This document shows, one piece after another, positions 1 to 55,337 of a stretch of 55,337 nt of DNA. The stretch is from the NCBI GenBank assembly GCA_002894685.1, contig NCRC01000025.1, positions 1-55,337 of the forward strand, given 5' to 3'. Under the pieces are notes generated by a model. That model did no database searches, was not told the DNA's origin, and saw only the letters and a list, made by a program, of their open reading frames with translations. This DNA comes from Salinivenus lutea (lineage in GTDB: Bacteria; Bacteroidota; Rhodothermia; Rhodothermales; Salinibacteraceae). Each line of letters opens with the position of its first letter. Position 1 is the stretch's first letter. The position numbers and the translations under genes were made by a program.

Positions 1-234
1 GCCCCCAACCACGAACTGGCGATTGATAATCCAGCCGCCCTGCCCGCCCGTCAGGATCGCGGGCTCGCCATTGAACGACGTACCCGCGACGGTGGGCGCG
101 CCGTATCCGCCGCTCTGCCGAATGCCGGAGATGAGCACCTCGTCGTCCGACTCGTCCTCCTCCGGGGCCTGCCCCTGTGCCGGCCCTCCCCCACAGAGCC
201 CGAGCATCAGAACAAGAAGCAGTACGCGCTGCAT
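1..234 (-). CDS. secreted protein, N-terminal part (gene runs off the window start)
   Basis: Read on the minus strand, an ATG at 232-234 opens a frame that stays open to base 1, so only about the first 78 residues are present. They begin with a clear Sec signal peptide (MQRVLLLVLMLGLCG, then a GPAQGQA cleavage region), followed by an acidic stretch (PEEDESDDE) and then a Gly-rich segment with SGIRQSGGYGAP and GGQGGWIINRQFVVGG. The Gly-rich part resembles a family of uncharacterised exported proteins found in Bacteroidota and Rhodothermota, as I remember it. No function is known. The start is chosen because the signal peptide begins right at this Met. The C-terminus is outside the window. Confidence 0.7.
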   Translation of the reverse strand, partial: MQRVLLLVLMLGLCGGGPAQGQAPEEDESDDEVLISGIRQSGGYGAPTVAGTSFNGEPAILTGGQGGWIINRQFVVGG

Positions 235-273
235 GAACGAGAGAGAGGCTGATTCGCAGGAGTAGAACCGAGC

Positions 274-287
274 GTGCACGTGTGCAC
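274..287. repeat. small palindrome upstream of the first gene
   Basis: GTGCACGTGTGCAC is a pair of GTGCAC hexamers separated by GT, lying about 40 bp upstream of the start codon at 234. It could be an operator, but no partner regulator or second copy was found. Confidence 0.3.
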
Positions 288-372
288 TTTCACCCGCGAC
301 CGCTCGTTTCTAAGGGTCCTGCAAAGCCCCCTCTGAATTCCTGTCAATCGCCGCCCCCGGCCCCGCCGACAC

Positions 373-657
373 TCAGTCGGTCACCTCTACCTGCGTGGTG
401 TAGAAAGCAACGTGGTCCTTGATTTCGGACGCGGCGTCGGAGGGGTCGGGATAGTACCAGGCGGCGTTTTCCTTCCGACTTCCGCCCACGACCACATCGT
501 AGTAGGAGGCTTCGCCCTTCCACGGGCAGGTCGTGCGATGGTCGCTCGGCTCCAGATACTCGTCGTGGACGCCCCCCGGCGGGAAGTAGTGATTGCCCTC
601 TACGACAACCGTGTCGTCGCTCTCGGCAAGGACGGTGTCTTCAAAAGTGGCTTTCAT
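373..657 (-). CDS. DUF427 domain protein
   Basis: A 94-residue protein matching the small DUF427 family throughout its length. It opens with MKATFEDTVLAESDDTVVVEGN and carries the diagnostic CPWKGEASYYDV motif near residue 44, followed by the conserved AAWYYPDPSDAA segment and a tail about calcium-free beta strands. Family members are soluble beta-rich proteins of unknown function. It ends the minus-strand photolyase neighbourhood, about 120 bp downstream of the membrane-protein gene. The stop codon lies in the loop of a short CCGAC/GTCGG hairpin. In many bacteria DUF427 genes sit beside photoprotective genes, which fits the context, but the biochemical role is not known. Confidence 0.88.
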   Translation of the reverse strand: MKATFEDTVLAESDDTVVVEGNHYFPPGGVHDEYLEPSDHRTTCPWKGEASYYDVVVGGSRKENAAWYYPDPSDAASEIKDHVAFYTTQVEVTD

Positions 658-778
658 GGCAGAAATGGGACTCGGAGAAAGAATTGTGGACGGCGTCCAA
701 CGCGGGGCCGCCGGACGCGTGCCCCATGCCGACGCAGTTGTTGCCTCTCCGGTACATTCCGAGCGCGTCCTCCCGGGC

Positions 779-1201
779 CTACGCCGTGGCCACCATCCAC
801 AGCACGAGCGCGGCGCGGCCGCCCCAGGCGACGGTGCGCACCCAATTGGTCCGGACGAGCCGGCGGTGCGCCCCCGCGTCGAAGCCGTCGGTGAGGCGGG
901 CGTGGAGTGGCACGTGAACCCAACCCGTGGTGCCCCAGATCAGCACGACCAGTGCCAGCCCCGTCCACCCCATCCACGCCGGAAGGCCGGCGGGGGGTGC
1001 CGCAACGAGCCAGAGGGCCGTGCCGAGTTCCACCGTCATGGCCGGCGCCACGATCCAGGTGATGCGGCGCATGTGCTCGGCCTGGTACGTCGTGTATTCC
1101 GCCGGTCCGACGTGGCGAAAGAGCGGGTAATGCACGAGCTGCACCACCAGGATCACCCCAAACATCGTGAGCGTGGCCGCCGTGTGCGCCAGCAACAGCA
1201 T
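779..1201 (-). CDS. small integral membrane protein, unknown
   Basis: A 140-residue protein with about four hydrophobic segments: residues 1-20 (MLLLAHTAATLTMFGVILVV), roughly 50-70, 75-95 and near the C-terminus. It has conserved-looking polar spots such as VHYPLFRHVG and HARLTDGF. The frame stays open a further 87 codons upstream to 1462, but that part is Arg/Pro-rich antisense of the next gene, so the Met at 1201 starting the first membrane segment was chosen. It lies 59 bp downstream of the FAD-enzyme gene on the same strand and is probably co-transcribed. No family name can be given with confidence. A role linked to the neighbouring photoprotective genes is only inferred. Confidence 0.75.
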   Translation of the reverse strand: MLLLAHTAATLTMFGVILVVQLVHYPLFRHVGPAEYTTYQAEHMRRITWIVAPAMTVELGTALWLVAAPPAGLPAWMGWTGLALVVLIWGTTGWVHVPLHARLTDGFDAGAHRRLVRTNWVRTVAWGGRAALVLWMVATA

Positions 1202-1260
1202 CTGCGTTCGGGGTCCGATGGAGGATCGTGGTCGACTCGTGAACCGGGGCGCGCCCTCGC

Positions 1261-2514
1261 CTACGGGAAATGATCCTCCCAGACGGCCCGTGCGGCCGCC
1301 CGGCCCGAGGCGACGGCCCCGTTGAGCGACGCCGTGCGGGTGTGGTCTCCGCAGACGTAGCGGCCCGGACGGCGGCGCACCTCTCGTTCCGGCGGCGACA
1401 GAAAGGGCGGCGCCTGGTCGGGGAGGGCGTACGGCACTTCTACGCTCCGCAGGTGCGTCCACCCGCCCGCCGCCAGGCCGAACCAGTCGATCAACTGCTC
1501 CCGCACGCTGCGCTCCAGCGTCGCCTCGTCCTCCGGCGCATCCTCCACGACCGTCACCGACACGAGCGCCCGGCCGTCCGGCGCATACCCCGGCGCGACA
1601 TCCGAGGGCACGGCGAGGTTGTTGATGGGGCCCACCCCGTCCCCATTCAGCACGAGGATGGGGTCGTCGAGGGGCGAGCGGGAGGCGGCGTAATAGAGAC
1701 AGGTGGTGGATCGGCCCGCCGTTGGCGACACGCCGCCGACGAGTCGATCCGCGGCGGGCGCGTCGGTGGCCACAACCACGTACGGCGCCGACACGGCCTC
1801 CCCGCCCTCCAGGACGACCGTCTGCTCGTCCACCCGTTCGACGGGCGCATTCAGTCGCACCGCCTCGTCCGGGAGGCGCGCACGCATCTGCTTGGGCATC
1901 CGATCGATTCCGCCCGCCGGAAGCGCGGTCCGCCCCTCCGCAAACATCTTAAAGACGAACTCGAACATGCGGCTCGAGGCGGAGAGGGAGCGGTCGAGAA
2001 AGATGCCACCGAGGAACGGGCGGAAGAACCGATTGACCATGGCGTCGGAAAATCCCCAGCGGGTCCGCAACACCTCGCGTGTCGCCCGCTCCTCCCGGGC
2101 CATCAGCTCCGGAATGGACGCCTCTGTGAGGTCGTACCATGCCTGCGCCACGCGGGCCTTGTCCGCCAGCGTGCCGATGGGGCCGACGAGCGTGCCCGGC
2201 GCGTCGAGCGGGTGCCGGAACGGATCGGCCACGCGGTGGAAGCCGCCGTTGTAGCGCACGAGCGCACCGCTGGTGAAGGTGTGCAGGTCGAGAGCCTCGT
2301 AGTCGAGTTCGCGGCGCAGCTCGGGGTACGCCGTCAGGAGCACCTGGAAGCCGCGATCCAGCCGAAAGCCATCGACCGTCTCGGTCCGCACGCGGCCGCC
2401 GACGCGGTCGGACGCTTCCAGCACCTGAACCGTGAGGCCTCGGTGGTGCAGCCGGCGCGCGCAGGTCAAGCCGGCCAGGCCGGCGCCAACGATCAGAACA
2501 TCTGGATCATCCAT
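1261..2514 (-). CDS. FAD-dependent oxidoreductase, phytoene-dehydrogenase/amine-oxidase type
   Basis: A 417-residue flavoprotein. It begins with a dinucleotide-binding fold ([20 protein letters not shown], residues 1-20), followed by the [13 protein letters not shown] motif typical of the flavin amine-oxidase and phytoene-desaturase superfamily. The C-terminal FAD-closing segment reads [19 protein letters not shown]. The substrate cannot be told from sequence. Relatives sit in conserved clusters with photolyase and TIGR01777 genes in many bacteria, where they are thought to belong to a light-response set. The Met at 2514 was preferred to an upstream start at 2559 because the Rossmann fold begins immediately. 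The next upstream gene on the strand is the TIGR01777 gene. Confidence 0.87.
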
Positions 2515-2614
2515 CGAACGACGGGGCTTCGGATCGGGACAAAACGCGTATGGCCTCAAAGGTCGGACGCCCGCTCATGTTCGTCCCCGGCCGTCCGCCG
2601 CCCGCTCCCCGCCG

Positions 2615-4018
2615 CTACGGCACGAGGAGCGGCGCCTCCGACGCGTCCTCCCGCCCAAGCACGTGACGGAGGGCGTCCTCCAGCTGCCCGTAGCCCACGT
2701 GGTACCCGCTCTCCTGCAGTCGCTGCGGCACCACGCGGGCACTCTTCAGCAGCATCTCGTCGGCCACCTCCCCGGCCACCGAGCGGATCAACGATTCGGG
2801 GACGCTGAGCACCGCGGGGCGATTCAGGACCCGGCCCAGCGTGCGGGCATAGTCGGCCATGCGGGCCGGGTGCGGGGCCGTCAGGTTGACTGGGCCCGCG
2901 AGATCGTCTGCCCACAGGGCGTGGTAGAGACCGCCGATGACGTCGTCGAGCGAGACCCACGGGAAATACTGATCGGGCGCCCCGACGCGTCCCCCAAGGC
3001 CGAGCCAGAACGCGGGGAGCATGAGGCGCAGCGCCCCGCCGGCCGGGGACAGGACCACCCCGATGCGGGCCTGCACCGTGCGGATGCCCGCCGCGGCGGC
3101 AGGCGTAGTCGCCGCCTCCCACGCCTCGCACACCTCGCTCAGGAAGCCCGCCTTCCGGGGCTCATCCTTCTCCGTGATGATGTCGGTGCCGTGGTTTCCG
3201 TAGTAGCCGACGGCCGAGGCCGACACGAACGCCGCCGGCGGATCGTCGAGGTCCGCGAGCGCCTCGGCGAGCAGGCGCGTGCCGTCGGCCCGACTGGAGT
3301 AGATGCGCTGTTTTTTTGCCGGGGTCCAGAGGCCGAAGACGCTCTCGGCCGCCAGGTGAATCACGGCGTCCACGCCCTCCAGCTTGTCCGCCTCAACCTC
3401 TCCGGCCTTCGGGTCCCACAGGATGTCGCCCTCTCCCACGGGCCGGGAGCGGACGAGTCGGCGCACCGTGTGGCCGCCGGTCTGCAAGAACGGCACAAGC
3501 TGCGATCCGACGAGCCCGGACGCCCCACTCACGGCCACGGTGAGCGGGGGCTCGTCCGCGTTGTACTGCTCGTGCAGGGCCAGGTCGCGGCGCGTGACGC
3601 GGTGGCGGTAGGCAAACTGGCGGCGCAGTTCCGGCTCCAGCAGGTACGGGGCCGCGGCGGCCCCGAGCCCGCCGGCGGGCGGCTCGTACTCGATGCGATC
3701 CACCAGTCGGCAGCCCCCGTCGTCGGTGGGCTCAAAGCGGTGGGTGTGCTCCCAGTGCGCAAACGGGCCCTGCACCTGCCGGTCGCAAAACTGCCGTCCC
3801 TCCACGACGTCGTAGTGCTCGGCCACCCACCGCAGGGGCAGCGGCCCCGGCCCAATGCGCAGCACCGCCCGATCTCCCTCGCGGATGCCCTCAAACTGTT
3901 CGAGCCGAATGGGCGCCCACGGCGGCGTGAGCCGCTGGAAGGCGCCGGGCCGGGCATGCCAGGCAAACACCGCCTCGGGGGAGGCGTCGAGAATGGTGCT
4001 GAATTCGAGGGTCTTCAC
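2615..4018 (-). CDS. TIGR01777-type NAD-dependent epimerase with N-terminal SRPBCC domain
   Basis: A 467-residue two-domain protein. Residues 1 to about 150 form an SRPBCC/START-like ligand-binding domain (MKTLEFSTILDASPEAVFAW, then a WEHTHRFEP strand). From about residue 160 an atypical SDR domain begins with VAVSGASGLVGSQLVPFL, and it carries VIHLAAESVFG and SASAVGYYGNHG as in the TIGR01777 (YfcH-like) family. The C-terminal part (NLTAPHPARMADYARTLGRV) also matches this family. The substrate is unknown. The fusion of SRPBCC with TIGR01777 is a known arrangement. The gene lies between the FAD oxidoreductase and the CPD photolyase on the same strand, as in light-induced clusters elsewhere. 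Confidence 0.9.
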   Translation of the reverse strand: MKTLEFSTILDASPEAVFAWHARPGAFQRLTPPWAPIRLEQFEGIREGDRAVLRIGPGPLPLRWVAEHYDVVEGRQFCDRQVQGPFAHWEHTHRFEPTDDGGCRLVDRIEYEPPAGGLGAAAAPYLLEPELRRQFAYRHRVTRRDLALHEQYNADEPPLTVAVSGASGLVGSQLVPFLQTGGHTVRRLVRSRPVGEGDILWDPKAGEVEADKLEGVDAVIHLAAESVFGLWTPAKKQRIYSSRADGTRLLAEALADLDDPPAAFVSASAVGYYGNHGTDIITEKDEPRKAGFLSEVCEAWEAATTPAAAAGIRTVQARIGVVLSPAGGALRLMLPAFWLGLGGRVGAPDQYFPWVSLDDVIGGLYHALWADDLAGPVNLTAPHPARMADYARTLGRVLNRPAVLSVPESLIRSVAGEVADEMLLKSARVVPQRLQESGYHVGYGQLEDALRHVLGREDASEAPLLVP

Positions 4019-4094
4019 CGGAGCAGGGCAGCTATCGAGAGGGCAGACGAGAACGAAATGGCCCCGAAGGGCGAGTGCACGCCGGCCGGGGGGG

Positions 4095-5537
4095 TTATTT
4101 CACCTGTTCGTAGGCGGCCAGGGCGTCCTCCCGCGCCTCGGCGTGGTCGACGATCGGGCGGGGATACGTGTCGCCCAGCGTCACGCCCAACGCACGAAGG
4201 CGGGCGTCGGATTCCTCCCAGGGAGCGTGGAGCGCGTCGTCGGGGAGATCGGACAGCTCCGGCACGTAGCGGCGAATGTAGTCGCCGTTCGGGTCGTGGC
4301 GCTCGGACTGCGAGACGGGGTTGAAGATGCGGAAGAACGGCTGCGCGTCGGCCCCGCACCCGGCGGTCCACTGCCAGTTGAAGGTGTTGTCGGCGAGGTC
4401 GGCGTCCACGAGCGTGTCCCAGAACCACTCGGCGCCGTGACGCCAGTGCAGCATCAGGTCCTTTGTGAGGAACGACGCCACGATCATGCGGACGCGGTTG
4501 TGCATCCAGCCGGTTTCGTAGAGCTGCCGCATGCCTGCGTCAACGATCGGGTAGCCGGTCTGCCCCCGCTTCCACCGGGCGAGCGCCTCCGCGTCGTCCC
4601 GCCAGGGGAAGTCACGGAATTTGTCGCGGTAGGTCTCGGTCGGGGTATCCGGATAGTGGTAGAGCCAGTGGTAGGAGAACTCGCGGAAAACGATCTCGCG
4701 CAGGAAGGGCTCGGCCTCGTCGTGGCGGCCCGTGTCGTCGGCCCAGGTGGCGACGCGGTGCCACACCTGATTCGGGCTCAAGTGGCCGTGATGGAGGTAC
4801 GGCGAGAGCCGGGTCGTGCCCTCCTTGTCCGGGCGGTCGCGGGTGGTCTCGTAGTCTCCGAGGACATGCTCCACGGCATGGTCGAGCCGCTTGTGCGCCC
4901 CCTCGATTGTCGGCGTCCACGTGTCGCGGAGCCCCCCGGCCCCGTCCGATTCGCCCCGCGATTCGGGCAGCAGGTTCAGGGCCTCGATCGGATCGGAGGC
5001 CGGCCACGCATCGGGGGCGTCGAGGGCCGGGGGATCCAGTGGCGGGCCGGTGCGCAGGAGATTTTCCTTCCGCACCTTCTTCCAGAACGGCGTGTAGACG
5101 TGGTACGGCCCGCCGCTCGTGGTTTCCACGGCCTCGGGATCGTGTAGAATCTGGCTCTCGAACACCCGCGTCTCGATCCCCTGCTCGTCCAGGGTCTCTT
5201 GCACCTCTGCGTCCCGCCGGGCCAGGGGCGGCTCGTAGCGTCGGTTCCACACGACGCGGGTCGCCCCGGTGGTGTCCGCCACGTCGCGCAGGGCCTCGGC
5301 CGTCGGGCCGGTACGCACGATGAGCCGCGACCCGCGCTCGCGCAGCCGGGCGTCGAGGTCTTGCAGGGCGTGGTGCAACCACCACTGCGCCGCGCCGCCG
5401 GGGGACCAGGGGCCCTCTTCGTCGGGCGCCCACACAAACACCGGAACGACGGGGCCGTGCTCGGCCGCGTCGACCAGGGCCGGATGATCGCGAAGGCGGA
5501 GGCTGTGGCGGTACCAGACGAGAGAGGTATTTTTCAT
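4095..5537 (-). CDS. phrB: deoxyribodipyrimidine (CPD) photolyase
   Basis: A 480-residue class I photolyase, the usual length for the family. It repairs cyclobutane pyrimidine dimers using blue light, with FADH- as catalyst and an antenna cofactor. The N-terminal alpha/beta antenna domain starts with TSLVWYRHSLRLRDHPAL. The FAD/DNA-binding domain has the signature runs GQTGYPIVDAGMRQLYETG and WMHNRVRMIVASFL, and the family motif DADLADNTFNWQWTAGCG. The Met at 5537 was chosen over one eight codons upstream because the core fold starts there. It precedes the TIGR01777 gene and follows the iron-sulfur photolyase gene, so two photolyases stand in tandem. Confidence 0.96.
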   Translation of the reverse strand: MKNTSLVWYRHSLRLRDHPALVDAAEHGPVVPVFVWAPDEEGPWSPGGAAQWWLHHALQDLDARLRERGSRLIVRTGPTAEALRDVADTTGATRVVWNRRYEPPLARRDAEVQETLDEQGIETRVFESQILHDPEAVETTSGGPYHVYTPFWKKVRKENLLRTGPPLDPPALDAPDAWPASDPIEALNLLPESRGESDGAGGLRDTWTPTIEGAHKRLDHAVEHVLGDYETTRDRPDKEGTTRLSPYLHHGHLSPNQVWHRVATWADDTGRHDEAEPFLREIVFREFSYHWLYHYPDTPTETYRDKFRDFPWRDDAEALARWKRGQTGYPIVDAGMRQLYETGWMHNRVRMIVASFLTKDLMLHWRHGAEWFWDTLVDADLADNTFNWQWTAGCGADAQPFFRIFNPVSQSERHDPNGDYIRRYVPELSDLPDDALHAPWEESDARLRALGVTLGDTYPRPIVDHAEAREDALAAYEQVK

Positions 5538-5654
5538 TGTCTCATTTCCTTGCTGTCTCATTCTGCATTTCGTCCGTCTATCATTTTCTGCTCATCCTCT
5601 ATCTTCTCTCCGTCCCCCTTCTCCCTACCCTCCGTCCGGTTGCCAATCGTCCAT
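5538..5654. other. purine/pyrimidine-skewed spacer between the photolyase genes
   Basis: This spacer is strikingly pyrimidine-rich on the plus strand, hence purine-rich in the minus-strand message. It includes two copies of AATGAGACA just upstream of the photolyase start. It probably forms an unstructured leader; no terminator is visible, which fits co-transcription of the two photolyase genes. Confidence 0.4.
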
Positions 5655-7220
5655 CTACGAATCCTCGACCGTCCACTCGTCCCCGCCGGCAGCCCCCACC
5701 ATCGACCGAATCTCCGCCACGCGCTCGGCGATGGCCTCCAGCTCGTCATCGTCCTTCCGCCGCACGTTGGCCAGCTGGAAGTTCATGCGCCGGTTGCCGG
5801 AAAGCTGCTCCTGGTGCCGGTCCAGGAAGTTCCAGTAGAGCGACGTGAAGGGACAGGCGTCGGCGCCCGTGGCCTGATCCGGGTCGTACCGGCAGTGCGT
5901 GCAGTAGTTGCTCATCCGATTGATGTACTTCCCGGACGCGGTGTAGGGCTTGGTCCCCACCGTCCCCCCATCGGCATAGAGCGCCATGCCGATCATGTTG
6001 GGCACCGACACCCACGCCCAGGCATCGACGTACATCGCCTCGTGCCAGTCGTTCATCTGCTGCGGATCGACGCCGTAGAGCAGCCCGAAGAGGCCGATCA
6101 CCATGAGGCGGGCAATGTGGTGCGTGTACCCGTGCTCGCGGACCTGCCCGATGGAGTCGCTCAGGCAGCGCATGTCCGTGTCGCCCGACCAGTAAAAGTC
6201 GGGCAGATCCTCAGTCGCGTCCAGGGCGTTGCGCTCCGCGTACTCGGGGGCGTAGAGCCAGTACACGCCCCGCACAAACTCGCGCCAGCCCAGAATCTGC
6301 CGGACAAACCCCTCCACGGCATTGAGGGGCGCGTGGCCGTCGTGGTACGCCTCTTCGGCCCGGCGGACGGCCGTCAGCGGATCCAGAAGCTTCAGGTTGA
6401 GGGCGGCGGAGAGGCGCGAGTGGTAGAGGAAGGGCCGCCCGGTCCACATCGCGTCCTGATACGTCCCGAACTGCGGCAGGCGGTGCTCAATGAAGTCGTC
6501 GAGGGCCTGTTCGGCCTGTGCGGGCGTCACCGGCCAGCGAAACGCGGAGAGGTGCCCGGGCGCCTCCGCAAAGTCGGAGCGGACGAGATCGAGGACCTCC
6601 TCCGTAATCGCGTCGCGCTCAAAGGACGGCCCCTCCGGAATCATGCCCGGCCCCTCCGCCCCAAAGCTCTCCCGGTTTTCGTCGTCGAAGTTCCACTCGC
6701 CCCCCACCGGATCGCCCTCGTCGGTGACGAGCACATCGTACCGCCGCCGCTGCTCGCGGTAGAAATACTCCAGCGTGAGCTCTTTTCGCCCGTCGGCCCA
6801 CGCCTCGAAGTCACGGTGCGTAGCGAGAAAGTGATCGTCCGCGTGCACCTGGAGGGCCACGCCCAACGCGTCGCACACCGCCTCGATCTCCTGCAACAGC
6901 TCGTAGCGCCCCGGCTCCGTGACGCAGACCCGTTCGGGCGCATGCGCCTCGATCTGGCGCCGCAGAAACCCGGGGACGCCCTCCTCATCGGCCGCGTCGA
7001 TCGGCTGGTAGTGGACCGTCCAGCCTGCCTCGCGCAGGTCCTCCCGCAGGTGCCGCATCGCCGCCCATCCGAGGGCGAGGCGCTGCTTGTGCTCCGGGAA
7101 CCGCCCCTGCCTCCTGTCGGCCTCCGTCATCGCCACGACATCGTGGGCCGGATCGGCGTCGCGCAGGAGGGCCGCGTCGCGATTGAGCTGGTCGCGGAGA
7201 AGAAGAAGGAGGGTGCGCAC
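5655..7220 (-). CDS. iron-sulfur bacterial cryptochrome/photolyase (FeS-BCP, PhrB/CryPro type)
   Basis: A 521-residue protein of the prokaryotic (6-4) photolyase and CryB family, distinct from class I photolyases. It opens with the short antenna-domain run MRTLLLLLRDQLNRDAALL. Four cysteines at residues 352, 440, 443 and 456 have the spacing C-x2-C-x12-C plus a distant first Cys. This is the pattern that binds the [4Fe-4S] cluster in Agrobacterium PhrB, here offset by two residues. The FAD-domain hallmark DWHEAMYVDAWAWVSVPNM is present. Known members repair 6-4 photoproducts or act as blue-light sensors. The start lies about 60 bp downstream of the SDR gene. The tandem arrangement with a CPD photolyase suggests repair of both UV lesions. 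Confidence 0.95.
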   Translation of the reverse strand: MRTLLLLLRDQLNRDAALLRDADPAHDVVAMTEADRRQGRFPEHKQRLALGWAAMRHLREDLREAGWTVHYQPIDAADEEGVPGFLRRQIEAHAPERVCVTEPGRYELLQEIEAVCDALGVALQVHADDHFLATHRDFEAWADGRKELTLEYFYREQRRRYDVLVTDEGDPVGGEWNFDDENRESFGAEGPGMIPEGPSFERDAITEEVLDLVRSDFAEAPGHLSAFRWPVTPAQAEQALDDFIEHRLPQFGTYQDAMWTGRPFLYHSRLSAALNLKLLDPLTAVRRAEEAYHDGHAPLNAVEGFVRQILGWREFVRGVYWLYAPEYAERNALDATEDLPDFYWSGDTDMRCLSDSIGQVREHGYTHHIARLMVIGLFGLLYGVDPQQMNDWHEAMYVDAWAWVSVPNMIGMALYADGGTVGTKPYTASGKYINRMSNYCTHCRYDPDQATGADACPFTSLYWNFLDRHQEQLSGNRRMNFQLANVRRKDDDELEAIAERVAEIRSMVGAAGGDEWTVEDS

Positions 7221-7278
7221 GGGATGGCGGGCTCAATGGGAACGTTCGGGACTTGTGTTCTGTCGTCTTGCGCCCCCC

Positions 7279-8058
7279 TTACCCGGTGCGCACCGTCCCG
7301 AGGCCGCCGTCCACGCCAATGACTTGGCCGGTCACCCAGTCGGTCTCCGGGTCGAGCAGCCACGTGACGGCGGGGGCCACATCTTCCGGCGTCCCCACAC
7401 GACCAAGGGCATGCATCTGCTCGGACTGCTTGCGCCCGGCCTCGGAGCTCAGGATCTGCGCCGACATTTTGCTCTTGAACTCGCCCTCTCCGCCCACCAG
7501 GCCCGGTGCGACGGCATTCACGCGCACCCCGCGATTGGCGTACGTGGCCGCGGCCGCCCGGACCAGGCCCGTCACGCCGCTCTTCGCCGCGGCGATGGCC
7601 TCGTGGTTCTTGAGCCCGGTGCGTGCCACGGCGGACGTCATGAGCACGATGGAGCCGCCGTTGCGCATGAGGGGCCGACTCGCCGCCTTCACCGTATTGA
7701 AGGCCGTATCGAGGTTCAGCCGCACCTGCTCCCGATACTCGTCCACGCTCGTCAGATGCGCCGGCTTCAGCAAAATCGAACCCGCGAAGTTGGCGATGCC
7801 GTCGAGCCGCCCGTACGTGTCGACGGCGTGACTCACGATGTCCTGCACCGCGTCGAATTCGGTGGCGTCGAGGGGCATCGCCTCGCCGCCGGTGTCGTCG
7901 GCGAGGGCCTGCACGTCGGCCTCGGTGCGGGCGCCAAGCACGAGTTGGGCGCCATTGTCGGCCAGGCGGTGGGCCACGGCGGAGCCGATGCCGCCGGTGG
8001 CGCCAATGAGAACGTATACGGGGGAGTTGCTGGACGAGGCCATGGAGACGGGCGTCAT
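7279..8058 (-). CDS. short-chain dehydrogenase/reductase lacking the usual active-site Tyr
   Basis: About 259 residues. The Rossmann nucleotide motif reads YVLIGATGGIGSAVA, the NAG motif appears as NFAGS, and the C-terminal half has the usual GVRVNAVAPGLV and GQVIGVDGGLG. The catalytic Ser is present (MTSAVARTG), but the YxxxK motif reads IAAAK, so the proton-donating Tyr is Ile. A subset of SDR proteins with NHEAIAAAK is known to me, so this is not necessarily inactivation. Starts at 8058 (MTPVSMASS) and 8043 (MASSS) are both possible. The gene heads the photolyase group on the minus strand. Its substrate is unknown. Confidence 0.88.
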   Translation of the reverse strand: MTPVSMASSSNSPVYVLIGATGGIGSAVAHRLADNGAQLVLGARTEADVQALADDTGGEAMPLDATEFDAVQDIVSHAVDTYGRLDGIANFAGSILLKPAHLTSVDEYREQVRLNLDTAFNTVKAASRPLMRNGGSIVLMTSAVARTGLKNHEAIAAAKSGVTGLVRAAAATYANRGVRVNAVAPGLVGGEGEFKSKMSAQILSSEAGRKQSEQMHALGRVGTPEDVAPAVTWLLDPETDWVTGQVIGVDGGLGTVRTG

Positions 8059-8164
8059 AGATGAGAAGAATGCTCGTCTCCTGTAAATCCCCCGCCCGGC
8101 GGTGGTTCGGGGCGGGCCGCGATATTGGCGAATCGTTACGGCCCCACCTGCGGGCGCCCTGCCG

Positions 8165-8746
8165 TCAGTTCTCGTCGCCCGTATTGGGGGCGTCCGGGCG
8201 CAGCACCCGATCAATGACGTGAATCAGCCCGTTGGCGGTCTCCACGTCGTAATCGATCACCCGTGCGTTCCGCACCGTCACGGTGGTGTCCGTAACGACG
8301 AGGCGGAGCGAGTCTGCGGTGAGGGTCGGCAGCGCCCAGCCGCCCGACCGACCGGCCACGGGCGCCCGCTGCGGCACGATGTGCTGCCGAAGAAGCATCC
8401 GGAGGCGGTCGGGGCGCTCGTTGAGGAGCGTGGCGACCGTGCCCGGCGGGAGGGCCTCGAAGGCCGAGTTGGGCGGGGCAAACAGGGTGTACGGCCCGCG
8501 GCCCCGGAGCGTCGAGTCGAGCCCGGTGGAATCCAGCGCGGCCACGAGCGTGGAGAACCGGTCGTCGGTCCGTAGCACGTGGTCGATCGTCAGGGTGTCC
8601 GCCATTGTCTCTGGACCGGCTCCCGGCGCGTCCGGCTGCGGTGCGTCCTCTCCGCCACACGCCCCCATCGCCACGGCGAGGCCGATCACCAGCGCCCACC
8701 GGTACAATGTCCTTCGTCCCGCACCGTCGAACAAGAACGACCTCAT
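8165..8746 (-). CDS. fasciclin (FAS1) domain lipoprotein
   Basis: A 193-residue exported protein. A hydrophobic signal (WALVIGLAVAMGAC) ends in a lipobox Cys at residue 30, then an acidic/Pro linker, then a single FAS1 domain. The FAS1 hallmarks are FSTLVAALDSTGLDSTLRG, the H1 box YTLFAPPNSAFEALP, and the H2-like end GLIHVIDRVLRP. FAS1 domains mediate adhesion or protein-protein contact on the cell surface. The Met at 8746 was chosen because it starts the signal sequence; an upstream start at 8797 would add an unlikely 17 residues. It is transcribed toward the SDR gene and may lead into it, with about 106 bp between. Confidence 0.92.
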   Translation of the reverse strand: MRSFLFDGAGRRTLYRWALVIGLAVAMGACGGEDAPQPDAPGAGPETMADTLTIDHVLRTDDRFSTLVAALDSTGLDSTLRGRGPYTLFAPPNSAFEALPPGTVATLLNERPDRLRMLLRQHIVPQRAPVAGRSGGWALPTLTADSLRLVVTDTTVTVRNARVIDYDVETANGLIHVIDRVLRPDAPNTGDEN

Positions 8747-8812
8747 GGTTCGGTTCACCGCGTAGATTGATGACGACCTGCAGCGCGCGCCCGTCATGGG
8801 GCGCCGCTAAAG

Positions 8813-8851
8813 AAAAAGCCCCAACCGGATTGCTCCGATTGAGGCGGGGGC
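8813..8851 (-). terminator. intrinsic terminator of tRNA-Asn
   Basis: On the minus strand, immediately after the tRNA, an outer stem GCCCC/GGGGC encloses an inner stem CAATCGGA/TCCGGTTG with a GCAA tetraloop, and TTTTT follows the outer stem. This is a textbook Rho-independent terminator; its outer stem uses the discriminator G of the tRNA. Confidence 0.85.
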
Positions 8852-8922
8852 TCCCCGGGCTGGATTCGAACCAGCAGCCCTGCGGTTAACAGCCGCATGC
8901 TCTACCGTTGAGCTACCGAGGA
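8851..8922 (-). tRNA. tRNA-Asn (anticodon GTT)
   Basis: A 72-nt cloverleaf is read on the minus strand. The acceptor stem is TCCTCGG with CCGGGGA (one G-U pair) and discriminator G; D arm GCTC/GAGC; anticodon arm TGCGG/CCGCA with loop CTGTTAA, hence anticodon GTT for asparagine; T arm GCTGG/CCAGC around TTCGAAT. The 3' CCA is not encoded. It has its own promoter upstream and a terminator directly behind, so it is a single-tRNA transcription unit. Confidence 0.97.
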
Positions 8923-9037
8923 ATCGTAGGCGTTGCTCGCACGGGCAGCGAGAGCCGCCTGTGCGCAGGAATATACTTGACGATAGGCATGTGGGTGAGT
9001 TCCAGCGCCTCGTCGTTTGGACCTTCCCGCAGATCAA

Positions 9038-9066
9038 CTGTACCCTATCAGAGGGGGCCTGTCAAT
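9038..9066 (-). promoter_or_regulatory. sigma-70-type promoter for tRNA-Asn
   Basis: On the minus strand TTGACA (9061-9066) is followed by exactly 17 bp and then TACAGT (9038-9043), a near-consensus housekeeping promoter. It is the only good one upstream of the tRNA. The start site should lie near 9031, giving a precursor leader of about 110 nt. Confidence 0.7.
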
Positions 9067-9292
9067 GGTTTGATGTCCTTTTCACGGATCGGGACACGGA
9101 CTCAACGCCCCATCGGCCGTCTGCTCTCTCGTGGGCGATCTTCTTGTGATTGTAGACCGGATACGGGCCGGAAACGAAACCAATCCGCCCCCGCTCAATT
9201 CCACCAAACGGTCGGCCCGGGTCCTGGGACACGACCAGACACCCCCGTGCCTACGTCCCAGCAACGCTTTCTCCCGCTTGCCTTCTTTCCCC
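9067..9292. other. spacer upstream of moaC, no recognised element
   Basis: Between the tRNA promoter and moaC I see no credible gene, RNA motif or repeat. The moaC reading frame extends into it to 9131, but this part lacks MoaC homology and is judged non-coding. Confidence 0.4.
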
Positions 9293-9802
9293 ATGGCTGA
9301 CTCCTCCTACTCTTCGGTGGACCCCAACGGCGGTGCCCGGATGACCGATGTGTCTCAGCAACCGGACTCGGCGCGTACGGCCGTGGCCGCTGGTCGAGTG
9401 CACCTGGGCGACGAGGCCTTCCGTCGGGTCAAAAACCACGACATCAGCAAGGGCGACGTCCTGACCACCGCCCAGATCGCCGGCATCATGGGGGCAAAAG
9501 AGACGAGCAGTCTCATTCCCCTCTGTCACGATGCGACAATCAACGGGGTGGAGGTCGACTTCACCTTCAACGAAGCCAAGAAGGCCATCGACATTCGGGC
9601 CTTCACGAAGTCCTTCGGCGTCACGGGCGTGGAGATGGAGGCGCTGACCGCCGTGTCGGTGGCCGCCCTCACGATCTACGACATGTGTAAGTCGGTCACG
9701 AAAGACATTCGGATCGGCGACGTCCACCTGCGGGCCAAAACGGGCGGGCAGAGTGGCAACTGGAAGAGCGAGGTCTCCGTCGACGAGCCGTCGAAAAACT
9801 GA
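9293..9802 (+). CDS. moaC: cyclic pyranopterin monophosphate synthase MoaC
   Basis: A 169-residue enzyme of molybdenum cofactor synthesis that converts the MoaA product 3',8-cyclo-GTP into cyclic pyranopterin monophosphate. The family signatures are clear: GGARMTDVSQQPDSARTAVA near the start, LIPLCHDATINGVEVDF in the middle and TGVEMEALTAVSVAALTIYD with MCKSV following. The conserved Lys of the DMCK stretch and the His of LCH are present. The length is normal for MoaC. The Met at 9293 was chosen because it directly precedes the conserved N-terminus. No other moa or moe genes are in the window, so it is separated from the rest of the pathway. The gene 48 bp downstream probably shares its message. 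Confidence 0.97.
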   Translation: MADSSYSSVDPNGGARMTDVSQQPDSARTAVAAGRVHLGDEAFRRVKNHDISKGDVLTTAQIAGIMGAKETSSLIPLCHDATINGVEVDFTFNEAKKAIDIRAFTKSFGVTGVEMEALTAVSVAALTIYDMCKSVTKDIRIGDVHLRAKTGGQSGNWKSEVSVDEPSKN

Positions 9803-9850
9803 CGCGCCCGCCCCACGCCCACTTCTTCTTGCCTCAGGTCTTCTCTCCGC

Positions 9851-10450
9851 ATGAGTTCCTCCGATGCTTCCGCCGACGCGCTCGACCGGGTGGCGGGCCT
9901 GACCTCGTTCGCCACGGTCGGGACACTGGGCCTCGTACAGGACCTCACCCACGCGGTGCTCGACAGCATTGGGGACATGGAGGGCGCCGACGCGGAGGTC
10001 GTGGCCGAGGAAACGCTCTGCCTCGTGGCCGTCGCCACGGCCCGCGCGGCGGCGGTGGGCCTCGAAGATGAGCCTACGCCCCGGCCCGTCGTGGTGCAGA
10101 CCCTGCTCGACCTGCCGTTCACCTACCGCGACTACCTGTTGGGCAAGGCGATGGTTGAGGAGGAGCGGCCCGAGCTCTCACAGATGGCCGAAGAGGTGCA
10201 CGAGCGGCTACACAAGAAGCGCGAGTTCTACACGACCCACCTCCCGGAAGGACAATTTCCCGGGCCGCACGCCCTGGAGGACAAGATGGAGCTGTGGATG
10301 GGCCGCATTAGCCCCCCGAAGCTCCCCGAAACCCCGATGGAGCGACTCGACTCGCTGGGCCTCGTGGCCCCCACCGTCGCCCACCTCAAGCTCATCCTGG
10401 CGTACGGGCGGCGCGGGGCGCCTCCGGGGGCCCACGACGGCTCCGAGTAG
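9851..10450 (+). CDS. hypothetical protein downstream of moaC
   Basis: A 199-residue soluble acidic protein that I do not recognise. The first half is rich in Ala/Val with the look of helices (TLGLVQDLTHAVLDSIGDME). The second half is charged, with RPELSQMAEEVHERLHKKRE and a C-terminal segment LVAPTVAHLKLILAYGRR. There is no signal peptide or membrane segment. Strong GC preference at third codon positions supports coding. It follows moaC by 48 bp and is likely in the same operon. Its stop codon TAG abuts the stop codon of the convergent gene at 10451 without a single base between. Confidence 0.8.
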   Translation: MSSSDASADALDRVAGLTSFATVGTLGLVQDLTHAVLDSIGDMEGADAEVVAEETLCLVAVATARAAAVGLEDEPTPRPVVVQTLLDLPFTYRDYLLGKAMVEEERPELSQMAEEVHERLHKKREFYTTHLPEGQFPGPHALEDKMELWMGRISPPKLPETPMERLDSLGLVAPTVAHLKLILAYGRRGAPPGAHDGSE

Positions 10451-11398
10451 CTACTCTCGCACGCGCGACTGCTTGGACGACCGGCCCTCTTCGTCCCCAA
10501 CGGCCTCCTCGTCCGCCGGCAGATCCAGCGCCCCGTCCAGATCCCGCCCCACCACGGACTCCAGCTCGGCGTCCAGGGCATCCAGGTCGTCGAGGTCCTC
10601 ATCGATGTACTCCGCGGGCGAGCTGAACACATCCTCAATCTCCCGGATGGAGCTCTGCGTGGCCTCCACCTCCTCCAGCAGCGCGTCGAGCTGCATGGTC
10701 ACCTCCTTCGGGTCCTGCAGCGTCCAGGACTGCTCGTGAATGTACTTCACCACGTCCTCGATCGTGCCCAGCTGCGCGCCGATGATTTCCAGATTCTCGT
10801 GGGCCTTGTGGAAGCGCGCCAGCCGCTGCTCCAGCACCTTCAGCCGCCGCTGCTTCACCGAGCGCACGCGCTCGGCGTCGTCCCTCATGTCGTTCTTCAG
10901 TGCCTCGATGGACTGCAGAATGCTGCTCTTCGTGGCACTGTCGACAAAATCACGGTACCGTTCGCGCTGGTGCAGCAGATCCAGGTACGACTCCAGGAGC
11001 CCGTCGATCTTTTTCAGGTGGTTATTGAGAATGCCCTGCGAGGCGTAGCTCAGTCGCTGGTAGTTCTCCCGGATCTGATCCTTCAGCTTTCGGAGCTTGG
11101 CGTAGCGTCGCTGGCTCCGGTTCCGCAACTGGCTAAAAATCTCTCGCTGCGACGGGGCCCGGTTGCGCTCGGCGATCTTCTGAGACCGCACGTGTCGCTG
11201 GAATCGCTGGGTGCGCGGCATCACGCCCAGGTAGAGCAGCTCCACCCCTGCGCTCAACAGCACGGTGAGGTTGAGCATCCATCCGGGGACGACGCCGACG
11301 AGCCCCAGCCCCGCAATCGTCACCGCCGCCACGAGCAAAAACACCAGATTCCAGGTGTTCAGAAAGGCTTCTTTTGTGTAGTTGACGTCGTCGGTCAT
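10451..11398 (-). CDS. two-TM coiled-coil protein, third gene of the PspA module
   Basis: A 315-residue protein. Two hydrophobic segments lie at about residues 17-38 and 40-60 (WNLVFLLVAAVTIAGLGLVG and MLNLTVLLSAGVELLYLGVM). They are followed by some 200 residues of charged, heptad-like helix containing many Arg, Lys, Glu and Leu, and an acidic C-terminal tail (EDLDDLDALDAELESVVGRD) ending in a short basic end. The topology suggests a membrane anchor with a long cytoplasmic coiled coil. It is the last gene of a minus-strand run pspA-like, coiled coil, then this one, with gaps of 94 and 48 bp. A function in envelope stress is inferred from the PspA neighbour only. No family recognised. Confidence 0.85.
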   Translation of the reverse strand: MTDDVNYTKEAFLNTWNLVFLLVAAVTIAGLGLVGVVPGWMLNLTVLLSAGVELLYLGVMPRTQRFQRHVRSQKIAERNRAPSQREIFSQLRNRSQRRYAKLRKLKDQIRENYQRLSYASQGILNNHLKKIDGLLESYLDLLHQRERYRDFVDSATKSSILQSIEALKNDMRDDAERVRSVKQRRLKVLEQRLARFHKAHENLEIIGAQLGTIEDVVKYIHEQSWTLQDPKEVTMQLDALLEEVEATQSSIREIEDVFSSPAEYIDEDLDDLDALDAELESVVGRDLDGALDLPADEEAVGDEEGRSSKQSRVRE

Positions 11399-11446
11399 GC
11401 CGGTGGGCAGTTGTGGGAGCCTACGCGCTACGGTGTTGCGGACCGC

Positions 11447-11902
11447 TTAGGCCTTGGAATCGGAGGGGCGCTCCCGCATGCGTCCGATGGTTTTGTCCGG
11501 CAGCGGCTCGTCGGCGGCATCCGGGTCCGTCGTGCGTTCCGTCTCTTCGCCCTCGGACCGCTGCCGTTCGGCCGAGGCGGCCTTGTACTGACGCACGAGT
11601 TCGGCGGCGCGCGCCTCGCGGAGTTCTTCTTCGGCCTCCGCCAGGTCGTCGTCGCCCGTCGCCGACTCCGGCGCCAGCGCGCCCTCCAGCCGGGCGGCCT
11701 GGCGGGCCGTCCAGGAGCGAAGACGCGTCACCAGGTCCTCGTTATCGCGGAGAAGCCGGTTTGCGGCCGTCCGCATCTGGCGCACCGTCGACTGCACCTT
11801 GTTCTGCCGTTTCAGGGCCTCCATCGTTTCCTGAAACCGCTGCTTCGCCCGCAGGTGGTCCTTCTCCGCCGCCTTGATCCGCTCGAACTCCTCGTCGGTC
11901 AT
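11447..11902 (-). CDS. small coiled-coil protein of the PspA module
   Basis: A 151-residue charged helical protein with no signal or TM segment. It starts MTDEEFERIKAAEKDHLRAK. A central helix contains RAAELVRQYKAAS, which resembles RAEELVNQFKADMG in the adjacent PspA homologue. Its C-terminus reads LPDKTIGRMRERP, matching the PSKTIGKQRTQ end of that homologue. So the protein may be a shortened or divergent PspA relative, or both may carry the same docking peptide. It sits between the PspA-like and the two-TM gene, on the same strand and probably in the same operon. No catalytic motif. Confidence 0.82.
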   Translation of the reverse strand: MTDEEFERIKAAEKDHLRAKQRFQETMEALKRQNKVQSTVRQMRTAANRLLRDNEDLVTRLRSWTARQAARLEGALAPESATGDDDLAEAEEELREARAAELVRQYKAASAERQRSEGEETERTTDPDAADEPLPDKTIGRMRERPSDSKA

Positions 11903-11996
11903 CGCGAATTGGAGGTTGGGGGGGTGAGGGAGCGAAACGGGGACGAGGGAGGACGCGCGGCCCTTTCCCGCCTCCCCATCGGAAACCCCGTGGCTC

Positions 11997-12779
11997 TCAG
12001 TCGGACTGGGTGCGCTGCTTGCCGATGGTCTTCGACGGCTCCTCGCGCTCCTGTTCTTCGGGAATCTCGAGCTGCTCTTCGCCCGCAGCCGACGCGTCCG
12101 CGGTGCCGTCCGACAGTCCCATGTCGGCCTTGAACTGGTTCACCAGCTCTTCCGCCCGGAGCTCCTCGGCGTCCTCCTCGATCTGCAGCGCCTCGGTATC
12201 GACCGAGTCCAGCGCCAGCTCCATCCGGGCCTCGCTCTTGGCCGTTTCCTCGTTGAGGCGGTTGATCATCTCGTCGTGGGTCTGATCGAGCCCCGCCACC
12301 TCAAACTGCTCCATCGTATCGGCAATCTCGGCCTGCCACTGCGCCCGCTCGTGCTGCCGGAGGGCGTCCTTCGCCTCCTGAATCTTGCGCTCCTTTTCGC
12401 GCATGAAGGCCTTCTTCACTTTTAGGGCCTTCTCGTAGGCACGCTCGGCGTGTTGCAGCTGCTCCTTCGTGCGCTCCAGGCTTTCTTTTTCGTCCTCCAA
12501 CCGCATCGCATACTTCTTGGCAATGTCGTCGCGGTCGGACTGAATCGCGGTGCGGATGCGGTTGGTGAGCTGCTCGACCCGGTCCTGCGACTTGCTGACT
12601 TCCTTTTGGAGCATGATCATGTTCGCCTTCACCGTGGCGATGTTCTCGTTCATCTCCGGGACCTGATCGTTGAGCTCCCGGATGTTTTGCTCCAGAATTT
12701 TCCGCGGGTCCTCCATCGCGGAGACGGCCCCTCCAAAGAGGGACTTGAGGGCACGTTTGAATCGGGACCAGATAGACAT
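11997..12779 (-). CDS. pspA: PspA/IM30 (ESCRT-III-like) family protein
   Basis: A 260-residue predominantly helical protein of the PspA/Vipp1 family, which assembles on the inner membrane and stabilises it under stress. The N-terminal amphipathic helix (MSIWSRFKRALKSLFGGAVS) and the next run, AMEDPRKILEQNIRELNDQV, match the family. A long coiled-coil hairpin follows (about residues 30-190). The C-terminus is an extra acidic linker ending in EEPSKTIGKQRTQSD, not typical of E. coli PspA. The start at 12779 fits the amphipathic helix; an upstream GTG at 12839 would extend into the promoter. It lies upstream of the two other module genes on the strand. No pspF or pspBC genes are present, so control differs from E. 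coli. Confidence 0.93.
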   Translation of the reverse strand: MSIWSRFKRALKSLFGGAVSAMEDPRKILEQNIRELNDQVPEMNENIATVKANMIMLQKEVSKSQDRVEQLTNRIRTAIQSDRDDIAKKYAMRLEDEKESLERTKEQLQHAERAYEKALKVKKAFMREKERKIQEAKDALRQHERAQWQAEIADTMEQFEVAGLDQTHDEMINRLNEETAKSEARMELALDSVDTEALQIEEDAEELRAEELVNQFKADMGLSDGTADASAAGEEQLEIPEEQEREEPSKTIGKQRTQSD

Positions 12780-12810
12780 GACGGGGACGCGTTGCGGATC
12801 TGCCTGTGAA

Positions 12811-12848
12811 CGTGAGTTTAATATACCCTGAACGCTCACGGATTGTTA
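12811..12848 (-). promoter_or_regulatory. putative promoter of the PspA module with flanking inverted repeat
   Basis: On the minus strand TAACAA (12843-12848), 17 bp, then TATATT (12820-12825) make a plausible sigma-70 promoter ending about 41 bp before the pspA start. CGTGAG (12811-12816) and CTCACG (12835-12840) form inverted arms around the -10, a possible operator. Confidence 0.4.
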
Positions 12849-12869
12849 CAGGTCCGCCCCCGCCCACAC

Positions 12870-14231
12870 TCAGTCCGTCGCCGCGCCGCCCCGGTCCTCC
12901 CACCCCTCCGCCGTGTAGCGGGCCAGAACAGACGGGCCGGGCTCGGGCGGCGTCCGGCCAAAGGCGTAAGCGTCGCGCACAGTCGCCCGCACGGGGTCGA
13001 GGTCGGGGGCCCCGCTGGCGTGCAACCGGGCCAACACGTCCCCGGGCGCAATCGGGTCGCCGGGCTTTTTGAGGGCCGAGAGGCCCGCGACGGGATCCAC
13101 TGCGTCCTCTTTCGTCCGGCGGCCCGCCCCCAGGTCCACCGCCGCCTCCCCAATGGCGAGGGCGTCAAGGTCGGTCACGTAGCCGTCGGCGTCGTCGGGG
13201 GCCCGAACCGTGGCAACCGGGGCGCTGTCGGGGCGAGCGTCCGGGGCGTCGACGACGGCGGGGTCGCCGCCCTGCGCCTCTACGAACCGGCGGAAGCGAT
13301 CGAGCGCCGCCCCGGAGTCGAGCGCCTGCTGGGCCTGGGCCCGGCCGTCCGCGGGCGTGTCGGCGGCGCCGTTGAGCGCAATCATTTCGCCGGCCAGGTG
13401 GCGCACAATCGTCATGAGCGGGGTGTCGTCGTGCTCGCCCCGCAGGCAGGCGATGCTTTCCTTGATCTCCGGCCAGTTGCCCACGGCGCGGCCCAGCGGC
13501 ACGTCCATGTCCGTCATGAGCGCCACCACGGGCGTGTCGTGCTCGGCGCCGATGCCGACCATGGCCTCGGCGAGCGCGCCCCCCTCTTCTTCCGTCTTCA
13601 TGAAGGCCCCGCGCCCGCACTTCACGTCGAGGACGAGGGCGTCGAGCCCTTCGGCGAGCTTCTTGCTCATGATGGACGCCGCGATGAGGGGCGTCGAGTC
13701 GACCGTGGCCGTCACGTCGCGCAGGGCATACAGCTTGCCGTCGGCCGGGGCGATGTCGCCCGTCTGTCCCGACAGCACAAGGCCGATGTCTTTGACCTGG
13801 CGGCGGTACGCCTCCGTTGAGAGGTCGGTGCGGAAGCCGGGAATCGACTCCAGCTTGTCGATGGTGCCGCCGGTGTGGCCGAGGCCGCGGCCGCTGATCT
13901 TGGCGACGGGCACGCCGCAGCTCGCCACGAGCGGCACCAGGATTGGGGACACCTTGTCCCCGACGCCGCCGGTGGAGTGCTTGCCGACCTTCGTGCCCGG
14001 CACGTCCGAGAGGTCAATGCGCACGCCGGACTGGAGCATGGCGTCGGTCAGGGCGGCCGCCTCGGCGTCGGTGAGGCCGTTGAGGTAGGCCGCCATCAGG
14101 AAGGCGCTCATCTGGTAGTCGGGGACCGTGCCCTCGGTGTAGGCATCGACGAGCGCGGTGAGGTCCTCGGGCGAGAGCGCACCGCCGTCCCGCTTCGTCG
14201 CGATGAGGCGGACAGGGTTCAGGTCATTCAT
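12870..14231 (-). CDS. deoA: pyrimidine-nucleoside / thymidine phosphorylase
   Basis: A 453-residue nucleoside phosphorylase that splits thymidine or uridine with phosphate into base and (deoxy)ribose-1-phosphate, for nucleoside salvage and catabolism. The N-terminal alpha domain starts with PVRLIATKRDGGALSPEDL. The phosphate-binding signature KHSTGGVGDKVSPILVPL is near residue 83 and the family stretch SGRGLGHTGGTIDKLESIPG follows. The C-terminal PYNP domain includes GLSALKKPGDPIAPGDVLA. The length is normal. It ends 90 bp upstream of the pspA start on the same strand and is separated from rpmE2 by a repeat-bearing spacer and terminator. Substrate preference (thymidine only or both) cannot be decided. 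Confidence 0.96.
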   Translation of the reverse strand: MNDLNPVRLIATKRDGGALSPEDLTALVDAYTEGTVPDYQMSAFLMAAYLNGLTDAEAAALTDAMLQSGVRIDLSDVPGTKVGKHSTGGVGDKVSPILVPLVASCGVPVAKISGRGLGHTGGTIDKLESIPGFRTDLSTEAYRRQVKDIGLVLSGQTGDIAPADGKLYALRDVTATVDSTPLIAASIMSKKLAEGLDALVLDVKCGRGAFMKTEEEGGALAEAMVGIGAEHDTPVVALMTDMDVPLGRAVGNWPEIKESIACLRGEHDDTPLMTIVRHLAGEMIALNGAADTPADGRAQAQQALDSGAALDRFRRFVEAQGGDPAVVDAPDARPDSAPVATVRAPDDADGYVTDLDALAIGEAAVDLGAGRRTKEDAVDPVAGLSALKKPGDPIAPGDVLARLHASGAPDLDPVRATVRDAYAFGRTPPEPGPSVLARYTAEGWEDRGGAATD

Positions 14232-14239
14232 GTATTCGG

Positions 14240-14320
14240 TGGAACGTTGGCGCGTTGGAAGTTGGAACGTGGACTGACACCCTGAAAACGTTCAACGCAG
14301 TAACGTTCAACACTCCAACG
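14240..14320. repeat. degenerate minisatellite of TTGGAACG/TTGAACG units
   Basis: Upstream of deoA, short units related to GTTGGAACG and its complement CGTTCAACG recur at least six times in 80 bp (GGAACGTTGG, GTTGGAAGTTGGAACG, AACGTTCAACG, AACGTTCAACACTCCAACG). Both orientations are present, so the stretch can fold on itself. Confidence 0.6.
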
Positions 14321-14321
14321 C

Positions 14322-14358
14322 AAAAAACAAAAAGGCCACCCGCGGCAGCAGGTGACCT
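14322..14358 (-). terminator. intrinsic terminator of rpmE2
   Basis: On the minus strand an 8-bp stem AGGTCACC/GGGTGGCCT-type (one G-U) with a GC-rich loop is followed by TTTTTGTTTTTTG. It lies 24 bp after the rpmE2 stop. Confidence 0.85.
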
Positions 14359-14382
14359 GTTCGATCCCGGACGCCGGACGGG

Positions 14383-14628
14383 CTACTCCTCCGCCTCGTC
14401 TTCCTCGTCGTCTTCGTCGTCCTGATTGAGCCCGTAGCGGCGGTTGAACTTCTCGACGCGGCCCGCGGTGTCGACGAACTGGCGCCGGCCGGTGTAGAAG
14501 GGGTGGTTCGTGGAGTCGACCTCCGACTCGAAGGTCTCCTGGTCGAGGGTCGAGCGGGTGGTGAATTCCGTCCCGTCCGCCAGCTGAATGGTGATCTCGT
14601 TGTACTCGGGGTGAAGTTCCTTTTTCAT
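14383..14628 (-). CDS. rpmE2: 50S ribosomal protein L31 type B
   Basis: An 81-residue L31. It begins MKKELHPEYNEITIQLADGT and ends in the family segment HPFYTGRRQFVDTAGRVEKF, then NRRYG. The zinc-binding Cys motif of the type A protein is absent, so it is the Cys-free (type B, zinc-independent) form that many bacteria use under zinc limitation. Here it may be the only L31. The C-terminus carries a very acidic tail (DDEDDEEDEAEE) not found in mesophile homologues, consistent with salt adaptation. A strong terminator follows. Confidence 0.97.
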   Translation of the reverse strand: MKKELHPEYNEITIQLADGTEFTTRSTLDQETFESEVDSTNHPFYTGRRQFVDTAGRVEKFNRRYGLNQDDEDDEEDEAEE

Positions 14629-14757
14629 GACGCTACCGCAGGGTCAGTCGCTCAATCAGGGATTGCGAGTCGACGCGGATACACGTCATGCACGACCGAT
14701 AGTTTCGACCGCAGGACGCCCCCGCGTGAAGAACGGGCGAGAGCCGGGGCCGTCGGG

Positions 14758-17214
14758 TCAAAACGAGCGCAGGGGGCCGAGGTCCTCCATCCCAATCTGG
14801 TAGTCAAGCCGCCGCGTGCCACGGAACTGAAGGGTGAGGACGTTGGCGTCGGCGTCGTAGTGCCAGCCGTTGCGGCCGCGACGGGCGCGGCGGCGGTACG
14901 TGGCCTCGTTGATCGTGACGCGCTCCGCCGCCTCGGGCACGCGGTGCACCCGAAGCCGGATCGTACGCTCGCGAGGCTGCCCCTCGTACGTGCCCTCGGT
15001 CCGCCCCACGGTCGCCCGGAGGTCGGCCGTCCCGTCCGGCTGCGGGTCCAGGCGGTGGGTGAGGTCGGTACGGGCAAACGCCCCCTGCTGATAGGCAAGC
15101 GTGCGGCCGTCGTCCTCGTAGAGCGTGAACGCCCCGGTGCGCCCCGAATCGGGATAGACGGCGAGCCCGAGGGTGTCGGCCGGCTGGGCCCCGACGTGCG
15201 AGGCCACCGGCCGCAGGGGCACGAGGGCCCCGCCGCGCACGAACAGGGGAATCTGGTCGAGCGGAGCGTCCACCGTGACGGTGCGCCCGCCCTCCACCGC
15301 CTCGTCGGTCCAGTAGTTGATCCACGTCCCCTCCGGCAGCCGCACGGAGCGGGTCCGCGCACTGTCGCGCAGAACGGGGGCGACCAACAGCGACTCGCCG
15401 AGCAGGTAGCTGTCCTGCACCTCGTGCAGCCGCTCCGAGGAGGGGTTCGCGAAGAAGAGGGGCCGGACCAGCGGGAGGCCGGTCCGATGGTTTTTCCAGG
15501 CGAGCGTGTACAGGTACGGCATCAGGCGGTATCGCAGGCGCACCATCGTTCGGCTAATCGATTCCACCCGGTCCCCAAAGCGCCACGGCTCGGTGGGGTA
15601 GTTGGAGCCGTGCGGCCGCATGGTGGGCGACAGGGCGCCGTGCTGCATCCAGCGTGCGTAGAGCTCCGACGAGGTTGAGTCCCCCGCAAATCCCCCGAGG
15701 TCGGACCCATACAGCCCGAAGCCCGACAGGCCCATGTTCAGCAAAAAGGGAATCTGGGGACGCAGGGCCTCGAAACTGCGCCCCACGTCGCCGCTCCACA
15801 GGGTGGGGTTGTACCGCTGCGTGCCCGCGAAGGCCGAGCGGGTGAGGTTGAACACGCGCCGGTTGGGGTGCTGCTCGCGCCACTGGCGAAAGAGGAGCTG
15901 CGCCCAGAGGTGGTTGTAGACATTGTGGACCTTGGTGCGCGGGCCCCGGTGATGATGCATGTCGGTCGGGTGGCGCTCCGGCTCGCCCAGGTCCGTCCAG
16001 AAGCCCGCCATTTCGTCGCCCATGAACGGGGGATGCTGATCGCCCCACCAGTCCCGTGCCTCCGGGTCTGTGACGTCGAGCAGGGCCACCTTACAGCTGT
16101 CGCACGACCACCAGTCGTCCATCACGTAGGGGGAGCCGTCGGCCCGGGTGCCGACGAAACTGCTGTCGAGCGCCGGTTCGTAGAGGCGGGAGGGGCTCGT
16201 GATGTACGTCTCGGTGATGGCCACGGTCTTCACGCCCCGGTCCCGAAAATCGCGCATCATCTCGAACGGCTCCGGGAACGCCGTGCGGTCCCACCGCAGG
16301 TCGCCCATGTGCTCAAACCAGTCGAGGTCCAGGATGACGGCGTCCACGGGGAAATTTTTCCGCCGGAGCGTGTCGACGACCCCGCGGGCCTGGCTCTCGT
16401 TTTCGTAGCCGAACTTCGACTGAATGTACCCGAGGGACCACTTGGGAGGCATCGGCTGGCGGCCCGTGAGCCAGGTGTAGTGCCGCAACTGCTCCGGAAT
16501 GCTCGACGCCGCAAAGACGTAGTAGGTGAGCTCCCCGCCCGGCGTCCGGTAGTGCATCTCCGTTGAGTCGGCCGCGCCGAGGTCGAACCGGGCGGGATGC
16601 GTATTGTCCACGAAGAGGCCGTAGCCGCCCGTCGTCGCGAGGAACGGCACGTTGATCTTCATCGGCATGGGCGGGTCGGCATAGCCGTAGTGGGCCTGGT
16701 TCTCCATACGCAACGTGTCGCCGCGGAGGCCAAACGGCACCCGCTCGCCGGAGCCGTAGAGACGGGTCTCCGGCTTCAGTGAAAACTGCAGGGCCCGTGT
16801 GGTGTCGCGGGCAACAAAGCCGGAGTCAACCTCGGAGACGAGACGGCGTCCGGTGTCGTCCGCGAACCGGAGCCGCAGCGGATCTTTCTGGATGGTGACC
16901 GTCCCCTCAGGAGACCGGACCGAGAGCGTGCACGGCCCCTCCCGAACGGTCGGCGTCACATTGTCGTCGGGAGAGCGGACGACGGAAAACGAACTGTCGG
17001 GCGCCGCGCCGGGCGGCAGCCAATCGACACGCACGACGGCGGGGCGGTAGAACGTGATCCGTGCGGAGGCCCCCTCGCCCTCAACGGTCACCGTCGGCCC
17101 GTCGACCCGATGCTCGACGTACGGGCCGGGCGTGAGAACATCCTCGTCCGCCGGCTGGGACCGTCCCGGGAAGGCAATCAGAAAACCGAGGAGGAACCAG
17201 GCAAGATGCTTCAT
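14758..17214 (-). CDS. secreted glycoside hydrolase family 31 enzyme (alpha-glucosidase-like)
   Basis: An 818-residue exported enzyme. Signal peptide MKHLAWFLLGFLIAFPGRSQ, then an N-terminal beta-sandwich, a (beta/alpha)8 domain and C-terminal beta domains as in GH31. The nucleophile Asp is about residue 408 in WTDLGEPE, and the acid/base Asp about residue 476 in LWSGDVGRSFEALR. Other signatures are VILDLDWFEHMGDLRWD and GSDLGGFAGD. GH31 members act on alpha-glucosidic or alpha-xylosidic bonds by a retaining mechanism; the exact substrate is uncertain. Start at 17214 gives the signal peptide. It stands alone, about 130 bp downstream of nothing on its strand, with rpmE2 following at 129 bp. 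It probably degrades extracytoplasmic alpha-glucans or oligosaccharides. Confidence 0.94.
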   Translation of the reverse strand: MKHLAWFLLGFLIAFPGRSQPADEDVLTPGPYVEHRVDGPTVTVEGEGASARITFYRPAVVRVDWLPPGAAPDSSFSVVRSPDDNVTPTVREGPCTLSVRSPEGTVTIQKDPLRLRFADDTGRRLVSEVDSGFVARDTTRALQFSLKPETRLYGSGERVPFGLRGDTLRMENQAHYGYADPPMPMKINVPFLATTGGYGLFVDNTHPARFDLGAADSTEMHYRTPGGELTYYVFAASSIPEQLRHYTWLTGRQPMPPKWSLGYIQSKFGYENESQARGVVDTLRRKNFPVDAVILDLDWFEHMGDLRWDRTAFPEPFEMMRDFRDRGVKTVAITETYITSPSRLYEPALDSSFVGTRADGSPYVMDDWWSCDSCKVALLDVTDPEARDWWGDQHPPFMGDEMAGFWTDLGEPERHPTDMHHHRGPRTKVHNVYNHLWAQLLFRQWREQHPNRRVFNLTRSAFAGTQRYNPTLWSGDVGRSFEALRPQIPFLLNMGLSGFGLYGSDLGGFAGDSTSSELYARWMQHGALSPTMRPHGSNYPTEPWRFGDRVESISRTMVRLRYRLMPYLYTLAWKNHRTGLPLVRPLFFANPSSERLHEVQDSYLLGESLLVAPVLRDSARTRSVRLPEGTWINYWTDEAVEGGRTVTVDAPLDQIPLFVRGGALVPLRPVASHVGAQPADTLGLAVYPDSGRTGAFTLYEDDGRTLAYQQGAFARTDLTHRLDPQPDGTADLRATVGRTEGTYEGQPRERTIRLRVHRVPEAAERVTINEATYRRRARRGRNGWHYDADANVLTLQFRGTRRLDYQIGMEDLGPLRSF

Positions 17215-17490
17215 AGGGGTTGAGAGAGGGAGACGCTAAACATCAGACGCGTGCAGCCCCCAGTGTACTCAACAGCCCGTGGATTTCGAACCCGCCGCGT
17301 GCGGCCGGGGAGGGTGAGATCGCAAATCCCGTCAGGCCCTGACTGAGCCCCACGCCAGGGGGCGGATCGGGCGGGTGCGCCCCGTCCCACCTGCAGACGA
17401 CGCACGTCAGCTCGTTCTCGATGCCCCCCGACCCGAACGGGCAATCTCCGGAGTGGAAAGAAGAGGCTGGACCCCAAATAGCACCTGATT
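17215..17490. other. long spacer between GH31 gene and the TetR region, no convincing gene
   Basis: The spacer contains open frames on the minus strand (for example 17243-17539, with a CVVC sequence), but none has a recognisable domain or convincing start. GGATTTCGAACCCGCC at 17281 resembles the T arm of a tRNA, but no cloverleaf can be drawn. It may hold promoters for both divergent genes. Confidence 0.35.
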
Positions 17491-17497
17491 TATAAAT
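17491..17497 (+). promoter_or_regulatory. -10-like TATAAAT upstream of twin operators
   Basis: TATAAAT lies 24 bp upstream of the first TetR-type palindrome, so transcription started here would run through both operators, giving roadblock-type repression. No clear -35 is visible, so this is tentative. Confidence 0.3.
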
Positions 17498-17520
17498 ACT
17501 GTGTGACGATCTGTTTACTG

Positions 17521-17535
17521 TTGACAGTCTGTCAA
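17521..17535. promoter_or_regulatory. TetR-type operator 1 (TTGACA-GTC-TGTCAA)
   Basis: Perfect 6+6 palindrome with a 3-bp spacer. First of two tandem copies upstream of the NTF2-like gene; its centre is 26 bp from the next copy. Confidence 0.75.
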
Positions 17536-17546
17536 ACACTTCATTT

Positions 17547-17561
17547 TTGACACAGTGTCAA
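17547..17561. promoter_or_regulatory. TetR-type operator 2 (TTGACA-CAG-TGTCAA)
   Basis: Perfect palindrome, second of the tandem pair, about 100 bp upstream of the NTF2-like start codon. Confidence 0.75.
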
Positions 17562-17661
17562 CGAGTGAAGCACAGCGGGCCCGAGCCGCGAGGAGGCCGG
17601 CTCCGCCCCGCTGCGGTCGGAAGATCTCCTCATGCCGTGCTCGCCCATCCTCCCCATTGCC

Positions 17662-18165
17662 ATGTACCACTCCATCGTCAAGCGCATTGCGCAAAACGCC
17701 TTTGAGGATCTCTCGGACCGACACGTCGAGCCACTGATCGAGAAATCGGCACCGGACCTCCGGCACACGTTTGCCGGTGATCACGCCCTCGGCGGTACAC
17801 GCCACTCCCGCGAGGCCTTTCGTGCCTGGCTGGAGCGCCTCTACCGGCTGTTTCCCGAACTGACCTTCACGGTCCGTGACATGATGGTCAGCGGCCCGCC
17901 CTGGAATACGCGGCTGGCATTGTCCTGGGCCGATCGGGGCGTGGCCGCCGACGGGGCCGACTACGAAAACGAGGGCGTCCACGTCCTTCGCCTACAGTGG
18001 GGGCGCCTCGTGGAACTGGAGGCGCATCTCGACACCCAGCACCTGGAGCGCACGCTCGATCGGATGGCGGCTGCCGGCATCGAGGAGGCCGCCGCGGACC
18101 CGATAGAGGAGACGCCCATCGACGCCGGGGGGGCGGTCGCTGCCGGTCCGGTTGCGGCCTCCTGA
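17662..18165 (+). CDS. NTF2-like / SnoaL-type protein, TetR-regulon member
   Basis: A 167-residue protein with a SnoaL-like (NTF2) fold, the family of small polyketide cyclases, ketosteroid isomerase relatives and many uncharacterised proteins. Supporting runs are SREAFRAWLERLYRLFPELT, FTVRDMMVSGPPWNTRLALS and the core strand ENEGVHVLRLQWGRLVELEA. A C-terminal Ala/Glu/Pro-rich tail of about 35 residues extends beyond the domain. The Met at 17662 was chosen over 17632. Two TTGACA-N3-TGTCAA palindromes lie upstream, so it is probably repressed by the TetR protein encoded 2 kb away. The membrane-protein gene follows at 48 bp. Confidence 0.78.
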   Translation: MYHSIVKRIAQNAFEDLSDRHVEPLIEKSAPDLRHTFAGDHALGGTRHSREAFRAWLERLYRLFPELTFTVRDMMVSGPPWNTRLALSWADRGVAADGADYENEGVHVLRLQWGRLVELEAHLDTQHLERTLDRMAAAGIEEAAADPIEETPIDAGGAVAAGPVAAS

Positions 18166-18213
18166 TCCCACACGTCCCTCGTTGCGCTGTCCTTCACGAG
18201 ATACATTTGTGAC

Positions 18214-18651
18214 ATGTCCCTCCGCCGAAAAGTTGCCGCTGCATTTTACCTCGTCAACTCGCTCGTCAGCCTGGTGCTCGGCTCAACGTACCTGCTCCGC
18301 AGCTCCTTCATGCCCTACCACGCCGACGCACTGGAGCGCTCGTGGACCGAAGTTGAGCCGGCGCTCCAGACGCTGCTGGGGGCGCTCATGGACGTGGCCG
18401 GGGCCGGATGGGTCGGGATTGGGGTGGCGACCCTCGTCCTCGTGGCCGTACCGATGCGACGCGGGGAGCAATGGGGCCGTCTCCTCATTCCCGCGCTGTT
18501 CTTGATCTTCTACGTCCCCACTCTCTTTGCCACGATTGCCGTGATGAACGGGACGCCCGCCACCCCTCCGTGGTACGGCAACGCCGTCGCGTGCCTCGCA
18601 ACACTGGCCGGCGTCCTGATCGATGCGCCCTGGCGCTCGCGCTCCGGATGA
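18214..18651 (+). CDS. four-TM membrane protein, TetR-regulon neighbour
   Basis: A 145-residue integral membrane protein with about four helices: near residues 5-27 (VAAAFYLVNSLVSLVLGSTY), 55-78 (GAGWVGIGVATLVLVAVPM), 88-108 (LLIPALFLIFYVPTLFATIA) and 122-138. I do not recognise the family with certainty; it resembles small DoxX-like or DUF4345-like proteins in size and topology. It starts 48 bp after the NTF2-like gene and is probably cotranscribed, hence under the same twin operators. No operator copy lies directly upstream of it. Confidence 0.8.
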   Translation: MSLRRKVAAAFYLVNSLVSLVLGSTYLLRSSFMPYHADALERSWTEVEPALQTLLGALMDVAGAGWVGIGVATLVLVAVPMRRGEQWGRLLIPALFLIFYVPTLFATIAVMNGTPATPPWYGNAVACLATLAGVLIDAPWRSRSG

Positions 18652-18686
18652 AGCCCCCATCCCGCCCCGTATCGTGCACCCCCTTG

Positions 18687-18701
18687 TTGACAAATCGTCA
18701 A
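18687..18701. promoter_or_regulatory. TetR-type operator 3 (TTGACA-AAT-CGTCAA)
   Basis: One mismatch from the palindrome. It lies 22 bp before the earliest possible start of the DUF2141 gene (18724). Confidence 0.7.
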
Positions 18702-18786
18702 TAAAAGAACAGTTGTTATCGCTATGACAATCGACCCTGAGCCATCCGCTCAATCTGAGGACTCCCTCGTCGCCAATGGGTTGCTC

Positions 18787-19272
18787 ATGCTCCGCCCTCC
18801 CCGACTCCTGACTCGACTGATTCCTTGCCGGGTTCGATTTGGTCTTCTGCTCGCGGTCCTGCTCACCGGCACCGGGCCGGTCTCTCCGGTTCACGCGCAG
18901 TCGTCTGATGCGCCGGCGAGCCCCCTCATCATCCACGTCGACGGGCTCGAGAGCAACAAGGGGTCCGTTCGCGCCGAACTGACCACCGACGCCCACTACG
19001 ACTCGGACGGCAACGTGCGGGCCGCCGTGCTCCCCATCGAGGACCGGGAGGCGCACTGGACGGTCGACGACCTTCCTCCCGGCACCTACGCCGTGCGGCT
19101 CTACCACGACGAAGACGACGACGGCGAGCTGGATACCAACATGTTCGGCGTGCCGCAAGAACCGTTCGGCTTCTCGAACAACGCTCGGGGCAACATGGGC
19201 CCGCCCGATTTTGAGGACGCTGCCTTCACGCTCGGGTCCGACTCGCTCTCGATGACGATCACAGCCGAATAA
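18787..19272 (+). CDS. DUF2141 secreted protein
   Basis: About 161 residues from the chosen Met. A basic N-region and hydrophobic stretch (RVRFGLLLAVLLTGTGPVSP, cleavage after VHAQ) form a signal peptide. The mature part is a DUF2141 beta-sandwich with the family pattern LPPGTYAVRLYHDEDDDGEL, then the segment DTNMFGVPQEPFGFSNNARG and a C-terminal SMTITAE strand. DUF2141 proteins are periplasmic or surface proteins of unknown function. The frame is open from 18724 with another ATG, which would add 21 acidic residues ahead of the signal; 18787 fits better. Operator 3 lies upstream, so TetR control is likely. Confidence 0.88.
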   Translation: MLRPPRLLTRLIPCRVRFGLLLAVLLTGTGPVSPVHAQSSDAPASPLIIHVDGLESNKGSVRAELTTDAHYDSDGNVRAAVLPIEDREAHWTVDDLPPGTYAVRLYHDEDDDGELDTNMFGVPQEPFGFSNNARGNMGPPDFEDAAFTLGSDSLSMTITAE

Positions 19273-19389
19273 CCATCCCCGTTGACGATGCCACCGCGCC
19301 CATCCATCGCCGCTCCCGTCGGGCGTCCGACGATGGAGGCCGCCACGCCTCTCCAAGCGGTGCCCGGATCCCGAATGCCCCCCGCATCG

Positions 19390-19533
19390 CCGGAACGTAC
19401 GGTGCGGTCCTCGCGCAGCGGCACGTGCAATACAGCCGGTTGCAGCCCGGGGACGCTGCGCTGTCTACGGCCGTGGCGCTGGGCATCGACGTGGCCGTGA
19501 ACGTGATCACCGAGTTTGTCGGACGCCCGTAGC
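19390..19533 (+). pseudogene. C-terminal remnant of an unidentified gene
   Basis: One frame ending in TAG at 19531-19533 reads RIAGTYGAVLAQRHVQYSRL and continues QPGDAALSTAVALGIDVAVN then VITEFVGRP. Nearly every third codon base is G or C, the signature of real coding sequence here, while upstream of about 19390 this bias fades and no start codon fits. It is most likely the end of a gene truncated by deletion, lying between the DUF2141 gene and tetR. I cannot name its family. Confidence 0.5.
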
Positions 19534-19570
19534 GGAACGGCGCCCCGGTCCATACGAGAACACCACGCCG

Positions 19571-19585
19571 TTGACATCGTGTCAA
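19571..19585. promoter_or_regulatory. TetR-type operator 4 (TTGACA-TCG-TGTCAA)
   Basis: Perfect palindrome 40 bp upstream of the tetR start codon, the expected place for autoregulation. Confidence 0.78.
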
Positions 19586-19625
19586 TGCCCAACGAAATCC
19601 CGCCCCTAACTCCCACCCCCTTTTC

Positions 19626-20318
19626 ATGTCGTCAATCGAAGAGCGCCAACGCGAAGAAAAAGAACAGCGCCGCCGGACCATCCTCGACGCTGCGGAAACC
19701 GTCCTGGAGACGAAGGGCCGTGACGAGATGACGATGGCCGACATTGCCGAGGAGGCCCGGTTGAGCCGGAGTCTCTTGTACGTGTATTTCGAGGACATGG
19801 ATGACATTGTGCTCGGGGTAACCCACCGCGCATTTCAGTCAATGAGGCGGCGGTTTCAGTCCGGTGTGACCCAGCACGACACGGGCCTGCGCCAGATTCG
19901 CGCAGTTGGCGATGCCTACGTCGCGTTCGCCCAGGAGGAGCCGACCTACTTTGACCTTGTGGCCGAGTTCGAATCCCGCGCGGCCGATCCGGAGGAGGCG
20001 ACTGCTCGCATGCGACAGTGCCTCGCCGAGGCGGACCGGGCCCTGGAGGTGATGGCCGACGCCATTCAGAACGGCATCGACGACGACTCCATTCGTGCCG
20101 ACCTCGACCCGATGCAGACCGCCGTGACGCTTTGGGGGTGCACCCACGGCCTCATTCAACTCGCTGCCAACAAGGGGACGGGACTCGAGCAGCGCTATGA
20201 ACTGTCCTCCGCTGCTCTCGTCGACGAGGGACTCAGCTTTCTCGGCGTGTCCCTGGCCGGCCAGCCCCCGGACGCCCCCGCGGAGACGCTCCCGGCCGAC
20301 CAAAACGGCAATGCCTAG
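19626..20318 (+). CDS. TetR/AcrR family transcriptional repressor
   Basis: A 230-residue regulator. The N-terminal winged TetR helix-turn-helix reads TILDAAETVLETKGRDEMTM, then ADIAEEARLSRSLLYVYFED. The C-terminal ligand domain includes DLVAEFESRAADPEEATARM and the WGCTHGLIQLAANKG segment of the WHG type of TetR proteins. An acidic/Pro tail ends the protein. It is autoregulated in all likelihood: the palindrome TTGACA-N3-TGTCAA lies 40 bp before its start and five further copies lie around adjacent genes. Such proteins usually repress efflux genes until a small hydrophobic ligand binds; the truncated TolC-like gene next door fits. The ligand is not known. Confidence 0.95.
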   Translation: MSSIEERQREEKEQRRRTILDAAETVLETKGRDEMTMADIAEEARLSRSLLYVYFEDMDDIVLGVTHRAFQSMRRRFQSGVTQHDTGLRQIRAVGDAYVAFAQEEPTYFDLVAEFESRAADPEEATARMRQCLAEADRALEVMADAIQNGIDDDSIRADLDPMQTAVTLWGCTHGLIQLAANKGTGLEQRYELSSAALVDEGLSFLGVSLAGQPPDAPAETLPADQNGNA

Positions 20319-20348
20319 GCATGAACAGGATGTTAAAATCTTAGCTCG

Positions 20349-20363
20349 TTGAGACGGTGTCAA
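20349..20363. promoter_or_regulatory. TetR-type operator 5 (TTGAGA-CGG-TGTCAA)
   Basis: One mismatch from the palindrome, 30 bp after the tetR stop codon and 106 bp before operator 6. Probably upstream of the TolC-like promoter. Confidence 0.65.
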
Positions 20364-20454
20364 CGACCAAAGCAAGCGGGGCCCGATCGGCCTGGGCGGG
20401 GCCGCGACCCCTCCCAACTGCGTGTCCCCCGCAACCCATTTTTTTGCCCGCCTA

Positions 20455-20469
20455 TTGACAATATGTCAA
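20455..20469. promoter_or_regulatory. TetR-type operator 6 (TTGACA-ATA-TGTCAA) over the TolC-like start
   Basis: Perfect palindrome covering the first possible start codon (20463) of the TolC-like fragment. It suggests the real start is 20478 or 20484, or that transcription begins upstream at operator 5. Confidence 0.75.
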
Positions 20470-20930
20470 ATAAAAACATGGTGATGAGCTTGCAGGTGCG
20501 ATGCCTCATGGGTCTCGTTGTGGTCTGCGGCTTCGGGGTGGCCATCGACCCGGCCCGTGCTCAGGCCCCCGCCCATGCCCCCTCGTCGGAGGCCTCCACT
20601 GTTGTGGACGAGCTCGTGCAGGAAGCACTGGAAAATAACCTGTCCGTTGAGCAGGAGCGCATCGCGTTGGAGCAGCGCCGCGCAGCCCTTGCGGAGACGA
20701 GGAACCAGTACCTGCCCAGTCTCGACCTGAGCGCCCGGTACACGCGCAGCCGGGGCGGCCGGACCATCGACGTCCCGGTGGGGGACGCTGTGAATCCTGC
20801 GTATCGGGCCCTGGATGACATGAACCCAGACCGGTCGTTCTCGCGAGTTCAGAATCGGGACATCTCGCTGCTCCGGGAGAAGGAGCAACGAACGGAGCTT
20901 CAGCTCCGCCAGCCCTTCTCTCCCCTTCCT
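20463..20930 (+). pseudogene. truncated TolC-like outer-membrane efflux protein
   Basis: From ATG 20463 (or 20484, MSLQVRCLMGLVVVCGFGVA) the frame begins with a signal peptide and then a TolC N-terminus: STVVDELVQEALENNLSVEQ, ERIALEQRRAALAETRNQYL, PSLDLSARYTR, ending in TELQLRQPFS. This is the first repeat half of the family (usually about 430-470 residues). After about codon 155 the homology ends and the frame, open to 21203, runs antisense through the slipin gene. No membrane-fusion protein or RND pump gene follows. I infer a deletion that removed most of tolC and the rest of an efflux operon. The operators upstream remain. Confidence 0.7.
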
Positions 20931-20998
20931 GCTCCAGGGGGATCGTTTCGACGATTTGCCTCCAGGAGGCACAGTGCATCCCCCGGTTCGGGGTTGCC

Positions 20999-21772
20999 CT
21001 ACGAGGGACCCGGCTCGTCCCCGATGGCTTCCAGCGCCCGCAGGGCCTCGGCGGGCACCGCGAAGACGACGGTATTCGAGTCGTCGCTGCTGAGGCTGTT
21101 GAGCGTCTGGAGGGTGCGGAGATGCAGGGCGCCGTCCTCGTTGTTGAGGATGGCGGCCGCGTCGGCCATGTTCTGGGCGGCCTCCAGTTCGCCTTCCGCC
21201 TGAATGGTCACGGCGCGGCGCTCCCGCTCGGCTTCGGCCTGGCGGGCAATCACCCGCTTCATGTTCTCCGCGAGGATAATGTCCTTGAGCTCCACGGACT
21301 GCACCTCGATGCCCCAGGGATCGGTGGCCTCGTCGATAATCTCGCGAATCTGACGCGAAATGCGTTCCCGTTCGGCCAGCAGCGCGTCGAGGTCCACTTC
21401 CCCCACAATGTTGCGCATGGTGGTTTGCGCCAGCTGCTGGGTGGCGTACATGTACTCCTCCACCTCCAGAATGGCCTTCTTCGCGTCCCGCACCTGATAA
21501 TAGATGACGGCATCGATCTCGACGGTCACGTTGTCCCGGGTGATGCTTTCCTGCCGCGGCACGTCGACTGCCTTGACGCGCATGTCCACCCGCTCCCACG
21601 ATTGGATGAACGGAATCACGGTGCCGAGGCCCGGCTCCATGACCTTCACAAACTGGCCGAGCATGAATTTGACGCCGCGCTCGTACTCTTTGACCACCTT
21701 GAAGGTGCGCACCAGGCCCATCCCGGCGAGAAGAACGACCGTGAGTACCACGTACACTGAGAGGGACAGCAT
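20999..21772 (-). CDS. slipin / stomatin-like band 7 (SPFH) protein
   Basis: A 257-residue SPFH protein. A single N-terminal membrane segment (MLSLSVYVVLTVVLLAGMGL) is followed by the band 7 domain: VVKEYERGVKFMLGQFVKVM, PGLGTVIPFIQSWERVDMRV, IDAVIYYQVRDAKKAILEVE, RNIVGEVDLDALLAERERIS. A helical C-terminal part has QAEAERERRAVTIQAEGELE. The length is that of bacterial slipins, which oligomerise in membranes and are often paired with an NfeD protein; none is present here. The start gives the TM helix directly. The gene is convergent with the TolC fragment. Confidence 0.95.
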   Translation of the reverse strand: MLSLSVYVVLTVVLLAGMGLVRTFKVVKEYERGVKFMLGQFVKVMEPGLGTVIPFIQSWERVDMRVKAVDVPRQESITRDNVTVEIDAVIYYQVRDAKKAILEVEEYMYATQQLAQTTMRNIVGEVDLDALLAERERISRQIREIIDEATDPWGIEVQSVELKDIILAENMKRVIARQAEAERERRAVTIQAEGELEAAQNMADAAAILNNEDGALHLRTLQTLNSLSSDDSNTVVFAVPAEALRALEAIGDEPGPS

Positions 21773-21869
21773 GGTCGGAAGCGGGGATGCGTTCGGCGGA
21801 ACGAGAACTCAGTAAACAGACGCCTCCCTCGATCGGGGACAGTGCTGCCCCTCTCACACGAGCCCCGAT

Positions 21870-23600
21870 CTACTCCAGGTGGTGGTAGTCGAGTTCGTGC
21901 TCCTCGTCGACCGCCTCCTGGACGGGGGCCGAGGGCGCGCCGGGGGCCTGGAAGTCGATCTCCATTCCCTCCGCCGTGGGCACGCAGCGGATGTTCTGCC
22001 GCCACGACGGATTCTTCTCGCCGTAATCGGTACGGGCGTGGGCGCCGCGCGACTCGGTCCGCTCCAGCGCCCCGCGCAGAATGGTCTCCGCCGTCGTGAG
22101 CATGAAGCGCACGTTCTGGGCCCGCTCGTAGCGGCGGCTCGTGCGGTCGGCCTGCACCTGCAGGTCTGCCGCGTCGGCCCGCAGCTGTTGCAGCTTGCCC
22201 AGGCCGTTAATGAGACCGTCCTCCTCACGGAGGATGCCCGCGTGCTTCCACATCAGGCCGCGGAGCCGGTTCATGATCTCGGCGGGGGCGTGCCGGCCCT
22301 CCGCCGCGGCCAGCGCGTCCTGGGTCGCCACGTGGTCCCGCACCGCCGCCTCGGAGAGCGACGGGCTCGGGCGCGTGCCCAGGGTCTCGGCGATGTGGGT
22401 GCCCGCCACCTGACCGAAGACGACGGTCTCGATGAGCGAGTTGCCCCCCAGTCGGTTTGCCCCGTGCACACCGGCGGTGCACTCGCCGACGGCGTAGAGG
22501 CCGTCAACCGGGGTCTCGGCCGTCTCAAAGTCGACCTCAATGCCGCCCATTGCGTAGTGGGCGGTGGGCGCCACCTCCATCGGCTCCTGGGTAATGTCGA
22601 TCCCGTGCTCCGCAAACTCCTCAACCATGCGGGGCAACCGCTCGCGGATGAAGTCGGCGTCGCGGTGGGAGATGTCAAGGAGCACGGCGTCGTTGTCGGT
22701 CCCGCGGCCCTCCCGGATTTCCTGCTCGTTGGCCCGGGCCACCACGTCGCGGGCGTCGAGCTCCATCTGGTTCGGCGAGTAGCGCTCCATGAACCGCTCG
22801 CCCTCGGTGTTGTAGAGGCGGCCGCCCTCGCCGCGCACCGCCTCGGTGACAAGGTGCCCAGCCTCCTCCCGCGGGGTCACCTTGCCGGTCGGATGAAACT
22901 GCACGAACTCCATGTCGCGCAGCGGCACGCCAGCATTGAAGGCCAGGGCCTGCGCGTCGCCGGTGTTCTCGTCTCGGCGCGAGGAGCTGCGGCGGTAGAG
23001 CGACGTGTGCCCGCCCGCCGCAATGACGACGGCCTCGGCGTCGAACGCCACCGGGTGTCCGTCGTCCATGTCGAACCCGACGGCGCCGGCGGCCCGACCG
23101 TTTTTTGTGACCAGGTCGGTGATGTACAGGTTTTCGCGGTAGGGCACCTCCAGATCCATCGCCTTCCGGACGAGCGTGTCCATGAGGGCCTGGCCGGTGC
23201 GGTCGCCCACGAAGCAGGTGCGCCGGAACGACTGGGCGCCGAAGTAGCGCTGATTGATCGCGCCGTCGCCGGTGCGGTCGAAGGCCATGCCCCAGTCCGC
23301 CAGCTCGCGGATGCGGTCCGGTGCGCGGCGGGCCAGCATCTCCACGGCGGTCGGATCGTTCAGGAAATGCCCCTCGTCGAGCGTGTCGGCCGCGTGGATG
23401 GCCCACCGGTCCTCCGGGTCAAGGCTGCCGAGGGAGGCGTTGATGCCGCCGGCGGCCCAGATGGTGTGGGCGTCCCCGTGCGGGCGCTTGCCGAGGACGA
23501 GGCAGTCGATGCCGCGCTGAGCAAGTTCTATGCTGGTGCGGAGGCCCGCGCCGCCGGCCCCGATGATGAGAACACGTGTCGAGACAGATTCCAGGGACAT
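21870..23600 (-). CDS. fumarate reductase/succinate dehydrogenase-type flavoprotein
   Basis: A 576-residue FAD enzyme. The FAD-binding motif is RVLIIGAGGAGLRTSIELAQ (residues 9-28). The His of AHTIWAAGGINASLG at about residue 45 is in the place of the covalently flavinylated His of SdhA/FrdA. Further signatures are MEFVQFHPTGKV, HYAMGGIEVDFETAETPVDG and GLYAVGECTAGVHGANRLGG. The end ESRGAHARTDYGEKNPSW matches SdhA/FrdA rather than the HYRTDYP of L-aspartate oxidase. No iron-sulfur or membrane subunit gene is adjacent, so it may use a distant partner or be a NadB-like oxidase. The Met at 23600 was chosen because the Rossmann fold starts there. Confidence 0.85.
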   Translation of the reverse strand: MSLESVSTRVLIIGAGGAGLRTSIELAQRGIDCLVLGKRPHGDAHTIWAAGGINASLGSLDPEDRWAIHAADTLDEGHFLNDPTAVEMLARRAPDRIRELADWGMAFDRTGDGAINQRYFGAQSFRRTCFVGDRTGQALMDTLVRKAMDLEVPYRENLYITDLVTKNGRAAGAVGFDMDDGHPVAFDAEAVVIAAGGHTSLYRRSSSRRDENTGDAQALAFNAGVPLRDMEFVQFHPTGKVTPREEAGHLVTEAVRGEGGRLYNTEGERFMERYSPNQMELDARDVVARANEQEIREGRGTDNDAVLLDISHRDADFIRERLPRMVEEFAEHGIDITQEPMEVAPTAHYAMGGIEVDFETAETPVDGLYAVGECTAGVHGANRLGGNSLIETVVFGQVAGTHIAETLGTRPSPSLSEAAVRDHVATQDALAAAEGRHAPAEIMNRLRGLMWKHAGILREEDGLINGLGKLQQLRADAADLQVQADRTSRRYERAQNVRFMLTTAETILRGALERTESRGAHARTDYGEKNPSWRQNIRCVPTAEGMEIDFQAPGAPSAPVQEAVDEEHELDYHHLE

Positions 23601-23915
23601 TCGGGAACGGTGGTAGTGAAAGAGACGGAGTGGCGCTCCGACTGGGCCGCCGTCCGGCCGGGTCGTGCGCATCGTCCTCCACCGCGCATGCACAGAGAAG
23701 TTCTCGTGTCGGCCCGCCTCTCAGAAGGAATCGGAGAAACGTAACACGTGTATGCATCGTGTCTGTCGGGCGGGCCGTCCGGCGGTCCGCATCGGCCGTG
23801 TGGGGCGCCGCCCTCCGGGAGGCGACGACGGACTGCAGCGGCACGCGCCGCCTCCGGAACCGACCCCCACGGAGCACGCCCCGCGTTGGGTCTCGGCAGC
23901 CCGCCGCAAAAACCG
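23601..23915. other. spacer between uvrB and the flavoprotein gene, nothing recognised
   Basis: No gene with a domain or good codon bias was found. A plus-strand frame at 23665-23919 is Arg/Pro-rich and judged a shadow. The uvrB message ends here without an obvious terminator. Confidence 0.4.
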
Positions 23916-25988
23916 TTAGTCTGCGTCCTCGGCCAATTGCTCCTCCAGCTTCTCGATGCTGTCCCGCAGCTCGGCGGCGCGCTCAAACTCCAGGTTTTCG
24001 GCGGCCTCCTCCATTTCTTGCTCCATCTGCTCGATGAGGTCGCGCTTCTGGTCGTCGGACATGTACTCGACCACCGGATCGGCCACCTCGGCGGAGAGCT
24101 GATCGGGACTGCCGTAGTGGTGCCGTTCGCTGCTGCCCTCCCCGTCGCTCTTCTCGTCGGCAATGGCCGTCCCCATCTTAATTTCGTCGGGCGACTTCCG
24201 AATCGGCTCGGGCGTCACGTCGTGTTTCTCGTTGTATTCGAGCTGCCGCTCGCGCCGCCGCTCCGTCTCATTCATCATCTTCTGCATCGCCTCCGTGATC
24301 TCGTCGGCGTAGAGGATCACCTGCCCGTCGACGTTGCGCGCGGCCCGGCCGGCGGTCTGGATGAGCGAGGTCTCCGAGCGCAGGAAGCCCTGCTGGTCGG
24401 CGTCGAGGATGGCGACGAGGGACACCTCCGGCAGGTCGAGGCCCTCCCGCAGCAGGTTCACTCCCACGAGTACGTCGTACTCCCCGAGCCGCAGCCCACG
24501 GATAATGTCGACGCGCTCCAGGGCATCAATGTCGGAATGCATCCAGCGGACGCGGACGCCGTGGCTGTCGAGGTAGTCGGCCAGGTCCTCCGTCATCCGC
24601 TTCGTGAGGGTCGTGACGAGAACGCGTTCGTCCTTCTCGGCCCGCTTGCGGATCTCCTCCATCAGGTCGTCGACCTGCGTGGCCGTGGGGCGCACGTCAA
24701 TCTCGGGGTCCGGGATGCCGGTGGGCCGCACCACCTGCTCCACAAACACCCCGCCGCTCTGCTCCAGCTCGTAGTCGGCCGGCGTGGCGCTCATGTAGAT
24801 GGTCTGGGGCGTCAGCTCCTCAAACTCCTCGAACGTGAGCGGCCGGTTGTCGAGGGCCGACGGGAGCCGAAAGCCGTGCTCCACCAGCTTCAGCTTGCGC
24901 TGCCGATCGCCGTTGTACATGGCCCGGACCTGCGGGATGGTGACGTGGCTCTCGTCCACCACCAGCAGAAAGTCGTCGGGAAAGTAATCGAGAAGGCAAT
25001 AGGGGCGCTCCCCCGGCTCCCGGCCCGTGAGGTGGCGCGAGTAGTTTTCGATGCCCGAGCAGTAGCCCACCTCCTGCATCATCTCCAGGTCGAACATGGT
25101 GCGCTGCTCCAGACGCTGGGCCTCCACCATCTTGCCCTCGTTTCGGAGCACGGCCAGGCGCCAGCGGAGCTCTTCCTTGATGTCCTCGATGGCCTGCTTC
25201 AGTCGATCCTCGGGCGTCACAAAGATCTGCGCGGGGTAGAGCGTAAACTGGTTCAGCTCCTCCAGCTCGCGCCCGCTCTCCGGGTCGAACAGGGCCAGGC
25301 GATCGATCTCGTCGCCCCAGAACTCGATGCGGAGGGCCTTCTCCTCGCGGTAGGCCGGAAAGATGTCGACCACGTCGCCGCGGACCCGAAACGTGCCCGG
25401 CGTAAATTCGATGTCGTTCCGCTCATAGAAAAGGTCGATAAAGCGGCGCAGCAGGTCGTTGCGCTCGACCTCGTGGCCGCGCTCAATCGGCAGGATCTCC
25501 TTGCGGAACTCGGCCGGAGAGCCGAGGCCGTAAATGCAGGACACACTGGCGACCACGATCACGTCGTCGCGCCCGCTGACGAGCTCGGAGGTGGCGCGCA
25601 GCCGAAGCCGCTCGATCCGGTCGTTGATCGTCGCGTCTTTCTCGATGTAGGTATCGCTCGGGACGATGTACGACTCGGGCTGGTAGTAGTCGTAGTACGA
25701 GATGAAGTACTCGACGGCATTGTCCGGAAAGAACTGTTTCAGCTCCCCGTAGAGCTGGGCCGCCAACGTCTTGTTGTGGCTCATCACAAGGGTCGGCTTG
25801 TTGACCTCCTCGATCACGTTCGCCACGGTAAAGGTCTTCCCCGTCCCCGTCGCCCCCAGAAGCGTCTGGTGTTTGTCGCCTCGGTCCACGCCCTCCACCA
25901 GCTCCCGAATGGCCCGGGGCTGATCGCCCATCGGCTCAAAATTAGAGACCAACTCGAAAGGGTCCAGCGTCTCGGTGCGTTCGGTCAT
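23916..25988 (-). CDS. uvrB: excinuclease ABC subunit UvrB
   Basis: A 690-residue helicase-like subunit of nucleotide excision repair, which binds DNA with UvrA, verifies the lesion and recruits UvrC. Walker A is [17 protein letters not shown]. The beta-hairpin is in [20 protein letters not shown]. Helicase motifs include [35 protein letters not shown] and [20 protein letters not shown]. The C-terminal UVR domain ([20 protein letters not shown]) binds UvrC. Length and motifs are normal. The start at 25988 ([20 protein letters not shown]) matches the family; an upstream extension to 26450 is antisense. Together with two photolyases and ruvB it adds to a DNA-repair-rich window. Confidence 0.98.
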
Positions 25989-26238
25989 GCAGCGCGGGAA
26001 ACGATTGCGACTACGGGATGACGGAATTGAATCCGCACCGCGGCCACGAGTTGCGACCGACCCGTAAGAACTTTGGGGACGACAGCGGAGCCTCTCCCCA
26101 GACTGTCTCGTTTCCTCGGGGGAAGCTCCTGCTCTCGGCCCGGAAGCTCCGGAGCCTGCTCTTCTATCACTTTTCCGACTTTCGTCGCAGAGTCTTAACG
26201 GGCTTCTGACACACGGAAATGGCCCGTGTCGTTTTATG

Positions 26239-26254
26239 TTGGAAGCGGTTCCAA
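26239..26254. promoter_or_regulatory. LacI-type palindrome TTGGAAGC-GGTTCCAA
   Basis: A 16-bp palindrome with a central CG and one mismatch, of the form bound by LacI-family repressors. It lies 4 bp before the start codon of the small gene at 26259. A second, weaker inverted repeat ACACGG/CCGTGT precedes it. Confidence 0.45.
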
Positions 26255-26258
26255 CAAA

Positions 26259-26657
26259 ATGAACCGACGGTCTCCCCTCCCCTCTCCGACCGGCCCTGTC
26301 ATGATCTCTTCCGCGTCCCCGTCGTCTGCTTCTCCCCAGCCCACCGCCGCCTCGCTTCCCCTCGACACCCGTCCGGACGACCTGGACGAACTGGTGCGGG
26401 CCCTCCGCAGCTGTTCTCCTTCCGACCTTCGGCGGGCCCGGCGCCACCATCGGCGCGCCCTTACCGCCCTCACGGACGGCTGCTACGATGCGCTCTCCGA
26501 CGAAACGCGGCGCCAGCTCACTGGGCGCCTGCGCGAGGACCTCACGGCCCTGAACCGGGCCCTGGCGGCGACCTCCACACGCCCAACCGACGACGCGCCC
26601 AGCCCGCCCGACCGGTCCTCCGGACTCTGGGGTTTTCTCAGCGAATGGTGGCCGTAA
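26259..26657 (+). CDS. small hypothetical protein
   Basis: About 132 residues, unrecognised. The N-terminus is Ser/Pro/Ala-rich and probably disordered. A helical core follows ([60 protein letters not shown]), and the end is [13 protein letters not shown]. There is no signal peptide or TM segment. Third-position GC bias in the core supports coding. The start could be 26226, 26259 or 26301; 26259 directly follows the LacI-type palindrome. The gene is convergent with the FG-GAP gene, 18 bp from its stop. Confidence 0.6.
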
Positions 26658-26675
26658 GCCGCCCGGGTCCGCCGG

Positions 26676-28505
26676 CTACGGTCTCGGTTGAAAGAGCACG
26701 AGCCCCCCGCGCTCACTGCCCATCAGAAGGTCGAGGCGTCCATCGTTGTTCAGGTCGCTCAGGGCCGGGGTGGCGAGCCGGGGAACCCCCGCCCGCTCAA
26801 CCCGCGTCGTGTCGCCGAACGACGGGCTGGAGGCCGTGCCTTCATTTTCGATCACGAACATTCCCTCCTGCGCCCCCACGAGCAGGTCGCGCACCCCGTC
26901 TCCGTTCAGGTCTCGGAGCTCCGGGGCGGCCCGTGCCCCCACGTCCACGTCGGACAGGAGGTCCGGGGCGCGGGTAAACGCGGGGTCGGTGGCCGACCCG
27001 GTGTTGCGGTACACCTGAAGCGTCCCGCCGCCCGTGCCCACCACGAGGTCCGGGCGGCCGTTGCCCGTCAGGTCGCCAAGGGCCGGCACGATGTGACTTT
27101 CGCCCGCAACCTCGACAAGGGCCTCGTCGACGGGCTCGAAGGTGCCGTCGCCCTCGTTTTGGTGGTACGCGATGCGCCCCTTCCACGTCCCCAGCAGGAG
27201 GTCCGCCGTCCCATCGCCCGTAAGGTCGCCGAGGGCGGGGGCGTAGTGGTACGCCGAGGGAAGATCGAGCGCCCCGTCCTTCCGGTAGAGGGGCTCGGTG
27301 GAGGTGCCCTCGTTCGAGAAGCGGTACACGACGGAGGTCTCGCCCCGCGTCGGATCGATTTTATTGGCGAGGAGCAGATCGAGCGTCCCGTCGCCCTCCA
27401 GGTCGCCCACGGCTACGTCGCTCTCGCTGCCCACGTCCACGCCGCCCACAAACTGCCGGGTGCGCAGCCGATACTCCGTCCCGGTGTTTTCGTAGAAGTA
27501 GAAATTCTCGGCGAGGCTGGCGTTGGCATCCTGCGACCCACCGAGGACCCCCACGAACAGATCGAGCTCGCCGTTGCCGGTCCAGTCGGTCAGGGCCGGG
27601 GCGTTGTAGCCGCTCGTCCGGAGCGGATCGTTTGGCGGGAACGCCTCCGGCTCGCCGCTGAGGGACGGATTCCCGCAGGTCCCGGTGTTTTCGATGAGGA
27701 GCAGGCCCGGCTCAAAGAAGTCGCCCCAGAAGAGGTCCGGCGCATCGTCGTCGTTGACGTCGGCGAACGTGAGGGTGTTGGCGCCGTGGCGCACCCCAAT
27801 CTGCTGGTTGACGATTTCAATGCCCTCAAAGTCGTCGGTCACGTGGGCGAACTGGGGCATGCCGGCCGTGTCCGCGGCGGCTTCGTAGCGGGAGATGGTG
27901 CCGTCGAGGCGGCCGAGGAAGAGATCGAGCTGCCCGTCGCAGTCGATGTCCGTGACGTTGGGGATGTTCTGCCGATCCGAAAAGATCGCCGTGCCGTCCG
28001 GAGTGCGCAGCGAGTCGGAAAACAGCTCGAACTCGGGATCCGTCTCGGTGCCCACGTTGCGGTACGCGCGGATGTGGCTGTAGGGCTGCTCGGCGAGGAG
28101 GTCGGGGGTTCCGTCCTGGTCGAGGTCGGCAAACCGAAACCACTCCCCCACATCGAGCCCCCGGTAGTCGTCGCTGCGCCAGACGAGGCGCGAGGTGTCG
28201 CCCTCGGTCACACGCTCGAAGAAGGCAATCTTCCCGGAGCGCTCCTGCAAAAACAGGTCCTCGTCCCCATCGCCGTCGATGTCCACGAACTGCGGGCGCG
28301 GGGTGTTGAGCCCGCCGTAGAACGGATTCGCAATGGCGCGCCCCGCCGTGTCCTGCACGGCAAAGTCGGGCGTCACCACGCGCTGGTAGTCCGCCGGAAA
28401 ACGCGGGGTCGTCTCTCCCCCCGACGACGAGGAGGCCCCCGTACACCCAAGCATCAAGAGACTCAGCGCGCAGGCACAGAGCGCAAGGAGAAGGGGACGG
28501 TGCAT
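26676..28505 (-). CDS. FG-GAP/VCBS repeat beta-propeller lipoprotein
   Basis: A 609-residue exported protein with lipobox LMLGC, Cys at residue 21. The mature part is a series of FG-GAP/VCBS repeats. Each has an Asp-rich calcium-binding loop, seen as DIDGDGDEDLFLQE, DLDQDGTPDLLAEQ, DIDCDGQLDLFLGR, DLNGDGVRDLLVGA and DLNNDGRLDLLMGS. This predicts a seven-bladed propeller anchored to a membrane. The binding partner or substrate is not known. It is the third of three consecutive propeller genes on the minus strand, 63 bp after the YVTN gene. Confidence 0.93.
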   Translation of the reverse strand: MHRPLLLALCACALSLLMLGCTGASSSSGGETTPRFPADYQRVVTPDFAVQDTAGRAIANPFYGGLNTPRPQFVDIDGDGDEDLFLQERSGKIAFFERVTEGDTSRLVWRSDDYRGLDVGEWFRFADLDQDGTPDLLAEQPYSHIRAYRNVGTETDPEFELFSDSLRTPDGTAIFSDRQNIPNVTDIDCDGQLDLFLGRLDGTISRYEAAADTAGMPQFAHVTDDFEGIEIVNQQIGVRHGANTLTFADVNDDDAPDLFWGDFFEPGLLLIENTGTCGNPSLSGEPEAFPPNDPLRTSGYNAPALTDWTGNGELDLFVGVLGGSQDANASLAENFYFYENTGTEYRLRTRQFVGGVDVGSESDVAVGDLEGDGTLDLLLANKIDPTRGETSVVYRFSNEGTSTEPLYRKDGALDLPSAYHYAPALGDLTGDGTADLLLGTWKGRIAYHQNEGDGTFEPVDEALVEVAGESHIVPALGDLTGNGRPDLVVGTGGGTLQVYRNTGSATDPAFTRAPDLLSDVDVGARAAPELRDLNGDGVRDLLVGAQEGMFVIENEGTASSPSFGDTTRVERAGVPRLATPALSDLNNDGRLDLLMGSERGGLVLFQPRP

Positions 28506-28568
28506 ATGACAACAGGCTTCAAAATCACACGGACGTTGACGCCCCTCCCCCCCGACTCACCAGCGTTC

Positions 28569-29645
28569 TTACTCCAGGCCCCCGGCCCGCTGCCCGCCCA
28601 CGGTGCCAATACCAGACGGATACGTGCCCACCTCAATGACCTTCACGATCTCGTGGGTCTCCGTATCGATCACCGTCACGGTGCCGGCGTCCGGGTTGTC
28701 CCCGGTGGGCGCGTAGGTCCCCTTTCGGTTGTTGTTCGACACGAACAGGTACTGCCCGTCCGGCGAGAGCACCGTGCCGTGCGGCTGGGCCAGGCCCTCG
28801 CCCTCAATGGTCGTCGTAACGGACCGGCTCTCCAGGTCCACGACGCTGATGGAGTGCGAGGTCTTGTTCGGGACGTAGGCGGTCTGGCCGTCGCTCGTGA
28901 TGACGGGGTGCCACGGCTGCTGTCCCACCCGCAGCGTGTCGGTTACGGACAGGGCGGGGGCCTTGCGGGCGTCGAAGAAGAGGAGCTGGCCGGTGCGCTG
29001 CCCCCCCGCAATGAGGGTGTTGCCGTCCGGCGTCATCGCAAACTGGACGAGGGTCTGCGTATCGCCCCCGAGGCGGGTCAGGCCCGTCTCGTCCGTCTCA
29101 AGGTTCATGCCCATCAACTGGTTCGTCGCCAGGCTCGCCACAAACCCGAAGCCCCCATCGCCCCGCACCGCAATGGGGTGAGGCCGAGGGAAGAAGGTGT
29201 CCACCTCGTTCTCGACCGCCATCTCGTCGCGGTTGATCACCCCGATGCTCTGCGGCGGATTGACGGCACTCATCGACCGGCCCACGAGGAGCTGGGGCTT
29301 GGTGGGGTGGAGCGCCATCAGGCCCGGCACCTCAAACTCCGTGATGCGCCCGACGATCTCATTTTCCTGGTTAAACTTCAGGATGGTGTTTTCCCCAATC
29401 AGGGTCACGTACCAGTGCTCGCCGTTCGGCTCAGCCAGCACATGGTGCGGCTTCGCGTTGGGCGAAAACCCGCGGGCCTTGAGGTCCACAGTCTCCACCA
29501 CGGACTGGGAGTCCATGTCAATCACGGAGATGGTGGCCTCGCCCTGATTGCACACGTAGAGGTTCGGGCCGGCGGACTGGCCCATCACCGGAGCGGCTGC
29601 GAACAGCATCAGAACAACCGACAGGAAGAGAACAAGTCGACGCAT
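28569..29645 (-). CDS. secreted YVTN-type beta-propeller protein
   Basis: A 358-residue exported protein. The signal peptide is MRRLVLFLSVVLMLFAAAPV with cleavage near VMGQ. The mature part consists of YVTN/cytochrome-d1-like propeller blades such as NLYVCNQGEATISVIDMDSQ, PKPQ-free loops of the type SPDGQYLFVSNNNRKG and TSHSISVVDLESRSVTTTIE. No haem-binding Cys pair is present, so it is not a cytochrome. Such proteins bind surface ligands or serve unknown envelope functions. It lies between the choice-of-anchor-B protein and the FG-GAP lipoprotein, all on the minus strand with short gaps, so one operon is likely. Confidence 0.92.
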   Translation of the reverse strand: MRRLVLFLSVVLMLFAAAPVMGQSAGPNLYVCNQGEATISVIDMDSQSVVETVDLKARGFSPNAKPHHVLAEPNGEHWYVTLIGENTILKFNQENEIVGRITEFEVPGLMALHPTKPQLLVGRSMSAVNPPQSIGVINRDEMAVENEVDTFFPRPHPIAVRGDGGFGFVASLATNQLMGMNLETDETGLTRLGGDTQTLVQFAMTPDGNTLIAGGQRTGQLLFFDARKAPALSVTDTLRVGQQPWHPVITSDGQTAYVPNKTSHSISVVDLESRSVTTTIEGEGLAQPHGTVLSPDGQYLFVSNNNRKGTYAPTGDNPDAGTVTVIDTETHEIVKVIEVGTYPSGIGTVGGQRAGGLE

Positions 29646-29736
29646 ATCTCACACAGAAGGATTTGAGCAATGCACGAGGAAGAAAAAGCGGGAGACGCCC
29701 CAACACGGCGCCTCCCGTGCGCATCCGTCGGGCCGC

Positions 29737-32124
29737 TTACATTTCCTGCTGCGACTCCTTCAGGATGAAGAGCCCTTCCCCAATGCTCGATACCACAATC
29801 GTGCCGCTCTCGAAGTACGGGTAGTTGCTCCACGAGCCCGCGAAGCCGGTTTCATTTTTCCCGTACGGCTCCGTGTCGAAGTGCGCCACCTCTTCCGGAT
29901 TCTCCGGATCGCTGATGTCGAGGATGCGCAGTCCGCTCAGGTAGTTGGACTGGTACATGCGGTCGCCCTTCACGTAGAGGTTGTGGTCGATCGTTTCCTC
30001 CGGAAGGAGCTTCTCGTTGACGAGCTGCGGGTTGTCCAGGTCGCTCACGTCCCACACGAGGGTGCGGGTGTTCGACGCCTTGCCCTGCATCTCATCCAGC
30101 TCGTCGTTCTGGTAGAGGTACCGGTGGTCCTCGGTCAACCATCCCTGGTGGACGTAGGCGTGGTCCGGGTAGGAGGCCGTGGCGACGGCACGCGGGTTGT
30201 CCTTGTTCTCCACGTCGGCAATGCTGATCGCCGTCTCGTTGAACCCAATGCAGATCTCGCGGCCCTGGTACTCCTGGTCCGGGCCGTCGTAGACAACGCA
30301 CTGCGCGTCGTGCGAGTAGCCGGTGCCGGACCGGCCGGTCGACCGGTCGGCGAAGCAGCCCTCAAACGTCGGGTTCGTCGGGTCCTCGAGGTTCAGCATG
30401 TGGAGGCCGCCGCCGCAGGTGTTGCCGCCGCCGCTGCTCCCCACGATGTAGCCGTAGCCCGTGTCGGTGTTGATGACCATGTTGTGGGCACTGTGGATGC
30501 CGTCGTAGAGGGCCGTCTCCTCAAAGGTCTTCGGCATCTCCTGCGGCTCCACGTCGCGAAGCTGGGTGAGGTCGAACACCTGCATGCCGTGCTCGCCCGC
30601 GTTGTCGGCGACAACAAACGCGTGGTCCTTGTACACCTTCACGTCGCGCCAGGAATTGACCCGCGCCCCCTCCGTCATCGGAAGCTGGCCGACGTACACC
30701 GGATTGGTCGGGTCGCTCACATCGACGAACGAGGTGCCATTCGTCCGGCCCACGAGGGCGTACTCGGTGCCCGTCTCCGGGTCGGTCCAGCCCCAGATGT
30801 CATTGAGCTCGATGCCGCGCTCGCCCCCAATCTCGTCGATCGGGAGGAAGGACTGCATGTCGACGCCCTTGCAGTTGAAGGCACCGACGTTGCCGTCCGT
30901 GCAGCGGCGCGTTTCGCCCGTCATGGAGGCAAGCACGTCCTGCGATTCCGGAACGATCGGGGACGCCGTGCTCCAGTTCTCGTCGTCGGTCGAATACACG
31001 GCCATCGTGCCGGCGTTGTGGTCATCGCCCGGCAGTCCCACGGCCACCGACGCGCCCGCCGCGGCCAGGGTGCCTCCCAACTGATTTCGCTCCTCCGCCG
31101 CGGGGTACCTCACGCGTGACGTCCCGGCCCACGTACTGTCCGTTTGCTCAAACCGGTAGAGGGCACCAGTCGCCCCATCGGCTCCGGGCGCTCCCACCCA
31201 CAGGCTGGACCCGGACGTCGCCAGGGACGCGCCGAAGAGGTGGCGCGACGCCCCGTCGAAGGGAAGCAGGCGCTCCCCCTGCGTCCACGAGCTGTCCGCG
31301 GCGCTGTACGAGAAGGTGTGCAGACTGCCCACCGCCCCAAGGGCGCGCGGGGCTCCCACGAGGGCCGTATCGCCCATCCACTGCAGGCTGGCCCCGAAGC
31401 GGGCGCTGCTGCCCAGATTCGACGCCTCAATCGTCTGAATTTCATTCCAGGTGTCCCCGTCGCGGCGGAACGCCACAACGGCTCCGCCCTGCTGCGTCGG
31501 CGCACTCACGAGCAGGTGATTGGCCGAGGCCGCGAGGGCCGATCCGAAGCCGCTGCCGCCGGGCACCTCGCCACTGCTGAGGGCCGTCGCTTCCGCCCAT
31601 TCTCCCTCCTGGCGTTCGTAGACGTACACGGCCCCGCCGTCGTCCATCTGGGCCCGCTGCGACGACTGTGCCCCGACGAACAGGCGATCACCGGCCAACG
31701 CCACGCTCTGCCCGTACGACGCTGCGCTGTCGGCCTCGGGGGGCGCCATGCGGGCCGCCTGCGTCCAGCTTCCATTCTGGCGGGTAAAGACGTAGGCGGC
31801 ACCGGCCGACGGGGCGCCCACCACGAGCGTCGACCCGTTCACGTCGAGGGACGCTCCGAAGCTATCTCCAACCGAGCCGTCCTCGGCCGCCAGGGCTGTT
31901 TGCTGCGTCCAGGATCCATCCTCTCCCTGTCCGAAGACGTAAACCTGCCCCGGAATGTGCGTGTTGCTTGGCTCCCCGGCAAAGATGTGTCCGTCGTCCA
32001 TGTCGAGGGCCCGGCTAAAGCCGTTGAGCTGCGACACGGACCCATCGGGGGTCGACTGGGCCGCCGCCGGAAGTGTCGCGAGTGCAAAACAGAAGGCGAG
32101 CGAGAAAAGAAGCAGTCGTTTCAT
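29737..32124 (-). CDS. choice-of-anchor B family secreted protein with FG-GAP and LVIVD repeats
   Basis: A 795-residue exported protein. Signal peptide MKRLLLFSLAFCFALATLPA with AAAQ cleavage. Residues up to about 390 are FG-GAP repeats with FGASLDVNGSTLVVGAPSAG-like blades. The second half carries LVIVD-type repeats, recognisable as VSDPTNPVYVGQL, LEDPTNPTFEGCF, VSDLDNPQLVNEK and SDPENPEEVAHFD, with the family's CTDGNVGAFNCKGVDMQSFL start. This matches the choice-of-anchor B (TIGR04312) family. There is no evident C-terminal sorting domain, so it may be periplasmic or secreted by another path. The Met at 32124 starts the signal peptide. Confidence 0.92.
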   Translation of the reverse strand: MKRLLLFSLAFCFALATLPAAAQSTPDGSVSQLNGFSRALDMDDGHIFAGEPSNTHIPGQVYVFGQGEDGSWTQQTALAAEDGSVGDSFGASLDVNGSTLVVGAPSAGAAYVFTRQNGSWTQAARMAPPEADSAASYGQSVALAGDRLFVGAQSSQRAQMDDGGAVYVYERQEGEWAEATALSSGEVPGGSGFGSALAASANHLLVSAPTQQGGAVVAFRRDGDTWNEIQTIEASNLGSSARFGASLQWMGDTALVGAPRALGAVGSLHTFSYSAADSSWTQGERLLPFDGASRHLFGASLATSGSSLWVGAPGADGATGALYRFEQTDSTWAGTSRVRYPAAEERNQLGGTLAAAGASVAVGLPGDDHNAGTMAVYSTDDENWSTASPIVPESQDVLASMTGETRRCTDGNVGAFNCKGVDMQSFLPIDEIGGERGIELNDIWGWTDPETGTEYALVGRTNGTSFVDVSDPTNPVYVGQLPMTEGARVNSWRDVKVYKDHAFVVADNAGEHGMQVFDLTQLRDVEPQEMPKTFEETALYDGIHSAHNMVINTDTGYGYIVGSSGGGNTCGGGLHMLNLEDPTNPTFEGCFADRSTGRSGTGYSHDAQCVVYDGPDQEYQGREICIGFNETAISIADVENKDNPRAVATASYPDHAYVHQGWLTEDHRYLYQNDELDEMQGKASNTRTLVWDVSDLDNPQLVNEKLLPEETIDHNLYVKGDRMYQSNYLSGLRILDISDPENPEEVAHFDTEPYGKNETGFAGSWSNYPYFESGTIVVSSIGEGLFILKESQQEM

Positions 32125-32335
32125 AGAGCGGAAGGGGGGAAGAACCGTAGCGCGTGAGGATAAGAAGAAGCCGGTTCGTTTTAGCCGAGAGAGGGGACAG
32201 GGGTTCCAACCACGCCGATCCTCTCTTTCGGTGCGGCCCCGCACGGGTGGGTCGGAGGAACCGGGGCGTCGCCCAGTCGTCCGCGCCCCCCGATCGGGGA
32301 GCGCCCGGCCGAAGCCGTGATCGTCTCGTCGCGGC

Positions 32336-33184
32336 TTACTCCTCCATCAGCAGATTGAGGAGGTGAATGAGGCGGCGGCGAAGCTGGCGGCGGTCCACAA
32401 TCATATCCAGAAACCCGTGCTCCTTCAGGAACTCCGACCGCTGGAACCCCTCCGGCAGGTCCGACCCGATCGTTTCTCGGATGACGCGCGGCCCGGCAAA
32501 GCCGATGAGCGCCTCCGGCTCGGCGATATGGATGTCGCCCAGCATGGCAAACGACGCCGAGACCCCTCCCGTGGTGGGGTGCGTAAAGATTGAAATGTAG
32601 GGCAGCCCGGCCTCGTCGAGGCGCGTGAGGTGGGCACTCGTCTTGGCCATCTGCATGAGGCTCAGCGCGCCCTCCATCATGCGGGCGCCCCCGCTCTGCG
32701 CAATCGTGATGAGCGGCATCTTTTCCGTGTAGGCCCGTTTGATGGCCCGCGCCACCACCTCTCCCACCACCGACCCCATCGACCCCCCAATAAAGCCAAA
32801 GTCCATGCCGGCCATCGACACGGCGTGGCCGCCAATTGTGCCGGTCGCAGCCTGGGCCGCCTCGTTCTGCCCCGTCTTCTCGCGGGCCTCCTCCAGCCGC
32901 TGCGCATAGGGCTTGCGGTCCTCAAACTGGAGGGCATCCACCGAGCGGAGATCCGTGTCGTGGAGGTCGTAGTCCCCGTCGTCGAAGAGGAACTGGAAGT
33001 ACCGGCGGCTCTCCATCCCGAAATGGTGGCCCGAGCCCGGAAAGACGAGCAGGTTCTCCTCCAGCTCCCGCCGATTCGTGATCTCGCCCGTCTTGGGACA
33101 CTTCACCCACTGGCCTTCCGGCATCTCATTTTGTTCTTCTCGGGTGGTGCGGATGCCGGCCTTTTCGCGACGAAACCAGGGCAT
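32336..33184 (-). CDS. accD: acetyl-CoA carboxylase carboxyltransferase subunit beta, zinc ribbon degenerate
   Basis: A 282-residue AccD. With AccA it transfers the carboxyl group from biotin to acetyl-CoA, the first step of fatty acid synthesis. The crotonase-like core is intact: AGMDFGFIGGSMGSVVGEVV, ITIAQSGGARMMEGALSLMQ, YISIFTHPTTGGVSASFAML, EPEALIGFAGPRVIRETIG. The N-terminal zinc ribbon is not: where four Cys are expected it reads WVKCPKTGE and LVFPGSGHH, leaving only Cys29, with Thr32, Phe48 and Ser51 in the other places. The Met at 33184 was chosen; the frame is open upstream but without homology. Loss of zinc binding is striking but the fold may be kept. Confidence 0.95.
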   Translation of the reverse strand: MPWFRREKAGIRTTREEQNEMPEGQWVKCPKTGEITNRRELEENLLVFPGSGHHFGMESRRYFQFLFDDGDYDLHDTDLRSVDALQFEDRKPYAQRLEEAREKTGQNEAAQAATGTIGGHAVSMAGMDFGFIGGSMGSVVGEVVARAIKRAYTEKMPLITIAQSGGARMMEGALSLMQMAKTSAHLTRLDEAGLPYISIFTHPTTGGVSASFAMLGDIHIAEPEALIGFAGPRVIRETIGSDLPEGFQRSEFLKEHGFLDMIVDRRQLRRRLIHLLNLLMEE

Positions 33185-33291
33185 AACCGTGTGGACTTGG
33201 AAAGAGAAACTGACGAGTGCGAGGGTCCCCGCGCGGTACGGCGCACTCCCCGAAGATCCAAAATGGGGGGCGCAAAATCCAGGGGTGGCGG

Positions 33292-33993
33292 TCACGCGAA
33301 GGGCGACGGGGACGGGGTGGCGTGCACGTCCTTCACGTAGAGCGGCTCAAACGACGCCCGGTCGTCCGGTCCCTTTGCCTGGAGGCGGGCGTGGCCCCGC
33401 CGGGCCACCCAGGCGGCCGAGGGAGACACCTCGTCGGGGGGGAGCACCCGCGGCGTGTACGCCGCCGCAAGGACGGACCGGCTCTTCTCCCCACCGTCGC
33501 CCACCACCCAGAGCTGCCCGTTGACGTCCCCGAGCCACGCGGGCACATCATCCACGGTGAGCGCAGTCGTCTCGGCGTGAGAGACGAGCCCCTCGGCCGT
33601 GCAGCGGTACGCCCCCGCGTACACCTCGTCGCGGCGGGCGTCGAGCAGCGGCGCAACGACATCGCCCGGGGCAACCATCGGCCGCAGGCACGCCGCGTAC
33701 GCCTCCAGCGTCGGGACCCCAACCAGGTCCGCATCGGCGGCCCTCGCCCAGCCCTTCGCCGTGCTTACCCCGATGCGCAGGCCCGTGTAGGAGCCCGGCC
33801 CCATCGATACGGCCACGGCATCGAGCGCCGAGCGATCGGCCCCGGCGTGGGCCAGCACGTCCTCAACCAACGGGGTGAGTCGCTTGGCGTGAATCCGGGG
33901 ACGGTGCAGGTGACTCTGAGCCGTCACGTGGTCGTCCGTCCACACGGCAACCCCGCACGTGTCGGTGGCGGTTTCGAGGGCGAGGAGCAACAC
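33292..33993 (-). CDS. tsaB: tRNA threonylcarbamoyladenosine biosynthesis protein TsaB
   Basis: About 233 residues from a GTG start at 33993. TsaB is the non-catalytic partner of TsaD that supports t6A37 formation in tRNAs reading ANN codons. The ASKHA fold starts VLLLALETATDTCGVAVWTD. The conserved motif AVSMGPGSYTGLRIGVSTAK is present near residue 70. No ATG fits: the frame opens upstream to 34203 but overlaps the DUF1684 gene and lacks homology there. The GTG start right before the LLLALETAT strand fits family N-termini. The AccD gene follows at about 107 bp. Confidence 0.93.
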   Translation of the reverse strand: MLLLALETATDTCGVAVWTDDHVTAQSHLHRPRIHAKRLTPLVEDVLAHAGADRSALDAVAVSMGPGSYTGLRIGVSTAKGWARAADADLVGVPTLEAYAACLRPMVAPGDVVAPLLDARRDEVYAGAYRCTAEGLVSHAETTALTVDDVPAWLGDVNGQLWVVGDGGEKSRSVLAAAYTPRVLPPDEVSPSAAWVARRGHARLQAKGPDDRASFEPLYVKDVHATPSPSPFA

Positions 33994-34117
33994 GGGGGTG
34001 GCAGTGGACTGGTTCGTGAAGAGACGACGCGGGGCGGGCTGTGGAACGGAGGCGGGACCCGCTCCGGGGATCGAATCCGCCCCCAACAGATGGCGGATCG
34101 AGGCCCATCGCCCACGG

Positions 34118-34768
34118 CTATCTTCCCGAAAACTGCGGGCGCTTCTCGCCTGCCCGCACGGGTTGGTCAAGTCGATTTTCGCGGGGCGGGAGCGGACACG
34201 CAAAGTCGGGGTTGTAGGCGCAGGTGGGGTTGTAGGCCCGATTGAAGTCGACGATGACCGAGTCGCCGTCCGTGCGCGTCAGGTCTATGTAGCGCCCCGC
34301 CTCGTACGTCGAATCCGCATTGGTGGCGTCCGCAAACGGCACCCACAGGCGCCCGCGCGGGTCGTCGCTCGTCCCGCGAAACACCGTCAGGGCCTGCCCC
34401 GCATTCGAGAACGGCACCTGGATCTGGCCCACCCGGAGTTGTGGATTGAGGTCTCCCGTGCTCTCCGGGATCCACACGGTATCCGGCGAGGACCGACGCT
34501 GGAGCGAGACGACGTACCGGTGGGTGGTGTCCACCGGGTAGTAGTCGAGCCCGCGGAAGGCACTTCGTCGGCCGGGCGGCAGGACGCTCTCATCTTCGCG
34601 CATCTGCATGTCGCGCTGCACCCGTTCCTGCATCACCTCCTGCTCGTACCCCGACGGGCCGGATGCGCTCCCGCCACAGGCCGCAAGCCCAAGCGCCAGC
34701 AGGACGATCAGTCCCCGTCCCCAGCGGGCGCCACCATCAATCGTAGAAAAAAGGGAAAACGAGGTCAT
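34118..34768 (-). CDS. DUF1684 family lipoprotein
   Basis: A 216-residue lipoprotein with lipobox LGLAAC, Cys at residue 31. The DUF1684 hallmarks are present: SAFRGLDYYPVDTTHRYVVS near the N-terminus, GRYIDLTRTDGDSVIVDFNR, and the end AYNPTCAYNPDFACPLPPRE followed by N. The function of this conserved family is unknown. It starts 6 bp after the stop of the DUF411 gene, so the two are almost certainly cotranscribed and may act together in the periplasm. TsaB follows after a gap of about 125 bp. Confidence 0.94.
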   Translation of the reverse strand: MTSFSLFSTIDGGARWGRGLIVLLALGLAACGGSASGPSGYEQEVMQERVQRDMQMREDESVLPPGRRSAFRGLDYYPVDTTHRYVVSLQRRSSPDTVWIPESTGDLNPQLRVGQIQVPFSNAGQALTVFRGTSDDPRGRLWVPFADATNADSTYEAGRYIDLTRTDGDSVIVDFNRAYNPTCAYNPDFACPLPPRENRLDQPVRAGEKRPQFSGR

Positions 34769-34774
34769 TGATGC

Positions 34775-35251
34775 CTACTGCTGACCGTACGTCGCGAACA
34801 CGGAGGTGTCTCCGGCCGCCGTGAAGCTCATCACCGAGTACGGCTCCACCTGGTTGCCCCGCTCCATCCCCGGCGACCCGATGGGCATGCCCGGCACGCC
34901 AATCCCGCGCACCTCCGGCGTTTTGCTCAGCAGCCGCTTCACATCCTGCGCCGGCACGTGCCCCTCCACCACGTACCCGCCCACGGTGGCCGTATGGCAG
35001 GACGCCAGCCCCCCCGGCACGCCGAGCTGTTGCTTCACCGGCTGCATGTTCATGCGGCTGTCTACGTTGACCTCGAATCCGTTCTCCTCGAGATGCGTCA
35101 CCCATTTCGAGCAGCAATTGCAGGTGGGGCTCTTGTAGACCGTGACTGTCGGCAGATTTGCCGACGCCGCCGAGCCAAACTGGAGGTACGCGCCCAGGCC
35201 CAGCGCCGCCAGGACGACACCGACACCGAAGGCAATCAGGTACTTTTTCAT
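34775..35251 (-). CDS. DUF411 metal-binding protein, membrane-anchored
   Basis: A 158-residue protein. A single N-terminal hydrophobic segment (LIAFGVGVVLAALGLGAYLQ) is a signal anchor or signal peptide. The DUF411 domain follows with the motif SPTCNCCSKWVTHLEENGFE, Cys at 44, 46 and 47. It then has GLASCHTATVGGYVVEGHVP and the Met/Gly-rich GVPGMPIGSPGMERG. The CNCC, SCHTA and Met motifs are typical of members found near copper-resistance genes, suggesting copper binding. The DUF1684 gene follows at 6 bp. It is 6 kb away from the copper island. Confidence 0.93.
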   Translation of the reverse strand: MKKYLIAFGVGVVLAALGLGAYLQFGSAASANLPTVTVYKSPTCNCCSKWVTHLEENGFEVNVDSRMNMQPVKQQLGVPGGLASCHTATVGGYVVEGHVPAQDVKRLLSKTPEVRGIGVPGMPIGSPGMERGNQVEPYSVMSFTAAGDTSVFATYGQQ

Positions 35252-35316
35252 AGGAGCGGGCGTGCGGCGTTTAGAGGATGCGGACGGCTCCAACCCCCCG
35301 CCCCGGAGCGGTGTTT

Positions 35317-35336
35317 CGGGGGCGGGCCCGCCCCCG
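35317..35336. repeat. perfect 20-bp GC palindrome in a divergent spacer
   Basis: CGGGGGCGGG followed by CCCGCCCCCG, a perfect inverted repeat without spacer, lies between the DUF411 start and the EF-G-like start. It could form a cruciform or be a dimeric protein site. No T tract follows, so it is not a standard terminator. Confidence 0.6.
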
Positions 35337-35361
35337 GCCGGCGCACAGCCCTTGCCTCCCC

Positions 35362-35389
35362 TTGATTCGCCTCTTCTAATGTGTAAGTT
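35362..35389 (+). promoter_or_regulatory. putative promoter of the EF-G-like gene
   Basis: TTGATT (35362-35367), 16 bp, then TAAGTT (35384-35389). The latter also resembles the Bacteroidota TAnnTTTG -7 motif. The leader would be about 60 nt. Confidence 0.4.
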
Positions 35390-35454
35390 TAAAGAAGCGC
35401 TTTCAGTTGCCTCGCCCCGCCGGTCCCGCTCCTTCCACAACGCGCAGCGATCCG

Positions 35455-37572
35455 ATGACGCCCTCCACCCCCGACGCCCTCCGCAACATCGCCCTGGTCG
35501 GCCACCAGGGCAGCGGCAAAACCGCCCTCGCCGAGGCCATGCTCCACGCCAGCGGCATGATCGGCCGCCCCGGCTCCGTGCCCGACGGCACCACGACCAG
35601 CGACCACCACCAGGCCGAGCAGGACCGCAGCATGTCGATCTTTGCGTCGCTCCTGCACGCCGACTGGAACGGAACGAAGGTCAACATTCTGGACACGCCC
35701 GGCTACCCCGACTTTTCGAGCGAGGTGATTGCGAGCATGACGGTGGCCGACACGGCGCTCTACGTGATGGACGCCCGCTCGGGCGTGGAGGTCGGCACCG
35801 AAACGGCCTGGACGTACGGCGAGCAGATGGAGACGCCCTCCCTCTTCGTCGTGAATCACCTCGACCAGTCCAGCGCCCACTTCCGCTCTCTGGTCGACGA
35901 GATCGAGGATCGGTTCGGCGCCGGGGCGACCGTCGTGCAGATGCCCGCCGGCGAGGGCAGCCGCACCGTCATCGACGTGCTCCGCATGCAGCAGCTCTAC
36001 TTTCCGGAGGGCGAGACCGAACCGGAGGTGCAGCCCATCGACGATGCGTTCCAGGACGAGGCGCAGGAGCGCCACCAGACGCTTGTGGAGGACATTGCCG
36101 CGCAGGACGAGGCGCTCATGGAAACGTACTTCGAGCAGGGCCAACTCACGGAGGATCAGATGCGCGACGGCCTGCACGAAGCCATGCTGGAGCGGGAGCT
36201 CTTTCCCATCTTCGTGACGAGCGCGACCGAGGGCGTGGGCGTCTGGCGGCTCCTCCACTTCATCGATCGCGTGTGCCCCTCCCCGGCCGACCGCCCCGTC
36301 AAAACCGAGCGCGGCGACCGCCTGGCCCCCGACCCGGACGCCAATCCCGTCGCGTTCGTCTACCGCACCATGGAGCAGGAGCACGTGGGAGAGTACTCGT
36401 TCGTCCGCGTCTACAACGGCACCCTGGAATCGGGGCAGGACCTCGAAAACGCCACGACCGGGGCCACCGAGCGCATCGGGCAGATGTACGTGCTCAACGG
36501 CGAGGACCGCAACACCGTGCCCCGCCTCATGGCTGGCGACCTGGGCGCCCTCGTGAAGCTCGACGACACCAACACGAACGACACGCTCCGAGCCCCCGAT
36601 TCGGATGTCGTCCTCCCCCCCATCCAGTTCCCCGAGCCGCGCTACCGCATGGCCGTGGAGGCCACCCAGAGCGGCAAAGAAGACAAACTCGCGCGGGGCC
36701 TCCACCAGATCACGGCGGAGGACCCGTCGCTCTCATTCGAGCACGATGCCCTGCTCAACCAGCTCATTCTGAGCGGGCAGGGCGAGATGCACCTCCAGAT
36801 CGCCCAGTCGCGCCTTAAGCGCCGCGCCGGCGTGGAGGTGGAGTTTGTGAAGCCGCGCATCTCCTACCGCGAGACGATTCAACACCGGGCGCGGGCCTCG
36901 TACCGCCACAAAAAACAGTCGGGCGGGGCCGGCGAGTTTGCCGACATCGCCCTGCTGGTGGAGCCACTGGAGGGCGATTTCGTGGCGCCGGACGACGTAG
37001 AGGTCCGGGGCGAAGAGACGATCGAAACGGACTGGGACGCCACCGTGCACTTTGTCGACGCCATCAAGGGCGGCGTCATCGACATGAACAAGTTCTTCTC
37101 GTCCATTCAGAAGGGGGTCCTCAATGTCATGGAGGAGGGCCCCATGGCGGGATTCCCGGTCGGCGACGTTCGGGTCGTGATCTACGACGGGGGCATGCAC
37201 CCGGTCGACTCGAACGAGGCGGCCTTCAAGCGGGCGGCGTACGAGTGCTTCCGGCAGGCGTTCGACGAGGCCGACCCGGCGCTCCTGGAGCCGATCCACA
37301 CGGTGCGCGTCACCACGCCCGACGAGTACACGGGCGACGTCATTAGCGACCTCAACGCCCGGCGCGGCCGCATTCAGGGCATCGACGCCCAGGGGCCGCT
37401 CCAGCGCATCCGGGCCGAGGTGCCCGAGGCCGAGCTGCACAAGTACGCCATGGCGCTCCGCTCCGTCACGCAGGGGCGCGGCCTGCACCAGACCCGGTTC
37501 AGCCACTACGAGCAGATGCCGCGCAACGTGCAGGAGGACGTCGTGAACGAGGCCGTGGCCGACGCCGCGTAG
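35455..37572 (+). CDS. EF-G paralogue lacking catalytic His (EF-G2-like)
   Basis: A 705-residue translational GTPase of the EF-G family. G1 (GHQGSGKT, residues 16-23) is intact. Switch I is altered (QDRSMSIF instead of the RGITI type). In G3 the catalytic His of DTPGHVDF is Tyr84 (DTPGYPDF). G4 reads NHLD (134-137) instead of NKxD. Domains II-V are recognisable, for example SGQGEMHLQIAQSRLKRRAG and the domain IV run GPMAGFPVGDVRVVIYDGGM. Canonical EF-G is not in the window. Bacteroides EF-G2 is known to translocate ribosomes without hydrolysing GTP, and this protein has the same kind of changes, so it may act similarly. The start at 35455 was chosen over 35407. Confidence 0.92.
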   Translation: MTPSTPDALRNIALVGHQGSGKTALAEAMLHASGMIGRPGSVPDGTTTSDHHQAEQDRSMSIFASLLHADWNGTKVNILDTPGYPDFSSEVIASMTVADTALYVMDARSGVEVGTETAWTYGEQMETPSLFVVNHLDQSSAHFRSLVDEIEDRFGAGATVVQMPAGEGSRTVIDVLRMQQLYFPEGETEPEVQPIDDAFQDEAQERHQTLVEDIAAQDEALMETYFEQGQLTEDQMRDGLHEAMLERELFPIFVTSATEGVGVWRLLHFIDRVCPSPADRPVKTERGDRLAPDPDANPVAFVYRTMEQEHVGEYSFVRVYNGTLESGQDLENATTGATERIGQMYVLNGEDRNTVPRLMAGDLGALVKLDDTNTNDTLRAPDSDVVLPPIQFPEPRYRMAVEATQSGKEDKLARGLHQITAEDPSLSFEHDALLNQLILSGQGEMHLQIAQSRLKRRAGVEVEFVKPRISYRETIQHRARASYRHKKQSGGAGEFADIALLVEPLEGDFVAPDDVEVRGEETIETDWDATVHFVDAIKGGVIDMNKFFSSIQKGVLNVMEEGPMAGFPVGDVRVVIYDGGMHPVDSNEAAFKRAAYECFRQAFDEADPALLEPIHTVRVTTPDEYTGDVISDLNARRGRIQGIDAQGPLQRIRAEVPEAELHKYAMALRSVTQGRGLHQTRFSHYEQMPRNVQEDVVNEAVADAA

Positions 37573-37579
37573 GCCCGGG

Positions 37580-39085
37580 CTACGCCTCGTCCAGCCAGCC
37601 GTCCACCGCCTCCGTCAGCGAGAAGGAGGCTTCGGGCGGATGCTCGAACTCGCGGTGTACCCAGTCGCCGCTGCCGTCCCGTGCCGGTCGGTAGCGTGTG
37701 CGGTACTCTGTGGGACGCGCCGTGAGGTCCGCCAGCGCATCAACCACGGCGTCCACATCGTCGGTCGTGTTGTAGAGCCCGAACGACACGCGCACCATCC
37801 CCGGCTGCGTCTCGGGGCCGCATTGGTCCGCGGGCGCCCCGTCGCCGCCCGTGCGCCCCAGCAGGTCGCGGACGAAGGGCTGGGCGCAGAAGCACGCGTT
37901 GCGCACCGCGATGCCGAAGTGATCGTTCAGCGCCGCGGCCACGAGCCCGTGCGGTAGGGCGTCGAGGTTGAAGGTGATGACGCCGATGCGGTCGGCCACC
38001 TCCAGGCGGTGCGAGCCGTAGAGCGTCAGCCCGTCGAGGGCCTCCAGCTTCTCCAGGGCATACTGCGTGAGCTGGCGCTCATCGTCTTCGACCACGTCCA
38101 TCCCAATGCGGCCGAGCAGCTGGAGCGTCGCGGCCAGCCGAAGGGCGCCCGGGAGGTTGGGCGTGCCGGCCTCCTCCCGCTCCGGCAGCGCGTCCGTGAT
38201 CTCGTAGTGATCCGTCTCCACCCGGTCCACAATGCCGCCGCCCACCTCCTGCGGCTCCAGGCCTTCAAAGAGGGCCTTTCGGGCGACGGTGACGCCGGGG
38301 CTGCCCGGGGCGTAGATCTTGTGTCCACTCATGCAGAGCACGTCGAGGGCCTCGGCCGGCTCGTTCCCCTGCACGCTGAGCGGCAGGTGAGCCGCCGACT
38401 GCGCCGCGTCGACCACGCAGAGCGCCCCCGCGTCGTGGGCCATCCGCGCAATCTCGTGCACCGGGTTGATGACGCCGGTCACGTTCGAGGCCGCGGTGAC
38501 GGCGACGTAGTTGAGTCGATCCGCGTGCTCGTCGATCGCCCGCCGCAGGGCCGCCACGTCCACGCGCCCCGCGTCGCCGTCCGGGTCCTTCTCCAGCGGC
38601 ACGTGGACGACATTGCCGACGTGCTTGCGGTGGGGCAGGTCGTTGGCGTGGTGCTCCATGAGCGTGGTGATGACCACGTCGCGCTCGGGACGCCGCTCGG
38701 CCAGCACCCGCGCCATGCGGTTGAGCCCGGCGGTCACGCCGCTGCCGCCAAAGACGACCGTGTAGTCGTCCGACGCATCCACGAAGTTGCCCACAATCTC
38801 GTGGGCCTGGTGGTAGAGGTGCGTCATGATGCGCGCCCCGAAGTGGAGCTGCGAGTGCGTGTTGGCGTAGTGCCGGAGCGCGCGGCGCACGATGTCGTCG
38901 GCCACCGTGCAGCGGAGGGTGGAGGCCGCGCTGTCGAGGTAGGTGCGGCGGGCCGTGCCGCCGTTCGCAAGGGGGTACTCGGTGTCGAGCCCGTCGAAGG
39001 CCGAGCGAAGCGCTTCCAGAAGGGCGACACGCTCTTCGCGCGATCCAGCGGGCGCGATGCGAGGGGAGGGGACGGAGTCAATCAT
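37580..39085 (-). CDS. class V aminotransferase / cysteine desulfurase-like PLP enzyme
   Basis: A 501-residue fold-type I PLP enzyme. The PLP Lys is about residue 256 in CMSGHKIYAPGSPG; the adjacent Asp and Gln are in VVDAAQSAAHLPLS. The N-terminal region shows YLDSAASTLRCTV. A cysteine pair at 398 and 400 (VRNACFCAQP) occupies the catalytic Cys loop position of SufS/CsdA-type desulfurases. This protein is longer than SufS (about 410) because of a C-terminal extension of about 60 residues after DALADLTARPTEY. The exact substrate (cysteine desulfuration or other) is uncertain, and no suf genes adjoin. It is convergent with the EF-G-like gene, 7 bp apart. Confidence 0.85.
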   Translation of the reverse strand: MIDSVPSPRIAPAGSREERVALLEALRSAFDGLDTEYPLANGGTARRTYLDSAASTLRCTVADDIVRRALRHYANTHSQLHFGARIMTHLYHQAHEIVGNFVDASDDYTVVFGGSGVTAGLNRMARVLAERRPERDVVITTLMEHHANDLPHRKHVGNVVHVPLEKDPDGDAGRVDVAALRRAIDEHADRLNYVAVTAASNVTGVINPVHEIARMAHDAGALCVVDAAQSAAHLPLSVQGNEPAEALDVLCMSGHKIYAPGSPGVTVARKALFEGLEPQEVGGGIVDRVETDHYEITDALPEREEAGTPNLPGALRLAATLQLLGRIGMDVVEDDERQLTQYALEKLEALDGLTLYGSHRLEVADRIGVITFNLDALPHGLVAAALNDHFGIAVRNACFCAQPFVRDLLGRTGGDGAPADQCGPETQPGMVRVSFGLYNTTDDVDAVVDALADLTARPTEYRTRYRPARDGSGDWVHREFEHPPEASFSLTEAVDGWLDEA

Positions 39086-39139
39086 GGGGCGGGCAGGACG
39101 ACGGGAGAACGGACCAGACACGAAAAACGGCACTTGTCT

Positions 39140-39168
39140 AATATGGTCAATTTCTCCTCTGGATTCAA
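39140..39168 (-). promoter_or_regulatory. putative promoter of the cysteine-desulfurase-like gene
   Basis: On the minus strand TTGAAT (39163-39168), exactly 17 bp, then CATATT (39140-39145). The leader to the start at 39085 would be about 48 nt. Confidence 0.45.
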
Positions 39169-39229
39169 TCGAGCTTCGTGGTCGGCCCCCGTTCTCCTCC
39201 GAAATTCCGCTTCCCGCCCTGCGGCTTCT

Positions 39230-40852
39230 CTACCGCTCGCCCAGGACCGCCCGGGCGTGCATCAGCGCTCCCCGCTCGGCGTCCGCCGGCTCAACCCCTT
39301 CGGTGAGGGCGGTATAGTACAGTCGGGCCCTCTCCGGTTGGCCCGCCGCCTCCGCCGCCCGCCCGGCCCCGTACAGGCTGTGGAACCGGTTGGGCGATAC
39401 CGCCAGCGCCGCCCGATAGGCCGCAAGCGCCTCCGCGGGCCGGTCGACGGCCCGTAGCAGATCGCCCAGCAGCTCGCGGGCCGGAAGCACGGCGCTCGGC
39501 GTAATCGGGTGCTTGTCGACCGAGTCCTCCCGGTCGGCCGCCGCCCGCATGAGCGTCAGGGCGCGATCGGAGTCGCCCGCGGCGTGGGCAATCCAGGCCT
39601 GCACCGTTGTGCGGCGGACCTCCACGTGCAGGGCCCAGTAGTCTTCCCCCTTCTCCAGCGTCCGCCCGTGGATGGCCTCCAGTGTGTCCACCATTGCTCG
39701 GGCCATCGTCAAATCCCCGCTCCGGGCGGCGCCCAGTCCGCGCGCCCAGTACGTGATGGCCTCGTGCTCCGAGAAATCCTCCCAGGGAAACGTGTCGTGG
39801 ACGCGCAGGGGCAAGGCCGCCGCCTCCGCCCACTGTCGTCGTTCCAGGGCGTACCGGGCCTGGGCCGCGGCGATGCCGTACGCCGCCGCGGGGTGCGGCT
39901 GGTACGCCTCGACGCCCAACAGTTCATCCAGCGCTGCTTTTGCCTTCTGATCGTCGCCCCGCTGCAGGTAGGCGTACATCATGTAGTCCAGCGCGTGGGC
40001 GTGGTGCAGCGACGTGTAGGCCTCGGGCGACTGTCGGAGCGCCGCGTCGGCCGAGCGCCGGTTCCACGCGATCACATCCGGCCAGACGCCGAGCCGCACG
40101 AAAATGTGACTCGGCATGTGGAGGGCGTGCGGGACGTCGGGCGCCAGCGTGTCGTACGCCCGGGCCACGTCGACGGCGTTCTCCGCGAGGACCGGGTTGT
40201 CGTAGGCGTGGATCAGGTAGTGGAACAGCCCGGGGTGACGGGGCGCCGTGTCCAGGCGCGCCTCCAGCACGGCGCCGGCCCGTTGCTGATGGGCAAAGGT
40301 GCTGTCCTCCGGCGGGGCCGTCGCGAGGTGCGCCAGGGCCCAGAACGCCGCGGCGTCCACGTCGCCCGCATGGGCCTCGTGGAGGGCGCGCTGAGCCGTC
40401 TCCCACGCCCGCACCCCGTCGCGGTGCGATCCGGCCTCGGCCGCCGTGTAGTAGGCCGCCAGGGCGTCTATGTACGCCTGCTCCCGCTCAGTCCCCGCTT
40501 TCAGTGCGCGGGCCTGTTCGAGGGCGGCCCGTCCCCTCGTGAACTCCGCGTCCGTCGGGGGCGCCCAGAGCGGGCGCAGCTGCGTCATCGCCACGCCCCA
40601 GTGGGCCATGGCGCAGGAGGCGTCCGCCGTGGCCGCCGCCTCAAAATGACCGGCCGCCTGCTCGTACATCATGTGGTGGAGCAGGGCAAGCCCCGTGTCG
40701 AAGGACGCCTGGGCCTCCGGCGCGCAGGACGTTGGAAAATCGACCGCCCCGTACGCTCCCTCCTGCCCCAGCGCAGGCGGAGCGGCCAGCAAAAGGCCAA
40801 GCACGAGAGGGCCCCCGAGTCGGAGGAGACGACATACAGCGGAGACAGTCAT
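39230..40852 (-). CDS. exported tetratricopeptide repeat protein
   Basis: A 540-residue protein. The signal peptide is LLRLGGPLVLGLLLAAPPAL with cleavage after ALGQ. The body is alpha-helical with TPR repeats, for example FDTGLALLHHMMYEQAAGHF and AYRAALAVSPNRFHSLYGAG at the end. A conserved central motif, LFHYLIHAYDNP followed by PHALHMPSHIFVRLGVWPDV, marks a known group of TPR proteins in which His residues cluster, hinting at metal binding or a catalytic-like site; the function is unknown. Its start is 40852 (or 40861). It lies 225 bp downstream of the CPH-type ATPase gene but is probably a separate unit. Confidence 0.88.
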   Translation of the reverse strand: MTVSAVCRLLRLGGPLVLGLLLAAPPALGQEGAYGAVDFPTSCAPEAQASFDTGLALLHHMMYEQAAGHFEAAATADASCAMAHWGVAMTQLRPLWAPPTDAEFTRGRAALEQARALKAGTEREQAYIDALAAYYTAAEAGSHRDGVRAWETAQRALHEAHAGDVDAAAFWALAHLATAPPEDSTFAHQQRAGAVLEARLDTAPRHPGLFHYLIHAYDNPVLAENAVDVARAYDTLAPDVPHALHMPSHIFVRLGVWPDVIAWNRRSADAALRQSPEAYTSLHHAHALDYMMYAYLQRGDDQKAKAALDELLGVEAYQPHPAAAYGIAAAQARYALERRQWAEAAALPLRVHDTFPWEDFSEHEAITYWARGLGAARSGDLTMARAMVDTLEAIHGRTLEKGEDYWALHVEVRRTTVQAWIAHAAGDSDRALTLMRAAADREDSVDKHPITPSAVLPARELLGDLLRAVDRPAEALAAYRAALAVSPNRFHSLYGAGRAAEAAGQPERARLYYTALTEGVEPADAERGALMHARAVLGER

Positions 40853-40892
40853 GAGAAACACCGATCAGCGAAATGGGGAGGACGGCGGAACG

Positions 40893-40937
40893 GACCCTCT
40901 CGCCCCCACGCAGCGACGACGTCCTGAGCAGAGGGTC
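40893..40937 (-). other. inverted repeat in the TPR gene leader
   Basis: GACCCTCT (40893-40900) and AGAGGGTC (40930-40937) are 8-bp complementary arms around a GC-rich loop. The structure lies between the ATPase stop and the TPR start and could terminate or attenuate transcription, but no T tract follows. Confidence 0.3.
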
Positions 40938-41077
40938 TCCCGCAGAATCAAGATCACACATTCCGCGACCGGTCGCCCCCGTCTTCCGACCCGTTCGGCG
41001 GTCGTCCACCCCATCCGTTTCCTCTCGGCCAATCCCCCGCCCCCGAGTGCGCCACCCGCTGCGTCCCGCATGTGCCA

Positions 41078-43120
41078 CTAGTCCAACGACAGGAAGCGCG
41101 CGTTGACCGCCACGATCACCGTGCTGAGGCTCATGAGCACGGCGCCGACGGCCGGACTCAGCAGAATGCCCGCCGTGGCGAGCACGCCCGCCGCCAGCGG
41201 AATGGCGACCACGTTGTAGCCGGTGGCCCACCACAGATTCTGCACCATCTTGCGGTACGTGGCCTGCGCCAGGCGAATGACGTCGACCGCGTCGCGCGGG
41301 TCGCTCTCTACCAGTACGATGTCCGCGGTCTCCACCGCCACGTCCGTCCCGGCGCCAATGGCAATGCCAACGTCCGCGGTGGCGAGGGCCGGCGCGTCGT
41401 TCACGCCGTCGCCCGTCATCGCCACGACCCGCCCCTCCGCCTGCAGCTCCTTGATCACATCGCTTTTCTCGTCCGGGAGCACCTCCGCAATCACGCGATC
41501 CACGCCCAGCTCGTCGGCCACCCACTGCGCGACCCGTTCGTTGTCGCCCGTGAGCATCACCACGTCGATGCCCAGAGCGTGCAGCGTCTCGATCGCCTCG
41601 CGCGATTCCTCGCGGATGACGTCGGCCAGGGCCAGCGCCCCGAGCGCTACCCCGTCCCGCACGACGTACACGACGGTTTTGCCCTGATTCTGGAGCGACT
41701 GGGCGTCGTGCTGGGGCAGGTCCGTCTCGTCCGCGGCGGCCCCCGGACTCAGCACGCGCACCTCGGTGCCCCCCACCGTGGCCCGCACGCCCGTGCCCGT
41801 GAGCGCCTCAAAGCCGGCGGCGTCCGGCACGTCGAGCCCCTCGTCCTCCGCTTCCCGGAGGATGCCCGCCGCAATCGGATGTTCGCTGTGCTGCTCCACA
41901 GCCGCCGCCAGGCGGAGCACATCCGCCGCCCCGGTGTCTCCAAAGACGAGCACGTCGGTGACCCCGAAGCGTCCTTCCGTGAGCGTGCCCGTCTTGTCGA
42001 ACACAACCGTGTCGAGGGTGCGCGCCTGCTCGAACGCGCCACGGTCGCGAATCAGCAGGCCGCGCTGGGCCCCGAGGCCGGTACTCACGGACACCACGAG
42101 CGGGATGGCGAGGCCCAGGGCGTGCGGGCAGGTGATCACCATGACCGTTACGGCCCGTTCCAGGCTGAAGACGAAGGTCTCATCGAGCGCGGCGTACCAC
42201 GTCCCAAACGTCAGCGCCCCCGCCGTGAGCGCGATCAGCGTGAGCCAGTAGGCCGCCCGGTCCGCCAGGTTCTGCGTCCGGCTCCGCGACGCCTGCGCCT
42301 CGCGAACGAGCCCGATGACCTGGTTCAGGTAGCTGCTCTCGCCGGTCTTCTCGACCGCCACGACGAGCGAGCCGGTGCCGTTGACCGCCCCCGCAATCAC
42401 GTCGTCGCCTTCGGTCTTCTCCACGGGCACACTCTCGCCGGTGAGCATGCTCTCGTTGACGCTCGACCGCCCCTCCACCACCGTCCCGTCCGCCGGGACC
42501 TTCTCACCGGATTTGACGCGCACCCGATCGCCGGGCGCCAGGTCGGCAATCGGGACCTCCTCGGTCTCGCCCCCCTCGGTAATTCGATGGGCCGTGTTCG
42601 GCATGAGGCGCGCGAGCTCCTCCAGCGCCCGGCTCGCCCCCATCACCGACCGCATCTCGATCCAGTGCCCCACCAGCATCAGGTCGATCAGCGTGGCGGT
42701 TTCCCAGAAGAACATCTGCCCCGGCACGCCGAGGGCCACCGCAGCGCTGTAGGCGTACGCGACCGTGATGGCGAACGCCACGAGCGTCATCATGCCCGGC
42801 GTGCGCGCCCGTAGCTCGTCGACCAGGCCGGTGAGAAAGGGCCAGCCGCCGTAGCCGTAGACGAAGGTGGAGAGCGCGAGAAGCCCCATCGTGTCGCCCG
42901 CAAAGCCGAGGGTGTCGCCCAGCCCCAGCCACTGCTGAATCATGGGGCTGAGGGCGAGGATGGGCACGGTCGCCGCCAGGCTCACGAAGAAGCGGCGGCG
43001 GTAGTCCTTCACCATCTCGGCGTGGTGCTCGTGAGGGTCGTGTCCGTCCGCGTGCTCCTCGGAGCCGTCGTGGGACGGCGCGCCTTCGGAATCGTCGGTG
43101 GGGCCGTGGTCGTGGGGCAT
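41078..43120 (-). CDS. copB: P1B-type copper ATPase, CPH subtype (CopB-like)
   Basis: A 680-residue heavy-metal transporting P-type ATPase. The N-terminus is His/Asp-rich (MPHDHGPTDDSEGAPSHDGS, then EEHADGHDPHEHHAEM) and has no HMA domain, as in CopB-type pumps. The membrane metal motif is TCPHALG (CPH). Phosphorylation site DKTGTLTEG, actuator TGESVP and hinge GDGVNDAPALA are all intact. CPH ATPases export Cu(I)/Cu(II) or silver. The start at 43120 was chosen because the His-rich tail begins there. It is the last gene of the copper island, 41 bp after the methyltransferase, and complements the CPC-type CopA of the same island. Confidence 0.95.
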   Translation of the reverse strand: MPHDHGPTDDSEGAPSHDGSEEHADGHDPHEHHAEMVKDYRRRFFVSLAATVPILALSPMIQQWLGLGDTLGFAGDTMGLLALSTFVYGYGGWPFLTGLVDELRARTPGMMTLVAFAITVAYAYSAAVALGVPGQMFFWETATLIDLMLVGHWIEMRSVMGASRALEELARLMPNTAHRITEGGETEEVPIADLAPGDRVRVKSGEKVPADGTVVEGRSSVNESMLTGESVPVEKTEGDDVIAGAVNGTGSLVVAVEKTGESSYLNQVIGLVREAQASRSRTQNLADRAAYWLTLIALTAGALTFGTWYAALDETFVFSLERAVTVMVITCPHALGLAIPLVVSVSTGLGAQRGLLIRDRGAFEQARTLDTVVFDKTGTLTEGRFGVTDVLVFGDTGAADVLRLAAAVEQHSEHPIAAGILREAEDEGLDVPDAAGFEALTGTGVRATVGGTEVRVLSPGAAADETDLPQHDAQSLQNQGKTVVYVVRDGVALGALALADVIREESREAIETLHALGIDVVMLTGDNERVAQWVADELGVDRVIAEVLPDEKSDVIKELQAEGRVVAMTGDGVNDAPALATADVGIAIGAGTDVAVETADIVLVESDPRDAVDVIRLAQATYRKMVQNLWWATGYNVVAIPLAAGVLATAGILLSPAVGAVLMSLSTVIVAVNARFLSLD

Positions 43121-43160
43121 CGGAAGAGAGAGCGTCAGGCGATATGACGACACGTGGACG

Positions 43161-43805
43161 TTACTCGAAGGCGGGACGGGCGACGACCACCATCATTCCC
43201 CACACAACGTCAAAACGGTACCGAAACGCATCCGGAACCTCGAACGAGGCGCGTTCCAGTAGGCTCGTAAGCTCGGCACGGGTGTAGCACGTTTCGTACG
43301 CCGGGTCCACGTACTGGAGCACCACGTCCATCATCTGGCACGTCCAGAAGTCGCGGCACCAGTCCAGAAGCACGAGCCGTCCCTCCGGGCCCAGCACGCG
43401 GCGCACCTCTCCCAGCACCTGCTCCGGGTGGGTAAAGTAGTGAAACGTATTGGCGCACACGACCACGTCGAACGTGTCGTCCGCATACGGAAGGTCATGG
43501 GCGTCAGCCTGTTCGACCTGCACGTTCGGCTCATTTGCGAGCTTGCGTCGGGACTGGTCGACCATGTTCGGGGCCAGGTCCACCCCTGTCAGCTCCGCTT
43601 CGGGGGCGGCCGCCGCGAGGCGGCGCAACAGCTCCCCGGTTCCACACGCCAGGTCGAGAACACGCTCGGCCGGGGCCACGGCCGCCGTGCGCCCGGCGAC
43701 CGGCAGCGTGCGGTTCATGTACCGACGCCAGAACAGGTCGTACACCCGCGCCCAGCCGTCGTACTGGGCGGTCACGGACGGATCTTGGTGCGTGGACTTC
43801 GGCAT
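43161..43805 (-). CDS. class I SAM-dependent methyltransferase in the copper island
   Basis: A 214-residue methyltransferase. Motif I is RVLDLACGTGELLRRLA, the acidic end of beta-2 is ELTGVDLAPNMVDQSRRKLA, and the post-I region includes ADAHDLPYADDTFDVVVCAN. It resembles UbiE/phospholipid N-methyltransferase-like enzymes of the Methyltransf_11 family. The substrate is unknown. The start at 43805 (MPKSTHQDPSVTAQYDGWAR) fits the family. It stands between PcoB and the CPH ATPase, with 41-56 bp gaps, and is surely cotranscribed with copper genes. The reason for a methyltransferase here is not evident. Confidence 0.9.
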   Translation of the reverse strand: MPKSTHQDPSVTAQYDGWARVYDLFWRRYMNRTLPVAGRTAAVAPAERVLDLACGTGELLRRLAAAAPEAELTGVDLAPNMVDQSRRKLANEPNVQVEQADAHDLPYADDTFDVVVCANTFHYFTHPEQVLGEVRRVLGPEGRLVLLDWCRDFWTCQMMDVVLQYVDPAYETCYTRAELTSLLERASFEVPDAFRYRFDVVWGMMVVVARPAFE

Positions 43806-43860
43806 AAAATCAGCGGGGGGGCGAGGACAGTAATCACGAGGACAAGCGAGCGCGCTCCGA

Positions 43861-44592
43861 TCAGCGCCAAAGGCGAACCCCGAACACGAAGGCGCCGCTG
43901 CTGGCGTCGCCCCCGGCAAAATCGGCCGTCTCCCCGAACGCCCAGCTGTGGTCGTAGCCGACGTAGGGGGCGACCTTGCGGTGGAATTCGTACCGCAGGC
44001 GGACGCCAAGGCCCAGGTCGTTGACGCCGGTGCCGACGCCCCACTCGGGCACCTCCTGCAGCGCCACCTTCGTCTCCAGCTCCGACTCCAGCTTCAGCCG
44101 CTGCGTGAACAGGACGTGGTAGCTGGCCGCGAACTGGGCCGACACGTCCCCCTCGTGGCTGACGTAGAGGGTGGGCTCGACCTCAAACTGATACGGGGCC
44201 AGGCCCTGCAGTCCCACCGCCAGGAAGCCGCGGGTGTCCCCGCCGTCGCCCCAGCGCCGGTCGACGCGGGCCCCCGCCACCGCATCGAAGAAGGGGCTGA
44301 CGAGACGGCCGTAGAGCGCCTCGGCCTCCACGTCTCCTTCTCGGCGAATGGTCGATGCCTCCCCTTCCCCGCGGAGCCACAACCGATTGATGTCTCCGCC
44401 AATCCAGCTGGTGGCCTCCAGCTCCACGGGCCGCTCGGCGGGGCCGGGAACGTATTCGAGCTTGTGAAAGAGCAGGAAGGCGCGCGGGGTGTCGTCCATG
44501 GTCTGGGCCTGGGCGGAGTGCGGCGTGCCGCCGACCCAGAGCGTGGCCACAAGGAGAAGTCCGACGGAGTACTGCACAAAACGAATCATCAT
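43861..44592 (-). CDS. pcoB: copper resistance protein B (PcoB/CopB outer-membrane)
   Basis: A 243-residue exported beta-barrel protein. The signal peptide is MMIRFVQYSVGLLLVATLWV with cleavage near AQAQ. The mature part matches CopB/PcoB: LLFHKLEYVPG, INRLWLRGEGEASTIRREGD, VEAEALYGRLVSPFFDAVAG, QFEVEPTLYVSHEGDVSAQF, LTQRLKLESELE and the closing VRLRYEFHRKVAPYVGYDHS. The His/Met-rich N-terminal tail of Pseudomonas CopB is missing. Its partner CopA lies directly upstream (44634), gap 41 bp, the usual copAB order. Role: periplasmic/outer-membrane copper sequestration. Confidence 0.94.
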   Translation of the reverse strand: MMIRFVQYSVGLLLVATLWVGGTPHSAQAQTMDDTPRAFLLFHKLEYVPGPAERPVELEATSWIGGDINRLWLRGEGEASTIRREGDVEAEALYGRLVSPFFDAVAGARVDRRWGDGGDTRGFLAVGLQGLAPYQFEVEPTLYVSHEGDVSAQFAASYHVLFTQRLKLESELETKVALQEVPEWGVGTGVNDLGLGVRLRYEFHRKVAPYVGYDHSWAFGETADFAGGDASSGAFVFGVRLWR

Positions 44593-44633
44593 CTTGGGGG
44601 CGGTGAGGGGAGCAGAAGCGACGAAGAGGCGTG

Positions 44634-46592
44634 CTACGTCACCTGATCGTAGTAGAATTCGTTGTCGCTTTCGGGCGCGGGTTCGACGTAGAAGACGCGG
44701 GCCATGCCCGCATCCATGTGGTAGAGGATGTGGCAGTGGAAAAACCACGGGCCCTTCTCGTGGCCGTCGATGAGAAGCGACACCCGCTCGGCGGGCTTTA
44801 CGGTGATCGTGTCGAGGAGGGGCGCCCGCTCCCCGTGCCCATTCTCGAGCTCCATGAACTGCCCGTGCAGGTGCATCGGGTGGTTCATCATGGTGTCGTT
44901 CACCATGGTGAGGCGCACGCGCTCGTCGTGCTCGACGCGGATGGGATCGGCGTCGGAGAACTCGACCCCGTTGAGGCCCCACATGAAACGCTCCATGTTG
45001 CCGGTCAGGTGCAGTTCGATCTCCCGATCGGGCGCCCGGAACGCGTCCTTCTCGTCCGCCGCCTTGAGCTGATCGTAGGTGAGCACGCGCCAGCCGTCGT
45101 CGCCCAGGCCAATGCCGGGCTCGTGCAGCCGCGACTGCGTCATCATCGGCAGGCCGGCTTCCGCAGGGCCGTGGGTCTCGTCCGGATCGTGCATGACCGG
45201 CTCGGGGAGCGTGCCCGGCGGGCGGAGTCCGTCGCCATCCCCGCCTCCCATACTGCCGCTCATGTCTCCCGACCTGTCGCCGTGGTCCATGTCGCCGTGG
45301 TCCCTCTCGCTCATGCCGTCCATGCCTCCCTGCTTCATGTCCTCCATGTCGCCCTCCCCCATGCCGCCCATGCCCATCGCGGCCATCGTGAGGGTGGGCC
45401 GCTCGCGGAGCTCGGGGACGGGACCGTCCATGCCCTCCCGCGGAGCAAGCGTGCCTCGGGCGTAGCCGCTGCGGTCCAGCGACTCGGCGAAGACGGTGTA
45501 GGCGCGGTCGTCGGTCGGCTCCACAATCACATCGTAGCGCTCGGCCGTCCCGATCCGAAACTCGTCGGTCGCGACCGGCTCGACGTTCTGCCCACTCACC
45601 TGCACCACGTCCATCTCCAGCCCCGGCACCCGCACGTCGAAGATGGACGCGGCACTGGCATTGATGACCCGTAGGCGCACCCGTTCGCCCGGAGTGAAGA
45701 GGCCGGTCCAGTTGGCGCCCGGCGCCTGGCCGTTCAGGAGGTAGGTGTAGGTGGGCGCCCGGACGGCCGACAGATCGGTGGCGCTCATCCGCATCCGGTC
45801 CCAGCCGAGGCGGTTCTTGAGCGTGTCCCAGAACCCCTCCTCCGACACGTCCGACCAGAACTCGCCGACGGTCTGCTGCTGAAAGTTGTAGTAGTGCTCC
45901 CCCTTCTTCAGATTTGCCAGGATCTGGTACGGGTCGTCGTGGGCCCAGTCCGACAGCACGACGACGTGCTCCCGGTCGTACTCGAACGGCGTCCCCTCGG
46001 CCGGGTCAATCACCAGCGGCCCGTAGTGGCCCAGCTGCTCCTGCAGGCCAGAGTGGCTGTGGTACCAGTAGGTGCCGTACTGGCGGACCTCGAAGGGGCC
46101 CGCCTCGAAGGTCTCCCCGGGCGGCACGCCGGGGTAGTTCACCTGGGGCACGCCATCGAACCGGTTGGGCAGCAGGAGCCCGTGCCAGTGGATGGACGTC
46201 TCCTCGTCGAGCGCGTTGTGGTAGCGCAGCACCACCTCCTCGCCCTCCTGCAGGCGAATCAGCGGCCCGGGCACGGTGCCGTTCATCGTAATGGCGGTCG
46301 CCCGTTTCCCTGCCACCTCAAAGGGCGTCCGATCGATGGTGATGTCGTATTCGACGCGGCGGCCGGCGCGACGTGTGGGGCCTAGTGCAGTGAGGCCGCC
46401 CGCCGGGGCTGAACCGGACGCGTGGGCCCAGGTCGGCAGGAGGGTCTGGGCCCCCATTAGGACAGCGAAGGCCCCCGTGCTGCGTAAAAAGTCGCGGCGG
46501 TTGAGGGGAGCGGGAGCGGCCTCGTCGGCCGGGGACTCGGTCCACGAGGGTGCGGCTGGGGGGGATTCGGGGGAGGCGTCGTCAGTAGGCAT
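44634..46592 (-). CDS. pcoA: multicopper oxidase CopA/PcoA (Tat-exported)
   Basis: A 652-residue periplasmic multicopper oxidase. The twin-arginine signal contains LNRRDFLRSTGAFAVLMGAQ. The copper sites are visible in order: ETSIHWHGLLLP, TYWYHSHSGLQEQ, MNHPMHLHGQFME and FFHCHILYHMDAGM, giving type 1 and the T2/T3 cluster. A Met/His-rich insertion lies near residues 400-450 (MAAMGMGGMGEGDMEDMKQG, then MSERDHGDMDHGDRSG), as in copper-storing CopA proteins. It oxidises Cu(I) to Cu(II) and binds extra copper in the periplasm. The start at 46592 gives a 30-residue acidic n-region before the RR motif. Confidence 0.97.
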   Translation of the reverse strand: MPTDDASPESPPAAPSWTESPADEAAPAPLNRRDFLRSTGAFAVLMGAQTLLPTWAHASGSAPAGGLTALGPTRRAGRRVEYDITIDRTPFEVAGKRATAITMNGTVPGPLIRLQEGEEVVLRYHNALDEETSIHWHGLLLPNRFDGVPQVNYPGVPPGETFEAGPFEVRQYGTYWYHSHSGLQEQLGHYGPLVIDPAEGTPFEYDREHVVVLSDWAHDDPYQILANLKKGEHYYNFQQQTVGEFWSDVSEEGFWDTLKNRLGWDRMRMSATDLSAVRAPTYTYLLNGQAPGANWTGLFTPGERVRLRVINASAASIFDVRVPGLEMDVVQVSGQNVEPVATDEFRIGTAERYDVIVEPTDDRAYTVFAESLDRSGYARGTLAPREGMDGPVPELRERPTLTMAAMGMGGMGEGDMEDMKQGGMDGMSERDHGDMDHGDRSGDMSGSMGGGDGDGLRPPGTLPEPVMHDPDETHGPAEAGLPMMTQSRLHEPGIGLGDDGWRVLTYDQLKAADEKDAFRAPDREIELHLTGNMERFMWGLNGVEFSDADPIRVEHDERVRLTMVNDTMMNHPMHLHGQFMELENGHGERAPLLDTITVKPAERVSLLIDGHEKGPWFFHCHILYHMDAGMARVFYVEPAPESDNEFYYDQVT

Positions 46593-46731
46593 AGGGGCGG
46601 AGTAGGGTACAGTGGCAGTCACACAGGAACGGGACCCCGTGCGGAGTCCCGGAAACCGACTGTTGGAGGCTCCCCGCTTCCGTCACTGCGGTGAGACAAT
46701 CACCGGCGGGGCGGGGACACCTCCACCCTAC

Positions 46732-47106
46732 TCATTCAAGCCACACCCCGACATGGGCGTGACGACGAACCGCGCGATGGACGGCGCGCCGCGACAGCGG
46801 AATGGATGTGGTGCTCGCTGTCTGTGCGAGTCGTACGCTCCCAGTTCCCTCCTCACCGGCAGGCGACGGCTCCACGTCCGTCGTCGTGCGCAACTCCTGA
46901 TTCGCACGGTGGGCCGCCCACCCCGCGGAAACGGCGCCCTGGGCCCTCTCACAATGCTCCGCGGACTCGGACGTCCCACAGTGGCTCGACGATCCCGGCC
47001 CGGCGGGGACACAGACGGCCTGAACCACCGGCGCGCTCCACGCCAGCCCAAACACCACCGCCAGAAGGGCCGCGGCGAGCCGATACGTGGAGGACTGGTT
47101 CCTCAT
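46732..47106 (-). CDS. small secreted Cys/His-containing protein in the copper island
   Basis: A 124-residue protein I do not recognise. It has a strong signal peptide (TYRLAAALLAVVFGLAWSAP with VVQA cleavage). The mature part has three Cys in VCVPAGPG, SHCGTSES and EHCERAQ, and several His including the end VHRAVRRHAHVGVWLE. The combination of an export signal, Cys and His in a copper island suggests metal binding, by inference. The Met at 47106 was chosen because it starts the signal peptide; a frame from 47178 exists. It lies between the cupredoxin and CopA oxidase genes. Confidence 0.6.
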   Translation of the reverse strand: MRNQSSTYRLAAALLAVVFGLAWSAPVVQAVCVPAGPGSSSHCGTSESAEHCERAQGAVSAGWAAHRANQELRTTTDVEPSPAGEEGTGSVRLAQTASTTSIPLSRRAVHRAVRRHAHVGVWLE

Positions 47107-47146
47107 AGGGCCGTTCCTATTCTTGGCGATCAGTGGATGCAGGCCA

Positions 47147-47160
47147 GGGGGTAGGGGGGG
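47147..47160. promoter_or_regulatory. G-tract element like the copZ CsoR site
   Basis: GGGGGTAGGGGGGG upstream of the small secreted gene resembles, on the other strand, the CCCCCTACCCC core found in the copZ promoter. It may be a second CsoR site, but no promoter hexamers are evident around it. Confidence 0.3.
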
Positions 47161-47224
47161 CTGTTTCCCGAACACCACGAACCGCCCGTTTCTGACCCGT
47201 TCCGTCCGTGTACGGGATCAGGCG

Positions 47225-47803
47225 CTATTCGGCCTCCGGTGCCGTCACCGTGAGCGTTCCCTCCATGCCCATCTGATAGTGCTTCTCTCCCCCTGTGGTC
47301 TCAAAGCACGCGATGGTGTACGTGCCGGCCTTCGCCGCCGGAAGGGTAAACGTCATGGAGCCGCTGCCTCCAGGCGGTAACTCAAAGACGTTCTCGTGGC
47401 CGCCTTCCTCTTCCTCGTGCTCCTCCTCTTCGTCGTCGGCCCCATCGGTCTGCTTGTTTTTCGTGATCGAGACGCCGCTGAAGAGGTTTTGCTCAAAGCC
47501 GTCTTGGCTGCTGGCAATCGTGTCGCCCACGACGAAGTAGTGCTCCACGCTGCCCTCGTTCGTGAACCGGAGGGTCACCTCCTCCCCCGCCGTCACACGC
47601 ACCTCGGACGGCTCGTAGCCGTAGTCGGTCATCGCAATTTCAATGGTGTCGGGCGCAGACGACGCCGTGGTCGTTTCGCCGGCATTGGACTGTTTGCCCT
47701 CGCCGCCCCCGCAGGCGACCAACAGAACGGCAAGGCCCGCAACGACGGAGGCTCGCGAACACAGACGACGGACCAGGGCAAATGAACTCGACGACATAGG
47801 CAT
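47225..47803 (-). CDS. cupredoxin-domain lipoprotein with acidic insertion
   Basis: A 192-residue lipoprotein with lipobox VLLVAC, Cys at residue 31. The cupredoxin fold starts IEIAMTDYGYEPSEVRVTAG and holds a His ligand in SVEHYFVVGD. The C-terminal copper loop has Cys (IACFETTGG), His (EKHYQMGMEG) and Met. Together they make a type 1 site. Between the strands is an insertion DDEEEEHEEEEGGHENVFE that is exceptionally acidic and includes two His; it is unusual in plastocyanin-like proteins. It may bind extra copper or simply be a salt adaptation. Starts at 47803 or 47797 are possible. It stands between CopA ATPase and the small secreted gene. Confidence 0.9.
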   Translation of the reverse strand: MPMSSSSFALVRRLCSRASVVAGLAVLLVACGGGEGKQSNAGETTTASSAPDTIEIAMTDYGYEPSEVRVTAGEEVTLRFTNEGSVEHYFVVGDTIASSQDGFEQNLFSGVSITKNKQTDGADDEEEEHEEEEGGHENVFELPPGGSGSMTFTLPAAKAGTYTIACFETTGGEKHYQMGMEGTLTVTAPEAE

Positions 47804-47960
47804 CACAGCTTGAATTGAGTGAATACATGAGTTGGTGAAGTCTTCAATGCGCCCCCCAGTATTGCGTTTCTGCTGCCGCCTCTTCTCTCTTCACGACCGT
47901 CAACGACCGACCGCAGGTTGACCCCGCCGACACCCCCTGCTCGAAGGGGCGTTCCCCGGC

Positions 47961-50585
<2,625 letters not shown>

Positions 50586-50655
50586 CGGGTTAGGGATCCT
50601 GATTGGCACACAGAAAACACGCGTCCTCTACTCTCTTCCCTCTCGCCTTCCTCCG

Positions 50656-50934
50656 TCACAGCTCCTTCTTCAACAGGCCCATGATTTCGTCGTAGGTCTC
50701 CTCGGCTGCCTCCTCGTCCCCGGAGCGGAGCGCGTCGGTCACACACGTCTCCAGGTGGTTGCGCGTGATCTCGCGCCCCACCGACTTGAGCGCCTGCTGC
50801 ACAGAATGGATCTGATCGAGAATGTCGCCGCAGTAGCGGTCCTCGTCCACCATTCGCTGGAGGCCCCGAATCTGGCCTTCGATGCGGCGGAGGCGGGCAC
50901 GGATTTTTTCCTGATCGGCGTCGCTGACGGGCAT
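50656..50934 (-). CDS. csoR: copper-sensing repressor CsoR
   Basis: A 92-residue protein of the CsoR/RcnR family (DUF156). It is an all-helical repressor that releases DNA when Cu(I) binds. The copper ligand set is visible: Cys35 (RYCGDILDQI), His60 and Cys64 (RNHLETCVTD), the C-H-C pattern of CsoR. The length and start (MPVSDADQEKIRARLRRIEG) are normal. It lies 32 bp downstream of copZ on the same strand and precedes copA. The likely operator is in the copZ promoter at 51203-51231. Confidence 0.96.
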   Translation of the reverse strand: MPVSDADQEKIRARLRRIEGQIRGLQRMVDEDRYCGDILDQIHSVQQALKSVGREITRNHLETCVTDALRSGDEEAAEETYDEIMGLLKKEL

Positions 50935-50966
50935 GGCATCGGGAGGACACTGAGAAGACGGTGGAG

Positions 50967-51179
50967 CTATTCGGCGAGGGAGTATCCGGCCTCGTCGAGG
51001 GCCTGGGCCAGGCGGTCGCGGGAGGACACCGAAGGGTCGTACGCCACTGTGGCGGTGCCAACCTCGACTGTCTCCACGCTCACGCCGTCAACGCCCGAAA
51101 GGGCCTCGCGCACGGCGTCGACGCAGTGCTCACAGTGCATGCCGTCGATTGAGAGGGTGTCGTGCTGCTTCGTATCCAT
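50967..51179 (-). CDS. copZ: copper chaperone CopZ (HMA domain)
   Basis: A 70-residue single HMA-domain protein, the normal size. The Cu(I)-binding motif is GMHCEHC with Cys16 and Cys19. Its fold is visible in DTLSIDGMHCEHCVDAVREA and ATVAYDPSVSSRDRLAQALD. It carries cytosolic copper to CopA and CsoR. It heads the minus-strand copper operon and is followed by csoR (32 bp gap). The promoter with a CsoR-like site lies 24-52 bp upstream. A Tyr near the C-terminus (GYSLAE) matches CopZ. Confidence 0.96.
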   Translation of the reverse strand: MDTKQHDTLSIDGMHCEHCVDAVREALSGVDGVSVETVEVGTATVAYDPSVSSRDRLAQALDEAGYSLAE

Positions 51180-51202
51180 TGGCTGTCGGACAAGATGGTT
51201 GT

Positions 51203-51231
51203 TTGTTACGGGTACCCCCTACCCCTTCCAA
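51203..51231 (-). promoter_or_regulatory. copZ promoter with CsoR-like operator in the spacer
   Basis: On the minus strand TTGGAA (51226-51231), 17 bp, then TAACAA (51203-51208). The spacer contains GGGGTAGGGGGTACC, a G-tract element of the kind bound by CsoR-type repressors, placed so that CsoR would block RNA polymerase. Confidence 0.5.
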
Positions 51232-51361
51232 TGCACAATGTTTCGCTCGTCCCCGGCCGAGACGGCAGGCCCGCCGCGGGCCCCGAACCTGGTGGGGAGC
51301 CGATCATTGGAGAGGGCACGTCGCAACCGCTCCCTCGGTTTTGTCTCTCCCTCCCGTCTCC

Positions 51362-52159
51362 ATGCGCTTTCTTTTCGCCACCCTCCTGCTGCTGAGTCTA
51401 CTGGCCCCCGCCGTCCAGGCCCAAACGATCTGGTCCCGCCCGTACGCCCCGAACCAGGTGGCCATTGAGACCCTCGTGCCCGATACGCCCGCGGATGCCG
51501 GTCCGGGATCGGGGGCAACCTTTGTGACGGGCACCGTGTCGCTCAGCGACAATGTCGAGTTTGCCGGGGAGCTTCCCATTGCCCGCGCCGGGGGAGAAAA
51601 CGGGGTCTCCTCCTCTACGGCCCTCGGCAACCCGTATCTCGGCCTCGGCCTCAGCAGCACCACCCTTCCGGTGCTGGTTGAGGTGGGGACGCGCCTCCCG
51701 GTCGCCTCCTCGCAGCGGGCCGGACGCGTGGGACAGGGCGCCGACATGGGCCGAACCGCCGCCTTCCGCCGCGACGAGTTCTCGCTCTCGGTCCTCGCTA
51801 ACGGCCGGTTCGCCCTGGGCCGCTACACGAGCGTGCGGCTGCGCACCGGGGGCTCGTTTGCCTCGTTTCCGGCCTCCACCTCCCCGAGCGACAGCAACGA
51901 AACCGCGTGGCGCCTGCAGTACGACGCACAGCTCTGGCGCGAAGGCGATCGGTTGATCACCGGGCTGAGCTTTACGGGACGGGCGGTCGTGTCCTCGCCC
52001 CGCCGCACGCGCCACCATGTTGCCCTGTCGCTGATGGCCAACTGGACGCGCGTGCAGCCCGGCCTCGTCGTGGGCACGTCGGTGAACGACCTCGTCCAGG
52101 ACGGGGCCTTCTCCCCCTTCGCGGGCCTCACGCTGTCGGTGTCCTACGGGCGCTTCTGA
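51362..52159 (+). CDS. secreted protein, predicted outer-membrane beta-barrel
   Basis: A 265-residue exported protein. Signal peptide MRFLFATLLLLSLLAPAVQA. The mature part has alternating beta-strand patterns, for example NVEFAGELPIARAG, PYLGLGLSSTTLPVLVEVGT and the final strand GLTLSVSYGRF, ending in Phe as outer-membrane barrel proteins do. It resembles transporter-like barrels of Bacteroidota. The function is unknown; its position beside the copper operon (divergent from copZ, 182 bp) leaves open a metal-related role. Its TGA stop abuts that of rpoN. Confidence 0.8.
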   Translation: MRFLFATLLLLSLLAPAVQAQTIWSRPYAPNQVAIETLVPDTPADAGPGSGATFVTGTVSLSDNVEFAGELPIARAGGENGVSSSTALGNPYLGLGLSSTTLPVLVEVGTRLPVASSQRAGRVGQGADMGRTAAFRRDEFSLSVLANGRFALGRYTSVRLRTGGSFASFPASTSPSDSNETAWRLQYDAQLWREGDRLITGLSFTGRAVVSSPRRTRHHVALSLMANWTRVQPGLVVGTSVNDLVQDGAFSPFAGLTLSVSYGRF

Positions 52160-53677
52160 TCAGTCCGCAGGGTCGCCCGCCCCGTCGTCCGCCGCCTCCT
52201 CGTCGAGCACAATCTCCTTCCGGAGCCGTGCGACGGGGATGCCGAGCTGCTTCCGGTACTTTGAGACCGTCCGGCGGGCAATCTTAAACCCCTTCTCCTC
52301 CAGCGCGTCGGCCAGCTCCTGGTCCGACATCGGATCGGTCTTGTCCTCGTCGTCGACGATGCGCTGAAGCTCGGCCTTCACCTCCTTGTTTGACACCTCC
52401 TCCCCGTCGGTCGTCTCCAGCCCTTCGGAGAAGAAGTACTTGAGCTCGTAGACGCCCCACTCGGTCTGCACGTACTTGCCGTTCACCACGCGGCTCACGG
52501 TCGAGATGTCCATGTCGATGATCTCCGCCACGTCCTTCAGGATCATCGGCTTCAGGTGCCCCTCGCCGTAGCGAAAGAAGTCCTCCTGCAGCTGCACAAT
52601 CGCATCCATCACCAGCGTCATGGTGTGGCGGCGCTGGTTGATGGAATTGATGAACCAGCGGGCCGAGTCGAACTTGTTCTTCAGGAACTCACGCGTCTCC
52701 TCGTCGACGTCCCCCTCTCCGTCGGACTCCTTCTGCGCCTTCAGCTTCTGGAGCATCTGGCGGTAGTGGCGCGAGATGTGGAGGTCCGGCGCGTTGCGGC
52801 CGTTCAGGGTAATGACGAACTCCCCGTCCACGTACTCCACCGTAAAGTCGGGCGTGATGTAGTTCGTCTCCTCCGAGAACGTCCCCTCGCCCGGCTTGGG
52901 ATCGAGACGCTGCCGCACGAGGTCGAAGGCCCTTTTAAGCTCGCGCTCGTCGACCCCGAGCCGGGAGGTGAGCTTGTCGAAGTGCTTTTTGGTGAAGGCC
53001 TCGTACTCGTCCTCCAGCATGGCGATGGCCGTGTCGCGGCCGCCCACGTCCGCGTCCATTCGGTAGAGCTGGAGCAGAAGGCACTCCCGGAGGTCCCGCG
53101 CCGCGATGCCGGCCGGATCGAGGGACTGGACCTGCTTGAGGACCCGCTCCACATCGTCCTCGTCGATTTCGACGCCGTGGTTAAAGAGAATGTCGTCCAT
53201 GATCGACTCGGCGTCGCGCTTCAGGTACCCATCCTCATCAATGGACCCAATAATCTGCTCGGCGATCAGCTCCTCCTCCTCGTCGAGGTTCAGAAACGAG
53301 AGTTGCTCCTGCAGCTGCTCCGCGAGGGTCTGGTCCGCCCGCATGGGCCGGTCGCGGTCCTCTTCGTCGGTATAGTCCGGCCGGTTGTAGCCGTACAGGT
53401 CGTCGGTGTTGTTGAGGAGGTCCTCGACGTCGAACTCCTCGTCGTCCTGGTCGGTCTCCTCCAGCTCGTTTTCCATTTCCTCGGCCGCGGCGTCGAGCTC
53501 CTCCTCTTCCCGCTGCTCCTCCTCATCGAGTCCTTCCTGCAGGAGGGGGTTCTCCTCCAGCTCCTCCTGAATCCGCTGCTCCAGGTCCAAGGTGTTAAGC
53601 TGCAGCAGCTTGATGTACTGAATTTGCTGCGGCGAGAGCTTCTGCTTGAGCTCCTGCTTCTGCTGAAGTTCGAGCAT
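52160..53677 (-). CDS. rpoN: RNA polymerase sigma-54 factor RpoN
   Basis: A 505-residue sigma-54. Region I is Gln/Leu-rich (LELQQKQELKQKLSPQQIQY, then IKLLQLNTLDLEQRIQEELE). Region II is a long acidic stretch from about residue 50 to 115 (DEEEQREEEELDAAAEEMEN). Region III includes the core-binding part and HTH (FDSARWFINSINQRRHTMTL, KDVAEIIDMDISTVSRVVNG). The RpoN box reads ARRTVSKYRK near residue 475, which differs from the consensus ARRTVAKYR by one residue. Length is normal. It directs transcription from -24/-12 promoters with AAA+ activators, none of which is in the window. The start is at the first Met of region I. Its stop TGA abuts that of the convergent gene. Confidence 0.98.
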   Translation of the reverse strand: MLELQQKQELKQKLSPQQIQYIKLLQLNTLDLEQRIQEELEENPLLQEGLDEEEQREEEELDAAAEEMENELEETDQDDEEFDVEDLLNNTDDLYGYNRPDYTDEEDRDRPMRADQTLAEQLQEQLSFLNLDEEEELIAEQIIGSIDEDGYLKRDAESIMDDILFNHGVEIDEDDVERVLKQVQSLDPAGIAARDLRECLLLQLYRMDADVGGRDTAIAMLEDEYEAFTKKHFDKLTSRLGVDERELKRAFDLVRQRLDPKPGEGTFSEETNYITPDFTVEYVDGEFVITLNGRNAPDLHISRHYRQMLQKLKAQKESDGEGDVDEETREFLKNKFDSARWFINSINQRRHTMTLVMDAIVQLQEDFFRYGEGHLKPMILKDVAEIIDMDISTVSRVVNGKYVQTEWGVYELKYFFSEGLETTDGEEVSNKEVKAELQRIVDDEDKTDPMSDQELADALEEKGFKIARRTVSKYRKQLGIPVARLRKEIVLDEEAADDGAGDPAD

Positions 53678-53928
53678 AAAACTGAGAGCGTCTGCGTCGT
53701 GGAGTCCCGAAGAATGGTGGGTCCGGAGCGGCGGCGCGCGTAGAGATACGTCTGGCGCTCCGCAAGATTCATTCCGACTCGGTAGAAATGTACGAAAGCC
53801 TCGACTGAAAAGTTTGCCCCGGCGGGCGGCCGCCCCGAGCCGTCTGCCCCGCGCTCATGAAACCCTGCCCTTGCCCCCGGCTTTACCATTCTGTTCGTCT
53901 TCCCCGCATCATCTCCTGCCGCCGTTCC

Positions 53929-54993
53929 ATGAGCGAAGGCCGATCCGACGCCCTGAAGCCTGAGGCCGAGCGCTCCGAGACCGACATCGAGAAGATGTTG
54001 CGCCCGCAGTCGCTCGACGAGTTTGTGGGGCAGGAAAAAATCAAGGAGAACCTGAACGTCTTCATGACGGCGGCCCTCCAGCGCGGCGAAACGCTGGACC
54101 ACGTGCTGCTCTCAGGCCCCCCCGGGTTAGGGAAAACCACCCTTGCTCACGTCCTCGCCAACGAGATGGCCGCCCGCATCCGCACCTCCAGCGGGCCGGT
54201 GCTGGAGAAGCCGGCCGACATCGCGGGCGTGCTCACAAACCTGGAGGAGGGCGACATCCTGTTCATCGACGAGATCCACCGCCTGAGCACGGTGGTCGAG
54301 GAGTACCTCTACTCGGCGATGGAGGACTACCGCATCGACATCGTGATCGACTCGGGCCCTAATGCCCGCACCGTGCAGATCGACCTGCCGCCCTTTACGC
54401 TCGTGGGGGCCACGACGCGCAAGGGCCTGCTCACCGCCCCCCTCCGCGCCCGCTTCGGCATTGACTTTCGCTACGACTACTACACGGCCGAGCTGCTGCA
54501 GGAAATCACGCAGCGCTCCGCCCGCATCCTCTCGGTCGACACGACGGACGACGGCGCCTACGAAATTGCCCGCCGCAGCCGGGGCACGCCCCGCGTGGCG
54601 AACCGCCTGCTCCGCCGCACCCGCGACTTCGCCGAGGTGGAGGGCGACGGGCGCATCACCAAGCAGATTGCCGATCGGGCCCTCAACGCGCTCGACGTGG
54701 ATGAGGCCGGCCTCGACGACATGGACACCCGCATTCTCCTTACCCTTATCGACAACTTCGACGGCGGGCCCACCGGGCTCAAGAACCTGGCGGTGTCGGT
54801 GGGCGAGGAGGCCGGCACCCTCGAGGAGGTCTACGAGCCGTACCTAATCCAGGAGGGCTTCATAGAACGGACGCCCCGTGGCCGGGTCGCGCTGCAACGG
54901 GCCTACGACCATTTCGACCGGTCGGCCTCCGGCCCCAACCCCGATCTCTTCGACCAGGACGGCTCCCGGTCATCGTCTCGAAGCGACGTCTAA
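53929..54993 (+). CDS. ruvB: Holliday junction branch-migration helicase RuvB
   Basis: A 354-residue AAA+ motor. With RuvA it drives branch migration of Holliday junctions during recombinational repair. Walker A is [20 protein letters not shown], Walker [11 protein letters not shown], sensor 1 [19 protein letters not shown], and the C-terminal winged helix includes [20 protein letters not shown]. Start at 53929 ([20 protein letters not shown]); the upstream open frame is antisense. The C-terminus has an extra acidic/Ser tail of about 25 residues. It is divergent from rpoN. No ruvA or ruvC adjacent. Confidence 0.98.
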
Positions 54994-55094
54994 CCCCGGA
55001 ACTGCATCCCGCAGATCGGTTATCACATATCCGTCCGTCGCACAGTCTTTCGGCGGTCGGCCAATCGTCGTTTCCGTCCCTTGTTCTGCCCCGT

Positions 55095-55337
55095 ATGCCG
55101 TACGTCGTCACCGAGCCCTGCATCAACTGCAAGTACACCGACTGCGTCGAGGTCTGCCCCGTCGACTGCTTCTACGAAGGACCCAACTTCCTCGCCATCC
55201 AGCCCGACGAGTGCATCGACTGCAACGCCTGCGTCCCTGTCTGCCCCGTCGAGGCCATCTACCCCGACGACCAGCTCCCCGAGGACCAGGAGCACTACAT
55301 CCAGTGGAATGAGTACCTGTCCAATCAGTGGCGCGAG
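55095..55337 (+). CDS. 7Fe ferredoxin, 5' part (gene runs off the window end)
   Basis: The first 81 residues of a bacterial-type ferredoxin. Cys pattern: first cluster residues 9, 17 and 21 (C-x7-C-x3-CP), second 40, 43, 46 and C50P, with the intervening Cys12 and Cys25. This spacing is that of Azotobacter-type FdI ferredoxins, which hold one [3Fe-4S] and one [4Fe-4S] cluster. It opens [20 protein letters not shown]. The frame remains open at the window end, within the usual C-terminal extension (family about 107 residues). Role: low-potential electron transfer. Confidence 0.95.

What the first reader, a model, noticed from the sequence alone, without database searches (positions are those of the whole stretch)
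17521..20469. A local TetR regulon defined by six copies of TTGACA-N3-TGTCAA
Seen: six 15-bp palindromes (four perfect, two with one mismatch) lie at 17521, 17547, 18687, 19571, 20349 and 20455. They fall only in gaps before the NTF2-like gene (two tandem), DUF2141 gene, tetR and the TolC-like gene. With 12 fixed bases an exact match is expected about 0.003 times by chance in a window this size. Known: TetR proteins bind such palindromes and regulate themselves. Inference: the encoded TetR represses all these units, controlling an envelope/efflux response whose ligand is unknown. The TTGACA half site could double as a -35.
Basis: partly seen in the sequence, partly recalled or inferred. Interest (0 to 1): 0.78.

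Follow-up and report, generated by a model that had tools for sequence, protein, structure and literature searches.

The report
Repressor circuit that outlived its pump
A salt-loving bacterium keeps a gene switch (a TetR-type repressor) and several copies of the DNA site it most likely grips, although the drug-type pump that the same switch sits beside in related bacteria is gone, and the sites now stand in front of other small genes.

Summary
The six palindromes are real: 4 exact and 2 one-mismatch copies of TTGACA-N3-TGTCAA, with only one further copy at up to one mismatch in the 3.55-Mb genome. The site tracks the tetR gene. In the 16 genomes of the order with a close TetR orthologue, 36 of 38 exact TTGACRNNNYGTCAA matches lie within about 4.2 kb of tetR; the other 98 genomes have 51, about control level. 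A local TetR regulon is thus well supported. The 'efflux' part is not. In relatives such sites flank tetR in front of a tolC-mfp-RND pump. In the window only about 150 of some 500 TolC residues remain, and no close orthologue of the RND pump was found in the 13 genomes of the genus. TetR is intact and under purifying selection between species. Best reading: a local repressor that lost its pump, still regulates itself, and now controls a SnoaL-like/membrane-protein pair and a DUF2141 gene left from the pump cluster. The -35 idea is not supported. Binding, sign of regulation and ligand are untested.

The parts
17521..17535 (.). operator 1 (exact palindrome), first of a tandem pair 26 bp apart
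   Evidence: half-sites identical in G013, one change in the free centre
17547..17561 (.). operator 2 (exact), 100 bp before the SnoaL-like start
   Evidence: identical in G013
17662..18165 (+). SnoaL-like (NTF2-fold) gene, 167 aa from the ATG at 17662 (an ATG at 17632 in frame is also possible)
   Evidence: Pfam SnoaL_2 E=1.4e-11; conserved in G013 and G021, dN/dS 0.16 to G021
18214..18651 (+). 145-aa predicted multi-helix membrane protein, perhaps co-transcribed with SnoaL
   Evidence: hydropathy; 98% and 80% identical in G013 and G021; dN/dS 0.16
18687..18701 (.). operator 3, TTGACAAATCGTCAA, fits TTGACRnnnYGTCAA
   Evidence: a half-site base differs in G013, where DUF2141 is mostly deleted
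18787..19272 (+). DUF2141 gene (start could be 18724), probable survivor of the pump cluster
   Evidence: Pfam DUF2141 E=1.2e-32; DUF2141 relatives lie inside or at the end of the pump cluster in G002 and G059
19571..19585 (.). operator 4 (exact), 40 bp before tetR: likely autoregulatory site
   Evidence: identical in G013
19626..20318 (+). tetR, 230 aa
   Evidence: Pfam TetR_N E=6.8e-12 and TetR_C_33; nine-helix model, pLDDT 90.5; orthologues in 18 other genomes of the order
20349..20363 (.). operator 5, one mismatch, 30 bp after tetR; drifting
   Evidence: 3 of 15 bases differ in G013
20439..20445 (+). T7 tract in front of operator 6, as before the tetR-tolC site in several pump-bearing relatives
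20455..20469 (.). operator 6 (exact), most likely the old tolC promoter site
20478..20918 (+). 5' remnant of tolC (about 150 of some 500 residues); the frame runs on into sequence antisense to the Band 7 gene
   Evidence: Pfam OEP, profile positions 2-73 of 187; E=1.7e-28 to G004 TolC

Best explanation
The six palindromes are operators of the TetR protein encoded at 19626-20318. The TetR descends from a local, self-regulating repressor of a tolC-mfp-RND efflux pump. In this genus the pump was lost but, in 8 of 13 genomes, the repressor and operators stayed. In the window the TetR dimer most likely (inferred) sits on 19571 to limit its own synthesis, on the tandem pair 17521/17547 to repress the SnoaL-like/membrane-protein pair, and on 18687 to repress DUF2141, and leaves the DNA when an unknown, perhaps lipophilic, ligand binds. 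Sites 20349 and 20455 are leftovers of the dead tolC promoter. Shown: sites, near-exclusivity to the locus, co-occurrence with tetR across the order, pump in relatives, its loss here, purifying selection on tetR. Inferred: binding, repression, ligand, co-transcription.
For: Sites confirmed and nearly exclusive in the genome. In the 16 genomes with a close orthologue, 36 of 38 exact TTGACRNNNYGTCAA matches lie within about 4.2 kb of tetR; 51 in the other 98 genomes; reversed control 49 in all 114 (my sums from the table; orthologues). Three more distant orthologues carry TTGACY-N3-RGTCAA instead, with R48 of the HTH replaced by K; the two groups are separated with 100/100 support. tolC, mfp and RND homologues lie directly beyond tetR in G047, G056, G057, G059, G044, G053 and G086; the gene row is cut by contig ends in G055, G001, G004 and G002. 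TolC truncated; close RND orthologue (56-59%) only in G001, G002 and G004 of 27 family genomes. TetR dN/dS 0.10-0.25 in 27 of 28 pairs within the genus. Half-sites at 17521, 17547 and 19571 are unchanged in G013.
Against: No binding or expression data, and no promoter could be recognised. In G011, G012, G014 and G015 the sites near tetR are mostly degraded, and in G012 and G015 the only exact TTGACRNNNYGTCAA match is 3.8-3.9 kb away. The closest pair, G000/G013, shows dN/dS 0.78 for tetR and 0.57 for SnoaL, on 14 changes each. The SnoaL/membrane pair was found beside this tetR in only three genomes. The grouping of the genus's TetRs has weak support (61/62), so one loss or several is not decided. 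Nineteen copies with up to 2 mismatches lie elsewhere in the genome against 13 for the control.
Confidence: 0.72

Rival explanations
1. One reading: a working TetR regulon that controls an envelope/efflux response including the TolC-like gene.
For: Sites stand before a tolC start, and in relatives before whole pumps. DUF2141 and a membrane protein could be envelope functions.
Against: TolC is cut to about 150 residues, and the RND proteins listed for this genome are at most 36% identical to the cognate pump. G013 lacks the tolC remnant altogether.
Confidence: 0.08
2. The whole locus is a decaying relic: TetR and operators persist by chance and regulate nothing that matters.
For: tolC truncated, DUF2141 mostly deleted in G013, operator 20349 drifting, degraded sites in the S. 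ruber group, tetR dN/dS 0.78 for the closest pair.
Against: tetR without internal stops in all 8 genus members that have it, with dN/dS 0.10-0.25 in the other 27 pairs; half-sites before SnoaL and tetR unchanged between G000 and G013 while the 447 bp before SnoaL are 91% identical.
Confidence: 0.13
3. The palindromes serve a different regulator, or are promoter -35 boxes, and lie beside tetR by chance.
For: TTGACA equals the sigma-70 -35 consensus (recalled); G059 has TATACT 17 bp downstream; the mean -10 match is slightly above background.
Against: Co-occurrence with this tetR across the order, none in 18 paralogue loci, site and HTH residue differ together between the two TetR groups. -10 match only 2-3 of 6 at the window sites; 24 orthologous sites mean 2.67 against 2.26 background.
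Confidence: 0.05
4. The TetR acts as an activator, or the tandem pair controls the divergent glycoside hydrolase family 31 gene at 14758-17214 and not SnoaL.
For: The pair lies between the two genes (GH31 by Pfam); some TetR-family proteins activate, for example FasR (named an activator).
Against: The pair is 307 bp from the GH31 start and 100 bp from SnoaL. The order pair-SnoaL-membrane gene is kept in G021, whose held neighbourhood has no GH31 homologue, although its contig ends there.
Confidence: 0.07

Closest known systems
Local TetR-family repressors of RND pumps (AcrR of acrAB, TtgR of ttgABC, MtrR of mtrCDE; operons recalled)
   Same: TetR fold, a site before its own gene, and sites in front of a tolC-mfp-RND cluster in relatives
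   Different: In this genome and its genus the cognate pump was not found. Far below the NCBIfam cut-offs of AcrR and MtrR. tetR and tolC lie in tandem.
RutR-type TetR operators (TTGACCA..TGGTCAA, recalled)
   Same: TTGAC / GTCAA outer half-sites
   Different: Different inner bases and neighbours; scores 21.9 bits against a RutR cut-off of 368
TetR-family proteins that bind as two dimers on overlapping or adjacent sites (QacR, recalled; DarR, only the title of 8svd seen)
   Same: In pump-bearing relatives a second half-site GTCAA lies 18 bp from the first (8 of 25 sites); tandem palindromes 24-27 bp apart
   Different: The 18-bp half-site is absent from the six window sites; stoichiometry untested
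Regulon shifts between lineages such as PsrA (PMC5343134, passages seen)
   Same: A TetR-family regulator with a changed target set
   Different: Here a local regulator whose main target was deleted while operators remained as traces

Membership tests
TetR family of regulators | N-terminal TetR HTH domain | tested here: met
   PF00440 E=6.8e-12, 45.4 bits against a cut-off of 24
TetR family of regulators | all-helical two-domain fold | tested here: met
   nine helices, pLDDT 90.5; most named PDB matches are TetR-family proteins; top row 3on2_A (titled unknown function) Z 18.8, rmsd 4.2, 189 aligned
TetR family of regulators | palindromic operator at its own promoter | tested here: met
   site 19571 and orthologous sites; only the sequence was tested, binding was not
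TetR family of regulators | ligand-released DNA binding | not testable with these tools
   needs protein
AcrR/TtgR-like local repressor of an RND pump | adjacent intact cognate pump genes | tested here: not met
   tolC truncated, mfp and RND not found here; met in relatives
AcrR/TtgR-like local repressor of an RND pump | sequence above family model cut-off (AcrR NF007949, MtrR NF051852) | tested here: not met
   23.6 vs 271 bits and 27.2 vs 280 bits
AcrR/TtgR-like local repressor of an RND pump | represses the pump promoter | not testable with these tools
   needs a reporter assay in a pump-bearing relative
RutR (pyrimidine regulator) | RutR model cut-off | tested here: not met
   21.9 vs 368 bits

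The most novel reading that the evidence does not exclude
After losing its pump, one TetR-operator module was put to new use several times within a genus: SnoaL plus a 145-aa membrane protein in the window's branch, a DoxX_2-like membrane gene (or the divergent 5'-nucleotidase) in the S. ruber branch, and a 146-aa hydrophobic protein in G020. Small membrane proteins would have repeatedly replaced an RND pump as the answer to the same signal.
Probability: 0.25. Interest if true: 0.6.

Novelty: new member of a known kind. Interest (0 to 1): 0.42.

Why it matters
It is a traceable case of what happens to a local repressor when its target pump is deleted. The operators can be followed across an order, with pump-bearing relatives, a half-deleted tolC, and genomes where only regulator and sites remain. 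The site is sharp enough for a direct binding test, and the difference in inner base and HTH residue (R48 or K) between the two TetR groups makes a specificity prediction. In the listings (open-access library only; two searches showed 20 of 170 and 15 of 39 papers) I saw no paper that describes this.

Tried and rejected
-35 idea: best TATAAT-like hexamer 15-19 bp from each TTGACA. 2-3 of 6 at the window sites; 24 orthologous sites from 11 genomes mean 2.67 against background 2.26; only G059 reaches 5 of 6. Rejected as a general property, though the mean is slightly above background.

A hidden wider regulon: copies with up to 2 mismatches number 25 in the genome, 19 of them away from the locus, against 13 for the control. 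This small excess was not followed up. Three exact TTGACRNNNYGTCAA matches in G003 and G053 that I looked at all lie inside long reading frames; the other off-locus matches were not inspected. The one-mismatch copy at C10:17725 equals the control's single match and was not followed to relatives.

Target genes beside tetR in G011, G012, G014 and G015: my ORF comparison did not settle this. One candidate is a 164-aa reading frame beyond tetR in G015 with a 72% hit in G014 and only short 40% hits in G012 and G011, without a Pfam match. Left open.

Plasmid search with the locus: only a 3-5% partial match in 4 Azospirillum records. Paper searches gave nothing to the point (listings only, and for only part of the list); PMC545781 has TTGACA only in sites of other regulators (passages seen). 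Fold search gave the generic TetR fold and no ligand clue beyond frequent fatty-acid/acyl-CoA regulators. A first alignment was wrong because minus-strand loci were not turned; it was redone and only the redone version is used. In one search the region beyond about 20430 does not align (G013 has a deletion there), so its 5 of 15 for site 20455 only means absence. My gene calls come from a simple codon-usage script of my own, not an annotation.
Full report
OBSERVATION. The chance expectation for an exact copy is 0.0033 per window with equal bases and 0.00037 with the window's own composition. In the assembly of the same genome (76 contigs, 99.59% complete) the four exact copies are the only ones, and one further one-mismatch copy exists, at C10:17725. 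With up to two mismatches the count is 25, 19 of them away from the locus, against 13 for the reversed control.

LINK TO THE TETR. A TetR search of 27 family genomes gives ten orthologues besides the window's. With up to 2 mismatches, the palindrome is present in all ten of these loci (L009-L018) and in none of the 18 loci fetched for paralogues only (L019-L032, L034-L037). At order level 19 of 114 genomes have a match at E <= 1e-25. Sixteen of these are of the TTGACA type. In these 16, one search gives 38 exact TTGACRNNNYGTCAA matches, of which 36 lie within about 4.2 kb of tetR (the two others are in G055). The remaining 98 genomes have 51 matches, about 0.5 each. The reversed control has 49 in 114. 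These sums are mine from the table, which gives counts for every genome but does not list every match. Three off-locus matches that I inspected (two in G003, one in G053) lie inside reading frames.

SITE AND PROTEIN DIFFER TOGETHER. Allowing one mismatch in the ten outer bases, palindromes lie on both sides of tetR in all 18 orthologue loci with both flanks readable (17, G004); in G002 the contig ends inside tetR. G044, G053 and G086, the three most distant orthologues (36-41% identity), have TTGACY-N3-RGTCAA instead. R48, the first residue of the third helix of the model, is K in exactly these three of 19 sequences. They form one side of a branch with 100/100 support, so this may be a single event. 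AlphaFold2 gives a normal nine-helix TetR fold.

THE ANCESTRAL TARGET. In G047, G056, G057, G059, G044, G053 and G086 the gene after tetR is tolC, followed by mfp and RND genes (family names for the G004 and G056 sets). In G055, G001, G004 and G002 the row is cut by contig ends but starts or continues the same way. DUF2141 relatives lie between tolC and mfp in G002 and after RND in G059. In these 11 pump-bearing genomes the site often has a further GTCAA 18 bp on: 8 of 25 sites, against 2 or fewer at any other offset of 15-60 bp. A run of six or more T lies within 30 bp upstream of 7 of the 25 sites, in 6 of the 11 genomes, always between tetR and tolC.

LOSS HERE. The window's tolC matches only the first 150 or so residues of intact TolC, with homology ending near 20918. 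A Band 7 (slipin-type) gene on the other strand follows. Site 20455 is the only one of the six with a T run (T7) upstream, which marks it as the likely old tolC promoter site. A close RND orthologue (56-59% identity) was found only in G001, G002 and G004; the 13 genomes of the window's genus have only distant paralogues, 36% or less among the matches listed. Three of these 13 are only 62-83% complete, but two are assembled in 2-3 contigs at 99%.

WHAT THE SITES NOW FACE. Downstream of the tandem pair are a SnoaL-like gene and a 145-aa hydrophobic protein, both kept beside tetR in G013 and G021, with dN/dS 0.16-0.17 to G021. DUF2141 has site 18687, and tetR has site 19571 40 bp before its start. 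Between G000 and G013 the half-sites at 17521, 17547 and 19571 are unchanged, while 18687, whose gene is mostly gone in G013, and 20349 differ. In the S. ruber branch (G012, G014, G015) an exact TTGACRNNNYGTCAA match lies between a DoxX_2-like gene and a 5'-nucleotidase; none with up to 2 mismatches in the outer bases lies within 320 bp upstream of the nucleotidase in G000, G011, G013, G020 and G021. In G020 a 146-aa hydrophobic protein stands in the tolC place.

SELECTION. tetR has dN/dS 0.10-0.25 in 27 of 28 pairs within the genus. The exception is G000/G013 (0.78 on 14 changes), too few to judge.

MECHANISM. Most likely a self-limiting repressor: the dimer covers the palindromes until an unknown ligand releases it. 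I could not identify promoters; TTGACA does not behave as a -35. Binding, sign, ligand and co-transcription are inference.

VERDICT. A real, local TetR regulon of an ordinary kind, with an informative history: regulator and operators outlived the pump. Species names other than those are recalled: the length of G015 contig C1, 3,551,823 bases, fits the S. ruber type-strain chromosome, hence 'S. ruber branch'.

Noticed in passing
L095-L102, L051, L055, L054 (pump-bearing relatives): A second half-site GTCAA lies exactly 18 bp beyond the palindrome at 8 of 25 sites, suggesting two dimers per operator; it is missing at the window's six sites.
   Followed up: partly
window 20439-20445; L095, L098, L051, L055, L100, L102: A run of 6-8 T within 30 bp upstream of the tetR-tolC operator (7 of 25 sites, 6 of 11 genomes) but not of the site before tetR; possibly a promoter element.
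   Followed up: partly
L048:4959-4973, L049:4417-4431, L050:4603-4617: Operator-like site between a DoxX_2-like gene and a 5'-nucleotidase about 4 kb from tetR in three Salinibacter-group genomes.
   Followed up: partly
L111:5213-5644, L110:5211-5642: Homologues (65%) of the window's 145-aa membrane protein lie next to a gene for an FAD-dependent oxidoreductase (Pfam for the G047 one) in G047 and G069, without the palindrome nearby.
   Followed up: no
L055:5009-5699: tetR of G004 is read in two overlapping frames (a frameshift or an assembly error), although its operators and the neighbouring tolC and mfp genes look whole.
   Followed up: no
L056:7726-7740 (G000:C10:17725): The only off-locus one-mismatch copy in the genome, between a 145-aa reading frame and a divergent 206-aa one, neither with a Pfam match.
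   Followed up: no
window 20999-21772: Band 7 (slipin-type) gene on the minus strand directly beyond the tolC stump; absent at this place in G013.
   Followed up: no
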